A DNA stretch of 64,000 nt from Prevotella sp. (lineage in GTDB: Bacteria > Bacteroidota > Bacteroidia > Bacteroidales > Muribaculaceae). Under the pieces are notes generated by a model that worked only from the letters and a program-made list of their open reading frames with translations, did no database searches and was not told the DNA's origin. Shown in pieces: positions 1-64,000 of this stretch; position 1 is the first letter of the stretch; every line of letters begins with the position of its first letter. A program made the position numbers and the translations under genes. The DNA lies in assembly GCA_023666665.1 (NCBI GenBank), contig JAMPBN010000004.1, forward strand, positions 1 to 64,000. The letters are read 5' to 3'.

Positions 1-57
1 CCTTATTTACTGAAATTTATTCACGTTTTATTTTAGTGTCCTCATCTCGGACACTCT

Positions 58-94
58 GAAAATCTGCAAGGCGCAAACCTTGCAGATTTTTTTT
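58..94 (+). terminator. Rho-independent terminator of an unseen upstream gene
   Basis: A 10-bp stem (AATCTGCAAG at 61-70 with its complement at 79-88) is followed by a run of T to base 94. It lies just upstream of the L31 gene and must end a transcript that enters from outside the window. A smaller hairpin (AGTGTCC/GGACACT, 35-55) precedes it. No coding sequence can be assigned to bases 1-57. Confidence 0.8.
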
Positions 95-127
95 GCCCGG
101 GCGCGAGGTTAATTCAGGATTTTTTCG

Positions 128-135
128 TAACTTTG
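128..135 (+). promoter_or_regulatory. Bacteroidetes -7 promoter element for rpmE2
   Basis: TAACTTTG matches the Bacteroidetes -7 consensus TAnnTTTG. No clear -33 TTTG is visible 19-20 bases upstream. The expected start of transcription near 140 would give a leader of about 75 bases before the ATG at 215. Confidence 0.55.
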
Positions 136-214
136 CCGCGCCATTACGAATAGAAGCGGCCTTACCAGCCGATCAATTCACTCATTATCAACGCATAATT
201 AATTGACTGACAAT

Positions 215-472
215 ATGAAAAAAGACATCCACCCCTCCAACTATCGCGAGGTTGCTTTCAAGGACATGTCAAACGACGAGGTGTTCATCACCCGCTCTAC
301 CGTGGCCGCTAAAGAAACCATCACCATTGATGGCGTTGAATATCCTCTGGTGAAGCTCGAAATCACCTCCAGCTCTCATCCCTTCTTCACCGGCAAGCAG
401 AAACTCGTTGACACCGCAGGCCGCGTTGATAAGTTCATGAGCCGCTACGGCAACCGCACCAAGAAAAACTAA
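215..472 (+). CDS. rpmE2: 50S ribosomal protein L31 type B
   Basis: Encodes an 85-residue L31 protein of the large ribosomal subunit. The sequence begins [13 protein letters not shown] and contains the block [19 protein letters not shown] typical of the zinc-free (C-minus, type B) form; the CxxC zinc ligands of type A L31 are absent. The length fits the family (80-90 residues). I chose the ATG at 215 rather than an in-frame TTG at 203 because the family starts MK-x-x-IHP. It is preceded by its own promoter element and followed by a 71-bp gap to the methyltransferase gene, which may share the transcript. Confidence 0.95.
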
Positions 473-543
473 CTCTACGCAAAGAGTTCGCAATTGATTT
501 CGGCGAGAAACGACCACCAACGTCGCTTCTCGCCTTTTCAATT

Positions 544-1242
544 ATGAGGGAGAAGGTTTTCAGGTTTAAGGAGTTCAGCGTCTGTCATGAGCGGGCAGCA
601 ATGAAAGTCGGCACCGACGGCGTGAGCCTCGGCGCTATGGCTCCGGTGAGCCGCAGGGTACTCGACATAGGCTGCGGTTGCGGACTCATCGGCCTGATGA
701 TGGCGCAGCGGGGTGCTTCAGAGGTCGTGATGCTCGACATTGACCCCGAAGCTGCCGCCGAGGCTGCCGATAACGCCGCTGCATCTCCCTGGACCGACAG
801 GGTTTCGGCAGTGTGCGCCGACATTCTCAACTTCACAACGCAAGAGCCGTTTGACTCCATAGTCTGCAATCCTCCTTTTTTTGCTTCCGGGCTCCTCGCC
901 CCCGACCCGCGCCGCGCCGCCGCCCGCCACGAAGACTCCCTCCCCCCGCAGCCATTTATGCACAAAGCCTCCGCTCTCCTCTCACTGCCCTCTGCCCACT
1001 GCCCACTGCCCACGCTCTCCCTCATCCTCCCCCCCAACCGTTTGGGTCACTGGGTCTATGCCGCCAAACTCGCCGGGCTCCACCTTGTAGAGTCAATCGA
1101 ACTGACAACCAAACCCTCCGCCCCACCCCGCCGAGTCATAGCCATCTTCAGCCACTGCGCCGCCGCGCCACAGCGCCGCCAACTCGCCCTTAATTCCACT
1201 GAATACAAAGCTATTACCTCACCATTCTACCTAAACACATAA
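544..1242 (+). CDS. trmN6: tRNA1(Val) (adenine(37)-N6)-methyltransferase
   Basis: A 232-residue class I SAM-dependent methyltransferase of the YfiC/TrmN6 family, which methylates N6 of A37 in tRNA-Val. SAM-binding motif I is DIGCGCGLIGLMMAQ near residue 41; the acidic motif II is VVMLDIDPEA; the catalytic N6-methyltransferase motif is NPPFF near residue 110. The start MREKVFRFKEFSV agrees with the family (FxFKqFxv). Oddity: the loop before the strand LSLILP, usually a short LLxPxGxL, is replaced by a longer stretch encoded by four heptamers at 984-1011. The CPBP protease gene follows 6 bases later, so the two are probably cotranscribed. Confidence 0.88.
   Translation: MREKVFRFKEFSVCHERAAMKVGTDGVSLGAMAPVSRRVLDIGCGCGLIGLMMAQRGASEVVMLDIDPEAAAEAADNAAASPWTDRVSAVCADILNFTTQEPFDSIVCNPPFFASGLLAPDPRRAAARHEDSLPPQPFMHKASALLSLPSAHCPLPTLSLILPPNRLGHWVYAAKLAGLHLVESIELTTKPSAPPRRVIAIFSHCAAAPQRRQLALNSTEYKAITSPFYLNT
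984..1011 (+). repeat. Heptamer tandem repeat inside trmN6
   Basis: Four tandem copies of (A/T)CTGCCC: ACTGCCC, TCTGCCC, ACTGCCC, ACTGCCC. The array is translated as part of the methyltransferase. Since seven is not a multiple of three, gain or loss of one copy would shift the reading frame. Confidence 0.85.
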
Positions 1243-1248
1243 AGTCAA

Positions 1249-2046
1249 ATGCCCAAAGCCCTAAAATATCTGTTTCTGCTTTTTTTGCTCTTCGTTATCG
1301 GCATAGCACTCACCGGCGGCCTCAGCGCCCTGCTCGTCCGTCTTACCGACAATTCGCTCGCCGTTGTCCGCATCACAATTGTCTGCCAAGACTTGCTTGC
1401 CTTTGTGCTCCCCGCAGTAATCACGGCGCTGCTAATTACCCGCCTGCCCGCCGACCTGCTCTGCCTGCGCACGCTCCCTTCCGCGAAGATGACCGGCCTC
1501 ACAATTGCCACACTTTTGCTTTCCCTTCCGGCTATTGAGGGACTGAACTCGCTGTGCGAAATGCTCCCCTGGCCGCAGAGCGTTCTCGACCTCGAAGCCG
1601 CCGCCGAGGCCGCCTCAACGGCAATTCTCGGCCCGCACACCGGCCTCAACCTCGCCATCGCGCTGATGATTATGTCAATTCTCACCGGTCTGAGCGAAGA
1701 ACTCTTTTTTCGCGGCGCGATGCAAAACATTCTCCGCTCCGGTATGGGCGCACACCTGGCCATATGGCTCACGGCGCTGATTTTCGCCGCCATGCACGGC
1801 CAGGCCGTCGGCCTGCTCCCCCGCACCCTGCTCGGCGCATTCTTCGGCTACGTCCTGCTCTGGTCAGGCTCGCTTTGGTTGCCCATTATCTGCCACGTTG
1901 TCAACAACGCCCTGGCCGTACTGACAATGTGGGCGGGAATCGACTCCGTGTCAACTCCCGCCCTTAGCGTTGTTTCCGCAGCGCTCACGGCTGCGGGTGT
2001 GTATTTGATGCTTCGTCAGTCAAGATCCAAGTCAAGCGGCATATAG
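1249..2046 (+). CDS. CPBP family intramembrane glutamic endopeptidase
   Basis: A 265-residue polytopic membrane protein of the CPBP (CAAX protease/bacteriocin-processing, Abi) family. The three signature motifs are visible: SEELFFRGAMQN (EExxxR) near residue 147, AAMHGQ with the second-motif histidine, and HVVNNALAV near the C terminus with the third-motif H/N. About seven or eight hydrophobic segments are present, starting with one at residues 5-30. Substrates are usually unknown; members process prenylated proteins or peptides, and some give immunity to bacteriocins. It starts 6 bases after trmN6. Its last 31 bases overlap the 3' end of the convergent rubrerythrin gene. Confidence 0.88.
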   Translation: MPKALKYLFLLFLLFVIGIALTGGLSALLVRLTDNSLAVVRITIVCQDLLAFVLPAVITALLITRLPADLLCLRTLPSAKMTGLTIATLLLSLPAIEGLNSLCEMLPWPQSVLDLEAAAEAASTAILGPHTGLNLAIALMIMSILTGLSEELFFRGAMQNILRSGMGAHLAIWLTALIFAAMHGQAVGLLPRTLLGAFFGYVLLWSGSLWLPIICHVVNNALAVLTMWAGIDSVSTPALSVVSAALTAAGVYLMLRQSRSKSSGI

Positions 2047-2603
2047 TGCTGATAGGGATGGTCGCAAGCCGGACATACCGACGGTGGCTCCGTGCCGTAA
2101 TAAACATATCCACAGACCATACACTGCCATTCAATCGGCTCGGGGCGTTTCCATACCGTGCCTGATTGAATCTGCTCAATGAGCTTGCGGAAGCGCTTCT
2201 CATGGCGGGACTCCACTTCGGCAATGGCGCGGAAGTGAGCGGCGATTTCAGGGAAGCCCTCATCGTCGGCAGTCTTCGCGGCGGCGATATAAGCCTCAAC
2301 GCCCTCGGTGTGTTCCTCGGCGGCTGCCGTGGCGAGATTGTCAACCGTCTTGCCGATTACACCCGAGTCAACCGTCAGATTAACCTTAACCTGACCGCCC
2401 TCAAGGAATTTGAAGAACACCTTGCCGTGGCGCAGCTCGTTGGCTGCCGTGTCGGTAAAAACTTTTTCAATGGGATAAAAGCCCTCCTTGTTAGCCTGAG
2501 TGGCATAATACGTATAGCGGCTATAAGCTGCGGATTCCGCCATGTAGGCCGACACCAAGTTAGCCTCTGTCTTAGTGCCGCGAATAGATTTTGTGGTTGT
2601 CAT
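2016..2603 (-). CDS. rbr: Rubrerythrin
   Basis: A 195-residue rubrerythrin, a cytoplasmic non-haem iron peroxidase that reduces hydrogen peroxide in anaerobes. Residues 1-150 form the ferritin-like four-helix domain with di-iron ligand motifs (YMAESAAYSRY; TAANELRHGK; AAEEHTEGVEAY; EVESRHEKRF). Residues 158-185 are the rubredoxin-like domain with two CxxC knuckles (CMVCGY and CPACDHP) for the Fe(Cys)4 site. Both domains are intact and the length is usual. The gene stands alone on the minus strand; its stop lies within the convergent CPBP gene. I saw no clear TAnnTTTG element upstream. Confidence 0.95.
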   Translation of the reverse strand: MTTTKSIRGTKTEANLVSAYMAESAAYSRYTYYATQANKEGFYPIEKVFTDTAANELRHGKVFFKFLEGGQVKVNLTVDSGVIGKTVDNLATAAAEEHTEGVEAYIAAAKTADDEGFPEIAAHFRAIAEVESRHEKRFRKLIEQIQSGTVWKRPEPIEWQCMVCGYVYYGTEPPSVCPACDHPYQHYMPLDLDLD

Positions 2604-2719
2604 AGTTAATAAAGCATTTTTGGTTATGAATCACATTTTACATAACCAACACCCCACCCCCCGCATATGTTCACCACCCACACCTCAGAAATACGTTTTG
2701 ACGGCAAAGAGGAATTGAT

Positions 2720-2992
2720 CTATAAAGATTTGCTTGAACGCGGAGATGTTGTTTTGCTCGTAAAACAGCAACATTGCCGATTATACATTGTTACGTGCGC
2801 CTGCGGGGTTAGCTTATAGCGGGTAGACGGACCTCTGCCAACGACTTCAGCATGTCCATTTTTCACGATAGCAGCCAAGGCGCGTTTTACCGTTGCCGCA
2901 CTTGGGTTATTGGTTAGTGCGGCCTCGACTTCGCTGCGTGATGACAGCGGATTGTAATGCAAAATCTGCAGAATTTCTATATCAAGAGTCAT
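2720..2992 (-). pseudogene. Truncated winged-helix DNA-binding protein (Fic-type N terminus)
   Basis: The first about 67 residues (start MTLDIEILQILHYNPLSSRS, then ATVKRALAAIVKNG and GRGPSTRYKLTPQAH) look like the winged helix-turn-helix N terminus of Bacteroidetes Fic-family or related regulators, which normally continue for 250-300 more residues. Here the similarity stops at about base 2790 and the frame runs on as a Cys/Ser-rich tail (YNRQCCCFTSK) to a stop. No Fic motif HxFxxGNG is present. I infer that the body of the gene was lost by deletion or recombination. A 50-codon plus-strand frame (2667-2819, starting MFTTHTSEIRFDG) overlaps the junction and could be a fragment of the joined sequence. 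A small functional DNA-binding protein cannot be excluded, since an intact operator-like array lies immediately upstream. Confidence 0.5.
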
Positions 2993-3004
2993 AACTTATG
3001 TTTT

Positions 3005-3089
3005 ATCGGCTCAAATTTAGCGAAAAAATGGCAAAAATCGGCTCACGATGAGCCGATTTTTTGCTTTTTCCGTCCATTTTTGAGCCGAT
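3005..3089. promoter_or_regulatory. Nested symmetric operator-like array of four ATCGGCTCA half-sites
   Basis: ATCGGCTCA occurs at 3005-3013 and 3037-3045, and its reverse complement TGAGCCGAT at 3049-3057 and 3081-3089. Both inverted pairs share the same centre (base 3047), and steps within each arm are exactly 32 bp. The inner pair forms a 13-bp stem with a CGA loop and a T tract, so it could also act as a terminator. The array starts 13 bases upstream of the winged-helix remnant and suggests autoregulation by that family. Confidence 0.75.
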
Positions 3090-3187
3090 AGCTATTAAGC
3101 GGTCTGTGCCGTCTGACACGAACTTGACAGTTGCACTGCCACGCCACGCCATACATCGCACTTTACACATTGCATCCCGTAACGGCG

Positions 3188-3219
3188 TTTGGGAAATTGG
3201 GAAGATTGTTGTAACTTTG
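3188..3219 (+). promoter_or_regulatory. Promoter of the PBP1A gene
   Basis: TTTG (3188-3191), a 20-base spacer, then TAACTTTG (3212-3219): a full Bacteroidetes -33/-7 promoter. The predicted start of transcription (about 3223-3226) is only 2-5 bases from the ATG at 3228. Confidence 0.8.
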
Positions 3220-3227
3220 CGGGAGTT

Positions 3228-5600
3228 ATGAAGAAGGAAAAGATTGGAATTTCTGCTCGCAGCCGCCGCATTATCAAGGCGCTGTGGGTTGCTTTTGGCG
3301 CAGTGGTGGTTGGCGTAGCGCTGCTGCTGGTGCTTATATACAATGGCATAATCGGTTATATGCCTGATATTGAGAGCCTGAAGAACCCGACGGATAAGTT
3401 TGCAAGCGTGGTTTACAGCGCCGACGGCCAGGAGCTTGGCCGCTATTTCCGCCCTACCGGCAACCGCGTTTATGCCGACTATAGTGAAATCTCTGAAAAC
3501 GTTATCAACGCGCTGATAGCCACCGAAGATGCCCGCTTTATGGACCATAGCGGTATTGATGCCAAGGCAATTGCCCGCGCTATGGTCAAGACGGTGTTTT
3601 TGCAGCAAAAGAGCGCAGGCGGCGGCTCAACCCTGACTCAGCAGCTTGCTAAACAACTCTACTCTCCGGGGAGCCGCAACATTTTTCAGCGCGCCATTCA
3701 GAAGCCTGTGGAGTGGATGATTGCTGTGAAACTGGAGCGTTTCTACTCCAAGGAGGAGATTATCAAGATGTACCTCAACCAGTTTGACTTCCTCTATAAC
3801 GCCGTGGGCATCAAATCGGCGGCGTGGGTCTACTTCGGCAAAGATGCCAACGATCTGAACATTGAGGAGGCTGCCACTCTGGTTGGTATGGTGAAAAATC
3901 CGTCGTATTTCAACCCCATCCGCAAGCCCGAGCGCACACGCGACCGTCGCAACACCGTGCTCTCCCAAATGGAGAAGAACGGCTATCTCACCGAGTCACA
4001 ACGCGACTCCCTTTCAGCTATGCCCCTGACCCTCGACTATCACAAAGTGGACCACAAAGATGGCCCCGCGCCATACTTCCGCGAGGAGCTGCGCCGTATG
4101 CTTGGAGCAAAGAAACCCTTGCGCTCGGATTATCCCAAGTGGGAGGGCCAGAAGTTTGTTGACGACTCCATAGCGTGGGCCACGAATCCGCTCTACGGTT
4201 GGATTGAAAAGAACCCCAAGCCCGACGGCTCACACTACGACATTTATACCGACGGCTTGCGAATCAACACCACCATTGACTCGCGTATGCAGCAATATGC
4301 CGAAGATGCCCTCGTTTCGCACCTCAGCAAGACCCTGCAACCCGCGTTCTGGAAAGAGAAAAAAGGTTCGAAGTCAGCACCTTATTCCTCAAACCGCGAA
4401 GAAGTATCGGCCCAGGCCATTGAAAACCTCATTGCCCGCGCTATCAAAGACAGCGACCGCTACCGTTGGCTCAAAAAAGAGGGACTGACAGAGGTCGAAA
4501 TCCAGCGCAACTTCAACGAACCCACTGAACTCAAAGTATTTACCTACGACGGCTGGACCGACACCACAATGACTCCGCGTGACTCGATTCTGTATCACAA
4601 GTCATTCCTCCGCGCCGGATTTATGGCCATGGACCCGCGCAACGGCTACGTCAAGGCATACGTTGGCGGCCCGAACTTCTCGGCGTTCCAATATGATATG
4701 GTCAGCACCGGTCGCCGTCAGGTCGGCTCCACCATTAAGCCGCTGCTCTACACCTACGCTATGGAAGAGGGCTTCACACCCTGCGATGAGTTCCTCAACG
4801 AGCAGCCCACCATTTACGATGCCAACGGCCGCCCCTGGCAGCCCCGCAATGCCGGCACGACCCGCGTCGGCGAGATGGTAGACCTGCGCTGGGCGCTTAC
4901 CAACTCAAACAACTGGATTTCCGCCCGACTTATGGATCAGCTCAGCCCCGCAACGTTTGCGCAGAATCTCCACACGTTCGGCATCAACAACCATATTGAC
5001 CCTGTTGTGTCGCTCTGTCTGGGCATTTGCGACGTGTCGGTCAAGGAGATGGTCACCGCTTATTCCGCGTTTGCCAACGGCGGTATGCGTACCGACCCGC
5101 TGTTCGTTACCTCAATCACTGACTCCAACGGCAATGTAATTTCGGAGTTTACAACCTCCCATACGGAAGTGATTTCCGGGCGCGCATATTGGCGCATACT
5201 GTCGATTCTGCTCAACGTCGTTGACTCCGGCACCGGGTCGCGTCTGCGTCGCGCGCCGTTCAACTTGACGGCTCAGATGGGCGGCAAAACCGGTACCACC
5301 AACTCCAATTCCGATGGCTGGTTCATGGGCTTCACCCCCGAACTCGTCACGGCAACGTGGGTAGGCGGCGAAGAGAAGCCGATTCACTTCAACTCTATGG
5401 CTCAGGGTCAGGGCGCTTCAATGGCGTTGCCCATTACCGGCAAGTTCCTGACCAAGGTGTTTGCTGACAAGTCGCTGCCCTATCGCCAGGATACGCAGTT
5501 TATATTCCCCGAGGGGATAAACCTCTGCGAGGGCGAAGACGTGGGCGTGCTTACCGACACCACCTCCGACGACCCCGCCGTCGACAATATCTTCGACTAA
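3228..5600 (+). CDS. Class A penicillin-binding protein 1A (bifunctional)
   Basis: A 790-residue bifunctional peptidoglycan synthase. After a short basic N terminus comes one membrane anchor (about residues 17-38). The GT51 transglycosylase domain holds the catalytic motif EDARFMDHSG (E100-D101) and GGGSTLTQQLAKQL. The transpeptidase domain holds SxxK (S501-T-I-K504), SxN (S560-N-N562) and KTG (K687-T-G689). It polymerises lipid II and cross-links stem peptides in the periplasm. I chose the ATG at 3228 rather than a frame-extending start at 3189, because the promoter -7 element sits between them. The 3' end overlaps the convergent antiporter gene by 4 bp. Which PBP1 paralogue it is (mrcA-like) cannot be decided from one gene. 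Confidence 0.93.
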   Translation: MKKEKIGISARSRRIIKALWVAFGAVVVGVALLLVLIYNGIIGYMPDIESLKNPTDKFASVVYSADGQELGRYFRPTGNRVYADYSEISENVINALIATEDARFMDHSGIDAKAIARAMVKTVFLQQKSAGGGSTLTQQLAKQLYSPGSRNIFQRAIQKPVEWMIAVKLERFYSKEEIIKMYLNQFDFLYNAVGIKSAAWVYFGKDANDLNIEEAATLVGMVKNPSYFNPIRKPERTRDRRNTVLSQMEKNGYLTESQRDSLSAMPLTLDYHKVDHKDGPAPYFREELRRMLGAKKPLRSDYPKWEGQKFVDDSIAWATNPLYGWIEKNPKPDGSHYDIYTDGLRINTTIDSRMQQYAEDALVSHLSKTLQPAFWKEKKGSKSAPYSSNREEVSAQAIENLIARAIKDSDRYRWLKKEGLTEVEIQRNFNEPTELKVFTYDGWTDTTMTPRDSILYHKSFLRAGFMAMDPRNGYVKAYVGGPNFSAFQYDMVSTGRRQVGSTIKPLLYTYAMEEGFTPCDEFLNEQPTIYDANGRPWQPRNAGTTRVGEMVDLRWALTNSNNWISARLMDQLSPATFAQNLHTFGINNHIDPVVSLCLGICDVSVKEMVTAYSAFANGGMRTDPLFVTSITDSNGNVISEFTTSHTEVISGRAYWRILSILLNVVDSGTGSRLRRAPFNLTAQMGGKTGTTNSNSDGWFMGFTPELVTATWVGGEEKPIHFNSMAQGQGASMALPITGKFLTKVFADKSLPYRQDTQFIFPEGINLCEGEDVGVLTDTTSDDPAVDNIFD

Positions 5601-7807
5601 GCCAATTTAGCGGCCGATGAGGGTTGGGCAACGACCCAAACCACGTCGCCCTCGCGGAATGCCTCACCGGGGGTCAGCTTGACGAAAGCGCCCTGGCGCT
5701 GCAGCGCAACCACCATGGCGTGATACTTGTTTCGCAAATCAGCCTCCTGTAGCGTCTTGCCCGGCAGCGGCGAGTGGGGCGACAGCGTGATGCTCGAGAA
5801 CTTCACGTCTTCATTTTTCCCCTCGGCCGACGAGGAGTCGGCACCTTTCTCGAGCTGCGACATAAAGTTGGAAATGTTTTCTTCCGTACCGATTACGCCG
5901 ACAACGTCGCCGGGGAACAGACGCTCATCGCCGCCGGGCACGGGGATGACTTCGCCGCCGCGCTGAATCGACGCAATGTTAACGTCATACTTGCGGCCAA
6001 CGTTGGAGATGCACAGGCGGTCGCCCACAAAGGGGAAATCATAGCCCACGGTGCCGTAGGCAAGGTGCATATTGCTGACCAGGTTGTTTTTTGAGCCGGA
6101 GCGGCGCAGTTCGCGCTCGTTGAGATTATCGAGGAAGCGCGATTCGAGGCGAGCCAGGCGGCGGTGCATTTTGCGCGACAAAAATATCATTGCCATCACA
6201 AAAAGCGCCAGACCCACTGTCACGCCTGTCGAAAAGCCATAATACGAGCCGATTATGTAGATAATGAACGACAGGCAGAGAATCAGCCTGACGGCGGCCA
6301 TGACCATCAGCGGCACCCCGGCACGGGAGTTGAGGCTGATGAGCAGCTGGCGCTCGGCGCGGCGCGATGAGTGGTAGGTCAGCGCTAAGAGGAACGGCGA
6401 CATCAGCGTTAGGGTGATGAAGCAGCTGAGGAAGCGGCCCCCGCCTGAGGGTATCCACCCGGTAATCAGCGGCTTGAGATAGAGGTTGCTGACCAGAACT
6501 ATGGCAATGAGCAGCGAGCCGTAGAGCAAAATGCGCCAGGCGTAGCGCTTGAGTATTTTCTGCCATACACGCTTGCTTTCGCTTTCGGTGGCAGCCCGCG
6601 AGGAGTAGCGGTCAATAAGGAACTGCCAGCGTTTGGGCAGATGTGCAGCCACGAGGTTGTAGGTCGGGTCGGCAAGTTTCAGGAAGTATGGTGTGCCGAA
6701 CGTCGTGATTACCGATACGGCAACGATGATGGGATACATCGACGAGTTGATGACGCCGAGCGAGGTGCCCAACGTTGCGATAATGAACGAAAATTCACCG
6801 ATTTGCGTCAGCGTAAAGCCGCTCTGTATGGCAATTTTCAGCGGCTGGCCGGTAATGAGCATACCCGACGTGCCGAAGATGATGCCGCCGCAAACCACTG
6901 CTGCGGAGAGTATCAATATTGGTTGCCAATATTCCACTATTACCGTGGGGTTTACCATCATACCCACCGAGATAAAAAACACTGCGCCGAAGAGATTCTT
7001 GACCGGGGTCATAACGTGTTCGATTCGCTCGGCATAGCTCGTGCCGGCAAGGATTGACCCCATAACGAATGCGCCGAGAGCCAGTGAGAAGCCGCAGTAG
7101 ACGGAGAATACCGCCATTCCGAAGCAGAGGCCTATGGAGAGCACCAGGAGGGTTTCGTCGTTGAGGTAGCGGCGCACGGCGTTGAAAATCGTGGGCAAGA
7201 CATAAGTACCTACCACAAACCATATTACCAGGAAGAACACCAGCTTGGCCATTGACATCAGCAGTTCCGAGCCCTCGACCGAATTATTGACGGCAATGGA
7301 GCTAAGCACCACCATAAGTAGCACTGCAAATAGATCTTCAACAATCAGCACACCAAGCACTTGAGAAGCAAAACGGCGGTGGCGCAGTCCGGCATCGCCA
7401 AGAGCTTTGATTATGATAGTGGTAGACTGCATGGAAATCATACCGCCGAGAAAGAGGCTGTTGATAGGCGTGAAGCCGAGCAGATGGCCGATGCAAAATC
7501 CGGTACACATCATTCCGCAGATGACTATCAGCGCCGTGATTATGGCCGAGCCGCCGCAGTCCATCAGCTTTTTGAAACTGAATTCCAAACCGAGGGTAAA
7601 GAGCAGCACCACTATGCCGATTTCGGCCCAAAAGTCAATATTTTCGGCGTTTGCCAACGAGGGGAGCGGCTCGAAGTTAGGGCTTGCAAGAAAGCCGGCT
7701 ACGATGTAGCCCAACACTACGGGCTGCTTTATCCACTTGAACAGCAACGTAACTACGGCGCCAAGCACCATAATATACGCCAGGTCGGTAATCAGAGATT
7801 CTATCAT
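5597..7807 (-). CDS. Cation:proton antiporter (CPA2/Kef type) with TrkA-C domains
   Basis: A 736-residue inner-membrane antiporter. Residues 1-390 form a Na_H_Exchanger (CPA2) domain with about 12 hydrophobic helices and the family-like segment LLFTLGLEFSFKKL near residue 75. A second hydrophobic block (about 425-560) is followed by two soluble segments (about 590-655 and 670-736) resembling TrkA-C ligand-binding domains, including VIPVPGGDERLFPGDVV. It is thus like KefB/KefC-type K+/H+ exchangers or Bacteroidetes NhaS-like proteins, but lacks an obvious TrkA-N Rossmann domain. It faces the PBP1A gene with a 4-bp overlap and stands 51 bp downstream of the MgtC-like gene on the same strand. 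Confidence 0.85.
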   Translation of the reverse strand: MIESLITDLAYIMVLGAVVTLLFKWIKQPVVLGYIVAGFLASPNFEPLPSLANAENIDFWAEIGIVVLLFTLGLEFSFKKLMDCGGSAIITALIVICGMMCTGFCIGHLLGFTPINSLFLGGMISMQSTTIIIKALGDAGLRHRRFASQVLGVLIVEDLFAVLLMVVLSSIAVNNSVEGSELLMSMAKLVFFLVIWFVVGTYVLPTIFNAVRRYLNDETLLVLSIGLCFGMAVFSVYCGFSLALGAFVMGSILAGTSYAERIEHVMTPVKNLFGAVFFISVGMMVNPTVIVEYWQPILILSAAVVCGGIIFGTSGMLITGQPLKIAIQSGFTLTQIGEFSFIIATLGTSLGVINSSMYPIIVAVSVITTFGTPYFLKLADPTYNLVAAHLPKRWQFLIDRYSSRAATESESKRVWQKILKRYAWRILLYGSLLIAIVLVSNLYLKPLITGWIPSGGGRFLSCFITLTLMSPFLLALTYHSSRRAERQLLISLNSRAGVPLMVMAAVRLILCLSFIIYIIGSYYGFSTGVTVGLALFVMAMIFLSRKMHRRLARLESRFLDNLNERELRRSGSKNNLVSNMHLAYGTVGYDFPFVGDRLCISNVGRKYDVNIASIQRGGEVIPVPGGDERLFPGDVVGVIGTEENISNFMSQLEKGADSSSAEGKNEDVKFSSITLSPHSPLPGKTLQEADLRNKYHAMVVALQRQGAFVKLTPGEAFREGDVVWVVAQPSSAAKLA

Positions 7808-7813
7808 TTTTAG

Positions 7814-7830
7814 TCAAGCCTTTGGCTTGA
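7814..7830. repeat. Palindrome between MgtC-like and antiporter genes
   Basis: A perfect 7-bp stem TCAAGCC/GGCTTGA with loop TTT. It sits 6 bases upstream of the antiporter start, followed by two TGGGTTA/TGGGTTT heptamers (7831-7844). It may be a weak terminator or a short member of the palindrome family seen in other gaps of this window. Confidence 0.5.
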
Positions 7831-7858
7831 TGGGTTATGGGTTTTGTTAAACGTACTT

Positions 7859-8578
7859 TTAGGAGAGTTGGTTGGCGATGGAGATTGACTCTGTAGGATA
7901 GACTTTGGAGAGGGTTTGGAACAGGGCGATGTAGTCGGTGTGTTCGCGGAGCAGAACCACGAGGTTCAGGCGGGTGACTCCGGCTTCGTAGTCGTAGTCA
8001 ACGTAGGTGTTGACCAGCGAGGCGTGGTGAGATTTCAGCGCGGCGCGATATGGCTGTATCTCCGTGCAGATAGTCTTGACTTTAAGGCGGATAATGCGAC
8101 TCTCCGCACCCATGTCGAGCTTGTGTTCAATATTTTCGAGCTGCACTAAGATGAAAAGTATCAGCAGCGTGGCGCAGATTGAGAGTACGTAGAGTCCCAC
8201 TCCGACGGCCAGGCCGATAATTGACGCCATCCATATGCCGGCAGCGGTGGTCAGTCCGCGCACGGAGCCTTTGGCCTGAATTATGGCGCCGGCACCGAGA
8301 AAGCCGATGCCGGTGATTACCTGCGCGGCAATTCGCCCCGGGTCGCCGTTTTTCAGCCCTACGTATTCTTGACATACATAGATGCTAACGAGCATAGCGA
8401 GCGTCGCGCCCATAGCGATGAGCGAGAACGTGCGCAGCCCGGCGGGCTGCCCCTTGCGCTTGCGCTCGTAGCCCACAACTGCACCCAACACCATACTCAG
8501 GCAAAGGCGAAAAAGCGCCTGACCGGTAGATATGTCTACGGCGTTGAGCCGGGTGTATATGTAGCCGAGGAAGTCCAC
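7859..8578 (-). CDS. MgtC/SapB family membrane protein
   Basis: A 239-residue protein whose first about 150 residues have the MgtC/SapB hydrophobic pattern with signature segments GAVVGYERKRKGQPAGLRT and TGIGFLGAGAIIQ, then SVRGLTTAAGIW. A soluble C-terminal domain of about 85 residues with an ACT-like pattern follows, as in the longer MgtC proteins. MgtC proteins are linked to Mg2+ limitation and, in some pathogens, to control of ATP synthase; the role here is not known. The start is GTG at 8578, directly after the TAA stop of the coiled-coil gene, so translation is probably coupled. Confidence 0.85.
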   Translation of the reverse strand: MDFLGYIYTRLNAVDISTGQALFRLCLSMVLGAVVGYERKRKGQPAGLRTFSLIAMGATLAMLVSIYVCQEYVGLKNGDPGRIAAQVITGIGFLGAGAIIQAKGSVRGLTTAAGIWMASIIGLAVGVGLYVLSICATLLILFILVQLENIEHKLDMGAESRIIRLKVKTICTEIQPYRAALKSHHASLVNTYVDYDYEAGVTRLNLVVLLREHTDYIALFQTLSKVYPTESISIANQLS

Positions 8579-9493
8579 TTATTTGTCGATTGTGAAGTTG
8601 CGGGAGGCGAGGCGATAGTTGTCGCAAAAGAGTTCTACGCGGTAGCTGCCGGGAGTGAGGGTGGAGTTATTGTCCCAGTAGATAGTGATTCCGGGAATTT
8701 CGTTGCCCTCATATTCCACGTCTTTCTTGGCTGTGGCCTCAAGGGTTGCGCCCTCAAATGGGAACGTGATACCGTTGCCTTTCAGTAGGTTGCCCTCGGG
8801 GGTGGTGATGCGCAAGAATATGCTTTTGCGCCCTACGGGGGTTGAATTGTTTTGAGGTATGGTGAAGGTTACGGCAAGTTGCTTGGCCTTTTTGATTTTC
8901 TTTTCTTCCTTGCCCTTGGCGTTGAGTGCGCGGAGCGTCACACTGCTGACGTTGAGCTTCTCGGCCAGCTGCATTTTTTGGCTGAGTACTTCGTTTTTCG
9001 ACGTTGTTTCGGCCACGCGGTTTGAGAGCTGACGGTTGTTCTGCTCAAGGGTTTCGTTTTTGGCGCGGAGCTCCTGATTCTGCTGGTTGAGTTCGTTGAT
9101 TTGCTCAACGTAGTGGCGCATAATCTCTTTGAGGGTGCCAATTTCCTTTTGCAGTTCGGCGATGCGTTGCTGACTGAGGCGGTCGCGTTGCTTGAGTTCC
9201 TGGCGCAGCTGCTCGACCTTGTTTTTGGCGGCTTCGTATTCGGCGCGGATGCTGTCGTTATTAAACAGAACCATCTGACCCTCGTGTTGCACGAAAGAGT
9301 TCGACAGTTCGTCATATTCGTTGCTGAGTTGCAGTTGCTCGTTGGCAAGCTCCAATTCCTGGACTTTCAATATTGCCTCGTCGGTAGCCTTTTTCTGGCT
9401 GATAAGCAGCCATATCAGTATGCCGAGAATAATCAGCGCAACAACGCCGCCGGCAATCAGCGGCGCCCAATTTCTGCCCTTGTTTTCTTCCAT
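8579..9493 (-). CDS. Membrane-anchored long coiled-coil protein, unknown function
   Basis: A 304-residue protein that I do not assign to a named family. Starting at MEENKGRNW, it has one transmembrane helix (about residues 11-32: PLIAGGVVALIILGILIWLL), then about 150 residues of Glu/Gln/Leu-rich heptad sequence (coiled coil), and a C-terminal beta-rich domain of about 90 residues (from KQLAVTFTIP, ending NYRLASRNFTIDK) that resembles an Ig-like fold. This suggests an inner-membrane protein with a periplasmic stalk and a C-terminal head. I chose the ATG at 9493; an upstream alternative at 9523 lies on the promoter element. It is the first gene of an operon with the MgtC-like gene. Confidence 0.75.
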   Translation of the reverse strand: MEENKGRNWAPLIAGGVVALIILGILIWLLISQKKATDEAILKVQELELANEQLQLSNEYDELSNSFVQHEGQMVLFNNDSIRAEYEAAKNKVEQLRQELKQRDRLSQQRIAELQKEIGTLKEIMRHYVEQINELNQQNQELRAKNETLEQNNRQLSNRVAETTSKNEVLSQKMQLAEKLNVSSVTLRALNAKGKEEKKIKKAKQLAVTFTIPQNNSTPVGRKSIFLRITTPEGNLLKGNGITFPFEGATLEATAKKDVEYEGNEIPGITIYWDNNSTLTPGSYRVELFCDNYRLASRNFTIDK

Positions 9494-9520
9494 AATTTTA
9501 CAAACGTTTGTTACTGACTG

Positions 9521-9528
9521 CAAAGTTA
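9521..9528 (-). promoter_or_regulatory. -7 promoter element for the coiled-coil/MgtC operon
   Basis: CAAAGTTA on the plus strand reads TAACTTTG on the minus strand. A 12-bp perfect palindrome ACAAACGTTTGT (9500-9511) lies between it and the ATG at 9493, in the position of the transcript start or leader, and could bind a regulator. Confidence 0.55.
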
Positions 9529-9555
9529 CAAAAATTTTTGCAAACTTCAGTAACG

Positions 9556-11829
9556 TTAGAAGCGGTAGGAGGCACCTACGGCAAGGCGGCCTTCGGCTTC
9601 AAAGCGAGCGCTGGAGGCTGCGCCGGGAATCAGGCGGTTGGGCCAAGCGCTGAAGCCGGGTTCGATGTGAACGTCGATATTCCACGGCAGGTTGTAGCGG
9701 AACTGCACGCCGGCATAGGCCATGACAAATGTCTTTGCGCTCGTGTCCGGACTGATGCCGAGACCTCCACCTAAGGCTCCGATGATGTGGAAGCGTCGGT
9801 CAGCGTTGCGGTCAAACAGCGAGGTGAAGTTCAGCAGGTAGTTCAGATGAAGAGCTCCGAGATAGTGGGTTTTGGCGTGGCGGTACACCCAATCGTTGGC
9901 ATACGTCAATCTTAGACCGGAAACCATCGAGAACCAGCGTCCGAGAGTCAAGTCGAGCCCTCCGGTGATGTGCATATTCCGCCCGGTGATGTTTCCGGTG
10001 AATACAGCGGGCATGCCGGCAATGCCGACGAAGTTGCGACGGTCGCCATAGGGAGTCTCGCCGATTGAGCCTCGTCCGCCAATCGGAGTTCCAAGCTTAT
10101 AGCGCAAGCCGAGCTGAGCACGCAGTTCGGGAATCCAGTTGCGGCCGTTGCGAGCCATCGGGGCGCTGGCAGCCAAAAACTGCGGCTCAACATAGAGGTC
10201 GAGATACTTATTGAGGCGGAAGTTAAATTGCAAGCCTCCGGTGAGGCCGAACACTGCTTTCATATCGCCATCATATTGACCGGCCCCGCCAAACACGCCC
10301 AGAACGCCCTGAAGATCAAACACGCGGTCAGGGTCGTAGCCATACATGGCAGTGGTTATGCTCGTTAGGTAGTCGAAATGGATTGTGGCATCCAGGGCTC
10401 TAGGCATGCGTGGAAAGCCGTCGCCGATGAGTTGCAGGCGCCAGCTCGATACCGGGGTGAAGCGCTTTCCGAAGCCCACAAAAATATCTGCTCCGGGGCC
10501 GAAACTGCCGCGCAAACGTTTTGCGCCACCAATGCCTGCAGAGATAAACCAATGGCGCGAGTCGGCATTGTAGGTTTCGTAGCTTACGGGGTGGAGGCGG
10601 CTGAAATCGCCGATGGTATAGCGCACGCCAAGGTCTACCGCTGTAAGCGGCGATTGCCGACCGTAGAGCGCACGTGCAAACTTGCGGGTGAAGAGATAAG
10701 CCTGCGGATGAATGTAGATTCCCCAGTTTTCAGACAGGCGGAACAGACCCGTTATGCCGACGCTGATGCCGGGAGCCATCACGCGTTCATCACCGGCGCG
10801 AGTAATCATGCCGCCGGCAACGCCAACATTCACAAGGGTTTGAAACACCGCATTCGGGCGATAACCGCCGCAGGCATTTCCGAGATTGAGAACATAGTCA
10901 AGCGAACCGATGCCGGCATATTTGTGCTTTGCGCTTTGACGATATTGATCGAAGCTGAGGCTGAGTTGCAGCGACGACTCTGACGAGAGCTGCTTGCCAA
11001 CAAAGGCGGTGGCAAAGGGATTCTTCAACGAGCGGAAACCCTGACGGGGCAACCCCCATGCGCCGGCACCTGCGCCGAAATAGAAGCCGTCGTCGTTGAT
11101 GAGATGATTGGACGTTGAGGCCATAGCTCGCCAGCGGCCTTGCTGAATGCGATAGCCGAGGCCAAGGCTCAACGAAAGGTCGGCATTCAGGCGGCTCCAG
11201 TTGTATTTGCCGTCATATCGGTAGCCGGTAAGCATTGCCAGACGCGGCTCAACGAAGATATAAAGCGACGGAGCCACGTTAAAGCGTGCCTGCAGCGACG
11301 TTGCCAATCCGCCAACAGAATGCCATGAACCCAGCTGGCGAAGACGACGCAGATCAACGCCAATGGACCATATGAGTTCAAACTTGCGGGTAGGGTTGTA
11401 GCCGCGCAGCAAGCTCGTCAAGTTCATCAGATAGTCAGCCTGAAGGGAGCCGTACCAGCAGCGCGAAATGCCGGAGTGAACCGACATAATGCCAAGATCG
11501 CCGGCAAGGCGAATACCATGGACGGGCGTAAACCAGCTGCCGAGTTCTCCGCCAATGTATAATCCCGGCCTCACGCCACCGGTAAAGCTATTGCCGAGCG
11601 CCGAGAAGCCGCCGCTTGCACCGAGGAAGAAGTGCTTGCCAAAACCTTTATCTTCAGCCGGGAAAGTATCCGCCGGCAGCGGCTTTTGGAGAACGTAGTC
11701 AAGGGCATTGGTGCCGTGAGCCTGAAATTGATTCAGGTCGACGGTTATTTTTTTCTTTGCGGACGTGGTCAGTGGGAGAGTTGTGAGCAGAACCGCAAGG
11801 CTTAAACCGTATTTAATATACTTGAACAT
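9556..11829 (-). CDS. Outer-membrane protein made of four tandem beta-barrel-like repeats
   Basis: A 757-residue secreted protein with a signal peptide (MFKYIKYGLSLAVLLTTLPL, cleaved near TTSA-KKK). The mature part contains four copies of a domain of about 177 residues. The motif DYLMNLTSLL (residue 132) recurs as DYVLNLGNAC (311), DYLTSITTAM (486) and NYLLNFTSLF (663); the motif FVEPRLAML (192) recurs as IHPQAYLF (373), YVEPQFLA (546) and HIEPGFSAW (721). Each copy has the alternating hydrophobic/polar strands and glycines of a small outer-membrane barrel, and the last ends in Phe (VGASYRF). I do not recognise a named family for the whole protein. It is last in a three-gene cluster, 24 bases after the OmpA-like protein gene. 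Confidence 0.75.
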   Translation of the reverse strand: MFKYIKYGLSLAVLLTTLPLTTSAKKKITVDLNQFQAHGTNALDYVLQKPLPADTFPAEDKGFGKHFFLGASGGFSALGNSFTGGVRPGLYIGGELGSWFTPVHGIRLAGDLGIMSVHSGISRCWYGSLQADYLMNLTSLLRGYNPTRKFELIWSIGVDLRRLRQLGSWHSVGGLATSLQARFNVAPSLYIFVEPRLAMLTGYRYDGKYNWSRLNADLSLSLGLGYRIQQGRWRAMASTSNHLINDDGFYFGAGAGAWGLPRQGFRSLKNPFATAFVGKQLSSESSLQLSLSFDQYRQSAKHKYAGIGSLDYVLNLGNACGGYRPNAVFQTLVNVGVAGGMITRAGDERVMAPGISVGITGLFRLSENWGIYIHPQAYLFTRKFARALYGRQSPLTAVDLGVRYTIGDFSRLHPVSYETYNADSRHWFISAGIGGAKRLRGSFGPGADIFVGFGKRFTPVSSWRLQLIGDGFPRMPRALDATIHFDYLTSITTAMYGYDPDRVFDLQGVLGVFGGAGQYDGDMKAVFGLTGGLQFNFRLNKYLDLYVEPQFLAASAPMARNGRNWIPELRAQLGLRYKLGTPIGGRGSIGETPYGDRRNFVGIAGMPAVFTGNITGRNMHITGGLDLTLGRWFSMVSGLRLTYANDWVYRHAKTHYLGALHLNYLLNFTSLFDRNADRRFHIIGALGGGLGISPDTSAKTFVMAYAGVQFRYNLPWNIDVHIEPGFSAWPNRLIPGAASSARFEAEGRLAVGASYRF

Positions 11830-11853
11830 CTGATTCGGTAAGATTTTAAGTTT

Positions 11854-13899
11854 TTAGTCCAAATCAACGCCTTCGTTTTCAATGAGTCCGAGCAGGTCGC
11901 CGTCGGTTTTGGCCACAGCTTTGAGCGAGGGGTCGAGCCTGAAGGCTTCGTTGAGATGGTCAATGGCCGTCCAGTCGTCGACGCGATTGAGTGCCACGGC
12001 CTTAACATACTCCTCGACGGCAGTGTTGCCGAGCTTCAGTGCCATACGCGCCGCAGCGTTGTTATCGTTAATTTTCAGGCGCATCAAAACCGCATTCAGG
12101 GGCGAATCCTTGCTGACTTCGTCAATAACCTTGCGATAGTGTCCGTTCATCGCCATACAATAGATTATGGCCTTGTGGGTCAGCTCGGTATCGCTTACGG
12201 TTGAGAGCAGGGAATCGGCGCGGGAGTACTGTTGGTCTTTCATTCGGCAGAGCGCCATGTTGTAGCGCATGGCTTCGGGGCGCGAGCGCCATTTTGTGAT
12301 GTCGGTGAAGAATGGTTCGAGGATTTCGCGGGGGTTCTCGCCTTTTTGCAGCATTACTTCCGAGAGTTCGGTAGCCGCAGCGATGAAATCGGGCCAAACC
12401 TCCACGGCCTTATGCAGGGCTTCTTCGCGCTCCTTGCCGGTATGGGCGGTATAGTAGCGATAGAATTGGTAGCGGCTCAGGCCGGAGGGGTCGGTATGGT
12501 AGAGTTCGGATATTTCTTCGTCGGTTAGCGGGCGAAGATATTCGGTTACTATGCGGTAGTTGACGCGGCGCATGCGCGGAAGGTAGTCTCTGACAATCAC
12601 GTTTGAGTAAAAGGGGAGTCGCTTCATTGCCCGGGAACGAGCATCAGCCGTAGAATAGCGGTCAAGCAGCTCGGCCACGCGGTCGGCCTCTTCGAAGAGC
12701 GAGTCGGTACGGAGCATTTTGCCAACCTCTTCCCAACCGGCAACGTCGGCGTCGGACGATAGGTCAACGTTCCTCAACAGCGTCGGCTCAATGGCGTTAA
12801 TCCGGTCGGTAACGTATGCCATTGCGGAGTTCATACGGTTGCCGGCGAGTTTTTTGTTGCTCTCATAGCGGCCCTCGGGCGAGGCGTAGCCGTAGATTGA
12901 AAACTGCTTGAGTGTCATGCCCTGACTGCTGTTGATTGTGCGGAACTCATTTAGCAGCGACTCAAACTCGTTGGCATTGTTGCCCATAGAGAGGTCGAGT
13001 TCCGACTTTCCCACCGGGAAAACGAGGTTCATTTCGCCGCTGGCATCGCGCAGCTCCTTTTCCTGATGCGGAATGAAGGACTCATCGTTAAGAGGCAGCG
13101 GTTCGAGGCTATAGTTCAGGAAGCGCAGAGGGTTAATCGTGCCACGCCCGATTTCGAGAGAATCGGTATATTTGATTTTATTATAGTCCTCAAGCGAGCA
13201 GAGAATGGTGAGCATGAAATCGTGGGATTTCACCTCGGGTTTGAATGAGTCAATGAGCCAAACGGTGGTTTCTTTGCGAAAGTCGCGGGTCTTGATGTCG
13301 ACAAATGGGTTGAGCGTATCGGTGGTTTCGGCGTGCCAGTCGTGCATACGGTCCTGAGTGTTGGCGTAACGCCAGCCGTCAACGATTTCCGGCTTCTTGA
13401 AGAAGACTTCGCTGGTGGTAACATCGCAGATTGCGGGTTGAACAATCATACGCGAACTCCTGTCGAAAAGCTGCCTGGGGATTTTCACCGGCGTTGTCCA
13501 CTTAATCCAGTCGCCTTCCATTACCAGGTCGGCGGGTTCAACGACGAGCGACATATTGCCGGCCTTGCCGATTACGATTACTTCATTGAGCGACCGCGAC
13601 TTGCGCAAAACTTCGACATTGATTTGCAGTCGACCGGCCACGTCTTCAAATGCATCCGTGCAATTGCCGCCGAAACGCAGACGGGCCTCCGAGTCGGTAA
13701 CAATCAGAAAGTTGCCGGCCTCATCGGTTTGGCCGAGCATGGTTTCATTGTCATCGTCAACGTAGTTGTAAATCCAAATTCCGGGAGCGGGTTCCTGAGA
13801 CCCTGCGAACTTCACGTTGCCACTGATTTCAATTGTCCGCGCAAAGCTGCTGAGGGATGCTATCAAGCCTGATACAAGCAGGAGTAAAAATTTCTTCAT
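11854..13899 (-). CDS. Secreted protein with carboxypeptidase-regulatory-like, OmpA-like and TPR-like regions
   Basis: A 681-residue envelope protein with signal peptide MKKFLLLLVSGLIASLSSFA. Residues 22-105 resemble a carboxypeptidase regulatory-like beta domain. Residues 290-375 resemble an OmpA/MotB peptidoglycan-binding domain: VFPVGKSELDL, then IYGYASPEGRYESNKKLAGNR, which keeps the family's (G)xAxPxGxxxxNxxLaxxRa pattern. The C-terminal 250 residues are helical with TPR-like periodicity. DUF3868-type proteins that accompany DUF3575 proteins in Bacteroidetes fimbria-like loci have a similar layout, so a role in assembling or anchoring surface structures is possible. It lies 15 bases after the DUF3575 gene and 24 before the four-repeat barrel gene. 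Confidence 0.7.
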   Translation of the reverse strand: MKKFLLLLVSGLIASLSSFARTIEISGNVKFAGSQEPAPGIWIYNYVDDDNETMLGQTDEAGNFLIVTDSEARLRFGGNCTDAFEDVAGRLQINVEVLRKSRSLNEVIVIGKAGNMSLVVEPADLVMEGDWIKWTTPVKIPRQLFDRSSRMIVQPAICDVTTSEVFFKKPEIVDGWRYANTQDRMHDWHAETTDTLNPFVDIKTRDFRKETTVWLIDSFKPEVKSHDFMLTILCSLEDYNKIKYTDSLEIGRGTINPLRFLNYSLEPLPLNDESFIPHQEKELRDASGEMNLVFPVGKSELDLSMGNNANEFESLLNEFRTINSSQGMTLKQFSIYGYASPEGRYESNKKLAGNRMNSAMAYVTDRINAIEPTLLRNVDLSSDADVAGWEEVGKMLRTDSLFEEADRVAELLDRYSTADARSRAMKRLPFYSNVIVRDYLPRMRRVNYRIVTEYLRPLTDEEISELYHTDPSGLSRYQFYRYYTAHTGKEREEALHKAVEVWPDFIAAATELSEVMLQKGENPREILEPFFTDITKWRSRPEAMRYNMALCRMKDQQYSRADSLLSTVSDTELTHKAIIYCMAMNGHYRKVIDEVSKDSPLNAVLMRLKINDNNAAARMALKLGNTAVEEYVKAVALNRVDDWTAIDHLNEAFRLDPSLKAVAKTDGDLLGLIENEGVDLD

Positions 13900-13914
13900 G
13901 AGCGTCGAAGTGGC

Positions 13915-14481
13915 TTACTTGAATATATAGCTGAACGAGAGACCAAACCGAATAGGCACCGGAAGGGTGTGGAAGCAGTTGAACGAAGCGGGTTGCCGGC
14001 TCACCTTGTTATTGTAGTGATAGCCGCGGAAATGGCCCAGTCCAACACCAATTTCGGCCTCCATGTTCCAATGTTTTGACAGAACCAGAGCATAGCCATA
14101 GCTGATACCTGCGGCCATTACGTAGCCCTTGAACACGCGGTTTTTCAGCTCAACCTCGCAGTTGCCGGCAGTGGCGCTCAGCGCAAGGAAATGGCGTGCC
14201 ATAGGGCGATTGAACCAGTAGCGCAACTCGGGCTCTACGCGGAAGTTTGTGAGCTGAATGCCGCCAATGGGCTTGGTTATGGGATTGACACCCACGCCAA
14301 CCTGAAGCGAGAGTACACGGCTCAACCGAGCCTCAAGTGTAAGATTGGGCGACATAACTAAATACTCCAAAGCGTTCGTTTTCAGAGCAACTCTCTGAGC
14401 GCTTACGCCCGGTGACATCAGCAGCATAACTACCAATGTTACAATGCCGAAACACAACTGTTTAAGAGAATTACGGTGCAA
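13915..14481 (-). CDS. DUF3575 domain outer-membrane protein
   Basis: A secreted beta-barrel-like protein of about 188 residues from the Bacteroidetes DUF3575 family: RVALKTNALEYLVMSPNLTL, then ELRYWFNRPMARHFLALSAT, ending FGLSFSYIFK with the C-terminal aromatic typical of barrels. The signal peptide is KQLCFGIVTLVVMLLMSPGVSA. No suitable ATG precedes it; I propose the TTG at 14481 (LHRNSLKQL), though the frame is open further upstream to a TTG at 14526. First gene of a cluster with the OmpA-like and four-repeat proteins. A weak promoter (CAAAGTAA, 14514-14521, reading TTACTTTG) may drive it, back to back with that of the ferredoxin. Confidence 0.75.
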   Translation of the reverse strand: MHRNSLKQLCFGIVTLVVMLLMSPGVSAQRVALKTNALEYLVMSPNLTLEARLSRVLSLQVGVGVNPITKPIGGIQLTNFRVEPELRYWFNRPMARHFLALSATAGNCEVELKNRVFKGYVMAAGISYGYALVLSKHWNMEAEIGVGLGHFRGYHYNNKVSRQPASFNCFHTLPVPIRFGLSFSYIFK

Positions 14482-14565
14482 AATATATATTTTAATGTGA
14501 TGTTTGACGGATGCAAAGTAAAGCAATTTTTTTTAAATTTTGCAGGGTGATTATTGATTTTTTTG

Positions 14566-14573
14566 TACATTTG
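14566..14573 (+). promoter_or_regulatory. -7 promoter element for the ferredoxin gene
   Basis: TACATTTG fits TAnnTTTG; a TTTTG at 14538-14542 is slightly farther away than the ideal -33 position. The leader would be about 50 bases. Confidence 0.6.
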
Positions 14574-14629
14574 CAGGGCATAATGTAACCAAATAACAAC
14601 AACTTTTTAACCTAACCAATTTTACTACA

Positions 14630-14797
14630 ATGGCTTACGTAATTACCGACAAATGCGTGGCTTGCGGCACCTGTCTGCCCGAATGCCCCGTTGGCGCTAT
14701 CTCTGAAGGCGAAATCTACCACATCGACCCCGATACTTGCATCAGCTGCGGCACCTGCGCATCTGTATGCCCCTCCGAGGCCATCATCGAAGGCTAA
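14630..14797 (+). CDS. 2[4Fe-4S] ferredoxin
   Basis: A 55-residue clostridial-type ferredoxin, starting MAYVITDKCVACGTCLPECP. It has two complete CxxCxxCxxxCP cluster motifs (CVACGTCLPECP and CISCGTCASVCP), each ligating one 4Fe-4S cluster with the fourth Cys coming from the other motif. Length and spacing are standard for the small electron carriers used by pyruvate:ferredoxin oxidoreductase, Rnf and hydrogenases in anaerobes. It is monocistronic, with its own promoter element 57 bases upstream and a strong hairpin terminator directly downstream. The ATG is preceded by an A-rich leader without a Shine-Dalgarno sequence, as is usual in this phylum. Confidence 0.95.
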   Translation: MAYVITDKCVACGTCLPECPVGAISEGEIYHIDPDTCISCGTCASVCPSEAIIEG

Positions 14798-14807
14798 GAG
14801 AGATAAA

Positions 14808-14852
14808 GAAAACAAAAGCGACCTGCTTCATACGAAGCAGGTCGTTTTGTTA
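14808..14852. terminator. Bidirectional hairpin terminator between ferredoxin and nagB
   Basis: An 11-bp perfect stem (CGACCTGCTTC/GAAGCAGGTCG) with loop ATAC, flanked by AAAACAAAA on the left and TTTTGTTAT on the right. It can end both the ferredoxin transcript (plus) and the convergent nagB transcript (minus). Confidence 0.85.
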
Positions 14853-14873
14853 TATGACCTAAAGCCTTACGCC

Positions 14874-15683
14874 TTACAACTGGCTATCAGGATTGAGATT
14901 TGCGCCCTCAATGTCTTTGAAGTAGCGGTAGGTGTCGACCTTGAGTTCGCCGCAGGCATCTTCGTCGCAAACAATGATGGCGTGCTGATGCATCTGTAGA
15001 GCCGAGATGGTCCACTGCTGCGAAATGCCGCCTTCAACGCCGTGGTGCAGGGCGCGGGCTTTGTTGTGGCCGTTGACCATCAGCAGCACCTCTTTAGCGG
15101 CCATAACAGTGCCAACGCCTACGGTCAGAGCGGTCTTGGGCACCAGGTCGAGGTTGTTGTCGAAGAAGCGTGAGTTGGCAATGATGGTGTCCTTGGTCAG
15201 CGTCTTCATGCGGGTCTTGGATGTGAGCGAGGAGCCGGGTTCGTTGAATGCGATGTGGCCGTCGGGGCCAACGCCGCCCAAAAAGAGGTCAATGCCGCCG
15301 TAGGAGGCTATTTTGGCTTCGTAGCGCTCGCATTCGGCCTTGGGGTCGGCAGCGTTGCCGTTGAGGATATTGATGTTTTCGGCCGGAATGTCGATGTGGT
15401 TGAAGAAGTTTTCGTGCATGAACGTCCAATAGCTCTGCTCGTGGTCGCGGGGAATGCCCACGTATTCATCCATATTGAAAGTTACTACGTTTTTGAACGA
15501 AACTTTTCCCTCCTTATGGAGTTCGATAAGGCGGCAATACATACCCAGGGGCGACGAGCCGGTGGGCAAGCCGAGGATAAAGGGATGTTCGGCGGTAGGT
15601 TTGGCCTCGTTGATGCGTTTTGCAACATAGTTGCCGGCCCAGCGGCTCAGGTCGGCATAATTCGGTTCGATAATGAGTCTCAT
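14874..15683 (-). CDS. nagB: Glucosamine-6-phosphate deaminase
   Basis: A 269-residue NagB, which converts glucosamine-6-phosphate to fructose-6-phosphate and ammonia in the cytoplasm, the entry of amino sugars (from mucin or peptidoglycan) into glycolysis. Visible motifs: [13 protein letters not shown] (phosphate binding), FNMDEYVGI with the catalytic Asp/Glu, and [18 protein letters not shown] with the ring-opening His. Length and start ([15 protein letters not shown]) match the family. It is a single gene with its own promoter at 15722-15752 and shares a bidirectional terminator with the ferredoxin gene. No other nag gene adjoins it. Confidence 0.97.
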
Positions 15684-15721
15684 GATACTACTTAGGTTGA
15701 AATGTGATAATTATCTGCCCG

Positions 15722-15752
15722 CAAAGATAAGCATTTTTTCGCGAATCTCCAA
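15722..15752 (-). promoter_or_regulatory. Promoter of nagB
   Basis: Minus-strand TATCTTTG (15722-15729) with a TTG (15750-15752) 20 bases upstream: -7 and -33 elements. The predicted leader is about 30 bases. Confidence 0.75.
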
Positions 15753-15784
15753 GTGGGTGATGAGCTATGGTGATGAGTGCAAAA

Positions 15785-15815
15785 TAAGGTCCCGGCTTTC
15801 ACAAGCCAGGACCTT
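15785..15815 (-). terminator. Hairpin terminator after the 903-residue secreted protein gene
   Basis: A stem of AAGGTCC with GGACCTT plus inner GGCTT/AAGCC pairs, followed on the minus strand by TTATTTTG. It is 43 bases beyond the stop at 15858 and upstream of the nagB promoter. Confidence 0.6.
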
Positions 15816-15857
15816 GGGATCATATAACAATTTATATATCACATACAGAGTGCTCGT

Positions 15858-18569
15858 TCAGAACACCTGCTTGCTCACTTTGGAGCCTTGTTTGAGAATA
15901 TAGAGGTTGCCCTTGGTGGGACGAGCCACGCGGCGACCCTGCAAGTCGAAGTATTCCGCTGCGCCTTCTGCGGCCGCAATATCGGCAATCGAAGTCACAA
16001 CACCATTTTCGGAGACTTCGAGTTTAACAACGGAGCTGTGGAGCGTGCCGTCGGCCGAAACGGCTTTAACTTCAAGGCTTTGGCCGAGCTGCGAAATCAT
16101 ATAGTTTACTTGATGGGTTTCGTGGTTGTTCCAGCCGTCTTCTTTTGCCACAATCTTGCTGACATCTGAATTGTTGCCGCCAAGCGGAGTTTCGCGAATC
16201 CATACGTGCGCTCCCTTGAGGCAGCTGATGCTGATTATGTCACCAACATTCACGGTTGTATTCATCTCAATGTCAATGCTCGGAGCGGTCAGTTCAACGC
16301 CGGTTTGACGAAACATATAGATGTCATTTTGGCCGGAGGTGTAGAATGTGAAGCGAGCGCTGGTGATGTCTACCGGGGATTTAACATTGGGATTATAGCG
16401 CAAAGTATAACTTTCGTTAGAGATTGTTATACCTCCGACAATCGCATTGCCATCGCTGCCAAATGACAGGGTCAGTTCCTTGGCCTCCGTTGTAAACGAC
16501 ACTTTCTTATTCTTAGTCGAGTTTAGGTAGCCATTGTTATCGTCGTTATAGAGGGTGATAATGCCTTCTTTAGCAGTGTGCAGCGTGAACTGCATTGCGT
16601 CCTGGGGAAGATGCTTTTTCTCGTCGTATGTAAACTCGGTAACCTTTATGACATCGCTATCAAGATTCTTCATTATCACTGCGGGATAGGTAACATCCTG
16701 ATTGGAAGCCACGCCGGTATATTCTTTGGCCATAAAAGTTACCACGTCGCCGTCATTGACTTGGTCGAGGGCGGTGACAGGCTCCCAGGTTGCGGGGAGT
16801 GCCGGGAGTTTGATGGTGTAAATGCCTTCAACCTCATCGCTGTTAATGAAGCGCTCTTTTTCAGCGTGAATGCAAACATTGACCATATCGCTGACTGCGA
16901 AGGTGTAAGGGAGATCTTTGCCCGCCATGTCTTCGTTGCCGATATAGCCCCAAAGCTTTGCGCCCTCTATCGGGCAGCTCACGGTGACTTCGCTATTGTC
17001 GGCAACAGAGCCGAATGCCACGCTCAGAGTCGGTGCAGGAAGTTTGGCGACCTTGAAGGTTCGGGTCACCACGTTTTCCTCATCAAAGTATGCCGAGATA
17101 GTAGTTTCCTCGTCGATGGTCAGCACAACGGCTTCATCAGTCAGTTCTTCTTCGCCGTTGTTAACGGTATAAGCCATCAGCCAATCTTCCATGCCCTCGG
17201 GAGCCGACAGTGTAACTTTTGCGCCCACATAAACCGTTGAAGCGGCTTGATTATACCAGTCTTCCTCAACCACGGTAAACACCGGAACTTCAGCAGCCGG
17301 ATCAACCGGTTCGGTTTGGCCGGCTACTGCAGCGACTTTGATGTTTTGGACTTCCCAGGTGCCGGCAACGTCGGAGGTGGAGACGTATTTGAAGCCGACT
17401 TGGATTTTCTTGTTGGAGTAGGCTGAGAGGTCAATTTGTGCGTTGTTGTAGAATGTCCAGGAGAATTCGCTCGGAGCGGTGGCTTCGCAAACTTCGGTCC
17501 ATTCGGTTTCGCCCTCTTCCTTAACTACTACGTAGGCGTAGCCGTTGAAGTCGGCAACGTCAATCATTACATTGTTCTTCTTGTAGTTATTGAAGGCGTT
17601 TTGGAAGTCGAGGGTGATGTTCTTATAGTTGGTGAGGTCGAGTACCCGAGATGCCGCGATAGCCGTGGCAGCATTGGTGGTCCTGTTGATAAAAGCACTG
17701 CCTTTCAGGCCGTACGTGTCATCATGTTGCCAGACTTCGAGGCCGGTGGGGTTCTCGAAAGTGAAGTCGGTTCCCATAGCCGAAACGTAGCTAAACGGCG
17801 TATTCGGGTCAACTACGGAAAGGGTGTAACGGGCGGGGGTGGCGAAGTATTTTTCGTCGTCGGGGGCTATGGAGGCGGTAATCGTGGCGGTGCCGGCAAC
17901 GTTGGGAGTCAGAGTCATAGCGCCGGTTGTAGCGTCAACGGCCAGCAGGTCAGCATTGTCAGAAGCGTAAGTCACCGTAGCATCTGCAACCGACTTAGTC
18001 AGCGCGGGAGCCACGAATTCGTCACCAAACTTCAAGGTCTCACTCTCCTTTGACCAACCCAGTTTAACTTCGGATTTGGAAGAATTTGAGCTGTCTTTCG
18101 TGTATTCTACTTCAAAATAGCTGAATCGCAGTTGTGCAGAAGCCGTGAACTCTATTGCTTTATCGGCCTTCAGATTGTCAAATACTACATCAGGTGCTTT
18201 ACTGGATGGTTTTACTGACTGAGAGTCATATTTTATTTCTCCCCACTTATCTGTGCCATGAATCTTTATCTTATTGATAGTGATGCCCTCCATAGGCGTT
18301 AACGTGAATATGTCATTTGCATACCATAAGACTACACCATTTTTCACGTTGGATTTGCTGCTATTTACCTTTGTCAACTTTAAAGAGCAAATATCTTCTT
18401 GAGTAAATGTAACATCTACAATATTCCCATCTGTGTTATTTTTTATGACACAAATGGTTATAGCAGAACTTTTGTTGGTGTCACTCACTCCATCAGCCTG
18501 GAATGCCATTGTATCAGCAAAAGCGGCTATAGGCAATAGCATTAACAGTGAAAGTAAAAGTTTTTTCAT
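15858..18569 (-). CDS. Large multidomain secreted protein with T9SS-type C-terminal domain
   Basis: A 903-residue exported protein with signal peptide MKKLLLSLLMLLPIAAFA. Reading along it: a beta-rich N-terminal region; a Big2-like Ig domain (about 170-255: TYASDNADLLAVDATTGAMT, then GTATITASI); a choice-of-anchor/jelly-roll-like segment (about 265-415); repeats resembling chitobiase C-terminal or FN3 modules (APTLSVAFGSVADNSEVTVS; APSIDIEMNTTVNVGDIIS); and a C-terminal type IX sorting-like domain (EYFDLQGRRVARPTKGNLYI, ending VSKQVF). No catalytic domain is recognisable, so a surface adhesin or carbohydrate-binding role is only a guess. Its promoter lies some 270 bases upstream, giving a long structured leader. 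Confidence 0.7.
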   Translation of the reverse strand: MKKLLLSLLMLLPIAAFADTMAFQADGVSDTNKSSAITICVIKNNTDGNIVDVTFTQEDICSLKLTKVNSSKSNVKNGVVLWYANDIFTLTPMEGITINKIKIHGTDKWGEIKYDSQSVKPSSKAPDVVFDNLKADKAIEFTASAQLRFSYFEVEYTKDSSNSSKSEVKLGWSKESETLKFGDEFVAPALTKSVADATVTYASDNADLLAVDATTGAMTLTPNVAGTATITASIAPDDEKYFATPARYTLSVVDPNTPFSYVSAMGTDFTFENPTGLEVWQHDDTYGLKGSAFINRTTNAATAIAASRVLDLTNYKNITLDFQNAFNNYKKNNVMIDVADFNGYAYVVVKEEGETEWTEVCEATAPSEFSWTFYNNAQIDLSAYSNKKIQVGFKYVSTSDVAGTWEVQNIKVAAVAGQTEPVDPAAEVPVFTVVEEDWYNQAASTVYVGAKVTLSAPEGMEDWLMAYTVNNGEEELTDEAVVLTIDEETTISAYFDEENVVTRTFKVAKLPAPTLSVAFGSVADNSEVTVSCPIEGAKLWGYIGNEDMAGKDLPYTFAVSDMVNVCIHAEKERFINSDEVEGIYTIKLPALPATWEPVTALDQVNDGDVVTFMAKEYTGVASNQDVTYPAVIMKNLDSDVIKVTEFTYDEKKHLPQDAMQFTLHTAKEGIITLYNDDNNGYLNSTKNKKVSFTTEAKELTLSFGSDGNAIVGGITISNESYTLRYNPNVKSPVDITSARFTFYTSGQNDIYMFRQTGVELTAPSIDIEMNTTVNVGDIISISCLKGAHVWIRETPLGGNNSDVSKIVAKEDGWNNHETHQVNYMISQLGQSLEVKAVSADGTLHSSVVKLEVSENGVVTSIADIAAAEGAAEYFDLQGRRVARPTKGNLYILKQGSKVSKQVF

Positions 18570-18832
18570 GTTGTGTGATTTTTATTGTTAGTGATTTGTG
18601 ATTAGTCTGTTAGATTAGGGAACGGCACGCGGAGTCGCGACCAACGAAAGTCGGTCGGTTCCATAGGAGGCGGCAGACTTTTGTCCGTCGCGCTGACGCA
18701 AAATATTGAAGGGGATTGGTGCGTAGCGGCGCTACCTCGCCGACGCGAAGCAAAATCAGTGGCGAATTATGCCAATGGGGGGGGGTAATTGCTTGTATGA
18801 CAGCCATCTAGCTGCGTGTGATTATTGTTATT
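18570..18832 (-). other. Long structured 5' leader of the 903-residue protein gene, with a G9 tract
   Basis: The promoter at 18839-18870 predicts transcription from about 18832, so this 263-base stretch is a leader. It holds GC-rich inverted sequence near 18620-18665 and nine consecutive G on the plus strand (18777-18785). A 65-codon minus-strand frame (18807-18610, starting MAVIQAITPPHWHNS) runs through the homopolymer; it has no recognisable domain and may be a leader peptide or chance. The GC-rich segment is unlike its AT-rich surroundings and may be a dispersed repeat. No convincing gene is present between 18570 and 18928. Confidence 0.45.
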
Positions 18833-18838
18833 GCACCA

Positions 18839-18870
18839 CAAATATACGCAATCCACTGCATATCACCAAA
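18839..18870 (-). promoter_or_regulatory. Promoter of the 903-residue secreted protein gene
   Basis: Minus-strand TATATTTG (18839-18846) and TTTG (18867-18870) are separated by exactly 20 bases, an ideal Bacteroidetes promoter. It points away from the DUF5686 gene, toward 18569. Confidence 0.75.
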
Positions 18871-18928
18871 TTTTTAACATAGGTGTGTAAAAATGTGTCA
18901 TTTCGATACGCAATATTCGGCGGAGGAG

Positions 18929-21244
18929 ATGCGTTTATTAATTGTGAAGAAGAAATTTTTACTTTTATTGACGATATATTTGGTTGCTTGGGGAATTGGC
19001 GCAACTGAAACGGATTCGGAGGCTGAGGACCGGCATCTTCAGCTTGACGAACTCGTTGTGCGCCCGAAAAAGGAGAAGTATTCCAAGAAAGACAACCCCG
19101 CAGTTGAGTTTGTGGAGAAGGTTATGGCGCGTAGGAATATGACTGATCCGCGACTGAATAATGAGTATTATAACCACGGCGTATACGAGCGTATCAATCT
19201 CGGAATCATTAATTTCCCGATTGACTCGGGGGGCGCATTGGGCTTCCTCAAGGAGTATGTGGATACTACGGAGCTTTCGGGTCGCCCGGTGTTGAACCTC
19301 ACTGTCAAGGAGAAAGTCAGCGACGTGTTTTATCGTCGCGACCCGCAGACTCGCCGCGAGGTGGTGCGCCTGCGCCGGAGCCACGGCCTTGACGACAAGT
19401 TGGCCGATGTTGCTTCCGTGACCACGATTTTTGAGGACGTAATGAGTCCGGTCGACCTCTATGATGCCAACGACATAACCTTGCTGCGCCAGAAGTTTGT
19501 CAGCCCGCTTGGCCGCCTGGCCACCGACTTTTACAAGTTTTATCTCAGCGACACGATTGCCGACGCCGAGCGCGGCGACTCGCTGATAGTGCTTAGCTTC
19601 GTGCCCCACAACGCCACGATGCCGAGCTTCAACGGCCGCATCTACGTGGTCAAGGATGACACAACCATGTTCATTCGCCGCGCCGAGATGCGCCTGCCCA
19701 AAGATGCCAACGTTAACTTTATCAACAATATGTATCTGCTTCAGGAATACGACCGGGGGGAAGACGGCTCGCGCCTCAAAACCCGCGACGAAGTAATCAT
19801 TGAAGCCCGCTACGTTGGCGTGGATGCATATGCCACGCGCCTCACGGTGAATAACTCCCACAACTTCAATCCGCCGAAGGACTTGAGCGTCTTTGACGGC
19901 AAGGTGGAGGTGATAGAACGCAACGACTTGCAAGAGAGCATTGCATCGTTCCGCCCGGCCGACACTCCCATCGGCGCAAGCCGCATGCAGCTGATGATGG
20001 AGCGTCTGCGCTCCAACAAGGTGTATTACTGGGGCGAAAAAATTCTCGGCACCCTAATCAGCGACTGGGTGCGCCCCGGCGGAGAAAAGGGCCCGATAGC
20101 CATCGGCCCGATATTCTCGTCGCTCAATAACAACGGTCTTGAGGGGTGGCGCGTGAGGCTCGGAGTGATGACCACCGGGAAGATGTCGCCCCACTGGTTT
20201 CTGAAAGCCCACGGCGCATATGGTTTCAAAGATCACCGTTGGAAATATGGCGCATCTGTGGAATACAGTTTCAACCGCAAGAAGCACCATGCCGGCGAGT
20301 TTCCGATTCGCTCGGTGAGGTTGAGCCACTCTTACGACGTTGACCGCCTTGGGCAGCCCTATGGCGCATCGGGCACGCTGTTTAACTCCGTGAGCCGCGG
20401 CAAGAACGATATGATGACGTATAACCGCCTGACCCGGTTGGCATTCAACTACGAAACCGACCGCCACTTCACGTTCACCCTCGGGCTGCAACACTCGCGC
20501 CAGGAAGCCACCCCCTACGTTGAGTTTATCGACGGCAACGGCCAACGGTTCAGCCACTACCAGCAGAGCGCCATAATCGGCGAAATCCGCTGGGCCCCGG
20601 GCGAAAAATATTATCAGAGCATCAACAGCCGCAAGGTGTTGAGTTCATCCAACCCGATTCTGCGGCTTACCCACACCTACGCTCCGGCCAAGATTTTGGG
20701 CACCCGCTGGGGAATGAACCGCACGGAATTTTTCATTGACAAGCGCTGGTATTTCTCATCCTGGGGCCACCTGGATGCACGCCTCGGAGCCGGCCACGTC
20801 TGGGATAAAACAGTATTTCCCTCGCTGCTCACCCCCAACGCCAACCTGAGCTATTTCTATCAGAGCAAGGCTTTTTCGCTGCTCAATTCGCTGGAGTTCA
20901 TCAACGACAGCTACGTGGAGCTGCACCTGAACTACAATATGAACGGCGCACTGCTCAATTACATCCCCGGCATCAAAAAGCTGAAGCTCCGCGAGCTGAT
21001 TGGCTTCCACGCCGTGTGGGGTACGCTGAGCAAAAAAAACAACCCGGCGAATAACGCCGAGTTGCTTGAATTTCCGGTTTCAGCAGGCACCAAGCCGATG
21101 GGCGCGATGCCTTATATGGAAATGAACGTAGGTTTGAGCAACATTTTCAGGATTTTCAGCGTGATGTATGTGCATCGCCTCACCCACAACGGCCCCGGCC
21201 TGCCTAAAAACGGCGTTCGCGTGGCCTTTCATTTCAGCTTCTGA
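18929..21244 (+). CDS. DUF5686 family outer-membrane protein
   Basis: A 771-residue exported protein of the Bacteroidetes DUF5686 family. The ATG at 18929 gives a proper signal peptide (MRLLIVKKKFLLLLTIYLVA); the in-frame ATG at 18893 would add 12 polar residues and is less likely. The usual N-terminal carboxypeptidase-regulatory-like domain is missing: the mature protein starts with the conserved block ELVVRPKKEKYSKKDNPAVE. Then follow MSPVDLYDANDITLLRQKFV and a C-terminal half of alternating strands ending in Phe (RVAFHFSF), typical of a large outer-membrane barrel. Function is unknown in the family. Its stop abuts the stop of the convergent operon with no gap. Confidence 0.82.
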   Translation: MRLLIVKKKFLLLLTIYLVAWGIGATETDSEAEDRHLQLDELVVRPKKEKYSKKDNPAVEFVEKVMARRNMTDPRLNNEYYNHGVYERINLGIINFPIDSGGALGFLKEYVDTTELSGRPVLNLTVKEKVSDVFYRRDPQTRREVVRLRRSHGLDDKLADVASVTTIFEDVMSPVDLYDANDITLLRQKFVSPLGRLATDFYKFYLSDTIADAERGDSLIVLSFVPHNATMPSFNGRIYVVKDDTTMFIRRAEMRLPKDANVNFINNMYLLQEYDRGEDGSRLKTRDEVIIEARYVGVDAYATRLTVNNSHNFNPPKDLSVFDGKVEVIERNDLQESIASFRPADTPIGASRMQLMMERLRSNKVYYWGEKILGTLISDWVRPGGEKGPIAIGPIFSSLNNNGLEGWRVRLGVMTTGKMSPHWFLKAHGAYGFKDHRWKYGASVEYSFNRKKHHAGEFPIRSVRLSHSYDVDRLGQPYGASGTLFNSVSRGKNDMMTYNRLTRLAFNYETDRHFTFTLGLQHSRQEATPYVEFIDGNGQRFSHYQQSAIIGEIRWAPGEKYYQSINSRKVLSSSNPILRLTHTYAPAKILGTRWGMNRTEFFIDKRWYFSSWGHLDARLGAGHVWDKTVFPSLLTPNANLSYFYQSKAFSLLNSLEFINDSYVELHLNYNMNGALLNYIPGIKKLKLRELIGFHAVWGTLSKKNNPANNAELLEFPVSAGTKPMGAMPYMEMNVGLSNIFRIFSVMYVHRLTHNGPGLPKNGVRVAFHFSF

Positions 21245-22468
21245 TTATTTTATTTGGCGCACCAGGTGGCCCGGCATCGGGGTCTTGCCCGATTTTACCT
21301 TGAATGCGGTAGCCTTGAGGTCAGAACCTGCGGCACCCTCTTCCGAGGCCATAAAGCGGTTGTCCATAATGCGGTTTTCAATGGGTGCAATCGTGCCGAT
21401 GCGGCGATAGACCGTGCGGCCCTCGCGCTCCTCGGCTTCGAGTACCTCATATTCAGAGTCGGTGGTGATACCCTCTTTCATGCCGATGGGGACCATAACT
21501 TCATTGCCATTGACGGCGATGATGGGCGACTTTACGCGGAAGGCCTCGAAGTTGTGTTGCAGGTCGCGCACGTTGTCGTCAATCGCACGCTGACAGGCCT
21601 TGCGAATCATGATTTCGGGGTGTTCCTCGCTGATGCCCATGAAGGAGTTTTTGGAGCCTGACGATGAAACCTCTCCGATGTATTTGAGTTTCAGCTTGTC
21701 GCGGTTGGCAAGGAAGCCCTCCTTGTTGTTCCACATACTCTGATAGAACGTGCCGGCAGCCTCGTCGTCCCACACCAGCTGATAGAGACGGGTGTGAATC
21801 TTCACGCGGAAGCCCTTAAACGTTTCGGCCATCGAGCCGAGGTTGTCGCCAAGGTCACTGACCGACTGGCCAAGACTGCCGCCGAGAAATGCACCTGCAA
21901 AGAGGCCGGCAACGCGCAGGCCGGCGGCCACGTTTTTGCTTCGCTGGGCATTGTCTATGTAGTGGGCTTCGTGTACCAGTACAAAGGTGTTGCCAATGAG
22001 TTCCTCGCCGGCATCCTGAAGCATGTTGATGCCACGCGGCGAACGTGAGGCCAGCTCCTTATCAAACTCGGTGGCGTTGTAGAGTCCGCGCTGATAAATG
22101 AGGTTCATGCCGCATTCACCGGTCAGAATGTTGCGGTCAAACCAACGGCTCACCACGCGGCCGGCAATGTGGTTTTTGTTGAGCCAGCTGTCAATGTCGT
22201 CGGCATATTTTCCCTTTGACGACACGTTGAGAATGCGCACGCTCAGGTCGTGCTCGTTATATTGGCTCGGGGTGGGAATTTCAAGGAACTCCTCTTCAAT
22301 CTTGTCGTGGAGCTTCTGGTCGGTGCGCGAAACCAGGAACGAGCAGATTGAGCTGCGACGATAGTTGGTTTCGATTGAGTCGGTGATTACTTTGGCGTTG
22401 ACCGATGAGGTTGCAAGCAGCATTGACGCTGCACCAAGCATTATTTTTACTGTCTTCATGTTTTTCAT
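21245..22468 (-). CDS. Secreted protein of unknown function with central glycine zipper
   Basis: A 407-residue protein with a signal peptide (KIMLGAASMLLATSSVNA). I do not recognise a named family. Around residues 190-225 it has a small-residue hydrophobic stretch (AAGLRVAGLFAGAFLGGSLG) like a glycine-zipper membrane segment. The C-terminal about 110 residues (SPIIAVNGNEVMVPIGMKEG, then TVYRRIGTIAPIENRIMDNR) resemble the beta-rich C-terminal domains of FlgT- or CsgG-associated proteins that carry a GMKxG turn, but this is only suggestive. It is the last gene of a six-gene operon, 3 bases after the WG-repeat gene. Its stop touches that of the convergent DUF5686 gene. Confidence 0.7.
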   Translation of the reverse strand: MKNMKTVKIMLGAASMLLATSSVNAKVITDSIETNYRRSSICSFLVSRTDQKLHDKIEEEFLEIPTPSQYNEHDLSVRILNVSSKGKYADDIDSWLNKNHIAGRVVSRWFDRNILTGECGMNLIYQRGLYNATEFDKELASRSPRGINMLQDAGEELIGNTFVLVHEAHYIDNAQRSKNVAAGLRVAGLFAGAFLGGSLGQSVSDLGDNLGSMAETFKGFRVKIHTRLYQLVWDDEAAGTFYQSMWNNKEGFLANRDKLKLKYIGEVSSSGSKNSFMGISEEHPEIMIRKACQRAIDDNVRDLQHNFEAFRVKSPIIAVNGNEVMVPIGMKEGITTDSEYEVLEAEEREGRTVYRRIGTIAPIENRIMDNRFMASEEGAAGSDLKATAFKVKSGKTPMPGHLVRQIK

Positions 22469-22471
22469 AGT

Positions 22472-24100
22472 TTAGAAGTCCCAAATATCTTCGTCAATCA
22501 CTTGGTAGATGCCAAACGAGTTGCGCTTGGGGTTAAGTTTGGTATTGAAGCGATATGCGTCAATCTCGGTCATAACGGTCTTGCCATCAGCATCGAGGGC
22601 GCTGAGAGCCTGGCGGGCAATATCCATTGACTCAAAGCGGAACGGCACGATAATGCTGCCGTCCATCGCGATTACGCCGGCTTTTTCGTCGGTCATGGCT
22701 GCGGCACGGCCCTTAGCGTCGAAATTGGTGCAGTCGGTAAATGCGGTGGGCAGAACACGTGCGCCGGTTGACAGAGAGTGCAGGTAATATTTATCGTCAA
22801 AGTCCTGAACCCAGGCGTGGGTGTCGGTGGCGTTTTTGGAGTAGAGCACGCTCTTGTAGAGCGGCTGAATCAGCACCTTGTTGCTGGCATCAATCATACC
22901 CCATTTGCCGTCTTTTTTAATGTAGCCCTTGCCGTGGCGGAAGTGGTCGGCAGCATCATAAATGAAAGGAATCACCGTTTCGCCTCTGAAGTTGATATAG
23001 CCGAGCTTGTCGTTATGATCCTTGGCAACGAGCAGTTCTGCGCCGGCATCGGTGCGTGGTGTTACAATCTGCTTGAAGTTCATGGGAATGAGTTGAGCGG
23101 CCTGGTTGGTGATAGCGCCGTAGTTGGAGCCGTCGCTGACCACATAACCGCCCATCGCAGCTACCGGCGAGAGCCAGGTATAGATGCTGCCGACAGGTTC
23201 GCCGGAAGTGTCGACCAACTGATACTTGCCTTCATTCCAGGGGCAGGCACCAAAACCGCCTCTGAACGGGTAGGAGTAGATGCTTTTCTCTTTCATGTCG
23301 GTGAATTTGATTTCAACATCTTTTTTCAGCAGAGCGCGGCCGGTTTCAACGTTGTAGTAGTTATATTTACCTGATTTTGAGCCGGGTTTAACATACATGC
23401 TGACACCATTTACCGGAGCGCCGTAGCGAACATCGCTCAGCGGGGCAACACACTTGCCGTCAAGGTCATAGAGCGCATTTTTGGAGCCGGTCGAGGCGTA
23501 GACGTAGGGTACCTCGGGCGATGTCAGCATTGAGAAGTTATATTTGATTTCGTTGGGCAGGCTTGCGTTGGTGTAGGGGTAGCCCATACGGAAATCAACG
23601 GAGTCAGTGTCGAGGAAGAAAGAGAGCGTGGTGAAGTTGCTTACCGGCACGATGCACTTGTTGCCGCGATACAGGCCCTTTGCGGCAGCGGCGAGGGTTT
23701 TGCCCTTGGCAACCCAGACGTAGCCGTCGGCGTTCGGGGTGCCGATAAAGTCATATTCCGGGTCGATGAGAATAACACCGTTTGAGCGGATGTAGCCGTA
23801 TTTGGCGCCCTTCTTTACCAGCGCGATGTCGTTGTTGAAGTCGCCGATTTCATCGTAGGCAGCGGCAATTTTGGGGTTGCCGTTTTCGTCGATATATCCC
23901 CATTTCTTGCCTTTCTGAACTTTTGCCATGCCGTTGACAAACGGTTCGGCGGCAGCGTAGGTGTAAGGAATCACTACGGTGCCTGACTCATTTACGTAGC
24001 CCCACTTTTTGCCGTTTGATTGCGGAGTAAGGTCGGCAACTGCAGAGCCGATGCCGAGACTCAGTGCGAGAACCGGCATCAGTAGTTTAATGGTTTTCAT
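22472..24100 (-). CDS. Secreted WG-repeat protein
   Basis: A 542-residue exported protein with signal peptide MKTIKLLMPVLALSLGIGSAVA followed by WG (KWG-type) repeats: GKKWGYVNESGTVVIPYTY, GKKWGYIDENGNPKIAAAY, GAKYGYIRSNGVILIDPEY in the N-terminal third and KLGYINFRGETVIPFIY, GKWGMIDASNKVLIQPLY in the C-terminal half. WG repeats form beta-rich modules of unknown role, often in surface or periplasmic proteins. The middle is diverged and the last about 60 residues are not repeats. It lies inside the six-gene operon, with gaps of 9 and 3 bases to its neighbours. Confidence 0.82.
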   Translation of the reverse strand: MKTIKLLMPVLALSLGIGSAVADLTPQSNGKKWGYVNESGTVVIPYTYAAAEPFVNGMAKVQKGKKWGYIDENGNPKIAAAYDEIGDFNNDIALVKKGAKYGYIRSNGVILIDPEYDFIGTPNADGYVWVAKGKTLAAAAKGLYRGNKCIVPVSNFTTLSFFLDTDSVDFRMGYPYTNASLPNEIKYNFSMLTSPEVPYVYASTGSKNALYDLDGKCVAPLSDVRYGAPVNGVSMYVKPGSKSGKYNYYNVETGRALLKKDVEIKFTDMKEKSIYSYPFRGGFGACPWNEGKYQLVDTSGEPVGSIYTWLSPVAAMGGYVVSDGSNYGAITNQAAQLIPMNFKQIVTPRTDAGAELLVAKDHNDKLGYINFRGETVIPFIYDAADHFRHGKGYIKKDGKWGMIDASNKVLIQPLYKSVLYSKNATDTHAWVQDFDDKYYLHSLSTGARVLPTAFTDCTNFDAKGRAAAMTDEKAGVIAMDGSIIVPFRFESMDIARQALSALDADGKTVMTEIDAYRFNTKLNPKRNSFGIYQVIDEDIWDF

Positions 24101-24109
24101 AGTTGATGT

Positions 24110-25048
24110 TTATTTCCAGAGAATGTTGGTGGTGTTGTCTTTCTGTCCTTTGCCGTAGGCCACGCCGATAGCCTTGGCGGCATCAATGTTGAGGCGCTTG
24201 AGTTCGTGTGAATCCTCATACTTTTTATGAACTTCAAAGTCATATTCCTCGTGAGAGCGCTTCTTGATGTCTTCGGCAAGGCTCATTGCCGACTTGTAGG
24301 TCGACGATGCCGGGTCAATCTGATTCAAATACTGATATGCGCGGCGTGCGCCCTCGCCATTGGGCAGGGCGGCAAACTCGGCCTTGGCCTGATTGAGCAG
24401 CTTGGTGCCCTGAAGGTCAATGTAGGATTGATACACTTCGAGAGTCACCTTCTCGGCCTCGCTATAGCCGGAGCAGCACGCAGGAATCAGCGTTGAGTAA
24501 TAGAGCGCCTGATCGTAGTCGCGCATCGTGGCGGCCTGGCGGGCTTTGGCCAGAAGCTGCTTGTAGTTCTTGTCGAAGTAGGAGATGGTTTTACGCAGGG
24601 CGCGGTTTATGAAGTTTTCAATGGTTTTGTTTTTGGCATTGATGGCCGTGAGGGCGTTGATGAACGCGCGCTGCTCGGAGGTACCAACGCCGCGCAGCTC
24701 AATGGTTTCGCTGTCGAACACCTTATTGCCGAAAATGTCTGCCACCTTGAGGGTCATCTCCGTGCGCACGGCATATTGCATCGGCGGGCCGGCAAGGGTT
24801 TCCTTATAGAGATGGGAGAACACGGCGGTGAGATAGAATTGGCCATAGTTCTCGTCGGCCGAAACGTGGTCGTGGGTCAGAGCTCGGGTCAGGCGGTTGG
24901 CCACGGCCTGCGACGTAGCTTCGGTGATGTCTGACTCTATGGGGTCGGGGGCTACGACTTGAATGTCGAGGTCGCAGTCGGCAGCCGCGAGATTGAGCGA
25001 GCAAGCCAGGGCAAGTGCTGCCAGTTTTATGTTGGTTGAGAGTTTCAT
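24110..25048 (-). CDS. Secreted helical protein of unknown function
   Basis: A 312-residue exported protein (signal peptide MKLSTNIKLAALALACSLNL, cleavage near LAAA-DCD). The first half contains a segment AVANRLTRALTHDHVSADEN, then FYLTAVFSHLYKETLAGP and VADIFGNKVFDSETIELRG, a layout like the alpha/beta domains of CsgG/LPP20/TolB-type periplasmic proteins. The second half (from about residue 160) is helical with TPR-like spacing (AKARQAATMRDYDQALYYST). I do not recognise a specific family. It is the fourth gene of the six-gene operon, 15 bases after the DUF6175-like gene. Confidence 0.65.
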   Translation of the reverse strand: MKLSTNIKLAALALACSLNLAAADCDLDIQVVAPDPIESDITEATSQAVANRLTRALTHDHVSADENYGQFYLTAVFSHLYKETLAGPPMQYAVRTEMTLKVADIFGNKVFDSETIELRGVGTSEQRAFINALTAINAKNKTIENFINRALRKTISYFDKNYKQLLAKARQAATMRDYDQALYYSTLIPACCSGYSEAEKVTLEVYQSYIDLQGTKLLNQAKAEFAALPNGEGARRAYQYLNQIDPASSTYKSAMSLAEDIKKRSHEEYDFEVHKKYEDSHELKRLNIDAAKAIGVAYGKGQKDNTTNILWK

Positions 25049-25063
25049 AGTAGTGAGGTTAAA

Positions 25064-26020
25064 TTATTTTTCGCCAAGAATAAGTTCGGCCTTGCCGAGA
25101 CCCGATATAACGAGTTTTGCGGGAATGTTATACGGCGGGTTAGCGAGATACTGGCGCAGCTGGTTAACGAATGCGCGGGTGTCCATAGCGCGGCCGTTTG
25201 CGCGATAGAGTGGGATGCGCACCTGCTCAAAGCGCATCACGTAGTCTGACGCGTCAGAGAGGTTGAAGCGATTGTTGACAGTATTGTCGGCAACCCAGTT
25301 TTCAATGATGTCCTGGAGCATTTCGCCGCCGTATTCGTCTTCGAGCGAGAGGCCGGAGCCGTTGTCGAACACCTTGATGTTGAGTACCACCTCGCGGCCG
25401 TTTTCGAGCATATCCTCAAAGTGGTCCTGAAGCTGCGCGGTAAAGGGGTCAATATTGGCGAGCACAGCTTCCTCGAGCAGCACGGGGGTATCGGCCGAGA
25501 AAGAGGCGGGGCCATTGCCCGACGATGCTGCAACCTGGGCATCGGTGTAAGCATCGAGGGCGCGCAGGGCGTACCAGAGCGAACGCTTCGGTCCGGTGGT
25601 CTTCACGTCGTATGAGAGTTCGAGAATAAGGTCGGCCTTGGCAACGTTTTTAAGGCGTTCCAGAGGGGTCTGAGCCAGTGATGCGCCCGAGGAGCGAGAG
25701 GTCAGCATCTCGTCTTCGGCATTATTTTGGTTTATTGATTTAATGGCTTTTGCGAGGTCTTTGACGTTCATACCTCGGTCGGTCATCAGCTCCTGAATCT
25801 TGATGATGGCGCTCATAAGCTCAGTGTTCTGGCTCACGGCAGCCTCGTAGTCGGGAACGTTTGAAACTTTGCCTTGATTGTTGATTTTCTGCACGTAGCC
25901 GTGGGAGTTACACCAGGTATCGGAAGGGATTACCATAATGGTGGGCTTCTTTACCTGGGCGGAAGCCGTACCGGCTACGGCGAGTGCCGCAATGGCGAAT
26001 ATTTTAGTCAGAGTTTTCAT
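25064..26020 (-). CDS. DUF6175-like secreted protein
   Basis: A 318-residue exported protein (signal peptide MKTLTKIFAIAALAVAGTASA). Mature start KKPTIMVIPSDTWCNSHGYV, then NTELMSAIIKIQELMTDRGM and EDEMLTSRSSGASLAQTPLE, recall the Bacteroidetes DUF6175 family, which resembles the nucleotide-sugar-free, GNA1162/CsgG-like periplasmic fold (VIPSD... VAKADLILELSYDV). The family assignment is from memory of the conserved blocks and should be treated as probable. Function is unknown. It is the third gene of the operon, 8 bases after the small lipoprotein gene. Confidence 0.65.
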   Translation of the reverse strand: MKTLTKIFAIAALAVAGTASAQVKKPTIMVIPSDTWCNSHGYVQKINNQGKVSNVPDYEAAVSQNTELMSAIIKIQELMTDRGMNVKDLAKAIKSINQNNAEDEMLTSRSSGASLAQTPLERLKNVAKADLILELSYDVKTTGPKRSLWYALRALDAYTDAQVAASSGNGPASFSADTPVLLEEAVLANIDPFTAQLQDHFEDMLENGREVVLNIKVFDNGSGLSLEDEYGGEMLQDIIENWVADNTVNNRFNLSDASDYVMRFEQVRIPLYRANGRAMDTRAFVNQLRQYLANPPYNIPAKLVISGLGKAELILGEK

Positions 26021-26028
26021 AGTCGTGG

Positions 26029-26511
26029 TTATTTAATGATATTGTCGTCGATCAGTTTCTGACGCAGACCTGCGCGGTCAACTCTCACCACGATGCCCCA
26101 GTTTTCGAGGGCGGTATTGGCGGCTTTAATGCGTGAATTCTGCTTTTCGTCGGTTGAAGATACGTAGTTTTTATATTCGCCGCCGTCGCGGAAAAACTCG
26201 TTGAAATATGACTCATAGCGTTCTTCGGCATTCACGGCGGTAACAAGCGGACGCTTGTTGCACTCGCCGGTGCCGGCAGTGATGCCCTTGAAAATTACGG
26301 CACGGAGAGCGTTTTTCTTGGCGGTCTCCATGGCCTGCTTTTTGTCTTTTCCCTTGCCGAAGGCGCGGAGAGTCTGCGAACCGTTGAGATCAACGCCGAG
26401 ACAGGTAACCTCAAAAGATGAATGGGCAAGAGTGTCGTCAACTCTTTGCGATGTTTTGCAACCGCTCACGGCCAACGCGGCGATTGCAAGAATGAGCAAT
26501 GACTTTTTCAT
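26029..26511 (-). CDS. Small lipoprotein, paralogue of the preceding operon gene
   Basis: A 160-residue protein with a lipoprotein signal (MKKSLLILAIAALAVSGC; lipobox VSGC, Cys18). The block KNALRAVIFKGI, then RPLVTAVNAEERYESYFNEF and FRDGGEYKNYVS is shared with the first gene of the operon (ARCAVHGVLFKGF, RPLAGSATAEGEHADYFEKF, FNEGGPATNYVT), so the two are tandem paralogues; this copy is a lipoprotein and the other is not. The alternation of a helix with NALRAVIFKGI and a C-terminal helix resembles LPP20-type domains. Function unknown. Gaps to its neighbours are 3 and 8 bases. Confidence 0.7.
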   Translation of the reverse strand: MKKSLLILAIAALAVSGCKTSQRVDDTLAHSSFEVTCLGVDLNGSQTLRAFGKGKDKKQAMETAKKNALRAVIFKGITAGTGECNKRPLVTAVNAEERYESYFNEFFRDGGEYKNYVSSTDEKQNSRIKAANTALENWGIVVRVDRAGLRQKLIDDNIIK

Positions 26512-26514
26512 GGC

Positions 26515-26994
26515 TTAGAACATTGATTTAAGACTCTTGACCACTCCGGCCTTTTCAAGGTCGCGGCGCAGTTGGTCTTTATTAACTGTTACAGTGACGG
26601 TTACCTTGTGTTGCTTGCCCACTTTGGCGAGCTTGCGCGAGGAGTTTACGAAGGTTACGTAGTTGGTGGCAGGGCCGCCCTCGTTGAAGAACTTCTCAAA
26701 GTAGTCGGCGTGTTCGCCCTCGGCAGTTGCCGAGCCTGCAAGCGGGCGGATGGTTTTTCGCGATGTAGTGTCGGCAAAACCCTTGAACAGAACGCCGTGA
26801 ACGGCGCAGCGAGCAATAAGGTCATCGTTGATGTTCTTTTTCTTGCCGAGAACCGAAACTGAAACGAGATAGGTACCCTGATTGCCGGTTCCTGCTCCTT
26901 CAAGCTGATAGTCAGGAAGATCGGCGGCGCTTAAACTAAAAGCGGAAAGCACTGCGAAAACAAGAGTTGCAATGATAAATTTAAATTTGCACAT
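26515..26994 (-). CDS. Small secreted protein, first gene of a six-gene envelope operon
   Basis: A 159-residue exported protein with signal peptide MCKFKFIIATLVFAVLSAFS (cleavage near LSAA-DLP). It lacks a lipobox. The mature part (YQLEGAGTGNQGTYLVSVSV, then ARCAVHGVLFKGF and FNEGGPATNYVTFV, VTVTVNKDQLRRDLEKAGV) is a compact alpha/beta domain paralogous to the next gene's product. No function is known to me. A -7 promoter element (27023-27030) lies about 30 bases upstream, so this is the start of the operon that runs to 21245 with intergenic gaps of only 3-15 bases. Confidence 0.7.
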   Translation of the reverse strand: MCKFKFIIATLVFAVLSAFSLSAADLPDYQLEGAGTGNQGTYLVSVSVLGKKKNINDDLIARCAVHGVLFKGFADTTSRKTIRPLAGSATAEGEHADYFEKFFNEGGPATNYVTFVNSSRKLAKVGKQHKVTVTVTVNKDQLRRDLEKAGVVKSLKSMF

Positions 26995-27022
26995 GTGTGT
27001 TGTTATGAAATGTTTAATCGTG

Positions 27023-27030
27023 CAAATTTA
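27023..27030 (-). promoter_or_regulatory. -7 promoter element for the six-gene envelope operon
   Basis: Minus-strand TAAATTTG fits TAnnTTTG. No TTTG is seen 19-20 bases upstream; the region there is C-rich. Predicted leader about 22 bases. Confidence 0.5.
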
Positions 27031-27145
27031 AGTATTTTTCACATTCTCCCACCCACCCTTACCGTTAAAATATGTTAACAAGGCGGGGCGCCTCAAGATT
27101 CCCGAAACCCACATTTCGGAACTATTTCGGAGCCGGGGAGTGGGA

Positions 27146-27169
27146 AGGGACGCACGAGCCGTGAGCCCT
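27146..27169. repeat. GC-rich palindrome, left flank of the ATPase cassette
   Basis: A hairpin built on GGGACGCACGAGCCGTG (27147-27163). The identical 17-mer occurs in the same orientation at 28628-28644, on the other side of the DUF4143 ATPase gene. The gap 26995-27184 otherwise holds only the promoter of the envelope operon. Confidence 0.75.
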
Positions 27170-27184
27170 TGCGTTGAGGCCGGG

Positions 27185-28471
27185 TTATAGAAAGGGTATG
27201 GCGTAGAGTGGTATGTTTGTTAGCCAATCTTGTTGTTTGTACGGAAGGAGTGAAAATCTCAATCCTTTGATTTCCGGATTGTTCTTGACATATTCCGCTA
27301 TGGATTTTCCCTTGACGTTTGTGCCGCTCTTTACTTCAATCGGAATGGCTGCGCTCCCTTGTTGAATCACGAAATCAATCTCTGCGGGTGAATTCTCCTT
27401 GCTCCAATAAAAGAGCTGAACATTCTCAGAGCTGAGTTGTTGGGCAACATATTCTTCGGCAATCATTCCGTTGTATGTCTCAAGGTCATTGTAATTTAGC
27501 AGCATATCTGACGGCGCCACGTCCGACATGCAACAAAGCAGTCCGACATCGAGGAAAAACAGCTTGAACACACCCAACGCCTCGTAAAATTTAAGCGGTG
27601 CGGCTATCTTTGATACCCGACATACCTTATATACTAAACCGGCATCAATCAACCATTGTATGGCAGTTTCGAATTCTGCGGCACGCCCCCCCGGCTTAGC
27701 TGCACCATAAATGAAGCGTTTGTTTTCTCGAGCCAATTGCGACGGCAAGGAGTTGAGGACGAGTCCAACACGAACTGATTCTGATTTTGTGGTATGCTTT
27801 GAAATGTCCATTCTATAGGAGTCAAGAATAGCCTGTTGAAGTCGGCGAACTTCCTTAGGGTCGTTGTTTTGAGCAAATTGCCTGACGACTTCCGGCATAC
27901 CGCCCACGAAATAATATTGCCGCAGATATCCAATAATTTTTGGTGACAACGCATCAATGAGCGGCGATTTATAGTCTTTGAGCGTCTTGCAGAGCATTGA
28001 CTGACCTAAGGCATCCAGGAACTCGCTGAAATCCATAGGGTAAACCCGAAGCATATCAACCTTTCCGACCGGGAATGAATCTTCACGACTAAGTGTTACG
28101 CCGAGCAGTGACCCGGCGGCAATGATGTGATATTCAGGAGCGTTTTCGCAGAAGTATTTCAGACTGTGGAGCGCTCGCGGCGCTTCTTGTATTTCATCAA
28201 GTATGATAAGCGTTCTTCCTGCAATAATCGTTTGATTGGCAATGGCCTGAAATGCGAGTATGAGCCGCGAAATATCGTAATCTCCGGTAAAGAGATTGCG
28301 CGTAAGAGTTTCCTCATCGCAATTTATATAGGCAACGTTTTCATACTCTTCCCGCCCGAACTCTTTCATCAACCAAGTCTTACCAACCTGTCTTGCGCCT
28401 AAAAGAAGCAGTGGTTTGCGGCTTTCTGAGGACTTCCATTCGAGCAGCTTTTTGTAAATTCTTCTTTTCAT
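27185..28471 (-). CDS. AAA ATPase with DUF4143 domain (PD-(D/E)XK-like C terminus)
   Basis: A 428-residue cytoplasmic protein of the AAA_14/DUF4143 family. The Walker A motif is GARQVGKT (25-32) and Walker B is LIILDEIQ (88-95). After a central helical region, the C-terminal DUF4143 part carries the pattern of a PD-(D/E)XK nuclease fold: AEEYVAQQL, then AEIDFVIQQG (D366) and IPIEVKSG (E379, K381). Biochemical function is unproven in the family; such proteins are abundant and often laterally moved in Bacteroidetes. The promoter carries three direct repeats with a 33-bp period. The gene is bracketed by two copies of one palindrome and stands alone. A second, diverged member lies at 43977-45128. 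Confidence 0.87.
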   Translation of the reverse strand: MKRRIYKKLLEWKSSESRKPLLLLGARQVGKTWLMKEFGREEYENVAYINCDEETLTRNLFTGDYDISRLILAFQAIANQTIIAGRTLIILDEIQEAPRALHSLKYFCENAPEYHIIAAGSLLGVTLSREDSFPVGKVDMLRVYPMDFSEFLDALGQSMLCKTLKDYKSPLIDALSPKIIGYLRQYYFVGGMPEVVRQFAQNNDPKEVRRLQQAILDSYRMDISKHTTKSESVRVGLVLNSLPSQLARENKRFIYGAAKPGGRAAEFETAIQWLIDAGLVYKVCRVSKIAAPLKFYEALGVFKLFFLDVGLLCCMSDVAPSDMLLNYNDLETYNGMIAEEYVAQQLSSENVQLFYWSKENSPAEIDFVIQQGSAAIPIEVKSGTNVKGKSIAEYVKNNPEIKGLRFSLLPYKQQDWLTNIPLYAIPFL

Positions 28472-28494
28472 CTATTACTTAGATATTTGCGTGG

Positions 28495-28502
28495 CAAAGT
28501 TA
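28495..28502 (-). promoter_or_regulatory. -7 promoter element of the first ATPase gene, inside repeat copy 1
   Basis: Minus-strand TAACTTTG is formed by the end of the first repeat copy. The equivalent place in copies 2 and 3 reads TAACTTTTG and TAACTTTTT, so only the copy nearest the gene matches the spacing of the consensus. Start codon at 28471. Confidence 0.6.
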
Positions 28503-28581
28503 CATAAATCTGAGGGAATATACAAGCAAAAGTTACACAAATCTGAGGGAATATTTTGTAAAAAGTTACATAAATCTGAGG
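28496..28581 (-). repeat. Three direct repeats with exact 33-bp period upstream of the first ATPase gene
   Basis: The core AAAGTTACAYAAATCTGAGG begins at 28496, 28529 and 28562 (plus-strand sense); copies 1 and 2 also share the following GAATAT. Between cores lie 13 unlike or partly alike bases. The array covers the promoter of the ATPase gene and starts 25 bases from its ATG. Confidence 0.92.
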
Positions 28582-28594
28582 TATGGGCGGGTGT

Positions 28595-28651
28595 GCGGCG
28601 GTCTGAAGGCCGCCGCTTTCGGTTTTAGGGACGCACGAGCCGTGCATCCCT
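28595..28651. repeat. Pair of GC-rich palindromes
   Basis: First hairpin GCGGCGG/CCGCCGC at 28595-28616; second AGGGACGCACG/CGTGCATCCCT at 28627-28651, the latter sharing a 17-mer with 27147-27163. They lie just after the truA stop and may end its transcript. Confidence 0.75.
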
Positions 28652-28660
28652 ACGTTGGGA

Positions 28661-29386
28661 TTAATAGGGGTAGGTAATGTCGGCGAGGTAGAGGGCGTGG
28701 GCGGGCATAGAGGTGCCGGCCGAACAGCGGTTTTTTGCGGCTATTACGTCGGCAAATTCGTCGACGGTCATTTTGCCGCGCCCTACCTCTACGAGCGTAC
28801 CCACTACGGCGCGTACCATGTTGCGCAGAAAGCGGTTGGCCGTGATTATGAATGTCATGCCGCCGGTGGCGGGGTCGGAAACCCATTCTGCGCGGGTCAC
28901 GCGGCAGATGTTGGTCTTGGCGTCGGAGTGGAGCTTGGCAAACGAGGTGAAATCGTCTGTTTGCAGCAGCAGGGCGGCGGCTTGGTTCATAGCCACGTAG
29001 TTGAGCGGGCGGGTGAACCACGCAAGGGGGTAGAGAAAGGGTGAGCGGTGTTCCAGGGCGCGATAATGATATGTTCGCGATGTGGCGTCAAAGCGGGCGT
29101 GGGCATCGTCGGCAACTTGGCGAATCTCGCTGACCACTATGTCGGGAGCCACGAGCGCGTTGATGGCCCGAGGTTCGGGGAGATGGGGCGCGTCAAAGTG
29201 GGCCACCATCATTGAGGCGTTGACTCCGGCATCGGTGCGCCCCGCGCCGACTATGGTGGTGGGGGTGCGCAAAATGGTAGACAGCGCGCGCTCAAGTTCT
29301 GACTGCACGGTGCGTTCGCCGGGTTGCGATTGCCAGCCGTGGAACGGCTCTCCACGGTATGCCAAGGTCATAAAATAGCGTGGCAT
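28661..29386 (-). CDS. truA: tRNA pseudouridine synthase A
   Basis: A 241-residue TruA, which makes pseudouridine at positions 38-40 of tRNA anticodon arms. The catalytic aspartate is in VGAGRTDAGVNA; other family blocks are RYFMTLAYRGEPFHGWQSQP at the start and NRFLRNMVRAVVGTLVEVG near the end. I set the start at the ATG 29386, which overlaps the TGA stop of speA by one base; the frame is open for 200 codons upstream but that part lies antisense-free within speA and has no TruA similarity. Cotranscribed with speA by translational coupling. Confidence 0.95.
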   Translation of the reverse strand: MPRYFMTLAYRGEPFHGWQSQPGERTVQSELERALSTILRTPTTIVGAGRTDAGVNASMMVAHFDAPHLPEPRAINALVAPDIVVSEIRQVADDAHARFDATSRTYHYRALEHRSPFLYPLAWFTRPLNYVAMNQAAALLLQTDDFTSFAKLHSDAKTNICRVTRAEWVSDPATGGMTFIITANRFLRNMVRAVVGTLVEVGRGKMTVDEFADVIAAKNRCSAGTSMPAHALYLADITYPY

Positions 29387-31284
29387 CAGTCTTTTTCGAG
29401 GTAGGTGTAGCCGTAGAGTCCGGAACGGTAGTTGGAGAGGAATGCGCGGCCCTCTTCGGGGGTTATCTTGCCGGATTTCATTGCCGCCGTAACCCAGCGT
29501 TCTACGTTGCGCACCAGGGCTTTGGGCGAGAACTGCACGTAGTCGAGCACCTCGGCAACGGTTTCGCCGTCGATAATCTTGTCGATTTCGTAGTGGTCGG
29601 GATATACGTCGATGTGTACTGCCGACGTGTCGCCGAAAAGGTTGTGGAGGTCGCCGAGAATTTCCTGATATGCACCCACGAGGAACACGCCGATATAGTA
29701 AGGCTCTGAGGCCTTTATGGGGTGGACAGGCAGCGAATCGCTCAGCCCGGATGCCGTGATGAAGTGGGCAATCTTGCCGTCGCTGTCGCAGGTCATATCC
29801 TGAATTGTGGCGTAGCGGGTGGGCTTTTCGTCGAGGCGGCTTATGGGCATAATGGGGAAAATCTGGTCTATGGCCCAGTGGTCGGGGAGCGATTGAAACA
29901 GCGAGAAGTTGCAGAAGTATTTGTCGGGAATCATGCGGGTGATTTTGCGCAGTTCCTCGGGCGGGTGTTTCATAGAGTTGCCCAGCTCGGCAACTTCGCG
30001 GGCCACGCTCCAAAACAGTTTTTCAACCTGGGCACGGGTGCGCAGGTCGAGAATGCCGATTGAGAAGAGTTCGAGGGCTTCTTCGCGAATTTGCAGCGCG
30101 TCGTGCCAGGCCTCGTAGAGGTTGGAGATGTCGAGCTTGTCCCAAATGTCGTAGAGTTCGCGGGCAAGCTCGTGGGCCTCGGCCGGGAGTTCCTCATTAT
30201 CTTTCCAGGCGGGCAGCGAGGTAGATTCAAGAGCCTCGAAAATCAGGATTGAATGGTGGGCCGACAGCGAGCGTCCGCTCTCGGTGATGATGTTGGGCTG
30301 GCGCAGGTCGTTTTTCACGCACACGTCTACCAGAGCGCTGACGGCATCGTTGGCATATTCCTGAATGGAGTAGTTCATCGACGACTCCGACGACGACGAG
30401 CGGGTGCCGTCATAGTCCACGCCGAGGCCGCCTCCAATGTCCACAAAGTCTATGTTGAAGCCCATTTTGCTGAGCTGCACGTAGAATTGCATAGCTTCGC
30501 GCAGAGCGTTTTTGATGCGGCGGATTTTGGTGATTTGGCTGCCGATGTGGAAGTGAATGAGTTTGAGGCTATCTTTGAGGCCGTTTTTCTCCAAAAAGTC
30601 AACTGCCTCGAGCAGCTCGGAGGAGTTTAGTCCGAATTTGCTTTGGTCGCCGCCGCTCTCTTGCCACTTGCCCGACCCGGAGTTGGAGATTTTAATGCGG
30701 ATGCCAACGTTGGGCATTATGTCGAGGCGCTTGGCCACGCGGGCAATTATTCTGAGTTCGTTGAGCTTCTCAACTACCAGGAAAATGCGTCGGCCCATTT
30801 TTTGGGCCAACAGAGCGAGTTCTATGTAGTTCTCGTCTTTGTAGCCGTTGCAGATAATGAGGGCATTTTCGGCGATATTGGTAGCCAATACGGCGTGAAG
30901 TTCGGGCTTTGAGCCGGCTTCGAGGCCGATGTTGAATTTCTTGCCGTGGCTGACGATTTCCTCTACTACCTCACGAATCTGATTGACCTTGATGGGGTAA
31001 ATAACGTAGTTTTGAGCCTGATAGCTGTATGTTTGGGCGGCCTGCTTGAAGCAGTTGGATATTTTTTCTACCCGGTTGTCGAGAATGTCGGGGAATCGAA
31101 GAAGCACCGGGGCCTGGATGTCGCGAACCTGAAGTTCGTCCATCACGTCTTTGAGGTCCACCGCAGCAAGACCATCTTTGGGGGTCACCTGCACGTGGCC
31201 TTTATCGTTGATTGAGAAGTAGTTCAGTCCCCAGCCGTTGATATTGTAGAGCTCGGCACTGTCTTCAATACGCCATTTTCGCAT
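29386..31284 (-). CDS. speA: Biosynthetic arginine decarboxylase
   Basis: A 632-residue PLP-dependent SpeA that decarboxylates arginine to agmatine, the first step of polyamine synthesis in this phylum. Visible features: start MRKWRIEDSAELYNINGWGL, the PLP lysine motif YPIKVNQ near residue 100, GLEAGSKPELHAVLA, HFHIGSQI, and GGGLGVDYDGT for phosphate binding. The long C-terminal half (CNFSLFQSLPDHWAIDQIFP) is typical of the large bacterial form. Length is normal (630-660). First gene of speA-truA; 53 bases separate it from the stop of nothing else on this strand, since plsC ends at 31338. No TAnnTTTG promoter is evident in that gap, so read-through from the trpS operon is possible. Confidence 0.96.
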   Translation of the reverse strand: MRKWRIEDSAELYNINGWGLNYFSINDKGHVQVTPKDGLAAVDLKDVMDELQVRDIQAPVLLRFPDILDNRVEKISNCFKQAAQTYSYQAQNYVIYPIKVNQIREVVEEIVSHGKKFNIGLEAGSKPELHAVLATNIAENALIICNGYKDENYIELALLAQKMGRRIFLVVEKLNELRIIARVAKRLDIMPNVGIRIKISNSGSGKWQESGGDQSKFGLNSSELLEAVDFLEKNGLKDSLKLIHFHIGSQITKIRRIKNALREAMQFYVQLSKMGFNIDFVDIGGGLGVDYDGTRSSSSESSMNYSIQEYANDAVSALVDVCVKNDLRQPNIITESGRSLSAHHSILIFEALESTSLPAWKDNEELPAEAHELARELYDIWDKLDISNLYEAWHDALQIREEALELFSIGILDLRTRAQVEKLFWSVAREVAELGNSMKHPPEELRKITRMIPDKYFCNFSLFQSLPDHWAIDQIFPIMPISRLDEKPTRYATIQDMTCDSDGKIAHFITASGLSDSLPVHPIKASEPYYIGVFLVGAYQEILGDLHNLFGDTSAVHIDVYPDHYEIDKIIDGETVAEVLDYVQFSPKALVRNVERWVTAAMKSGKITPEEGRAFLSNYRSGLYGYTYLEKD

Positions 31285-31312
31285 TTCTTTTAATTAGTAG
31301 TTAGTAATTATC

Positions 31313-31336
31313 ACTCCGCCACTCTGCCACTCTGCC
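31313..31336. repeat. Octamer tandem repeat between speA and plsC
   Basis: Three tandem octamers ACTCCGCC, ACTCTGCC, ACTCTGCC, just upstream of speA (minus strand) and touching the plsC stop. Preceded by the quasi-palindrome TTAGTAGTTAGTAATTA. Similar in style to the heptamer arrays at 984, 45106, 53511 and 63126. Confidence 0.75.
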
Positions 31337-31337
31337 A

Positions 31338-32033
31338 CTACAACACCGACAGGATTGCATTGCGGGAATCCTCAATCAGGTTGGGGTCTGAGGGGGAAAT
31401 AGGAGCGTGGATGGTTAGTTTTATGGTTCCGAAGCGGGGAATCTTCGTAGTGCGGGGCATCACGTGGAAAGCGCCGTCAATGGTGATGGGCACCACCGGG
31501 AGGTTATAGCCCGTGGCCAGGGTGTAGGCTCCGCGCTTGAAGCGGCCAACCTCGCCGGTAAACGTGCGTGCGCCCTCGGGGAACACCACCAGGCTCATGC
31601 CGTGGGCAAGGAGGTTTTCGGCGTTGTGCATGGTCTTGGCAATGGCGGCGGGTGTGCGACTGTCAACGAACACCATGCCGGCCTTTTTGCACGCCCACCC
31701 TACCAGCGGAATGCGCTCGAGGCTCTGCTTCATCATCCAACGGAAGTTATGCCCCAGGTAGCCGTAAATAGCAAAAATGTCGTAGGCTCCCTGATGATTT
31801 GCCACGAACACGTAGCTCTGCCTTGAGGTGATATGCTCGCGACCGCTGACCTTGACGCACACCAGAGTTAGCGCGCACATTATCCGCGCCCACAGCATCG
31901 GAGGGTAGTAGCCCCACCACCGGCCGCCGAACAACATGCAGCCACACGATGTGATTACAGCGGCAATGGCAGTGGCTATCAGCATCAGCGGCACCATAAT
32001 CAGCAGCTGGTAAATGCGGTAGAGAATAATCAT
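31338..32033 (-). CDS. plsC: 1-acyl-sn-glycerol-3-phosphate acyltransferase
   Basis: A 231-residue membrane acyltransferase that converts lysophosphatidic acid to phosphatidic acid in phospholipid synthesis. Motif I is NHQGAYDIF (HxxxxD, with Gln in place of the more usual Ser/Thr), and the substrate-binding motif is FPEGARTFTGEVGRF. One or two N-terminal transmembrane helices (YRIYQLLIMVPLMLIATAIA). I chose the ATG at 32033, which overlaps the TGA of the GH13 gene by 4 bases (ATGA); a longer frame reaching 32153 is only the neighbour read out of frame. Third gene of trpS-GH13-plsC. Confidence 0.92.
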   Translation of the reverse strand: MIILYRIYQLLIMVPLMLIATAIAAVITSCGCMLFGGRWWGYYPPMLWARIMCALTLVCVKVSGREHITSRQSYVFVANHQGAYDIFAIYGYLGHNFRWMMKQSLERIPLVGWACKKAGMVFVDSRTPAAIAKTMHNAENLLAHGMSLVVFPEGARTFTGEVGRFKRGAYTLATGYNLPVVPITIDGAFHVMPRTTKIPRFGTIKLTIHAPISPSDPNLIEDSRNAILSVL

Positions 32034-33703
32034 TGCTTTTGGGTGAATTTCCAGATAACCGCGCCGTGGGCCGGCACCTTGGTGGTAAACGGGAGCGTGG
32101 AGCTGACAACCTTGCGGGCCTTGCGGCGGGTGAGCAGCTCGGTTGCGGAACATTCTTGTTCGCGCAACCCCAAGTAGTCAAAGGCGTGGCGGGGAATATT
32201 AATGCGCATATCGGCCTCGGTATCGCCGAAATTCACGGCTATGAGCATCGTTTCGTCGCCGTGGTTGCGGAGATACGTGAAGTGACGCTGAGGATTGACT
32301 CCGGCGCTCTCATAGTTCACATACATCAGGTCGAAGAAGCGTCCCTCGGCAATCGCCGCCTCTGAGCGGGCAATGTTGAGCACGCTCATATAGAGGTTGC
32401 GGAGGCTGATTTCGTCGTCGGAGAGATTGGCCTGTGAGGGCTTGCCTCCGGCGAGCCAGCGGCGGAGCTTGTCGAGACTCCAGTAGTCAAAAATCGTGGT
32501 GCGACCGTCGCGCCCGGAGAAGCCCTCGGCATCCATTCCGCGCTCGCCGAGTTCCTGACCGAAGTAAATCATCATCGGTCCGGTTGAAATCGTTGAAGCC
32601 ACTACCAGCGAGGGGATTACGCGCCAGGGATCGCCGGCATAAAAGTCTGATGCGAAGCGCTGCTCGTCGTGGTTCTCAAGGAAGTTGAGCATATGGCTGC
32701 CCATATCGCCGACGGTTTGCCACGCGCCGGTAAGCCGGTCGGCGGGTATGCCGTGACACTCAATGGCGCGGAGGGTGTCATAGAGGTTAACCTTGTCGTA
32801 GAGATAGTCAAAACCGGCGTCGATAAACGTGCGGTAGAGGTTCACGTCGTAAATCTCGGCGATGAACTGCACGGAACGGCGCGAGCGGCGCACCTGGGGG
32901 ATGACCCAGCTCCAGAAGTCAACCGGCACCATAAAGGCCATATCGCAGCGGAAGGCATCCACTCCCTTGCGCGCCCAGTAGCGCAAAATGTTGAGCATCT
33001 TGAACCAGGTGTCGGGAATCGGCTGGAAGTGACATTGCGAGCCGCCGAGGTAGTCAACGCCGTAGTTTAGCTTCACGGTTTCATACCAGTCGTTGCGCGA
33101 GGGCGAGGGGGTGAAGCAGTCGTTGCCCGATGCGCGGGCGGGTTCCTCCACATAGTCACCGAGATACACATCGGAGGGAGCAAAACGCGCACCCGGCATA
33201 TAGTAGAAGTTATTGTCGGGGTGAAACGCGAGCGTGGGGTCATCGTCAGCTCCGAAGTCGCGCTGTCCCTTGGGGGCAACGTCTGAGTGATATTGGCGGG
33301 CAACGTGGTTTGGCACGAAGTCAAGCACCACTTTCAGTCCCTGCTCATGGGTGCGGGCAATAAGGTCTTCAAACTCGGCCATACGCTGCGCGGGGTCGGT
33401 GGCAAGGTCGGGGTCAACGTCGTAGTAATCGGTTATGGCATATGGCGAGCCGGCTTGTCCCTTGATGACGTGAGGGTTGTCGCGGGGAATGCCGTAGGCC
33501 GAGTAGTCGGGGCAATGGGCGTGTTCAATCACGCCGGTGTACCACACGTGAGTGGCACCGAGGGCGTGAATTGCCCGCAGCGTAGAGTTGGTAATATCGG
33601 CAAATTTGCCCGAGCCGTTGACCTCGATTGAGCCGCAGGGGGTGCAGGTTGCGTTGCTGTTGCCAAACAAGCGCGGCAACATCTGATAGATTATCGGTTT
33701 CAC
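32030..33703 (-). CDS. GH13 alpha-amylase family protein, cytoplasmic
   Basis: A 557-residue glycoside hydrolase family 13 enzyme without a signal peptide. Conserved regions: [12 protein letters not shown] (region I), [13 protein letters not shown] with the nucleophile Asp (region II), VQFIAEIYD with the acid/base Glu (region III), and [13 protein letters not shown] with the transition-state Asp (region IV). A small C-terminal beta domain follows. Absence of an export signal and single-domain layout suggest action on cytoplasmic alpha-glucans (glycogen or maltodextrins) rather than on external starch; exact specificity cannot be read. Overlaps trpS upstream and plsC downstream by 4 bases each (ATGA), so the three genes are one operon. 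Confidence 0.9.
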
Positions 33704-34785
33704 TTGCGATATTTTGCGGCTTGCTCGGCAATGAGTGCCGAGTCATCGAAGTAGTTGATTTTCATTGCTGCGCGGACTTCATCGAGGGTTTTGGCAGCAG
33801 CTTCGCGGGCCACTTCAGAGCCTCGGCGCAGAATTTCGTAGACTTCGGGAATATTCTGTTCATACTGTGCGCGGCGCTGGCGAATCGGGGCAAGCTCCTC
33901 TTCAAGAATGTTGAGCAGCAGTTTCTTAACCGTGCCGTCGCCCAGGCCGCCGCGAGTGTAGTGAGCCTTGAGTTCGTCAAGGTTGGCATAGTCGGGCAGA
34001 TACTTGTCAAAGTGTTCGTCGCGGCAGAATGCATCGAGGTAAATAAACGGCGTGTTACCCTCCAGATGGCCGGGAGCGTCAATGGTCAGATGCTCCGGGT
34101 CGGTGTACATGCTGTTGACTTTCTTTTTCAGTTCCTTGGGGGTATCGGAAAGGTAGATGCAGTTACCCAACGACTTGCTCATCTTGGCCTTACCGTCGGT
34201 ACCGGGCAAGCGCAGACAAGCGGCATTCGAAGGCAGGAGAATTTCCGGCTCTACGAGAGTCGGGCCATATATATGGTTGAAGCGGGCCACTATTTCGCGG
34301 GTCAGCTCAATCATCGGAGCCTGATCCTCGCCCACGGGCACCGTCGTTGCCTTAAACGCCGTGATGTCAGAAGCTTGACTTACCGGGTAGCAGAAAAATC
34401 CCACCGGGATTGACTGCTCGAAGTTACGCATCTTGATTTCGGTTTTCACCGTCGGGTTGCGTTGCACGCGGCTCACCGTAACGAGGTTCATATAGTAGAA
34501 CGCCAGCTCGGTGAGTTCCGGCACCTGGGTCTGAATAAAAATGGTGGTCTTGGTCGGGTCGATGCCCACGCTCAGGTAGTCCAGAGCAACTTCGATTACG
34601 TTCTGACGTACCTTTTCGGGGTTGTCGGCATTGTCGGTGAGCGCCTGAGCATCGGCAATCATCACGAATATCTTATCAAATTCGCCGGAGTTTTGCAGCT
34701 CCACGCGCCGGCGCAGCGAGCCAACATAGTGACCCAGATGAAGTTTGCCGGTGGGCCTGTCGCCCGTAAGTATAATCTTTTCCAT
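33700..34785 (-). CDS. trpS: Tryptophanyl-tRNA synthetase
   Basis: A 361-residue class Ic synthetase that charges tRNA-Trp. The HIGH-type motif is [12 protein letters not shown] and the KMSKS motif is [10 protein letters not shown]. The start [13 protein letters not shown] at 34785 is family-like. It lies only 2 bases after the stop of the decayed GNAT gene, which makes the promoter of the toxin-antitoxin-like module (35364-35394) the nearest recognisable promoter. Downstream it overlaps the GH13 gene by 4 bases. Length and motifs are intact. Confidence 0.96.
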
Positions 34786-34787
34786 TA

Positions 34788-35170
34788 TTATATTATTGTT
34801 TTTAATGAAAAACACATTGCTATAGTGTTTTCAAGAGAATTGTTTGCCTTATAGCTTTTATACAACTCTTCCTCCTGACTTCCAAGAAATTTAAAGCCGT
34901 CTTTCTGATAAAACGGCACAGCTGCCAAGATGCCTTGATTTTACGCCAAAAACTTTTGGGCAGCGTATTTGCGCTGATTTTATCATTTGACAAGCTGAAA
35001 TAAAGAGCTATTTTCCCTTGCAACTCGAGGTAATATGTAGCGGTAAGGAGTTCATCCTGCCACTTTAACGCATCTGATGCAAAAAAGTCATTCAAATCGT
35101 CATCGCCGCAATCGAATGGAGGCAAAAACCTGCCTGTTTCCAATCTCGTAAAAGGATTCTGAAATGACAT
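34788..35170 (-). pseudogene. Decayed GNAT acetyltransferase (toxin-type)
   Basis: The 5' part (from 35170) encodes PPFDCGDDDLNDFFASDALK and LTATYYLELQGKIALYFSLS, the start of the GNAT proteins that Bacteroidetes carry next to a small MARPI-type gene. The acetyl-CoA-binding core (usually GRLxVxxxxQGxGxG) is absent. The C terminus survives in another frame: AAVPFYQKDGFKFLGSQEEE to a stop at 34788-34790, next to trpS. So an internal deletion with a frameshift has removed the active centre. Without correction the first frame stops at 34820 after 116 codons. An intact gene would be some 170-180 codons. Confidence 0.8.
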
Positions 35171-35340
35171 TATTCGCCCTGATGTTTAGCAATTAGCGAC
35201 AAAAAATCATTTACGCTGTTATGTATGCGCTCACGCTCACGTATGCGGTTCTCCAAAGATGGAACATCAGCATTTTCTGCGATGAAGCGTTGAGCGACTT
35301 CGCCGTAGAGTTCAGGTGTATTTCGTATAGGTCGAGCCAT
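35170..35340 (-). CDS. Small antitoxin-like protein paired with the GNAT remnant
   Basis: A 56-residue polar protein starting MARPIRNTPELYGEVAQRFI, of a type that regularly precedes GNAT genes in Bacteroidetes (MARPI-xxTPxLxGxxAxxF). Its stop TAA overlaps the GNAT start ATG by one base, which supports translational coupling and a toxin-antitoxin-like arrangement. I chose the ATG at 35340 because of the conserved MARPI start. It remains intact although its partner is broken. That it is an antitoxin is inference from the arrangement and family habit. Confidence 0.65.
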   Translation of the reverse strand: MARPIRNTPELYGEVAQRFIAENADVPSLENRIRERERIHNSVNDFLSLIAKHQGE

Positions 35341-35363
35341 AATTTTCAGCACTTTTAATACCG

Positions 35364-35394
35364 CAAATTTACGATTTTTTTTGTTAGATTACAA
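35364..35394 (-). promoter_or_regulatory. Promoter of the antitoxin-GNAT-trpS operon
   Basis: Minus-strand TAAATTTG (35364-35371) and TTG (35392-35394), spacer 20. The -33 element lies inside the last codons of the CotH-family gene. Leader about 18 bases. Confidence 0.75.
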
Positions 35395-37483
35395 TTTTTG
35401 CGGTTTTGGTCTGATTGCCTACCTCCCACTTCAGCAGATACAACCCCGGCTCAATATTGCCGATATACACTTCAGGGGCGATTTCACCGTGGCTAACCAA
35501 TGTGCCTCCAAGCGAATATATATTCCATGTGCCTTGAACAAGTTGCCCGTCAAACCCCGCAAAGCGCAGGCGATGCAGGCTGCGCGAGTATGCCACGGAA
35601 TAGTTCGGGGTGGAGAGGTCGTTTATCGACGCTTCCTGGTCGTCGGTTTTCTCATCGCCCGGAGTGTCATCGCCGCCGTTGTCTTCCTCCTCTTCGGTAA
35701 TCTGCGCAAACAACCATTGACGCGTTGGCTTGCTGAAGTTCTGCGAATCATTTGTCCATGCTATAATGTTGTTACCCACAAAGGCATCCCCGTTGCTATT
35801 GTTCCACGCCAATTGGCTGCCAATATTGGATATACAATATGTTGGGGGTTCCTCATCCGGAGTACGAGTGAATATCCATTGCTGACAGGCATCTGACGCA
35901 TCGGGCGTGGCAGTGGTCAGAGGGGTATTCTTAACCCCTTTTGAGTCGTCGTAAACGGCCAGTCCGCTCTCGGCGTTTACTATTAAAAAAGTATTGTTGG
36001 CCGCGGGTTGCAAAACCCAGTGGCAGGCTTTTGCCCCTGCCTCATCGGCAAGCGCTACACCGCCCGTGGCAGTCACGGCTATGGGCATCTTCACCCCGGC
36101 GTTGAATATGGCATATGTATTGCCGGCTTCGGGAATAACATATTCCGACTCCCCGATAGGGCCAACTATCGGCTCATCGGGAGGAGTAACCGGATGTTCA
36201 GTGTTGCCGACATCGCAGCGTTCCGCAAATTCCTTTTCCAGAAAGTCTATGCGGTCGGAGATTGTTTGCTTCAGAAAAGTGATATTTTCCTTGTAGGAGT
36301 CAAACAATTTGTATTCGTCATAAACCGCTTCGTCGATAGCATACAAATCGAAGTTCAGCTTCTGTGAGGCATCGATTTGCATAGCGAGTTCGTCGGCATA
36401 GGTTAGTAGAGTTTCCTTCAGGCCGCCATCGGCCAATGCACGCCAGTTGCGCCATATCAGCTGCTTGAACCATGGGTCGCGCCACATCTGCTGAAACCAC
36501 ACTCCCAAAGTTCCGTAATAGGAATCGAAAGCTGCATCTATCATCATCCGCTTTGTCAGGTTGCCTTTACGCACGCAGTTGTTAAAGGCAATATCAAAGT
36601 CCCACACCGGCCCGAAATAGAGTTTGTTGTTGTCCTTGTCCTTATACATATAGTTGCTCCAAAACATATCGGGATTTGCAGCAACCTCGTTAGTGATATA
36701 CCATGCAGCAAGACTTACCGAATCAACCATGGCGCGGTAGCCGTTGATCGGATTGTCAAACTCCTGGCTCAGCACCCGTTCCTCAACCTCCGTAAACCAA
36801 TCGGCAATGTAGCTCATATGCGTATCGTTGACGACATCTTCATTCGGACTCTTTATGACCACCGTCGTCCCAGAACCGTAAGAACGGAAAAACACAGGCT
36901 CGCGATATCCTATGCCGTCGGCCTCAAGCAGATAGCCGCCGGTGTAGTTATGGTCAGCACCCGGTATGGTGTCTTGCTCGGTTATGTGGATACGCTTTTT
37001 GCGGATGTCGATATGGTCGGTCAGATGATAGTTGCCCACAAACTTGTTGTTGAGCCTCACATCAACAAACTCCGTACCCGGCACAAACGGCATACCGGCC
37101 AATTCAGCCACACGAAAGGCCAGAGCATTGCGAATCAGGCTCTTGTCGGTATGATTAGCCAATAATACCCAGTTTTTGGCATTGGCGCGGTCGGCTCCCA
37201 TCATCCGCTCTTTAACGGAGAACTTGATGCGATAAGGCTGCTTGTCGAGCGTCGCGGTAGAGTTGCCCCTCACCTTAATCCGCGCCGGGCTATAGGTCAG
37301 CGGCTCTGCTCCCGGAGTCAGACGCTTTACCGTACAATCCGTATAAACATCTTTCTGAATATAATATTGACCGTCGGCCAATGTTATGTCGATGGTCGAC
37401 AGATTGGTTTCAGGTTGCTGCGCTCCGGCCGGTGCAAACAGCGACAGCAAAAGTATGCCGACAAAGCTGAGACAATGTTTCAT
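35384..37483 (-). CDS. CotH kinase family secreted protein with ricin-like domain and T9SS-type tail
   Basis: A 699-residue exported protein (signal peptide MKHCLSFVGILLLSLFAPAG). Residues about 60-420 form a CotH-type protein-kinase-like domain: RIKVRGNSTATLDKQPYRIK, KNWVLLANHTDKSLIRNALA and the metal/catalytic motif GPVWDFDIAFNN. A ricin-type beta-trefoil-like region follows (about 470-620: HWVLQPAANNTFLIVNAESG, then CQQWIFTRTP and TRQWLFAQ), which suggests carbohydrate binding. An acidic linker leads to a type IX sorting-like domain (GTWNIYSLGGTLVSHGE, ending TAKIVI). I chose the ATG at 37483; the frame is open to 37603 but that part is not signal-like and precedes the promoter. Confidence 0.85.
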   Translation of the reverse strand: MKHCLSFVGILLLSLFAPAGAQQPETNLSTIDITLADGQYYIQKDVYTDCTVKRLTPGAEPLTYSPARIKVRGNSTATLDKQPYRIKFSVKERMMGADRANAKNWVLLANHTDKSLIRNALAFRVAELAGMPFVPGTEFVDVRLNNKFVGNYHLTDHIDIRKKRIHITEQDTIPGADHNYTGGYLLEADGIGYREPVFFRSYGSGTTVVIKSPNEDVVNDTHMSYIADWFTEVEERVLSQEFDNPINGYRAMVDSVSLAAWYITNEVAANPDMFWSNYMYKDKDNNKLYFGPVWDFDIAFNNCVRKGNLTKRMMIDAAFDSYYGTLGVWFQQMWRDPWFKQLIWRNWRALADGGLKETLLTYADELAMQIDASQKLNFDLYAIDEAVYDEYKLFDSYKENITFLKQTISDRIDFLEKEFAERCDVGNTEHPVTPPDEPIVGPIGESEYVIPEAGNTYAIFNAGVKMPIAVTATGGVALADEAGAKACHWVLQPAANNTFLIVNAESGLAVYDDSKGVKNTPLTTATPDASDACQQWIFTRTPDEEPPTYCISNIGSQLAWNNSNGDAFVGNNIIAWTNDSQNFSKPTRQWLFAQITEEEEDNGGDDTPGDEKTDDQEASINDLSTPNYSVAYSRSLHRLRFAGFDGQLVQGTWNIYSLGGTLVSHGEIAPEVYIGNIEPGLYLLKWEVGNQTKTAKIVI

Positions 37484-37511
37484 AAGTGTGAACGTGTTGA
37501 GTAACAATGCG

Positions 37512-37543
37512 CAAAGATAATGATTATTTTCCACGCCGACAAA
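37512..37543 (-). promoter_or_regulatory. Promoter of the CotH-family gene
   Basis: Minus-strand TATCTTTG (37512-37519) and TTTG (37540-37543), spacer 20: a full consensus. Leader about 25 bases. Confidence 0.85.
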
Positions 37544-37550
37544 CCACACG

Positions 37551-37590
37551 AAAAAAAAGGAGGGACGCGGTTGTTGGCCGGCGCCCCTCC
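37551..37590 (-). terminator. Strong orphan terminator on the minus strand
   Basis: Read on the minus strand, GGAGGGGCG (37590-37582) pairs with CGTCCCTCC (37567-37559), then eight T (37558-37551). It lies upstream of the CotH promoter, and no coding sequence on this strand ends before it, which points to a non-coding transcript. Confidence 0.8.
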
Positions 37591-37815
37591 CCTCACGTTT
37601 CAACTATTTATTTATGAGAGCCTCTGCACCCAGTTTCACAACTCAGTCGCAGAGGACGAGGGATGCAAAATCAGTTCGCATAATTTCAATAGCTACACAT
37701 AAAACACCCCGCCGCTGCTGAAAGTTAGCTCCCAACAGCCAAAAAATCTTAAATCCAACTGTTAAAACCTCGGCGGCAGACTTCGGGCGGCTTAAAACCC
37801 GCCAATACAAACCCA
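37591..37815 (-). ncRNA. Candidate small structured RNA
   Basis: This gap has no protein-coding frame on the minus strand that resembles a gene, yet ends in a strong terminator. It can form at least two hairpins: GGCGG/CCGCC at 37786-37803, and CCTCTGC/GCAGAGG at 37621-37655 with an inner AGTT/AACT stem. The 5' end is uncertain, since no clear TAnnTTTG is seen near 37815. I cannot assign it to tmRNA, RNase P RNA, SRP RNA or a riboswitch class; a 6S-like RNA is possible but unproven. Confidence 0.4.
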
Positions 37816-37831
37816 ACGTCCAACGCCTAAA

Positions 37832-37863
37832 TTTGCTAAAGTCGGGGGGAAGTTGTATTTTTG
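37832..37863 (+). promoter_or_regulatory. Promoter of the nucleotide-sugar dehydratase/epimerase gene
   Basis: TTTG (37832-37835), 20-base spacer, TATTTTTG (37856-37863). The predicted transcript start (about 37867-37870) coincides with the proposed GTG start codon at 37869. Confidence 0.75.
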
Positions 37864-37868
37864 CAGAT

Positions 37869-38900
37869 GTGAAAGCAAGCGATTTGGAGAAGCTTTTGGG
37901 CCGTGAGCCCATAGAGACGGACCTCAGCGACGTGGCTGCCCGGATGGGCAGTCGGCGCGTGCTCGTGACGGGTGCGGCCGGAAGCATCGGGTCGGAATTG
38001 TCACGCCAGTTGCTCACAATTGGTGTCGGAGAGCTTTGGCTGCTTGACCGTGCGGAGACCCCGCTTCACAATCTGCGCCTTGAGCTCGGCAGGGAGGCCC
38101 GATTCATAGTGGGCGACTGCACCGATGCGCGGGCTATGCGCAAACTATTTGATCGGGTGAGGCCGCAGGTAGTCTTTCACGCAGCGGCATACAAGCACGT
38201 GCCGCTTATGGAGGAGAATCCCGAGGCTGCGGTTGCAAACAATGTGGGTTCCACAAAGTTGCTTGCCGACCTTGCCCGTGAATATGGCGTGGAGAGGTTT
38301 GTTATGGTATCGACCGACAAGGCCGTAAACCCCACCAGCGTTATGGGCGCAACAAAGCGAGCCTGCGAACTTTACGTTCAGTCGCTGCCCACCGAACCCA
38401 CCCTGTTTATCACCACTCGCTTCGGCAACGTTCTTGGCAGCCAGGGCTCCGTGGTGCCGCTCTTCATGAGTCAGCTCAAGGATGGAGTGCTGACGGTTAC
38501 ACACCGCGAGGTGAGGCGCTTTTTCATGCTGATTCCGGAGGCCTGCCGCCTGGTTTTGCTTGCGGCGACCCTTGGCCACGGAGGCGAAATTTTTGCTTTC
38601 GACATGGGCGAGGCCGTCAGGATTGCCGACCTTGCGCGGCGCGTAATCACGCTGTTTGGCCAAGGCCACGAGCGCATTGTCTACACCGGACTGCGTCCCG
38701 GCGAAAAACTCTACGAGGAAGTGTTGACCGACGATGAACACACTCTGCCCGGCCCACACCCCAAAATCAAGGTTGCCAAAGTGCGCCCGGCCGATTTCGC
38801 CGTAATATCTCCTGCTATCGACGCACTCATAAACGACGAGGGCGACGTAATCGCCGCCCTGCATCGTTTGATTCCTGAATATAAGACCGTTAACGGATAA
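37869..38900 (+). CDS. Polysaccharide biosynthesis SDR protein (UDP-sugar 4,6-dehydratase/epimerase type)
   Basis: A 343-residue extended short-chain dehydrogenase of the FlaA1/CapD soluble type. NAD-binding motif LVTGAAGSIGSELSRQL, HAAAYKHVPLMEENPEAAVA, catalytic segment VSTDKAVNPTSVMGATKRA (with Met where many SDRs have Tyr, as in UDP-GlcNAc 4,6-dehydratases), and GLRPGEKLYEE near the C terminus. It modifies UDP-N-acetylglucosamine-type sugars for surface glycans. I propose the GTG start at 37869 (VKASDLEKLLGREPI), because a TTG at 37833 lies inside the promoter. The membrane domain of full-length CapD is absent. The 3' end overlaps the convergent GH16 gene by 11 bases. Confidence 0.85.
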   Translation: MKASDLEKLLGREPIETDLSDVAARMGSRRVLVTGAAGSIGSELSRQLLTIGVGELWLLDRAETPLHNLRLELGREARFIVGDCTDARAMRKLFDRVRPQVVFHAAAYKHVPLMEENPEAAVANNVGSTKLLADLAREYGVERFVMVSTDKAVNPTSVMGATKRACELYVQSLPTEPTLFITTRFGNVLGSQGSVVPLFMSQLKDGVLTVTHREVRRFFMLIPEACRLVLLAATLGHGGEIFAFDMGEAVRIADLARRVITLFGQGHERIVYTGLRPGEKLYEEVLTDDEHTLPGPHPKIKVAKVRPADFAVISPAIDALINDEGDVIAALHRLIPEYKTVNG

Positions 38901-41538
38901 CCACCTTGGTGGCTTTTGAGCCGCGCTGCTCAATGTAGATGCCCGGGGTTAGCGCTGCGGCGTTGACGCGACGGCCTGAGAGGTCAAAGTAGACTGCGGA
39001 ACCGTCAAATTCCACCGTTGAGACTTCATCAATGCCGCTTTCAGTGCTGTCGCCGTTATAAACGTTGGTGGCGGGAACGTAGAAGTTGGGGTCATCGCCG
39101 TTTGTACCGAGGGCATTCATTAGCTGATAGTCGGGATTATTCTTTTTCTGATATACGCGAACGTAGTCAAACTGAGTGTGATACTCGTGGTTGGTGTCGG
39201 GTTTTGCTGCCCAGGAGCCATTGCCTACGCTCTGGTTCAGAATAATGTAGAACTTCTTGTCGAAGGGCCAGGTCACTGCTTCGGTGTAGTAAGGCGAGCC
39301 TTCCTGTGCGTAGTGTTGGTTCTTATAGGAGAAGAACTGCTTGCCGTCAATATACCAGCGGAGCTCATCGGCTTCCCACTCCAGAGCATATACGTGCCAT
39401 TGCGAGGGGTCGGAGCTGATGCTGCCGGTCTTGGCGGGTGACGACTTTCCGGGCGCGGGCCAACCCTTGTTGTCGGTGTTCCAGTTTGCCCAGCCGCTGT
39501 GAATGGTGCCGTGGGCGGCCTGCTGAGTGTTGATTTGTTCCCAAATGTCTATTTCGCCGTTGTTGGGCCACGTGTTGTAGCCGGTGTCGGCAATCTTCGA
39601 TTCTGCGGGCATCATCCAAAATGCCGGGAAGCTGCCTACCCAGGGGTTGGTTTTGGCGCGGGCTTCAATCTTGCCATAGCGCACCTCAAGCAGACGCTGC
39701 GAGATGATTGCACCGGTTACCATCGGAGCGGTTTCGCCGGGGAACTGCGATGCGGGCAGGGCGTAGGAGTTGTAGTAGCCGTTGGCCATAATGTTGGTCT
39801 TGGCGCGCTGCTCAGCGTTGATGGCCATGCAGTAGTTCCACGCGGCGCCGTAGCGTTCGTTGTAGCCCCAGCGCTTGGAGTCAACGGCATCGGTTGAAAA
39901 TTCGTCGCCCCACACCTTGGTCCACTCTGAGTTTTCGGCCTCCTTGAAGAGGACGTAGACGGTGAAATCGCCGTCGATGAGCGAGCCGGGGATGGTCACT
40001 GTGCCGTCTTCGTCAAGTTTCAGCACGTTGTCAACCCACTGGGGATTGCCGGCAATGTATTCGCTGCCGGTGAGGCCGTGGCCGTGGCGTACAATGATTT
40101 CATCCGTTTCAAAGCCGGGAAGAGTGGGCAGCGCCTTGACTTTAAGCTCGGTCAATGCGGGGAAACTCTCGGCCAACACACTGCCGTCGGCGGCAAGAAT
40201 AATGCCGTTTAGAGCTTCGCAGCGATAATTTGCCGTAGGATCGTAGACGTTGATAAGGAAGTCAACCTGATAGTTGCCGGCGGCTTCGAGGCGTGCGCGG
40301 TAAACGCCCGGTTGGGTGCCGTCGGGAAGTTTGATTTTACCCATGCGGCCAAATGTGCTGCTATCGGCAATCGGGTTGCCGAAAGAACCATTAAAGTCGG
40401 TGTCGACGTACACGCGGTATCGTGCGCCCACGCCGCTATACTTGGCGCTGATGCTAAATTCGCCACCTACCGGGATGTTGAATTTCTTGTTGAGGAAAGT
40501 ATATGCGGTAGTGGAGTTGACGGCAACTTCTTCGTCGTTGACAATCAGCGTAGTGAAGCCTTTGGCGGCATCTTTTTCCACTCCGGCAAAGTCGCTGTCG
40601 TAGTCATAGAAAGTGCCGCTGTTGGCGTTGTCAAGGAATATGCCCTCGATGGTGCCGTTGGAGTAGAAATCGCTGAGATTGAGCTCTACGCTGCCGGTGA
40701 AGGTTTTGTGTTCCACGGAGCTGCTGCCGATTGTGGGGTCGGCAAATGCGGCTTCGGCAGGAGCTTCGAGGGTGTTGATTACGTTAACTCCGCTGAAGAC
40801 GTACTTATCGTCGGCAGTGCCGCTTACGGTGAAGTTGCCGTCGGCATCGAGGCCGGAGAGGGCAAGGGAGCCGTTTTCAGCCTTGAGGGTGATGTCGCTG
40901 AGCGAGGTGGGGGTAGCGGGCTCCATAACCCAGGCCATCACGTCGGCAATGCAGCCGCCAAGCTGGATGTGGGGTTTGGTTTCATCGTCGGAAGTGCGGC
41001 CTGCGGGGTCAATTTCGTTGTAGTCAACCTTGAAGCGCATGCGGTAGAGTCCGGGCTTGAGGTCGCCGAGGTTGAACTCAGGCAGGAGCATCGAGTTGCC
41101 CGGCACGTTTTTGGAATCCAGGGCATCCTCACCTGCGGAGTTTTTGTTATTGAGATTAGAGAATGCGAGAATATCGCCCGTGGAGTCGGGAAGATTGTCG
41201 GCGGTCAGTGTTGCGTCAAATTTGCCGTCGTTGCCTTGATCCAGATATACGTAGCTGTTCATCCAGTTGCCGCTCCAGTTGAAGTCAATCTTGACGTTGG
41301 CTCCGGGAGTGAGCACCACACACTGCTTGGTGAGGTCTATGAAAAGGTCGCCGCCCGACACCTGGCCGACGTTGACGGTTTGCGCCGGAAGATTGCCCAC
41401 GGCAAAGGTTACACTGTTGAGGGTGCGCTGCGGATTGGTGGCAGTCTGCTGGGTGCCTTCAGGGAAGTTTACTTCGTAGTCGGCGAAGGCGGAGAGAGAT
41501 GCCGCTGCGAAGATAAAAGATAGAAGGTAACGGTTCAT
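38890..41538 (-). CDS. GH16 endo-beta-glucanase-type secreted protein with T9SS-type tail
   Basis: An 882-residue exported enzyme (signal peptide MNRYLLSFIFAAASLSAFA). The N-terminal half holds two GEVED/jelly-roll-like beta domains (about 25-220, with YVYLDQGNDGKFDATLT, and 250-440, with YRVYVDTDFNGSFGNP). A family 16 glycoside hydrolase domain spans about 545-815: WGDEFSTDAVDSKRWGY, SFPAFWMMPAES, and the catalytic signature GEIDIWEQ (ExDxxE). It probably cleaves beta-1,3 or mixed-linkage glucans outside the cell; laminarinase versus lichenase cannot be decided. The C terminus is a type IX sorting-like domain (VYFDLSGRRVNAAALTPGIY, ending TKVVIR). Own promoter at 41578-41585; no SusCD pair adjoins. 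Confidence 0.9.
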   Translation of the reverse strand: MNRYLLSFIFAAASLSAFADYEVNFPEGTQQTATNPQRTLNSVTFAVGNLPAQTVNVGQVSGGDLFIDLTKQCVVLTPGANVKIDFNWSGNWMNSYVYLDQGNDGKFDATLTADNLPDSTGDILAFSNLNNKNSAGEDALDSKNVPGNSMLLPEFNLGDLKPGLYRMRFKVDYNEIDPAGRTSDDETKPHIQLGGCIADVMAWVMEPATPTSLSDITLKAENGSLALSGLDADGNFTVSGTADDKYVFSGVNVINTLEAPAEAAFADPTIGSSSVEHKTFTGSVELNLSDFYSNGTIEGIFLDNANSGTFYDYDSDFAGVEKDAAKGFTTLIVNDEEVAVNSTTAYTFLNKKFNIPVGGEFSISAKYSGVGARYRVYVDTDFNGSFGNPIADSSTFGRMGKIKLPDGTQPGVYRARLEAAGNYQVDFLINVYDPTANYRCEALNGIILAADGSVLAESFPALTELKVKALPTLPGFETDEIIVRHGHGLTGSEYIAGNPQWVDNVLKLDEDGTVTIPGSLIDGDFTVYVLFKEAENSEWTKVWGDEFSTDAVDSKRWGYNERYGAAWNYCMAINAEQRAKTNIMANGYYNSYALPASQFPGETAPMVTGAIISQRLLEVRYGKIEARAKTNPWVGSFPAFWMMPAESKIADTGYNTWPNNGEIDIWEQINTQQAAHGTIHSGWANWNTDNKGWPAPGKSSPAKTGSISSDPSQWHVYALEWEADELRWYIDGKQFFSYKNQHYAQEGSPYYTEAVTWPFDKKFYIILNQSVGNGSWAAKPDTNHEYHTQFDYVRVYQKKNNPDYQLMNALGTNGDDPNFYVPATNVYNGDSTESGIDEVSTVEFDGSAVYFDLSGRRVNAAALTPGIYIEQRGSKATKVVIR

Positions 41539-41577
41539 AAAGTAAAAAAAAGATTAAAAAGGATTGGTTATTTTCTG

Positions 41578-41585
41578 CAAAGATA
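41578..41585 (-). promoter_or_regulatory. -7 promoter element of the GH16 gene
   Basis: Minus-strand TATCTTTG, 40 bases upstream of the ATG at 41538. No TTTG at the -33 position. It lies back to back with the dapB promoter. Confidence 0.6.
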
Positions 41586-41606
41586 CGAAAATTCGCTGAA
41601 AAATCG

Positions 41607-41614
41607 TAACTTTG
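41607..41614 (+). promoter_or_regulatory. -7 promoter element of dapB
   Basis: TAACTTTG, 22 bases before the dapB ATG (41637); leader about 15-20 bases. No good -33 element. Confidence 0.6.
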
Positions 41615-41636
41615 CGTAATTAAAATTTGCTAACAA

Positions 41637-42350
41637 ATGAAAATAGCTCTTATCGGATACGGCAAGATGGGCCACATTATTGAGCAGCTGGCCCTTAGCC
41701 GTGGCCACGAGATTGTGGCCAAAGTTGACAAGGATACCGAGGTTAAAATCGACTCGCCGGAGTTTCGCAGCGCCGACGTGGCCATAGAGTTTTCAGTGCC
41801 GTCGGCTGCTGAGGCCAACGTTGGCGAGGCCCTGCGCCAGGGTGTCAGCGTGGTGTGCGGCACCACCGGCTGGGCCGACGGTCTGGAGCGCGTCAAAGCC
41901 GCGATGCCCGCAGGCGTGGCGCTGATGTGGAGCGGCAACTACTCGCTCGGGGTTAATCTCTTTTTTGCCGCCAACCGCTTCATTGCCAAAATGATGTCGA
42001 AATTCCCGCAATACGTCCCCGACCTGACCGAAACGCATCATATCCACAAGCTCGACCACCCGAGCGGCACCGCGCTGATGACTGCCGAGCAAATTATCAA
42101 CGAGGTTGACTCGCTCAACGGCTGGAGCGAGGAACCCGCCCCCGGCAAGCTGCTTATCAACCACATACGCCATGCCGAAGTGCCGGGCATTCACCGCGTC
42201 ACATGGGAGAGCGATGTCGATTCCATCACCTTGGAGCACTCCGCAAAGTCGCGCGCCGGATTCGCCCTCGGGGCCGTAATGGCCGCCGAATGGCTCGCCG
42301 GCAAGAGCGGGTTCCACACTATCGACGAAATGATGTCTGAGATAATATAG
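41637..42350 (+). CDS. dapB: 4-hydroxy-tetrahydrodipicolinate reductase
   Basis: A 237-residue DapB of the lysine/meso-diaminopimelate pathway, reducing the dihydrodipicolinate precursor with NAD(P)H. The nucleotide-binding motif is IGYGKMGHIIEQLA at the N terminus; the catalytic segment is ETHHIHKLDHPSGTALMTAE with the proton-donor His and Lys. Slightly short compared with the E. coli enzyme (273), as is common in Bacteroidetes. lepB follows 14 bases later, an association known in this phylum. Confidence 0.95.
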   Translation: MKIALIGYGKMGHIIEQLALSRGHEIVAKVDKDTEVKIDSPEFRSADVAIEFSVPSAAEANVGEALRQGVSVVCGTTGWADGLERVKAAMPAGVALMWSGNYSLGVNLFFAANRFIAKMMSKFPQYVPDLTETHHIHKLDHPSGTALMTAEQIINEVDSLNGWSEEPAPGKLLINHIRHAEVPGIHRVTWESDVDSITLEHSAKSRAGFALGAVMAAEWLAGKSGFHTIDEMMSEII

Positions 42351-42364
42351 AAGAAATAACAGTT

Positions 42365-43834
42365 ATGAGTTTTTTTGAAGATTTCAAGCGCCGCGTGGCC
42401 GAAAACAAGCCCACCCGCTGGGTGCGTTTCGCTCTGGTGTCGGTATTGTTTCTGCTGTGGGTCTACTGGCTGAACAATTGGTGGGTAGCTCTGTGGTGGC
42501 TGCTGCTGTTCGACATCTATATCACCGGCTATATCCCCTTTACGTGGTGGAAAAAAGCCAAGTCCGGAACTGTCCGCACCGTTATGGGGTGGGTCGACGC
42601 AATAGTTTACGCCCTGGTGCTGGTCTACTTTGTATTTGCATTCATCGGCCAGAACTATCAGATTCCCTCTTCGTCGCTCGAAAAGACGTTGCTTACCGGC
42701 GACTTCCTGTGGGTCAACAAGACGGCTTATGGCCCGCGTGTGCCGATGACTCCGGTACATTTTCCGCTGGTGCAGAACACATTCCCGGTTGTCAACACCA
42801 AGAGCTACCTCGACTCTCCGCAGTGGAAATACCACCGCCTGAAAGGCCTCGGCTCGGTGCAGTTGGGCGACATCGTGGTGTTCAACTTTCCCGGCGGCGA
42901 CACCGTGGCGCTCAAAGCTCAAAACCCCGACATCTATGCCCTGTCGCGCATCATCGGCGAGCGAATGATTGCCCAAGGCGGCGCCCCCGACCCCTCCGGC
43001 TCTCTCATTGAGCGCGACGCGGCAGTCCGCGCACTCGGAATGCGCTACATCAGCAACAATCCGCAGACCTTCGGCGAAGTGATTTGGCGACCAGTTGACC
43101 GCCGCGAAAACTACGTCAAGCGCTGCGTCGGTCTGCCCGGTCAGGAGTTCAAAATCGTTAACGGCGTGATTTACAACGACGGAGTAAAACTCCCGAACTA
43201 CACCCACGTGCAGTATAACTACAACTTCACCCATAGCGACTGGGACAAAATGTCAACCCAAGAGCGCGAAGCATACTGGGACAACATCGAAGTGGCAAAA
43301 GCCGACCGCGTCAACGACCCGCAACACGACCGTCAGGGCGTGGCGCTGACTCAGCAGCAAATCCAAACGCTGAAAAGCGACCCAAAAGTCACCTCAATCA
43401 AGCGTATGGAATACACGCCCTACGACAACTTCCTCTACCCGCTCGCGACCTCGATGGCCGACGGCTGGACTCTCGACGACTACGGACCCATTACCATACC
43501 CGCACGCGGCATTACCGTGAAACTTGACGAAGAGGGCTGGGCGCGCTATGGCCACGCCATTTCCCACTATGAGCCTCACACCGCCGAGTGGCGCAACGGC
43601 CGGGCATATATTGACGGCCAACCCGCTGATGAATACACCTTTGAGATGGACTACTACTTTATGATGGGCGACAACCGACACAAGTCGCTCGACTCGCGCT
43701 TCTGGGGATTCGTGCCGGAAGACCACATCGTTGGCCGCCCCGAGGTAGTACTCATCAGCTTCGACCCCGACAAGCACTTCCCCTTCAACATCCGCACCGA
43801 CCGCCTCTTCCGCCGCGTGCCGACCTTCAACTGA
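42365..43834 (+). CDS. lepB: Signal peptidase I
   Basis: A 489-residue, large Bacteroidetes-type signal peptidase I that removes signal peptides of exported proteins. Two or three N-terminal transmembrane helices (about 20-40, 42-60 and 75-98) are followed by the catalytic Ser motif QIPSSSLEKTLLTGDFLWVN and the catalytic Lys motif ENYVKRCVGLPGQ. The terminal box MMGDNRHKSLDSRFWGFVP matches SPase box E. A large insertion between Lys and the last box accounts for the length. Cotranscribed with dapB. Its last eight bases and stop form the start of the first 33-bp repeat that precedes the ATPase gene. Confidence 0.94.
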   Translation: MSFFEDFKRRVAENKPTRWVRFALVSVLFLLWVYWLNNWWVALWWLLLFDIYITGYIPFTWWKKAKSGTVRTVMGWVDAIVYALVLVYFVFAFIGQNYQIPSSSLEKTLLTGDFLWVNKTAYGPRVPMTPVHFPLVQNTFPVVNTKSYLDSPQWKYHRLKGLGSVQLGDIVVFNFPGGDTVALKAQNPDIYALSRIIGERMIAQGGAPDPSGSLIERDAAVRALGMRYISNNPQTFGEVIWRPVDRRENYVKRCVGLPGQEFKIVNGVIYNDGVKLPNYTHVQYNYNFTHSDWDKMSTQEREAYWDNIEVAKADRVNDPQHDRQGVALTQQQIQTLKSDPKVTSIKRMEYTPYDNFLYPLATSMADGWTLDDYGPITIPARGITVKLDEEGWARYGHAISHYEPHTAEWRNGRAYIDGQPADEYTFEMDYYFMMGDNRHKSLDSRFWGFVPEDHIVGRPEVVLISFDPDKHFPFNIRTDRLFRRVPTFN

Positions 43835-43918
43835 CGAATTTTATACAAATTTCCGTCTGTCAACTGACCGAATTTATTAAAATATCCGTCTGTCAACTGA
43901 CTGAATTTAGTTAAAAAG
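43827..43918 (+). repeat. Three direct repeats with exact 33-bp period upstream of the second ATPase gene
   Basis: TCAACTGAC followed by GAATTT begins at 43827, 43860 and 43893; TCCGTCTG precedes the second and third copies (43852, 43885). The first copy starts within the last codons of lepB. The sequence is unrelated to the array at 28496-28581, but copy number and period are the same. Confidence 0.92.
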
Positions 43919-43920
43919 TG

Positions 43921-43951
43921 TTGCATACGTCAGATCAATTGCGTAACTTTG
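43921..43951 (+). promoter_or_regulatory. Promoter of the second ATPase gene
   Basis: TTG (43921-43923), a 20-base spacer and TAACTTTG (43944-43951), directly after the third repeat copy. Start codon at 43977, leader about 20 bases. Confidence 0.75.
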
Positions 43952-43976
43952 CCGCATAAACACATCCTATAATCCA

Positions 43977-45128
43977 ATGGCTCAGATAATTCGCACAATA
44001 ACAGACAGGGTTGACCGAAAAGTCATCCCGGGTAAGGCTACGATTATATACGGTGCGCGGCGTGTTGGCAAGACTATTCTGCTTCGCGACATCATTCAAC
44101 GCCACGCCGATGACGCCCCGATGCTGCTCAACGGCGAGGATGCCATGACAGTGCAAATGTTTGCCAACCGCACGGTAGCAAACTATCGCGGACTCTTTGG
44201 CGGCACACGTCTTCTTGCAATTGATGAAGCGCAGAATATTCCTGAGATAGGCAAGGTTTTGAAGCTGATTGTTGACGAAATGCCCGATTTGGCGGTTATT
44301 GCTACCGGCTCGGCATCTTTCGATTTGCTCCAACAAGTTGGGGAGCCGCTCGTTGGTCGCGCATCGCAGTTTTTGCTCTTGCCATTTTCAAAAGAGGAGA
44401 TTTCGCAGATTGAGAACCCGATACAAGCAATGTCATCGCTTCCCGATCGGCTGATTTACGGTTCATACCCCGACGTTGTTATGCAGCCTAATTTTGCTGA
44501 AAAGCAAGATTATCTGCGAGACCTCGCCAGTTCATATCTCCTTAAAGATATTCTTGCGGTCGACGGTATTAAAAATTCTGCAAAGATGCGCCAACTTTTA
44601 CAGTTCGTGGCCTGTCAAGTAGGTTCAGAGGTATCTACCGACGAGTTATCGCGTACGCTCTCAATGAGCAAGAATACCATAGAACGCTATTTGGACTTAC
44701 TGAGCAAAGTTTTCGTACTCTATCGTCTTGGAGGATACTCGAGAAATCTCCGCAATGAAGTTGTGCGCACCTGCAAATGGTATTTCTACGACAACGGAGT
44801 GCGCAATGCCGTAATCGGAGACTTCCGCCCCCTTGAGGCGCGTCAAGATGTCGGCGCCCTATGGGAAAACTATCTCATCAGTGAGCTACTGAAAATGAAC
44901 AACAATCTCGCTTGGCACAATCGCTACTACTTTTGGCGCACATATCAGCGCAAAAAGATTGACCTCATAGAGGAGACCGAGCCGGGCAAACTCAACGCAT
45001 TTGAGTTTAAATGGGGCACGAAAAAGCCCGTAATGCCCGAAGACTTTGCCCGAGGCTATCCCGACGCCACCTATACCATAGTATCTCGCGACAACTACTA
45101 CTTCGAATTCCTAACTCCCAATTCCTAA
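43977..45128 (+). CDS. AAA ATPase with DUF4143 domain, second and diverged copy
   Basis: A 383-residue member of the AAA_14/DUF4143 family. Walker A is GARRVGKT (26-33), Walker B LLAIDEAQ (79-86). A winged-helix-like segment (about 200-250: SEVSTDELSRTLSMSKNTIE) lies between the ATPase and the C terminus. The C-terminal part keeps a PD-(D/E)XK-like pattern, KKIDLIEE (D329) and NAFEFKWG (E343, K345). It shares only the family fold with the gene at 27185-28471. The function is not established. It sits between lepB and an aminotransferase gene, behind its own repeat array and promoter; the end (LTPNS) is encoded by a heptamer repeat. Confidence 0.87.
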   Translation: MAQIIRTITDRVDRKVIPGKATIIYGARRVGKTILLRDIIQRHADDAPMLLNGEDAMTVQMFANRTVANYRGLFGGTRLLAIDEAQNIPEIGKVLKLIVDEMPDLAVIATGSASFDLLQQVGEPLVGRASQFLLLPFSKEEISQIENPIQAMSSLPDRLIYGSYPDVVMQPNFAEKQDYLRDLASSYLLKDILAVDGIKNSAKMRQLLQFVACQVGSEVSTDELSRTLSMSKNTIERYLDLLSKVFVLYRLGGYSRNLRNEVVRTCKWYFYDNGVRNAVIGDFRPLEARQDVGALWENYLISELLKMNNNLAWHNRYYFWRTYQRKKIDLIEETEPGKLNAFEFKWGTKKPVMPEDFARGYPDATYTIVSRDNYYFEFLTPNS

Positions 45129-45140
45129 TTCCTAACTAAT
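45106..45140 (+). repeat. Heptamer array across the ATPase stop codon
   Basis: Tandem AATTCCT, AACTCCC, AATTCCT, AATTCCT, AACTAAT. The array encodes the last residues of the ATPase, includes its TAA (45126-45128), and ends 4 bases before the next start codon (45145). Confidence 0.85.
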
Positions 45141-45144
45141 AAAA

Positions 45145-46332
45145 ATGATTTCAAACAGAGTTCAGTCACTGGCCGTGAGCGCCACACTTGCAATGTCGCA
45201 AAAAAGCGCCGAGCTGAAAGCCCAAGGCGTTGACGTCATCAACCTCAGTGTCGGCGAACCCGACTTCCCCACCCCCACCCACATCAAGGAGGCCGCGAAG
45301 AAAGCCATCGACGACAATTTTACATTCTACACCCCCGTGGCCGGCTATCTCTCCCTACGCAAGGCCATAAGCGAAAAACTCCGCACAGAAAACGGCGTAG
45401 ACTTCGCTCCGGAGCAAATCGTCGTGGGCAACGGCGCCAAGCAGGAACTCTGCAACGTAATTCTCGCCACCATCAACCCCGGCGACGAAGTGGTAATCCC
45501 CACCCCCGCGTGGGTCAGCTACGTTGAGATGGTAAAACTCGCCGAGGGTGTGCCGGTAACCGTGGCTACCGACATTGAAAGTGACTTTAAGGTAACTCCC
45601 GCACAGCTCGAAGCCGCAATTACGCCCAAAACGCGTATGGTGCTTCTCTGCTCTCCGTCTAACCCCACAGGGTCGGTTTACACCCCTGCGGAACTTCAGG
45701 GGCTGGTCGACGTGCTGGCCAAGCATCCCGACGTTCTCGTTATGGCCGACGAAATATATGAGCACATCAACTTCGGCGCGGAGCTGCGCTCACTGGCATC
45801 GTTCCCGGAGCTGAAAGACCGCGTCGTAGTAATCAACGGAGTCAGCAAAGCATATGCAATGACCGGCTGGCGCATCGGCTATTGCGCCGCCCCGCTGTGG
45901 CTTGCTAAAGCCGTCAACAAGCTCCAGGGTCAGTACACTTCCGGGGCAAGCTCCATTGCGCAAAAAGCCGCCGAAGCCGCCTATACCGGCTCTCAGGAGT
46001 GCGTCGAAGAGATGCGTCGCGCATTTGAACGCCGCCGCAATCTCGTGGTCTCCCTTGCCCGCGCAATCCCCGGCCTGAGAGTCAACGAGCCGCAGGGCGC
46101 ATTCTATCTCTTCCCCGAAGTCAGCGCCCTGCTCGGCAAGAAAGCCGGCGACCGCTTCATTGCCACCTCCGGCGACCTCGCTCTCTATCTGCTCGAAGAA
46201 GCCCACGTTGCTACCGTAGACGGTGCGGCATTCTGCGCTCCCGGCTACATACGCCTGAGCTATGCCACCTCCGACGACAACATCCGCACCGCCCTTGCCC
46301 GCATCGCTGCCGCCCTCGCCAAACTGCAATAA
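45145..46332 (+). CDS. Pyridoxal-phosphate aminotransferase (aspartate aminotransferase type)
   Basis: A 395-residue class I/II aminotransferase of the Ib aspartate aminotransferase kind. Motifs: INLSVGEPDFPTPTHIKEAA, YTPVAGYLSLRKAISEKL, the PLP-phosphate region GNGAKQELCNV, CSPSNPTGSVY, and the PLP lysine in VSKAYAMTGWRIGYC. It most likely interconverts aspartate and oxaloacetate with 2-oxoglutarate in the cytoplasm; related enzymes also accept aromatic or prephenate substrates. The TAA stop overlaps the ATG of the radical SAM gene (TAATG). Confidence 0.92.
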   Translation: MISNRVQSLAVSATLAMSQKSAELKAQGVDVINLSVGEPDFPTPTHIKEAAKKAIDDNFTFYTPVAGYLSLRKAISEKLRTENGVDFAPEQIVVGNGAKQELCNVILATINPGDEVVIPTPAWVSYVEMVKLAEGVPVTVATDIESDFKVTPAQLEAAITPKTRMVLLCSPSNPTGSVYTPAELQGLVDVLAKHPDVLVMADEIYEHINFGAELRSLASFPELKDRVVVINGVSKAYAMTGWRIGYCAAPLWLAKAVNKLQGQYTSGASSIAQKAAEAAYTGSQECVEEMRRAFERRRNLVVSLARAIPGLRVNEPQGAFYLFPEVSALLGKKAGDRFIATSGDLALYLLEEAHVATVDGAAFCAPGYIRLSYATSDDNIRTALARIAAALAKLQ

Positions 46333-47099
46333 TGCAAACCGTATTGTTTAACTCAACCATTTTCGGGCCGATTCATAGTCGGCGGCTCGGTGCTTCGCTC
46401 GGCGTGAATCTGTCGCCGAGCGACGGCAAGGTGTGCTCCTTCGACTGCCTCTACTGCGAGGCCGGCTTCAACGCCCAAGGGGCCGGTACGTCGGGACTGC
46501 CCACGCGTGAGCAGGTGCGCACACAGTTGCGCGAAAAGCTCGCCGCCATGCGCGCCGAGGGTGCGCCTCTCAACGTCATCACCTTTTCCGGCAACGGAGA
46601 GCCGACGCTTCACCCCGACTTCGAGGGGATTGTTGACGACACCATAGCCCTGCGCAATGAGTTCTATCCCGAAGTCAAAATTTCAGTACTAACCAACTCC
46701 ACGCGCCTGGACTCGGAGGCCGTGTGTCGCGCACTCCGCAAGGTCGATAACAACATTCTCAAGCTCGACTCCGCCATAGAAGCCACTATGCGGCGCATTG
46801 ACCGCCCGACCTCGCGGCAATTCACTGCCGAGCGCGTAATTGGCCAACTCAAGCAATTCAGCGGCTCGGGCATAATCCAGACCATGCTGCTGCGCGGCGA
46901 CGGCATCGACAACACCACCGAAGCCGAAATCTCCGCACTCATCAAGGCATATAAGGAGATACAGCCGCGGCAGATTATGCTTTACTCCATCGACCGCAAG
47001 ACCCCCGATGAGCTGCTCCGAGCCGTCGGCCGCGACGAGCTTCTCGCCATTGCCGACCGCATAGCCCGCGAAACCGCCCTCGACGTCACGGTTGCATAG
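46332..47099 (+). CDS. Radical SAM protein (COG0731-like)
   Basis: A 255-residue radical SAM enzyme. The 4Fe-4S cluster motif is CSFDCLYCEAG (CxxxCxxC); the SAM-binding GGE-like segment is FSGNGEPTLHP. Start IFGPIHSRRLGASLGVNLSP recalls COG0731 wyosine-base-related Fe-S oxidoreductases, which have no settled role in bacteria. No SPASM or TRAM domain follows. It is translationally coupled to the aminotransferase gene (TAATG) and is the last gene of the plus-strand run that begins at dapB. The hairpin GGTTGC/GCAACC overlaps its stop. Confidence 0.85.
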   Translation: MQTVLFNSTIFGPIHSRRLGASLGVNLSPSDGKVCSFDCLYCEAGFNAQGAGTSGLPTREQVRTQLREKLAAMRAEGAPLNVITFSGNGEPTLHPDFEGIVDDTIALRNEFYPEVKISVLTNSTRLDSEAVCRALRKVDNNILKLDSAIEATMRRIDRPTSRQFTAERVIGQLKQFSGSGIIQTMLLRGDGIDNTTEAEISALIKAYKEIQPRQIMLYSIDRKTPDELLRAVGRDELLAIADRIARETALDVTVA

Positions 47100-47238
47100 C
47101 AACCAACTCCGCGGCGCGATTCAACTCCAGTGCCTCCTCACGACTTATCCCCCCATAACTGCGCCCGGCCATATCCGCCGGGTGCAACTATGCCAGTCGG
47201 CACGAAGTTTAGATGTAGGCAATGTCATATAATTATTA

Positions 47239-47312
47239 AGCAGGGGCGCAAGCACCCCTGCTCTAAACAATGATACAATAGTTGTTATGCCGGGGAACGC
47301 TTGCGTTCCCCG
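47239..47312. repeat. Pair of GC-rich palindromes with complementary loops
   Basis: First: AGCAGGGG/CCCCTGCT at 47239-47262, loop containing GCAAGC. Second: CGGGGAACGC/GCGTTCCCCG at 47291-47312, centre GCTTGC, the reverse complement of the first loop. They fill the gap between the convergent radical SAM and DUF4493 genes and probably act as terminators. The rest of the gap (47100-47238) holds nothing I can support. Confidence 0.8.
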
Positions 47313-47325
47313 ATGAGTAGTCGGG

Positions 47326-49554
47326 TTATTTGGGGCCGTAGACGATTTCCACGTCGTCGACCCACATAGTTGCGCCTTCGCAGCCTACGAAGTAGTCGCC
47401 ATATTTTGAGGCGGTGCAAGTTACGGCAATCAGCTTGGGCTGGGCATCGCGGTAATACTCAAATGGGATGGTCAGCTCTATAAGGTCACTGCCGGGGGTA
47501 TTGTCGGTAAATACTTTTTCGCCATATGCAATGACATTGGATGCGTGACTGTCGAACAGACGCCAATGGTTGCTCCTGTTGGTGTGAACCACAAAGCCAT
47601 ATTTGCCCTTATACTGTTCGTCAGAGCCATTATAATCGTAGTCATCAAACAGTGCAGCGAATATATGACCCTCATCCTTTGCAGGTCTTGTTCCCAAGTC
47701 TTCCGGCCATGTCTTATCAGTCCAATCGGTATTGGTTTCATATTTTACCCACAGTTTAATGGCAACGGGTTTGATGTCAGAAGTCGGGAAGTCAAACGGA
47801 CGGCCAAAACCAACTATGCCGTTAGTGCCATCTGTCTCAAGGTATTTGCCAATAAAAACATTGCCTGCTGCAAATGCTCCAATGCCGAAGATGCCAACGA
47901 ACTGCGAACGCAACTGTGCGCAACTGCTGCCGGAGTGTTTATAGGTGGAAACCTTATTAGTTATATTTACATTCATCGTTGCAGAACCGTGGTTGCCGGA
48001 ATCCCAAAATTCCTGACCTGACGGCATCGGAATCTGTACTTTGCCGGCTACGTTGCCTGAACCACCTATGTGCCAGTTCTCAAAACTTGCATTAGGGAGT
48101 TGCGGGGCGGTCAGGGTGGTGAAGGTTGCTTCGTCGCCACTGTAAGCAGATTCTGTGCCATAGTTGGCAACTGCGCGGTATTTATATGCGGTTGAAAGTT
48201 CAAGACCGGTCACTGTGGCATAGTAGCTCTGGCCTTTGGCAAATGCGGCACGCGAGGTGGCTCCCTCAACGTATTGCCATTCGTCAGAGCCAACCGGAGC
48301 ATATTCAAAGCCGACAGATTCAACGCCGTCTTTGGCAATAGTACCCGAAAGAGTTGCCGACAGATATGACACTGCGCCATCGGCCACGGAGCCGGTAGCT
48401 ACCGGAGCCTCCGAGATGCGAAGAGTCAGCTTGGCCGTGGTGGTTTTGTTGCCGGAGTCGGTTGCAGAGATGGTGATTACGTAGGGTTCTTCGCTGTTGG
48501 GGAGGGCATTGAGATAGGTGTCTTCAAACACTAACTTAATCAACTGTGCTCCGGTGGCGGCATCTTTCTGTTCGACTTCGTAGAAGATACCTGCGGCGCT
48601 GAATTGGTCGCGATAGTCTTGGGTGGCGCGGATGAACTCAATGCCCTCAAGGCCGGGGAGGTTGGGAATGCCGGAGAGTTCGAGGCTCTTGACGGCAGAA
48701 GCTGCGCTGATGTAGACGCTCTTGCGGCCGATTGTGCCGTTCTCGCCGGCAACGGGGGCGTTGATGTCGAAGCCATAGCCGGTGATTGCCGGAGGAGTGG
48801 TGATTACAATCTCGTCTTCAATGGGGTCAGGAATGTCTTCAACCACGATGGTGATGAAGGCGGCACCGTCCATTTCGTCCCGGTTGGGGTTGGCAACCAC
48901 GTTGAGCACGTAGTGGTGGGTAGGTTCAACGTCGGCAATGGTGCCGTAGACGGTTTTCTGCTGGCCGTCGGTGGTGAACGTCAGGGCATAATCAAGGGTG
49001 TTGACATCGTCGGGCATAATGTAGTAGCCTTTCAGGTCGGGTTGGTTGCCATCAAAAGTCAGAGAGCCGCCCTTGTGGGAAATCACCATCGAGTAGTCGG
49101 AGATATGCTCGTCAATGTCGTCGGGATAGCTAACGGAAGCAACCACGTTGGCAATATGGCAAACCACCTCTACGGCCTGGGTTTTGCCGCTTTCAATGGT
49201 CACGGTTTCGTTGCCCTCAAACCAGCGGTCGTCAAACGAGGCATAGCTCAGAGTACCGGCCCATGCCTTGATGGTGTAAGTGCCAGAGATGAGCTTCAGA
49301 CCGGTTGCGGGAAGTTCGGAGAGGCCGTTATACTTGCGCACCACACCCTCATCGGAGTAGATCCAGAGTTTGGTCGATGCGGCAAGTTCCTCTTCGGTCT
49401 GCGTGCGGCTTTCAACCACTACGTCGCTATTGAAGCGGGTGGAGATAAACATTGTACCCTCGCCCACAGCAAGAGTCTGCTCTTCGGAGCAGCTCGAGAG
49501 TCCGGCAACGGCTATGGCAGCCGGAATCAGGTATGAAAAGATTTTCTTATTCAT
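47326..49554 (-). CDS. DUF4493/PCMD domain surface lipoprotein
   Basis: A 742-residue lipoprotein (MNKKIFSYLIPAAIAVAGLS, lipobox LSSC, Cys22, followed by SEE, which may favour surface export). Residues about 30-225 resemble DUF4493 (GEGTMFISTRFNSDVVVESR, LKLISGTYTIKAWAGT). A middle region with Ig/FN3-like modules (about 380-480) leads to a C-terminal PCMD (putative carbohydrate metabolism) domain of about 250 residues: NASFENWHI, then FGRPFDFPTSDIKPVAIKLW and the ending MWVDDVEIVYGPK. PCMD domains are jelly-roll-like and may bind glycans. Last gene of a four-gene operon with two related lipoproteins; gap of 25 bases to the previous gene. Confidence 0.82.
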   Translation of the reverse strand: MNKKIFSYLIPAAIAVAGLSSCSEEQTLAVGEGTMFISTRFNSDVVVESRTQTEEELAASTKLWIYSDEGVVRKYNGLSELPATGLKLISGTYTIKAWAGTLSYASFDDRWFEGNETVTIESGKTQAVEVVCHIANVVASVSYPDDIDEHISDYSMVISHKGGSLTFDGNQPDLKGYYIMPDDVNTLDYALTFTTDGQQKTVYGTIADVEPTHHYVLNVVANPNRDEMDGAAFITIVVEDIPDPIEDEIVITTPPAITGYGFDINAPVAGENGTIGRKSVYISAASAVKSLELSGIPNLPGLEGIEFIRATQDYRDQFSAAGIFYEVEQKDAATGAQLIKLVFEDTYLNALPNSEEPYVITISATDSGNKTTTAKLTLRISEAPVATGSVADGAVSYLSATLSGTIAKDGVESVGFEYAPVGSDEWQYVEGATSRAAFAKGQSYYATVTGLELSTAYKYRAVANYGTESAYSGDEATFTTLTAPQLPNASFENWHIGGSGNVAGKVQIPMPSGQEFWDSGNHGSATMNVNITNKVSTYKHSGSSCAQLRSQFVGIFGIGAFAAGNVFIGKYLETDGTNGIVGFGRPFDFPTSDIKPVAIKLWVKYETNTDWTDKTWPEDLGTRPAKDEGHIFAALFDDYDYNGSDEQYKGKYGFVVHTNRSNHWRLFDSHASNVIAYGEKVFTDNTPGSDLIELTIPFEYYRDAQPKLIAVTCTASKYGDYFVGCEGATMWVDDVEIVYGPK

Positions 49555-49579
49555 TTTTCTGTAAGGTTAGAGGGGGAGG

Positions 49580-50935
49580 TTATACGCGTGAATAAATTGT
49601 AAATGTCAGAGTCTTCTTGTTTCCGGCTTGGTCTGTAACATTCAAAACGAACGTGTTGGAGTTATTACCACCGTTGAGCATGCTCAGCAAGGGTTGTGCC
49701 ATAAAGGGAGTGAGGTCGATGTTCATTTCAGCCTTATCATAAACATCATCTTTAATCGGGAAACCGAGACCCTGAATTTTTGATTCAAGCACCGGGGTGC
49801 CGGGGTTTACCAGTGAGAATTTATTGGTGAGTTGAACCCCTTCGAGAATATCTTGAGTAAGACCGTCGTCAGATATGATTTCAACTACTACGTCTTCAAT
49901 CTTGTTGGGAACAGCAATGGTAACGGTATAACCACCCTTGTCGAGAAGTTCGGTGCAGGAAACGTTGCAGCCGTCGGTCAGGGTGCCGCCGAAGTTGATG
50001 GGCTCGTTGGGTTGGTCGGGGGTGTCATCGCCGCCGGGGCCGGGAGGGGTGGGTTCGTCGCCCTTGTTGGGGTCGTCGGGGTCGGGAATTTCAGGTTTCT
50101 GGCCGGGTTCGGCTTCACCGTCGTTGATTACTTCTTCCTTACCGGGGTCTACGGAGCCGTCAAGGGTCTCGTCGGTGTAGTCGTAGCTGATTGAGAGGCC
50201 GCCGACTTCCATGGTGCCCTTGGGTTCATCGGGGGTGAGGAGTTCGCCGCCGGCGTTGAAAGTAATCTGGCGGTGCTGACCGGCAGCAATGTCGGCATAG
50301 GTGCGGGTTGCGGTTTCCTCGCGACCGTCAACCGTGCCGGTAAAGGTTACTACCATAGTGGTAGAGCCTTCGAGGGGTGCAAAGTAGCCGCCGCGGTTTT
50401 CGTCGGCAGTGGTGTAGACGAGCTTGCCCTGGCCAACGAGTACGGTAACCTTGACGTTGTCGCCGAGTTGTTCGCGGAGTTTGTCGCTGAATTTAACGGT
50501 CACCTTGATCGAGGAGAACTTACAGCTGATGGGTTCCACAGTGGTAATCTTCTCCGACACGATAGTAAACTTCTCGGAAGTGCCGACGAAGTAGGGGTTG
50601 TCCCACTCGGCGTCTTTCACATCGTGAGAGCGCACGCCGATGGTGTAGTCGCCGGCGGGGAGGTCGATCGTAGCGTTGAGGTCGCCATATTTCTTGCTCA
50701 TAAACGGCTCGGCTTCGCCGTCGCGATAGAAGTCGAGCAGGAAGTTTGAAACGTCGTAAGCGGCACGTGAGGGTGCGTTTTTGATAACTTTTTCGGCATT
50801 GTTTACTTCAACGCCGGGTTTGTTGATGCCGGTTTTGCCAGAAGTGCCGGTGCCGTCGTCGAACATTGCGTCGGCAGCGCAAGAGCCGAGGGCAAGAGCT
50901 ATGGCAGCAAGAGCGGCTTGATATTTAAATTTCAT
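49580..50935 (-). CDS. DUF4493 domain lipoprotein without PCMD domain
   Basis: A 451-residue lipoprotein (MKFKYQAALAAIALALGSC, Cys19). Residues about 40-235 resemble DUF4493: VSNFLLDFYRDGEAEPFMSK, DLPAGDYTIGVRSHDVKDAE. A Pro/Asp/Glu-rich linker (about 275-305: PEIPDPDDPNKGDEPTPPGP) connects to a C-terminal beta domain of about 130 residues (ISDDGLTQDILEGVQLTNKF) that also occurs in the middle of its neighbours. It has no PCMD domain, unlike the genes on both sides. Third gene of the operon; gaps are 31 and 25 bases. Confidence 0.8.
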   Translation of the reverse strand: MKFKYQAALAAIALALGSCAADAMFDDGTGTSGKTGINKPGVEVNNAEKVIKNAPSRAAYDVSNFLLDFYRDGEAEPFMSKKYGDLNATIDLPAGDYTIGVRSHDVKDAEWDNPYFVGTSEKFTIVSEKITTVEPISCKFSSIKVTVKFSDKLREQLGDNVKVTVLVGQGKLVYTTADENRGGYFAPLEGSTTMVVTFTGTVDGREETATRTYADIAAGQHRQITFNAGGELLTPDEPKGTMEVGGLSISYDYTDETLDGSVDPGKEEVINDGEAEPGQKPEIPDPDDPNKGDEPTPPGPGGDDTPDQPNEPINFGGTLTDGCNVSCTELLDKGGYTVTIAVPNKIEDVVVEIISDDGLTQDILEGVQLTNKFSLVNPGTPVLESKIQGLGFPIKDDVYDKAEMNIDLTPFMAQPLLSMLNGGNNSNTFVLNVTDQAGNKKTLTFTIYSRV

Positions 50936-50966
50936 AATTTTATCGAAGTTAATTTATTAGCGTTGA

Positions 50967-53402
50967 TTAGTAAACAAGTTCCACGTCATCAACTACAAGA
51001 GTTGAGCCAAGGAAAGCATCAGAAGCAGAACCGGAACCTAAGCCGCCACTGGAGAGGCCATTTACATTATTGGATGTTAAGAAATTATCTGTAGCGGTTG
51101 AGCGGAATTTAATATTCACTTTTATACTTTTACCATTACTTCCGGCATAGTTAAAATCGGGGGTAGTTACCTTTGTAAAAGTAGCGGTTGGATCAAGTTG
51201 CTTGCTAAATTCACATACAGTCACATCGTTACAAGTTACTGTAATTTCAGCCAAGCCTTTATCGCCCTGATTGTCATAATCCGAATATGTATACCAAAAA
51301 GTTATAGCCGACGGTCGAGACTGAAGACTATAACCGGTATTATCTTCACCGAGGGTCAGTTCGCCAGCCCACACAGAAGACGGAGTTTTTGATATTGTTT
51401 TGGTTTCAACGCCTACAGTTCGTACAAACGCAGCAGTAGAACCTGATATATGTCCGTCAGACATACCTACGGCATCAATACACGAACGATAAGATTGGTA
51501 TGTTGCTTTTGAAAAAGACGTACCATTTGACCCAAACCAGGGTTCATTAGGGTTATTATAGTCTCTTGATACAGTCCACGCACCCAAATGACCATAGAAG
51601 TTTTGCGGTGTCCAGCTTTCCATATCGGCGCCGGGGATTTGGGCAGCGGCTTCGGTGGTGATTTCGACCTCGTTGGAAATCAGCGCTCCGACTTTGACAC
51701 GAATCTTGTGTTTCGTGGAAGGAGTCAGGCCACTAACATGCAAGTCGGTTCCGGAGAGGGAGGCAGTGGCTTTAGAAAAATTTGCGTATGAGTTGGTTGC
51801 GGAGTTAAAAGTGGCAACTTCGGCGGTAACTTCTTTGCCGTCGAGGGAGTAACCCTCGGTAGAGATTGACGCATAGAGCTGCTTGGCAAAGACATCGTTG
51901 TCGGCAACGGCTACCACGGGAGCGGGAGCGGCCGGCACGGTTACTTCGTCGGTGGTCAGCGCGCCAACGTTGCCCACAATCACCACGGGAATCTGAGCAT
52001 CGGCAGGAACTGCTATGGTAACTACATAAGCGCCCTCCTGCCCCTCTTTGGCGGCCACGTTGCTGATGGCGGTAGACTTGAACTGACCCGAGGTAGCAAG
52101 ATATTTGACTTGCAGCAGGCCGGTAAGGTCGGCGGTGCCGTTGTATTTAACGAGCACGTCAACGCTGCCTGCGCCATCGTAAGCTGCGCCCTCAATGCCC
52201 TCCATAGTGAGCGAGAGGTCGTCGACCTTTACGCTGAACGCCAGGGGCTCTTCGGAGGCAACCTTGCCGTTCTTGTCGGTAACTTTCAGCTCGAAGGTAA
52301 TGGGAGCGATTCCGGCGGCGGTTGAGGGGAGCGAGTTGATTACTTCGGTGAGTTCAAAGGCTGCGAGGTGGCCGGGATTGTTGAAGATGCCGATGTTTTT
52401 GAAGCCGAAGCTCTCGAGCAGGGTCTGCTGCGAGGCGTTTGCAGCTGCAAGGTCAATTTCCGTGGGCCAGCCTTCGGGCAGGTTGATGTCGTTGCCGCGA
52501 GTGGTAAGCACGGCAGACTTGATGCCGCCGCGGGCCTTGATGTCAACGCGCACGGGAGTGGTCAGCGGCGAACCGCTCACCTGGTTGATGGTTTCGCCGG
52601 GCTGAACGCCGGAGAGTTCCACTTCGGGGGCGGGCACGGAGAGGAGTTCGTCGGAAATGTCGACGGTGATGTCCTCGCGGGTCAGGGTTTCGTCGAAGGT
52701 CACGGTCAGGCCGCTGACTTCGCCGGCACCGTCGCCGCCGAGCTTGATGCCCAGGGTATAGCGGTGTTGCGCTTCGGCATCGAATTTGGCAACTTCGAGA
52801 GTGCCGCCCTTGCCGTTGGGCTTGGTAAAGGTAACGTCGAGAGTTACTTCGCCGGGTTTGAGGTAGGCGAAGCGCGACTCCGAGGTAGAGTATTCAATGG
52901 TTTGTCCACCAACGCTGTGGAGCGAGGCTTTCAGTTCGGTGAAGTAGTTGAGGGCCGCTTCATCGTATACAATGCCCACCATAGCCTTGGAGGGCACTGC
53001 GGTGAGTTCCACGCGGGTTGCCTTGCCCTCAGAAACCGTGAGTTGGGTTTCGCCGTAAACGGCGGGTTTTTCAAAGCCTTCATCGTCAGCATCGCCGTAG
53101 GATGCGGTCAGGGTATACTTGCCAACGGCAAAGCCACGGTCTGACGGGAAATTGCCGGCTGAGAACTCCTCGGAGTGCTTGCCGTCGGCAGATGTGAGAG
53201 TGAGGGTGAGGTCTTCAACCTTGATTTGGTCAAATTCGCTCACGTTCGAGCGTGCGGAGGGAGCACCCTTGACCGTGGCGTCATATTTAACGTCGGGCAG
53301 GATGGTTCCGGTCATATCGCCGAGGTCCATACCTTCGTCGCAGGACGCAAGCAGGCCAAGGGCGGCAATGACTCCAAAGCTCGTGAGTTGAACTTTTTTC
53401 AT
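50967..53402 (-). CDS. DUF4493/PCMD domain surface lipoprotein, largest copy
   Basis: An 811-residue lipoprotein (MKKVQLTSFGVIAALGLLAS, lipobox LASC, Cys21, then DEG). N-terminal DUF4493-like domain (about 40-235: FDQIKVEDLTLTLTSADGKH, FAVGKYTLTASYGDADDEGF), a middle part with cadherin/Ig-like segments, an FN3-like module near 500-580 (HVSGLTPSTKHKIRVKVGAL) and a C-terminal PCMD domain (from about 585: GADMESWTPQNFYGHLGAWT, ending STLVVDDVELVY). Domain order equals that of the 742-residue protein. The segment near 585-700 is AT-richer than its surroundings, which suggests recombination in the PCMD part. Second gene of the operon. Confidence 0.82.
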   Translation of the reverse strand: MKKVQLTSFGVIAALGLLASCDEGMDLGDMTGTILPDVKYDATVKGAPSARSNVSEFDQIKVEDLTLTLTSADGKHSEEFSAGNFPSDRGFAVGKYTLTASYGDADDEGFEKPAVYGETQLTVSEGKATRVELTAVPSKAMVGIVYDEAALNYFTELKASLHSVGGQTIEYSTSESRFAYLKPGEVTLDVTFTKPNGKGGTLEVAKFDAEAQHRYTLGIKLGGDGAGEVSGLTVTFDETLTREDITVDISDELLSVPAPEVELSGVQPGETINQVSGSPLTTPVRVDIKARGGIKSAVLTTRGNDINLPEGWPTEIDLAAANASQQTLLESFGFKNIGIFNNPGHLAAFELTEVINSLPSTAAGIAPITFELKVTDKNGKVASEEPLAFSVKVDDLSLTMEGIEGAAYDGAGSVDVLVKYNGTADLTGLLQVKYLATSGQFKSTAISNVAAKEGQEGAYVVTIAVPADAQIPVVIVGNVGALTTDEVTVPAAPAPVVAVADNDVFAKQLYASISTEGYSLDGKEVTAEVATFNSATNSYANFSKATASLSGTDLHVSGLTPSTKHKIRVKVGALISNEVEITTEAAAQIPGADMESWTPQNFYGHLGAWTVSRDYNNPNEPWFGSNGTSFSKATYQSYRSCIDAVGMSDGHISGSTAAFVRTVGVETKTISKTPSSVWAGELTLGEDNTGYSLQSRPSAITFWYTYSDYDNQGDKGLAEITVTCNDVTVCEFSKQLDPTATFTKVTTPDFNYAGSNGKSIKVNIKFRSTATDNFLTSNNVNGLSSGGLGSGSASDAFLGSTLVVDDVELVY

Positions 53403-53427
53403 AGAACGTTTTTTGATTGGTTTATGA

Positions 53428-54681
53428 TTAGTGTTTGATTATTTTTCCGTCTTTAATATAGAGTCCGCTGCCGGGATTGCTGACGCGGCGACCCAGGAGG
53501 TCGTAGTAGTTAGGAGTGGGGAGTGAGGAGTTAGGAGTTATCTGTTTGATGCCGGCCTGGCCGGTAACGCAGTCAACGTAGTCCGACAAGACTACGCGGG
53601 TAACGGCTTGACCTTCAACATACGTGGTATATTCCAGCGGAAAGCCGTAGGTGGGGTCGTAGACTACGTCGGAGTAGTTGTATTCTATCTGCTCTTTATT
53701 GGCTTCGTCATCGTTTTCCCAATAATATTCGCTGATTTCAGTTTCGATTCCCCAGGCATCAAATATATTGGTATTAAGGTAATGTTCAACGGCATATTCG
53801 CCGTTAAGGTCTTCATACGTGCGGCGTTGAATGTAGCTTACTCTGCCATCTTCTGTGGTGGTTTCAGTCGAGATAATGGTGTTTTTCATATTCTCGAAAC
53901 CGTGAAACAGGCCGGTCATCACCACGGTCGAAGTGTTGTCGGCGTAGGTGGCCGTGAAGTCGTAGTCATCGTAGGATTTGGAGCCGTTGTCGTTGCGGAA
54001 ATGGCCGGAGGCGAGGCGGTTATCGCCTGAAAAGAGGTCGGCAACATCCCAAATCTGGCCGTTGCACTTTTCCCACATCAGATTGGTGTAGCGCTCGCCA
54101 AAGCTCCAAATAAATGCATTGCCATCATGCATCAATTCCTGGAAAGTGATTTCGGTGGGCTTGCCGTCGTCGCCATATTTCAGTGTCAGGCGGCGTGTGG
54201 GGTCATAGATGCCGTCGTAGTAAACGGCAATTTCCGCCAGTGTGATGTTGCCGTTGTCATCGCGAGTTAGGTTGCGGTGGAAATTATTGCCGGGATAGGC
54301 GATGTCGCCGTCATATTCATATTCTTCGCTCACTATGACTGCGCCACAAATGGGGTCGTATTCACGTTTGCGCGTCTGCGATAGAATCCACTCGCCATTT
54401 TTCAGATAGAGCGTGGTGTCGGTTGCCATACGCCCCTCGGGGGTGTATGTAGTTATTATACGCAGCTTTTCTCCGGTGGTATATGTCTGAATTTCAAGGA
54501 TTGGGAGTCCGTGCTCATCATAAGAAATCTCTGAGTCGTAATTTTTAACGAGGACTGAGGGATTACGATCGGAGGGTTCTTCGATGGTTTGGCGCGTGGG
54601 GCGGTAAATGGGTTCCGCTGCCACGGCAGAGAGAGCTGCACCGGCGATACATAGCGCTGAAAGTACGTTTTTTATGTGCAT
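53428..54681 (-). CDS. Secreted YD-like protein with T9SS-type C-terminal domain
   Basis: A 417-residue exported protein (signal peptide MHIKNVLSALCIAGAALSAV). The body consists of degenerate YD-like beta motifs (YDEHGLPILEIQTYTTGEKL, LTRDDNGNITLAEIAVYYDG, LTLKYGDDGKPTEITF) such as occur in DUF4595-type and RHS-like secreted proteins. The C terminus is a short type IX sorting-like tail (NYYDLLGRRVSNPGSGLYIK). The residues before it (TPNSSLPTPN) are encoded by heptamer repeats at 53511-53538. First gene of the operon with the three DUF4493 lipoproteins; promoter at 54726-54755. Function unknown. Confidence 0.72.
   Translation of the reverse strand: MHIKNVLSALCIAGAALSAVAAEPIYRPTRQTIEEPSDRNPSVLVKNYDSEISYDEHGLPILEIQTYTTGEKLRIITTYTPEGRMATDTTLYLKNGEWILSQTRKREYDPICGAVIVSEEYEYDGDIAYPGNNFHRNLTRDDNGNITLAEIAVYYDGIYDPTRRLTLKYGDDGKPTEITFQELMHDGNAFIWSFGERYTNLMWEKCNGQIWDVADLFSGDNRLASGHFRNDNGSKSYDDYDFTATYADNTSTVVMTGLFHGFENMKNTIISTETTTEDGRVSYIQRRTYEDLNGEYAVEHYLNTNIFDAWGIETEISEYYWENDDEANKEQIEYNYSDVVYDPTYGFPLEYTTYVEGQAVTRVVLSDYVDCVTGQAGIKQITPNSSLPTPNYYDLLGRRVSNPGSGLYIKDGKIIKH
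53511..53538 (-). repeat. Heptamer array in the linker before a T9SS-type tail
   Basis: Four tandem heptamers on the plus strand: TAGGAGT, GGGGAGT, GAGGAGT, TAGGAGT. They encode the Ser/Pro/Asn-rich linker TPNSSLPTPN directly in front of YYDLLGRRV. A change of three copies would keep the frame; one copy would lose the sorting tail. Confidence 0.85.
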
Positions 54682-54725
54682 AATGGTCGGTTTTAAGACG
54701 TTTGCAATAAGCGCAAAATCGCCTC

Positions 54726-54755
54726 AAAGGTACGCATTTTTTGCGAAAAACCAAC
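54726..54755 (-). promoter_or_regulatory. Promoter of the DUF4493 operon
   Basis: Minus-strand TACCTTTG (54726-54733) and TTG (54753-54755), spacer 19. Leader about 40 bases before the ATG at 54681. Confidence 0.75.
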
Positions 54756-54786
54756 TATTTCTGCACAAAAATCCGCCGATTGTGAA

Positions 54787-56286
54787 CTATTGATGGGCGG
54801 GACGCAGTAGGTCGTTGACCGTCTTAACCGGATTGAAAGTCGATGCGGGCACTTCGACAAACACGGTGTTCCAATCGCTCATAGCGCCGTTCCAAAGGCC
54901 GGGAAGCTCCAGGGCTTGCAGCTCACGACCGTGGGCCGACTTTTGCGAGATGAAGCCTGTTGCTTGGTCAACGTAGCGGGGCAGGTCAAAGGGCTTGCCG
55001 TCAGCATCTTTAAGGTAGCAAACAAGGTCTACGGGGTTAAAGTGTGTGGCCTTGGCCATCAAGTCTTTAAATTCGGGGGCAATCTGATGGCTTTCAAGAA
55101 TTTGGGGTGACGACGAGCCGTCGGGGTTAACGGCAATAAACGGACCGCCGCCGGGTTCGCCCTCGTTCTTCACCATACCGCACACGCGCAGCGGGCGGTT
55201 GAGCTTGACAAGGAGGAAGCCCTCGAGGTCGGCATCGTTGAGCGCTTTCATTCGCGGGTCGCGCACTTGGAGCGTGTCGTGGAGGAACGCTATCATTTCG
55301 CGCTGACGGTCAATAGGGCAGTTGCCCGAGCGCAGCTCCTTAATATATTGCGCGATGGTGTCGTGGATAAGAATCATCTCTCCGGCAAGAATCTTTTTCC
55401 ATTTCACGGTAGAGGTGCGGTGAGAGTCGGGAACAACGTTGTCGATGTTTTTGATAAACACCACGGCGGCATCAATGTCGTTGAGGTTCTCGATGAGAGC
55501 GCCGTGGCCGCCGGGGCGGAAAAGGAGGTTGCCGCTGTCGTCGCGGAAGGGCGTACCGTCGGGGTTGGCGGCGAGAGTGTCGGTCGAGGCTTTCTGCTCC
55601 GAAAGGCTCACGTCTATCTTTATGCCATATTTGGCCTCGGCGGCGGGGACTGTCTGAGCGAGTTTCTGCTCAAAAAGGGCGCGATGGGCGGGGCTGACGG
55701 TAAAGTGGAGATGGAGAGTGCCACCCGGCGCGGCAGCCGTAGCCGCACCCTCGGCAATCTGCTCTTCAAGGGGGGTACGCGCTCCGGCGGGATAGTTATG
55801 AAACATCAGCAGCCCCTTGGGCAGCTGGCCGTAATTAAGGCCGGAACCGAGAATTATGCCGCCGATTATCTCCTTATACTTACCCTCTGCTTTCAGGTCG
55901 GCTACCGACTTGCCGTAGGAGTTGACACACACGGCGTTGAGCGACGTATAGAACGCAAACTTGTCGATATTGTCGATAACTTGCTGAATTTCGGGGGTCA
56001 TCTTGCCGGAGTCAACGAAGTTGAACAGCGCCTTAAACATACGCGAGGCGGCGCCGGAGGCGGGAACGAACTTACAAGCCTCGCCGCCATCGGCAAGAAA
56101 CATTGTCCAGCGCTGTTCGGCAGCGGCTTGCTGCTCTTCGGTCAGGCGCATAATGCCGTGGCCCGCAGTCGCGGAGTCAATGATTTCGAGAAATGGAAAT
56201 CCGGTAGCGAAACGTTTGAGCTGATCGTTAGCCTGCTGCTGAGAGATTCCTTTAGCTGCGAGGGTCTGTAAGTCTTTTTGTTCCAT
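54787..56286 (-). CDS. DUF4301 family protein
   Basis: A 499-residue cytoplasmic protein of the Bacteroidetes DUF4301 family. The N-terminal block CKFVPASGAASRMFKALFNF resembles the nucleotide-binding start of sugar nucleotidyltransferases (PASGxxxRM). Further blocks: LMFHNYPAGARTPLEEQIAE, FRPGGHGALIENLNDIDAAV, LNRPLRVCGMVKNEGEPGGG. It may thus be a nucleotidyltransferase-like enzyme, but no activity is established to my knowledge. Start MEQKDLQTLAAKGISQQQ. It is 98 bases downstream of tyrS, with a palindrome pair in the gap. Confidence 0.85.
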   Translation of the reverse strand: MEQKDLQTLAAKGISQQQANDQLKRFATGFPFLEIIDSATAGHGIMRLTEEQQAAAEQRWTMFLADGGEACKFVPASGAASRMFKALFNFVDSGKMTPEIQQVIDNIDKFAFYTSLNAVCVNSYGKSVADLKAEGKYKEIIGGIILGSGLNYGQLPKGLLMFHNYPAGARTPLEEQIAEGAATAAAPGGTLHLHFTVSPAHRALFEQKLAQTVPAAEAKYGIKIDVSLSEQKASTDTLAANPDGTPFRDDSGNLLFRPGGHGALIENLNDIDAAVVFIKNIDNVVPDSHRTSTVKWKKILAGEMILIHDTIAQYIKELRSGNCPIDRQREMIAFLHDTLQVRDPRMKALNDADLEGFLLVKLNRPLRVCGMVKNEGEPGGGPFIAVNPDGSSSPQILESHQIAPEFKDLMAKATHFNPVDLVCYLKDADGKPFDLPRYVDQATGFISQKSAHGRELQALELPGLWNGAMSDWNTVFVEVPASTFNPVKTVNDLLRPAHQ

Positions 56287-56318
56287 AGTTATGAGGGTTT
56301 TAAGGTTCTTAAATGGAG

Positions 56319-56378
56319 GTGGGGGACTTTAGCCCCCCACTCTTTTGAAGGCTGATGCGAGGGTCTAAAGGCCCTCGC
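56319..56378. repeat. Pair of GC-rich palindromes between tyrS and the DUF4301 gene
   Basis: First: GTGGGGG/CCCCCAC at 56319-56340, loop with CTTTAG. Second: GCGAGGG/CCCTCGC at 56357-56378, loop with CTAAAG, the reverse complement of the first. They lie 7 bases beyond the tyrS stop (56385) on the minus strand. Confidence 0.8.
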
Positions 56379-56384
56379 CTACTG

Positions 56385-57683
56385 CTATTCTGCTTTCAGC
56401 AGATAGAAATTTTTCTTGCCGCGCTGGGCGAGGATGTATTTGTCGTTGAGCAGCATTGAGGCGTCGGCCTTGGCCATCGGGTCGGTAACCTTCTCTTTGT
56501 TGATGCTGAGGCCGCCGCCCTGTACCATCTTGCGATATTCGCCTTTGCTTGCAAATACGGAACAATTTTCGGCGGTCAAGAGTTCAGCCAAGGGGGTTTC
56601 GCCGCTCACCACGGCTTCGCGGCTCACGGTAAATTGCGGCACACCCTCCATAACGTCGAGCAGCGTGGCCTCGTCGAGATGGTGAAGTGCTTCCACGGCC
56701 TTGGGGTTGAAGAGTATCTGAGAGGCTTCGATAGCGGCGTCGCAGTCGGCAGCGCTGTGAACCATCGTGGTGATTTCGCGGGCAAGTCGCTTCTGCAGAG
56801 GGCGCTGACCGGGGTCGGCAGCCTGTTCGGCAACGAGCTTTTCAACGTCCTCGCGGCTGAGAGTGGTGAAAATCTTGATATATTTTTCGGCGTCGGCATC
56901 GCTGACGTTGAGCCAGAACTGGTAGAATTTGTAGGGCGACGTGCGCTTGGGGTCGAGCCATACGTTGCCGCTCTCGGTCTTGCCGAACTTGCCGCCGTCG
57001 GCCTTGGTAATCAGCGGGCAGGTCAGAGCAAAAGCCTCGCCGCCCTCAGTGCGACGAATGAGTTCCGTGCCGGTAGTGATATTGCCCCATTGGTCGGAGC
57101 CGCCGAGTTGCAGACGGCAGTTTTTATTGCGGTAGAGATATAGATAGTCGTAACCCTGAAGTAACTGGTAGGAGAACTCGGTGAACGACATACCGTGGGT
57201 GGCGCCATCGCCAAGACGTTTCTTCACGCTGTCTTTAGCCATCATATAGTTAACGGTGATGTGCTTGCCGATGTCGCGGATAAAGTTGAGGAAACCGTAG
57301 TCTTTCATCCAGTCGTAGTTATTGACCAACTCTGCGGCGTTGGGCGCGTCGGAGTCGAAGTCAAGGAACTTGGCAAGCTGCTTTTTGATGGCTTCCTGGT
57401 TGTGGCGCAGAGTCACTTCGTCAATGAGCACGCGCTCCTGGCTCTTCATCGAGGGGTCGCCAATCATACCGGTTGCGCCGCCAATGAGCGCAAGGGGCTT
57501 ATGGCCGGAACGTTGGAAGTGTTTGAGCATCATTACGCCAACGAGGTGGCCAATGTGGAGGGAGTCGGCGGTGGGGTCAATGCCGAGGTAGGCCGTGGCC
57601 ATACCTTTTTTGAGTTCTTCGTCAGTGCCGGGCATGACGGTGTGAATCATGCCGCGCCATGTGAGTTCTTCAATGAAATCCAT
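56385..57683 (-). CDS. tyrS: Tyrosyl-tRNA synthetase
   Basis: A 432-residue class Ic synthetase that charges tRNA-Tyr. HIGH motif: [23 protein letters not shown]-type motif: [13 protein letters not shown]; tyrosine-site blocks [11 protein letters not shown] and [12 protein letters not shown]. The C-terminal S4-like RNA-binding domain is present ([16 protein letters not shown]). Its ATG overlaps the stop of the upstream lipoprotein gene by one base (TAATG), so it is the last gene of the DUF3127-nadE-TonB receptor-lipoprotein operon. Confidence 0.97.
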
Positions 57684-58552
57684 TACTGTTTGCGGTTATA
57701 GCTAAGTTGGGTTTTAACGTGAATCTTGGTGTTTGATGTCAGATGGGTTATGTCGTATTCCAGCTCGTGAACGCCGGAGTAGTCAACTTCAAATTTCAGG
57801 ATCAGATCGGTGATTTTAAAGACATTGCTCACGCCGTCGGTCACCGGACTGAGTTCGGCCACTGATGCGGTGAAACCGTTTTTGTTGAAGTCAATCTTGA
57901 TATTTTCGAGGTCATATTCTCGGAACTTGAAGACCTTTTCAGCCTCGGTATTCTGCGCCGGGAGGGTTACGCCCTTGGCGTTGAACGTCACGGTTTTGGC
58001 CGACGTGTTGATTTTCATATCGTAGCGCGGGCAAATGCTGTTTTCGAGCTGGTCAACGTGATTGCCGGTGATTTTGTTGTAGTTGGCATATGTCTGAAAC
58101 TTTTCAGGCAAAGACCACACGCGCACCCGCTCGGAGGTGAAGTGACACCAATAAACCGTTGAGAGCCAGCCAAAGCGCAGGTTGTTGACGTTCAAGCCGC
58201 TGGTATAAGCAGGTCCTTCGGTTTTGAAAAAGGTGTAGAGGATGTCGGTGACGTTGCCGGCCTGGTCGCGCTCGTCCTGCATATATTGCTGCAGGCCGTT
58301 GACGCGCACCGTTTGCACCTCAGCATCAGGCTGAAGCTTGAGGTCAACGAATTCGAGGTTGCACAGTCCGGTAGACATATCGCCGGTCAGGTTGATTTTG
58401 GCATAATCGGTGGCAATGCCGTCGCCGGTGATGGTATCAACGGCATAAACAACGCAGTCATCATATTCCTCGAGGTCTTGGGTCGGGTCAATCGCCTTGC
58501 AGGACGCAAGGAGCGTGAGAGCTGCGGCGGAGAGATAGAGTAGTTTCTTCAT
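57683..58552 (-). CDS. Lipoprotein paired with a TonB-dependent receptor
   Basis: A 289-residue lipoprotein ([18 protein letters not shown], lipobox LASC, Cys18). The mature part is beta-rich: [57 protein letters not shown], a pattern like a calycin or DUF4925-type barrel, though I cannot name the family with confidence. It is not a SusD homologue (too short, not TPR-helical). It starts 3 bases after the receptor gene and overlaps tyrS by one base. It may be the surface ligand-binding partner of the receptor. Confidence 0.7.
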
Positions 58553-58555
58553 ATT

Positions 58556-60799
58556 TTACATTATGTAGCGCAGGGTTACGCCGAACGTGCGGCGGGAACC
58601 TCTCTGTATAAACTGATTGTTAATCGATTTAAAGTAAAACGTTGAAAAACGTTGATTTAGTATGTTTTCGCCCCAAATGTCGAGCGAAACGTGACTCAGC
58701 TGCAAACGTATTGACGCCCCGAGCAGGGCGTAGAATTTTTGACGCTCCGAGTTCTGTTCATTCCAGTATATCGGGCCGACTCCGCGACCGTTGACTTCAA
58801 GGTCAACGCGGTCGAACCACCACATCGGCAGCGGCTGGGAGTATTGCACGGAAGCATATGCCGTATGCTGCGGGGCGTAAGGCACGTAGTTGCCCTTATA
58901 GTCTTCAAGCTCACCGGTCTCGTTATAGTCACTGAACTTCAGGAACTTGGCATTGGTATAGCCATAGCTTGCGCGGGCAGTCCAGCGCTCGGTGGGGCGG
59001 GCAGTGATTGATGCCTCTGCTCCGACGGAGCGGGTGCGCCCGGCGTTGGTCATCATACGCCCGGTAGAATTGCCGTCGGGAAATACAGTAAGTTGCTGGT
59101 CGCGGATGTCGATATAAAACGCCGCCAAATCGGTAAGAATTTTTCCACCCATACAGCTGAAATGGCCTCCAATTTCGTAATTCCAGGAGTACTCGGGCTT
59201 ATACGAGGCAGTTTCCTCAACGGTGAATTTCTTCTTCTCAGCAGCATTCGGCCCATATGAGGGAATTAGTTCGTCTTGCATTATAGTGCTGAACATCTGC
59301 GTGTTGTAGCCGCCGGCCTTATAGCCCTTGCTCACAGTTGCGTAGAGAATTGACGGCTCACGCATCGGCAGGGCGTAGCTTACCGACACCTTGGGGAGCA
59401 GTTCGAGCCAGTGCTGCTTAAGGTGGTCCTTGTCGTGAACGTCAAGAGCCATATGTGCGCCCCTGATGGTTACACCTGTCGAAGCATCCATCCAATAGAA
59501 CATCGCCGACTCCTCATAGTCCAAGCGCAAGGCGGCGGTAAAAGTCCAGTCGCCGAGCTTGTATTCGCTCTGATGATAGAGCGCCGCACCCCAGTTGGGG
59601 AGCACAAAGTCGGAGTTCAGATAGAAGTGTTCGGAGTCCCATTGCGGCTGTAAGAATGTCGGCATATTTGCCAAGATAAGATTCTGAATGCCATCTTTTT
59701 GGAACTGAACCGGAGCGGTCATCCGCGTGTGTTTTACAAAGCCGAAAGCTCCGGCTATCCAGTTATAATTACCCTCCTTGCCGCGAAAAACGACGTCTTG
59801 GGTAGCACTCGACTCCTTGGTTTTCTGATTTAGAGTGAAGTAGCTCAGCGGCGTGAAGTCGTTGTCGAGCATCATATCGTCGTTGAGGTAGCGCAGTCCG
59901 GTTATGGAACTGAATGTGAACTTGTCGGTGCGCCACTGAATGGTCAGACCCTCGCTCACGGAGGTGCGGTTGTAATAACACGTGTCGTTATAGTTAACTT
60001 CATCCGAGCCGATAAGTTCATAGGGGTAGCCGCCTTGGCGATTGTATGAAAACGCGATGACGTTGTCAACGCTGACGTTATCTTTGGGAAGCCACGCGAG
60101 TTTGAGCCGCGCACCATACTGCTCGGCCTGATCGGCCTTGCGGTTCTGCTTCGGGAAGAGTGAGCGTGTATGTTGGTTAACGTATTGTCCTTCCGTAGAA
60201 TATGCGTTAATATCCAGCCCCATACCAAAGTTGGGTTTAAACATCTGATACAGCCCCATAGCGGCACGCCAGGAGTTGAAGTTACCCCCTTCGAGCAGCA
60301 AACGCATACCCTGATAGTTCAGGGGAGAGAGGGTGTAGACGTTGATTAGTCCGCCCATAGTGTTGCGGCCATAAAGGGCGCTTTGCGGGCCGCGAAGCAC
60401 CTCCACGCGCTCAATATCAAAGAAATCGAAGTCGTAATCGTTTTTATTGAGAACCGGGATGTTGTCAACATTCAATCCCATAGCGGGTTGGTCAATACGT
60501 GCGCCAAGACCGCGCACGTAGATGCTCGAAGTCATTCTTGAACCATATGCGGGGATGAAGAAGTTGGGCACGAGTTCCGACAACTGCTTGGGGTCGGTAA
60601 TATTGAGTCGCTGAATTGCTTGCTGACCCACCGTGGTACTCGAAACCGGTTCAGTTTCAAGGTCGTCGGCAAGCTTGATGGCCGTTACAGACACCTCGCG
60701 GAGCGCCATAGTATCGGGTGCTTCGGTGAGTTCGGAGTCCGTTGCGCGTGCGGGCGCGTATGCGAGGGCAAATAGCAGATATGGTAGGAATCGCTTCAT
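58556..60799 (-). CDS. TonB-dependent outer-membrane receptor
   Basis: A 747-residue receptor with signal peptide MKRFLPYLLFALAYAPARA. A TonB-box-like segment (ALREVSVTAIK) precedes the plug domain, with QLSELVPNFFIPAYGSRMTS, IYVRGLGARIDQPAMGLNVD and IERVEVLRGPQSALYGRNTM. The barrel ends in QRGSRRTFGVTLRYIM with the C-terminal strand pattern. It lacks the N-terminal carboxypeptidase-like domain of SusC proteins and is of the COG1629/FecA-like type that imports siderophores, cobalamin or small ligands. It sits 2 bases after nadE and 3 before the lipoprotein gene. The ligand cannot be read from the sequence. Confidence 0.92.
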   Translation of the reverse strand: MKRFLPYLLFALAYAPARATDSELTEAPDTMALREVSVTAIKLADDLETEPVSSTTVGQQAIQRLNITDPKQLSELVPNFFIPAYGSRMTSSIYVRGLGARIDQPAMGLNVDNIPVLNKNDYDFDFFDIERVEVLRGPQSALYGRNTMGGLINVYTLSPLNYQGMRLLLEGGNFNSWRAAMGLYQMFKPNFGMGLDINAYSTEGQYVNQHTRSLFPKQNRKADQAEQYGARLKLAWLPKDNVSVDNVIAFSYNRQGGYPYELIGSDEVNYNDTCYYNRTSVSEGLTIQWRTDKFTFSSITGLRYLNDDMMLDNDFTPLSYFTLNQKTKESSATQDVVFRGKEGNYNWIAGAFGFVKHTRMTAPVQFQKDGIQNLILANMPTFLQPQWDSEHFYLNSDFVLPNWGAALYHQSEYKLGDWTFTAALRLDYEESAMFYWMDASTGVTIRGAHMALDVHDKDHLKQHWLELLPKVSVSYALPMREPSILYATVSKGYKAGGYNTQMFSTIMQDELIPSYGPNAAEKKKFTVEETASYKPEYSWNYEIGGHFSCMGGKILTDLAAFYIDIRDQQLTVFPDGNSTGRMMTNAGRTRSVGAEASITARPTERWTARASYGYTNAKFLKFSDYNETGELEDYKGNYVPYAPQHTAYASVQYSQPLPMWWFDRVDLEVNGRGVGPIYWNEQNSERQKFYALLGASIRLQLSHVSLDIWGENILNQRFSTFYFKSINNQFIQRGSRRTFGVTLRYIM

Positions 60800-60801
60800 A
60801 G

Positions 60802-62691
60802 TCAGAGAGATTTAATATCGTCGAGCCACAGCGCCGCTTCGGCATCAGAGGGGGCGCGCCAGTCGCCTCGCGGACTGAGACATACTAAGGAAACCTTCGG
60901 GCCGTCGGGCATACACGAGCGCTTGAACTGCTGAGCAAAAAAGCGGCAAATGAACGTCTGCAACCAATGTTTTACAGTCGGGCCATCAAATTTCCCTTCA
61001 AAGGCTCGACAGGCAAGCATATAAATCACCGAAGGCTTGCGGCGCAACGCCAGCAGCTGATAGAGGAAGAAGTCGTGGAGTTCATAAGGACCGACAAGAT
61101 CTTCGGTTTTTTGCGCAATCTTACCCGACGAATCTGCCGGAAGCAGCTCGGGCGACACCGGGGTGTCAATAATATCGGCAAGGATGTCAACGAGTTGAGT
61201 CCACAGACTGCCATACCAGGCCACTTGCGGGCGTATCGCCGTCTTGGGTATGCCGGCATTGATGCCATACATACTCATCTGGTCGCCGTTATACGTGGCC
61301 CAACCAAGGGCGAGTTCGGAGAGGTCACCGGTACCCAACACAAGGCCGCCAACTTTATTGGCAAGGTCCATAAGTATCAGCGTGCGCATACGCGCCTGCG
61401 CGTTTTCGTAGGTAACATCCTGAACCGCAGGGTCGTGGCCGATGTCGCTAAAATGCTGCTTCACGGCTTTGGCTATGGGTATCTCGCGAACTGTTACGCC
61501 GAGGGTTTCCATCAGCTTGTAGGCGTTTGATTTAGTGCGTCCCGAGGTGCCGAAGCCGGGCATCGTGACGGCGTGGATTCCGGTACGCGGCAGTCCGAGC
61601 ATATCGAAGGTCTGACAGGCCACGAGCAGCGCCAACGTGGAGTCCAATCCGCCGCTGATGCCGACAACGAGAGCCTTGGAATGTGTGATTTCCAGACGCT
61701 TTGCCAGGCCGAGACACTGAATGTTTGCAGTTTCCACGCACTGCTGCTCAAGCTTCTTGGGGTCGGACGGGACGAACGGCATCGGGTCAATGGGGCGGCG
61801 CAAATTTTGGCTCACAATTGCGGGAGCTGCCGGGGTCACGTCGATATATTTCCACGCTTCCGGACCATCTTCGCGCACTCGGCAGTCGGTAAACGAGCTG
61901 TTGACAACTCTCTCGGAGCGAATGAGTTGCACATCAATATCGGCGCTTTCATAGAAAGCATCGCGCTGCCAGCGTGGCGAATCGGCCAGCGTTAGGCCGA
62001 GTTCGGCGATTATGGCCTTGCCGTCGAACACCAAGTCGGTGGTTGACTCGCCATAGCCGCTCGCAGAGTAGAGATATGCGCAGCGGAGTGCCGATGACTG
62101 GTGGGTAACGAGTTCGTGAACCTTGGCGCGTTTACCAACCAAGTCGTTAGAGGCGGAGAGGTTGACTATAATTTCCGCGCCGGCAAGAGCTTGGTGGGTC
62201 GACACGGGAATCGGAGCCCACAGGTCTTCGCAGATCTCCACACCGATACGTACTCCATCGAGGACGAAGAGCGTGTGTTGGGCGCGGGCATCGTGGCGAA
62301 ACCAGCGCTTTTCGTAAAACTCGCCGTAGTTGGGCAGGTATTCCTTTGTTTGCACGCCCTTGACTTCGCCCGAGGAGATTACGGCGCCGCAGTTGCGCAG
62401 CGCTCCCGCGATCATCAGCGGAACGCCCACCACGAGCGCCATTGGCAGCTCGGCGGTTTCGCGAGCTATGCGATGAAGCTCGGCAAAGGCCGAATCAATC
62501 AGCGTAGGTTGCAGAAAGAGGTCACCACAAGTATATGCGGTGACACTCAATTCGGGGAACACGGCCAGACGCACGCCGTCGTCGGCCATTTTGCGCGCCA
62601 GGTCTATAATATGGTCAGCGTTGGCTGTGCAGTAGCCTACTTCTACGCGAGGCACTGCCGCAGCAACGCGCACGAAGCTATTTGTCATCAT
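60802..62691 (-). CDS. nadE: Glutamine-dependent NAD+ synthetase
   Basis: A 629-residue two-domain enzyme that makes NAD+ from deamido-NAD+ with ATP and glutamine. N-terminal nitrilase-type glutaminase: AVFPELSVTAYTCGD (Glu), KEYLPNYGEFYEKRWF (Lys), GVEICEDLWAPIP (Cys). C-terminal N-type ATP pyrophosphatase: VVGISGGLDSTLALLVA P-loop, GTGDLSELALGWATYNGD. Length is usual for the long form. It starts directly at the base next to the DUF3127 stop and ends 2 bases before the TonB receptor start, in one operon. Confidence 0.96.
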   Translation of the reverse strand: MMTNSFVRVAAAVPRVEVGYCTANADHIIDLARKMADDGVRLAVFPELSVTAYTCGDLFLQPTLIDSAFAELHRIARETAELPMALVVGVPLMIAGALRNCGAVISSGEVKGVQTKEYLPNYGEFYEKRWFRHDARAQHTLFVLDGVRIGVEICEDLWAPIPVSTHQALAGAEIIVNLSASNDLVGKRAKVHELVTHQSSALRCAYLYSASGYGESTTDLVFDGKAIIAELGLTLADSPRWQRDAFYESADIDVQLIRSERVVNSSFTDCRVREDGPEAWKYIDVTPAAPAIVSQNLRRPIDPMPFVPSDPKKLEQQCVETANIQCLGLAKRLEITHSKALVVGISGGLDSTLALLVACQTFDMLGLPRTGIHAVTMPGFGTSGRTKSNAYKLMETLGVTVREIPIAKAVKQHFSDIGHDPAVQDVTYENAQARMRTLILMDLANKVGGLVLGTGDLSELALGWATYNGDQMSMYGINAGIPKTAIRPQVAWYGSLWTQLVDILADIIDTPVSPELLPADSSGKIAQKTEDLVGPYELHDFFLYQLLALRRKPSVIYMLACRAFEGKFDGPTVKHWLQTFICRFFAQQFKRSCMPDGPKVSLVCLSPRGDWRAPSDAEAALWLDDIKSL

Positions 62692-63075
62692 TTAGAAAGG
62701 CAGGTCTTCGGTGGGACCGGCAGCAGGCAGGTCGGCGGGAGCCGGGGGAAAGTCGCCGGGAATGGTCGAAGCGTGAGTTGCGGGAGCGGCTGCGGTGGCT
62801 GCTCCGGGAGCTACGCGGTCAATCTTAAATGCGCGGATGTCGTTGTACCAGCGGCCGTTATATTCGTGGCTGTCAATGTCGAAGCTAACAACAACTTCGT
62901 CGCCCACAGCCATGGGATACTGGTCGATGCGGTCGCCAAAGAGGTTGAAACACATCTTTTTGGGATATGTCTCCTGGGTTTCGAGTACGTAGTCGCGTTT
63001 ACGCCAGGCGTTGCCGGCTTTTGAGGTGCCTCCCTGCTCGGGGAGTGCAGCAATGATTTTTCCTTTAAGTTCCAT
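62692..63075 (-). CDS. DUF3127 domain protein
   Basis: A 127-residue protein of the DUF3127 family (start MELKGKIIAALPEQGGTSKA, then WRKRDYVLETQETYPKKMCF and VSFDIDSHEYNGRWYNDIRA). The family has an OB-fold-like pattern as in single-stranded DNA-binding proteins, but its function is not established. The last about 40 residues are Ala/Pro-rich with an acidic end (TEDLPF) that recalls the C-terminal tip of SSB (DDDIPF). First gene of the five-gene operon with nadE; no clear TAnnTTTG in the gap upstream. Confidence 0.88.
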   Translation of the reverse strand: MELKGKIIAALPEQGGTSKAGNAWRKRDYVLETQETYPKKMCFNLFGDRIDQYPMAVGDEVVVSFDIDSHEYNGRWYNDIRAFKIDRVAPGAATAAAPATHASTIPGDFPPAPADLPAAGPTEDLPF

Positions 63076-63083
63076 TGTTACAT

Positions 63084-63125
63084 TCGGCGCTCCGCGCCGA
63101 GGGTTAATGCAGGGCTTTGCCCTGC
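63084..63125. repeat. Pair of GC-rich palindromes upstream of the DUF3127 gene
   Basis: TCGGCGC/GCGCCGA with loop TCC at 63084-63100, and GCAGGGC/GCCCTGC with loop TTT at 63109-63125. They belong to the same style of paired palindromes as at 28595, 47239 and 56319. Confidence 0.75.
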
Positions 63126-63211
63126 GGTTAAGGGTTAAGGGTTAATTTTGTAAAAGGTGAAGGGTGAAGATTCTAGTTAAGAGCAATTATCTTAACCATT
63201 AACCCTTAACC
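63126..63211. repeat. Inverted arrays of GGTTAAG/GGTGAAG and CTTAACC heptamers
   Basis: GGTTAAG, GGTTAAG, GGTTAAT (63126-63146) and GGTGAAG twice (63156-63169) on the left; CTTAACC, ATTAACC, CTTAACC (63191-63211) on the right, which is the reverse complement. The two sides can pair over about 20 bases. The stretch fills the gap between the kinase-like and DUF3127 genes; no coding sequence is present in 63076-63224. Confidence 0.85.
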
Positions 63212-63224
63212 TTTATTTCTCTGC

Positions 63225-64000
63225 TCACTTGGTGAGCTGAGAAATAAACTCTTTCATTTCCGGGGTGTGGGCTTCTACGCTCTGCAGCAGCTTGAACTGA
63301 GCCTTGGAGCGAACGAGGTTATGCTCCGGATATTGAATCTTATAGTAAGTGTCGCCGTTGATATAGTCAGCGAGGAAGCGCACCGTCTGCATGTAGGGGA
63401 ACAGAGCGGCGGCGTAGGGCAGATTCTCGATTTCGATGGGGAGCAGGAAGCTCTTGGCCGTGGAGAGATAACCCTCGGTGAAAGCCTTGAATATATCCAT
63501 ATTGAACTCCACATTGTCGAGGTTCTTGTCGTCTTCCAGGCCAGTGTTGGCGCCGGTGCGCATAAAGTCGCCGAAGTCTGAGAAGATAAAGCTCGGCATC
63601 ACGGTATCGAGGTCAATAACGCAGAGGACTGTCTTGCCGTCTTCGTCGAACATCATATTGTTGACCTTGGTGTCGCAGTGACAAATGCGCTTTGGCAGCT
63701 TGCCCTCGCGACCAAGGCGCTCGGCCTTACACATCTCATCGGCGCGGCTTTCGAGTTCGTCAATGTGCCACTTCACCTCGGCAACACGGCCCTTGGGGTC
63801 GGCAGCAACGGCTTCGCGCAGCTGACGCAGACGCAGTTCCATATTGTGGAAGTCGGGAATGGTTTCAACAAGCTTCTCAGGGATGTCTACGAGCATGGCC
63901 TGGAACTGACCGAATGCGCGGCCGGCATCGCGGCTGCTCTCGGGAGTAACGGCCTCAAAAGTCTTTGAGCGCGGAATGAACACCATGATGCGCCAGTAGC
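63225..64000 (-). CDS. Aminoglycoside phosphotransferase-fold kinase (partial)
   Basis: The C-terminal 258 or so residues of an APH/choline-kinase-fold protein; the frame stays open to the window edge (the residues before MVFIPRSKTFEA are YWRI), so the start lies outside. The Brenner-type catalytic motif is ICHCDTKVNNMMFD (HxDxxxxN, with CHCDTKVNN), and the metal motif is CVIDLDTVMPSFIFSDFGD (DxD). Related Bacteroidetes and Bifidobacterium proteins include N-acetylhexosamine 1-kinases (NahK-like), which act on GlcNAc/GalNAc from host glycans; such a role is plausible here but not shown. Confidence 0.8.
   Translation of the reverse strand, partial: YWRIMVFIPRSKTFEAVTPESSRDAGRAFGQFQAMLVDIPEKLVETIPDFHNMELRLRQLREAVAADPKGRVAEVKWHIDELESRADEMCKAERLGREGKLPKRICHCDTKVNNMMFDEDGKTVLCVIDLDTVMPSFIFSDFGDFMRTGANTGLEDDKNLDNVEFNMDIFKAFTEGYLSTAKSFLLPIEIENLPYAAALFPYMQTVRFLADYINGDTYYKIQYPEHNLVRSKAQFKLLQSVEAHTPEMKEFISQLTK

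What the first reader, a model, noticed from the sequence alone, without database searches (positions are those of the whole stretch)
43827..43918. A second ATPase/DUF4143 gene has its own three repeats, also with a 33-bp period but unrelated sequence
Seen: TCAACTGAC-GAATTT units at 43827, 43860 and 43893. The first starts in the last codons of lepB. Neither sequence nor position can come from the array at 28.5 kb, yet copy number (three), period (33 bp) and place (just upstream of, or over, the promoter) are the same. Two independent cases in one window make chance unlikely.
Basis: seen in the sequence. Interest (0 to 1): 0.8.

Follow-up and report, generated by a model that had tools for sequence, protein, structure and literature searches.

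The report
Self-recognising repeats before an ATPase-nuclease gene
The three 33-bp repeats are real and belong to the ATPase gene downstream: across many bacteria each gene of this widespread candidate phage-defence family has its own repeats, and three amino acids of the encoded protein predict the repeat's letters, so the protein very probably binds its own promoter.

Summary
Observation confirmed: three 33-bp units at 43820-43918, the first running through the end of lepB; a separate three-unit array of other sequence lies at 28496-28594. This is a family trait. In the sampled part of this genome, 7 of the 11 promoters with strong 31-34-bp periodicity (of 643) belong to AAA_14/DUF4143 ATPase genes. 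About three quarters of P0001 orthologs (66/90), and 26/28 relatives of the 28-kb gene, carry units spaced 32-33 bp just upstream. lepB is irrelevant: ten congeneric genomes have lepB without array or ATPase. The P0001-type unit is a 14-bp dyad whose letters co-vary with three residues at the start of the predicted recognition helix (231-233 of 383), more than with any other stretch of the protein and after correcting for relatedness. Held-out genes confirm it (SKN gives GTCA, AUC 0.98; D-x-K gives GGA, 0.86-0.99; DKN gives GTGA, 0.94). Best explanation: the ATPase/winged-helix/nuclease-like protein binds its private array and controls its own promoter, probably repressing it. The protein is PDC-S01, a very common but unvalidated phage-defence candidate. 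Binding, autorepression and defence are all untested at the bench.

The parts
43820..43918 (+). array of three 33-bp units upstream of the ATPase gene
43822..43835 (+). unit 1 dyad, degenerate (GACCTTCAACTGAC); right half-site supplies the lepB stop codon
   Evidence: read; junction seen against relatives
43855..43868 (+). unit 2 dyad (GTCTGTCAACTGAC)
43888..43901 (+). unit 3 dyad (GTCTGTCAACTGAC)
43944..43951 (+). putative -7 promoter box TAACTTTG (TAnnTTTG type)
   Evidence: read; TAnnTTTG found in 91/110 family upstreams versus 8% of shuffles
43977..45128 (+). ATPase gene P0001, 383 aa: AAA_14 + winged HTH + DUF4143; PADLOC PDC-S01
44667..44675 (+). codons of residues 231-233 (Ser-Lys-Asn), start of the recognition helix, which co-vary with the repeat half-site
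44865..45011 (+). PD-(D/E)XK-like residues E297, D329, E343, K345, nearly invariant in about 185 relatives
28496..28594 (-). second array, three 33-bp units of unrelated sequence (TTCCCTCAGATTTrTGTAACTTT), last unit overlapping the TAACTTTG box of its gene
27188..28471 (-). ATPase/DUF4143 gene of a second subfamily, owner of the 28.5-kb array

Best explanation
The repeats are a private operator array of the ATPase gene. The encoded protein (AAA+ ATPase, winged helix-turn-helix, PD-(D/E)XK-like C-terminal domain) binds the 14-bp dyad in each unit through its recognition helix, probably cooperatively along units set three helical turns apart, and controls its own promoter, most likely by repression. 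Residues 231, 232 and 233 set the half-site letters: 232 reads position 1 (Lys-G, Arg/Ser-T), 233 reads position 2 (Asn-T, Lys-G, Glu/Asp-C), 231 reads position 3 (Ser-C, Asp-G). Array plus gene form a one-gene module gained between lepB and an aminotransferase gene. Shown: the array, the family-wide association, the co-variation, prediction in held-out genes, no second array of the motif in the genome, the site without the module in relatives. Inferred: physical binding, repression rather than activation, and the output (an ATP- or ligand-controlled nuclease, possibly anti-phage).
For: Family genes own most strong 31-34-bp arrays of the sampled genome. Arrays in 66/90 orthologs versus 7/201 neighbouring genes, at least two of these 7 being family ATPases themselves, and in 26/28 of a second subfamily versus 0/280 shuffles. 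Co-variation: windows centred on residues 232 and 233 rank first and second of all three-residue windows after correction for protein identity (r 0.375 and 0.371; permutation maximum 0.13; best window clear of the helix 0.16). Residue-base table: 233 Asn-T 53/62, Lys-G 19/22, Glu/Asp-C 7/8; 231 Ser-C 49/57, Asp-G 32/36; 232 Lys-G 50/65, Arg-T 11/17. Held-out AUC 0.983, 0.856-0.987, 0.940 for three classes. AlphaFold2 model puts 231-233 at the start of the recognition helix. Sites lie 5' of the gene (1.87 per 200 bp) and not 3' (0.13) or inside (0.05). In the whole genome the motif (up to 2 mismatches) occurs at its own array and one isolated 2-mismatch site. Dyad centres are commonest 15-18 bp upstream of the -7 box, i.e. 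inside the promoter, and a distant branch has one long palindrome near or over the start codon (19/25 above the 99% null level): both fit repression.
Against: No binding or expression data. In this very gene the intact unit nearest the promoter is centred 49 bp upstream of the -7 box, so occlusion by that unit is not evident and activation is possible. 24 of 90 orthologs fail the period test, some because they have one palindrome instead. A register-fixed readout matched only 3 of 9 predictions in the second held-out set because it often picked the second, AT-rich dyad of the unit. The code was derived within one branch of the family; the 28-kb subfamily has non-palindromic units and was not decoded. 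Half-site position 3 versus residue 231 is nearly tied with clade-marker columns.
Confidence: 0.82

Rival explanations
1. The protein binds the array, but as an initiator- or partition-like platform (in the manner of archaeal Orc1/Cdc6 on origin boxes, or plasmid iterons) or as an assembly site for the nuclease, with promoter control a side effect.
For: AAA+ plus winged helix resembles Orc1/Cdc6 and other STAND-type proteins in the fold search; spaced repeats beside the gene resemble iterons; relatives occur on plasmids, one directly after repC.
Against: Here the module is one chromosomal gene between housekeeping genes; no conserved replication or partition neighbours in relatives; the closest solved structure is SSO1545, not Orc1; promoter register and start-codon palindromes point to transcription.
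Confidence: 0.1
2. The array is the moving end or target site of a mobile cassette made of array plus gene, and binding serves transposition.
For: The module is absent at this site in ten congeneric genomes, and the left edge of the insertion falls in the first repeat; relatives have varied neighbours.
Against: No matching repeats at the 3' end of family genes (0.13 versus 1.87 sites per 200 bp); no transposase or integrase domain in the protein; in Flavobacterium the gene keeps a shared neighbourhood in up to ten species.
Confidence: 0.05
3. The repeats are chance, slippage products or regulatory DNA of lepB, unconnected with the ATPase.
For: The first unit overlaps the end of lepB.
Against: Ten congeneric lepB genes lack the array; orthologs elsewhere carry it; unit sequence co-varies with the ATPase recognition helix.
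Confidence: 0.01

Closest known systems
PDC-S01, PADLOC phage-defence candidate (AAA_14/DUF4143, COG1373; arCOG03166 described as AAA+ ATPase fused to HTH and RecB nuclease domains, PMC4158269)
   Same: Same protein family: HMM match E 1e-142 over residues 4-375; ATPase fused to a PD-(D/E)XK domain (PMC12988326).
   Different: No cognate upstream array or recognition code is mentioned in the passages read or found in the literature searches; this copy lies between housekeeping genes, not in an evident defence locus.
SSO1545, archaeal AAA+ ATPase (PDB 2fna), STAND-like
   Same: Best fold match, E 1.9e-8 over 360 aligned columns.
   Different: 14% identity and TM-score about 0.5; no operator array known to me.
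Archaeal Orc1/Cdc6 and origin recognition boxes
   Same: AAA+ plus winged helix; repeated sites near the gene (the latter from general knowledge).
   Different: Poorer fold match, extra nuclease-like domain, no replicon context; many orthogonal copies per genome.
Autoregulated one-gene modules such as phage repressors and restriction-modification C proteins (from general knowledge)
   Same: HTH protein with its own tandem dyad operators; specificity set at the start of the recognition helix.
   Different: Operator binding, ATPase and nuclease-like domains are in one protein, and the arrays are dyads repeated every 32-33 bp.

Membership tests
PDC-S01 (PADLOC) | HMM match over the full protein | tested here: met
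   E 1e-142, residues 4-375 of 383
PDC-S01 (PADLOC) | AAA+ ATPase with intact Walker motifs | tested here: met
   G26, G31, K32, D83, E84 invariant
PDC-S01 (PADLOC) | PD-(D/E)XK nuclease domain | tested here: inconclusive
   E297, D329, E343, K345 nearly invariant; the isolated-domain model found no solved nuclease below E 0.05
PDC-S01 (PADLOC) | anti-phage activity | not testable with these tools
   experimental validation is still pending for most PDCs of the core defensome (PMC12988326)
PDC-S01 (PADLOC) | embedding in a known defence locus | not tested
   neighbours here are lepB and an aminotransferase; no defence survey of the surroundings was made
autoregulatory operator array | sites in the promoter region of the protein's own gene | tested here: met
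autoregulatory operator array | site sequence tracks the DNA-contacting residues of the protein | tested here: met
autoregulatory operator array | protein alters its own transcription | not testable with these tools
   needs a reporter assay
Orc1/Cdc6-type initiator | array acts as a replication origin | not testable with these tools
   no replicon genes in the window neighbourhood
dispersed repeat (REP/BIME-like) | many copies over the genome | tested here: not met
   motif within 2 mismatches: its own array plus one isolated site in 2.16 Mb

The most novel reading that the evidence does not exclude
PDC-S01 genes are self-addressed one-gene modules whose ATPase-nuclease acts on DNA bearing the cognate array, so that a resident copy excludes incoming elements with the same array; the family's 'defence' label would then partly reflect competition between such modules.
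Probability: 0.1. Interest if true: 0.92.

Novelty: new variant of a known kind. Interest (0 to 1): 0.78.

Why it matters
PDC-S01 is reported as the fourth most common defence across prokaryotes (29,494 bacterial and 9,986 archaeal copies in one survey, PMC12988326) and as the most frequent individual defence locus in rumen genomes (PMC13356809), while its mechanism is unknown. The arrays give a handle: a predicted binding site for many members of this branch, a three-residue recognition code that point mutations can test, and a first indication of how these genes may be controlled. Natural variation in residues 231-233 with matching sites also makes the family a model for how regulators and operators change together.

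Tried and rejected
lepB ownership of the repeats: rejected. Genome-wide dispersed repeat: rejected. Coding-repeat artefact: the one other period 30-36 array of the scan (C11:546861, period 30) lies in an open frame coding a GPSWGWSWGY repeat. Register-fixed half-site readout: unreliable, because each unit has a second AT-rich dyad midway; 3/9 in the second held-out set, replaced afterwards by a register-free test. The DKN and DRA motifs were read off the first held-out set and are independent tests only in the second. Within-genome avoidance of shared specificity: 1 of 46 same-genome pairs shared residues 231-233 against 4.9% between genomes, not significant (p 0.32). Fold search with the isolated C-terminal domain: no match below E 0.05. 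Literature searches (COG1373, DUF4143, AAA_14, SSO1545, arCOG03166, PDC-S01 and combinations) found no report of the arrays; most subscription papers and all preprints are not held, so absence is not proof.

Full report
Observation. The window has three 33-bp units at 43820-43918. Two carry TGTCAACTGAC-n-GAATTT exactly; the first is degenerate and runs through the lepB stop codon. The gene downstream (43977-45128) encodes 383 aa with AAA_14 (E 5e-25) and DUF4143 (E 3e-38) domains. A second array of unrelated sequence at 28496-28594 precedes another such gene on the other strand.

Is it chance? A scan of 853 kb of the host genome, blind to genes, for three-copy arrays of period 15-80 gave four period-33 arrays, one of period 32 and one of period 34, all next to AAA_14/DUF4143 genes; the one other array of period 30-36 lies in an open frame coding a repetitive peptide. 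Of 643 upstream regions in that DNA, 11 had at least 16/20 matches at period 31-34, and 7 of these precede family genes; with 12 family genes assumed among the 643, Fisher p is 3e-11. The genome holds about a dozen such genes; most have arrays of different sequence, a few have inverted repeats only (read by eye). The sampled regions were chosen partly to include family genes, so the rate per gene is the fair comparison, not the count.

Does it belong to the ATPase? Orthologs of P0001 were gathered from the taxonomic family, from 68 contigs of GTDB genomes and from the class. In 90 of them the best doublet had period 31-34 in 71, and 66 reached 14/20 at that period; 7 of 201 upstream regions of neighbouring genes did so too, at least two of these being other family ATPases. 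The second subfamily gave 26 of 28 against 0 of 280 shuffles. Period 32 reappears in a Treponema plasmid copy. In a more distant branch with strong DUF4143 matches the array is mostly replaced by one palindrome of about 31-44 bp near or over the start codon (19 of 25 genes above the 99% null level), and by about 22-bp spacing in a few. lepB is not involved: all ten other genomes of the genus have lepB followed within about 160 bp by the aminotransferase gene, without ATPase or array. The window's lepB ends RRVPTFN where relatives end with other residues, so the left edge of the insertion lies in the first repeat. No neighbours are conserved beyond related species.

Anatomy. In the P0001 clade each unit contains a 14-bp dyad; the SKN-class consensus over 33 genes is GTCAaTnnAcTGAC, repeated at 32 bp, with a second AT-rich dyad midway (AATTTAcaTtAATT). 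A TAnnTTTG box occurs in 91 of 110 upstreams against 8% of shuffles, most often 15-18 bp downstream of a dyad centre. In the window gene the box is 49 bp from the centre of the last intact unit, one unit further than the commonest position. Sites are 5' (1.87 per 200 bp) and not 3' (0.13) or inside the gene (0.05). In the whole genome the motif with up to two mismatches is found at its own array and at one isolated two-mismatch site.

Recognition. AlphaFold2 (pLDDT 93.7, pTM 0.91) places a helix at 221-228 and the recognition helix at 232-244; the closest solved structure is the archaeal AAA+ protein SSO1545. Half-sites were read by a procedure blind to the protein (110 genes, effective number 66). 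Among all alignment columns, residue 232 has the highest mutual information with half-site position 1, 233 with position 2 and 231 with position 3 (the last nearly tied with clade markers). Controlling for identity outside the HTH, three-residue windows centred at 232 and 233 rank first and second of all windows (r 0.375 and 0.371; permutation maximum 0.13; best window clear of the helix 0.16). The table is simple: 233 Asn-T 53/62, Lys-G 19/22, Glu or Asp-C 7/8; 232 Lys-G 50/65, Arg-T 11/17; 231 Ser-C 49/57, Asp-G 32/36 (sequences counted, not independent events). Close relatives illustrate it: L109 (SKN, GTCA) and L112 (SRN, TTCA), 68% identical outside the HTH.

Prediction. A rule was written down before the held-out loci were read. 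Register-free scoring on held-out genes gave AUC 0.983 for SKN to GTCA (25 against 64 genes), 0.856 and 0.987 for D-x-K to GGA, 0.983 for SRN (n=2) and 0.964 for DKE (n=3). The DKN rule (GTGA) was added after the first held-out set and scored 0.940 in the second (n=5). A register-fixed readout did poorly in the second set (3/9) because it often selected the midway dyad; the register-free score was chosen after seeing that, which is a weakness.

Mechanism. The simplest reading is that the protein binds its own array and regulates its own promoter. Repression is favoured by dyads inside the promoter in many relatives and by palindromes near or over the start codon in the distant branch, but in this gene activation is not excluded. 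Spacing of three helical turns, two alternating dyads per unit and an AAA+ domain suggest ordered oligomers on DNA; this is inference. Conserved Walker residues and E297/D329/E343/K345 point to an active ATPase and nuclease; trigger and substrate are unknown.

Relation to known systems. The protein matches PADLOC's PDC-S01 (E 1e-142), described as the fourth most common defence across prokaryotes and as an ATPase fused to a PD-(D/E)XK domain, and as the most frequent individual defence locus in rumen genomes. Homologs occur in 542 plasmid records and 19 phage records, mostly at low identity. No report of cognate arrays or of a recognition code was found in the open-access library. The family is known; the arrays and the code appear to be a new property of it.

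Noticed in passing
window 28496-28594 and gene 27188-28471 (-): The 28.5-kb array belongs to a second ATPase subfamily whose units are not palindromic: a variable block followed by an A-rich stretch and TGT; 26/28 relatives carry such arrays at 32-34 bp, each with its own block. Its code was not worked out.
   Followed up: partly
L343-L371: Distant DUF4143 relatives carry one long palindrome near or over the start codon (19/25), and a few have 22-bp-spaced repeats instead.
   Followed up: partly
own genome C11:1249730-1252933 (L011, L025): A short, apparently truncated AAA_14/DUF4143 gene still has 34-bp-spaced repeats upstream.
   Followed up: no
L337 (Bacteroides finegoldii plasmid 60, NZ_OY725962.1): A 57%-identical relative sits directly downstream of an RteC-domain gene, as in conjugative-transposon regulation modules.
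   Followed up: no
window about 45107-45137; own genome C11:499870: Runs of short TAACTCC/CTTAACC-like repeats in or near intergenic DNA, of unknown origin.
   Followed up: no
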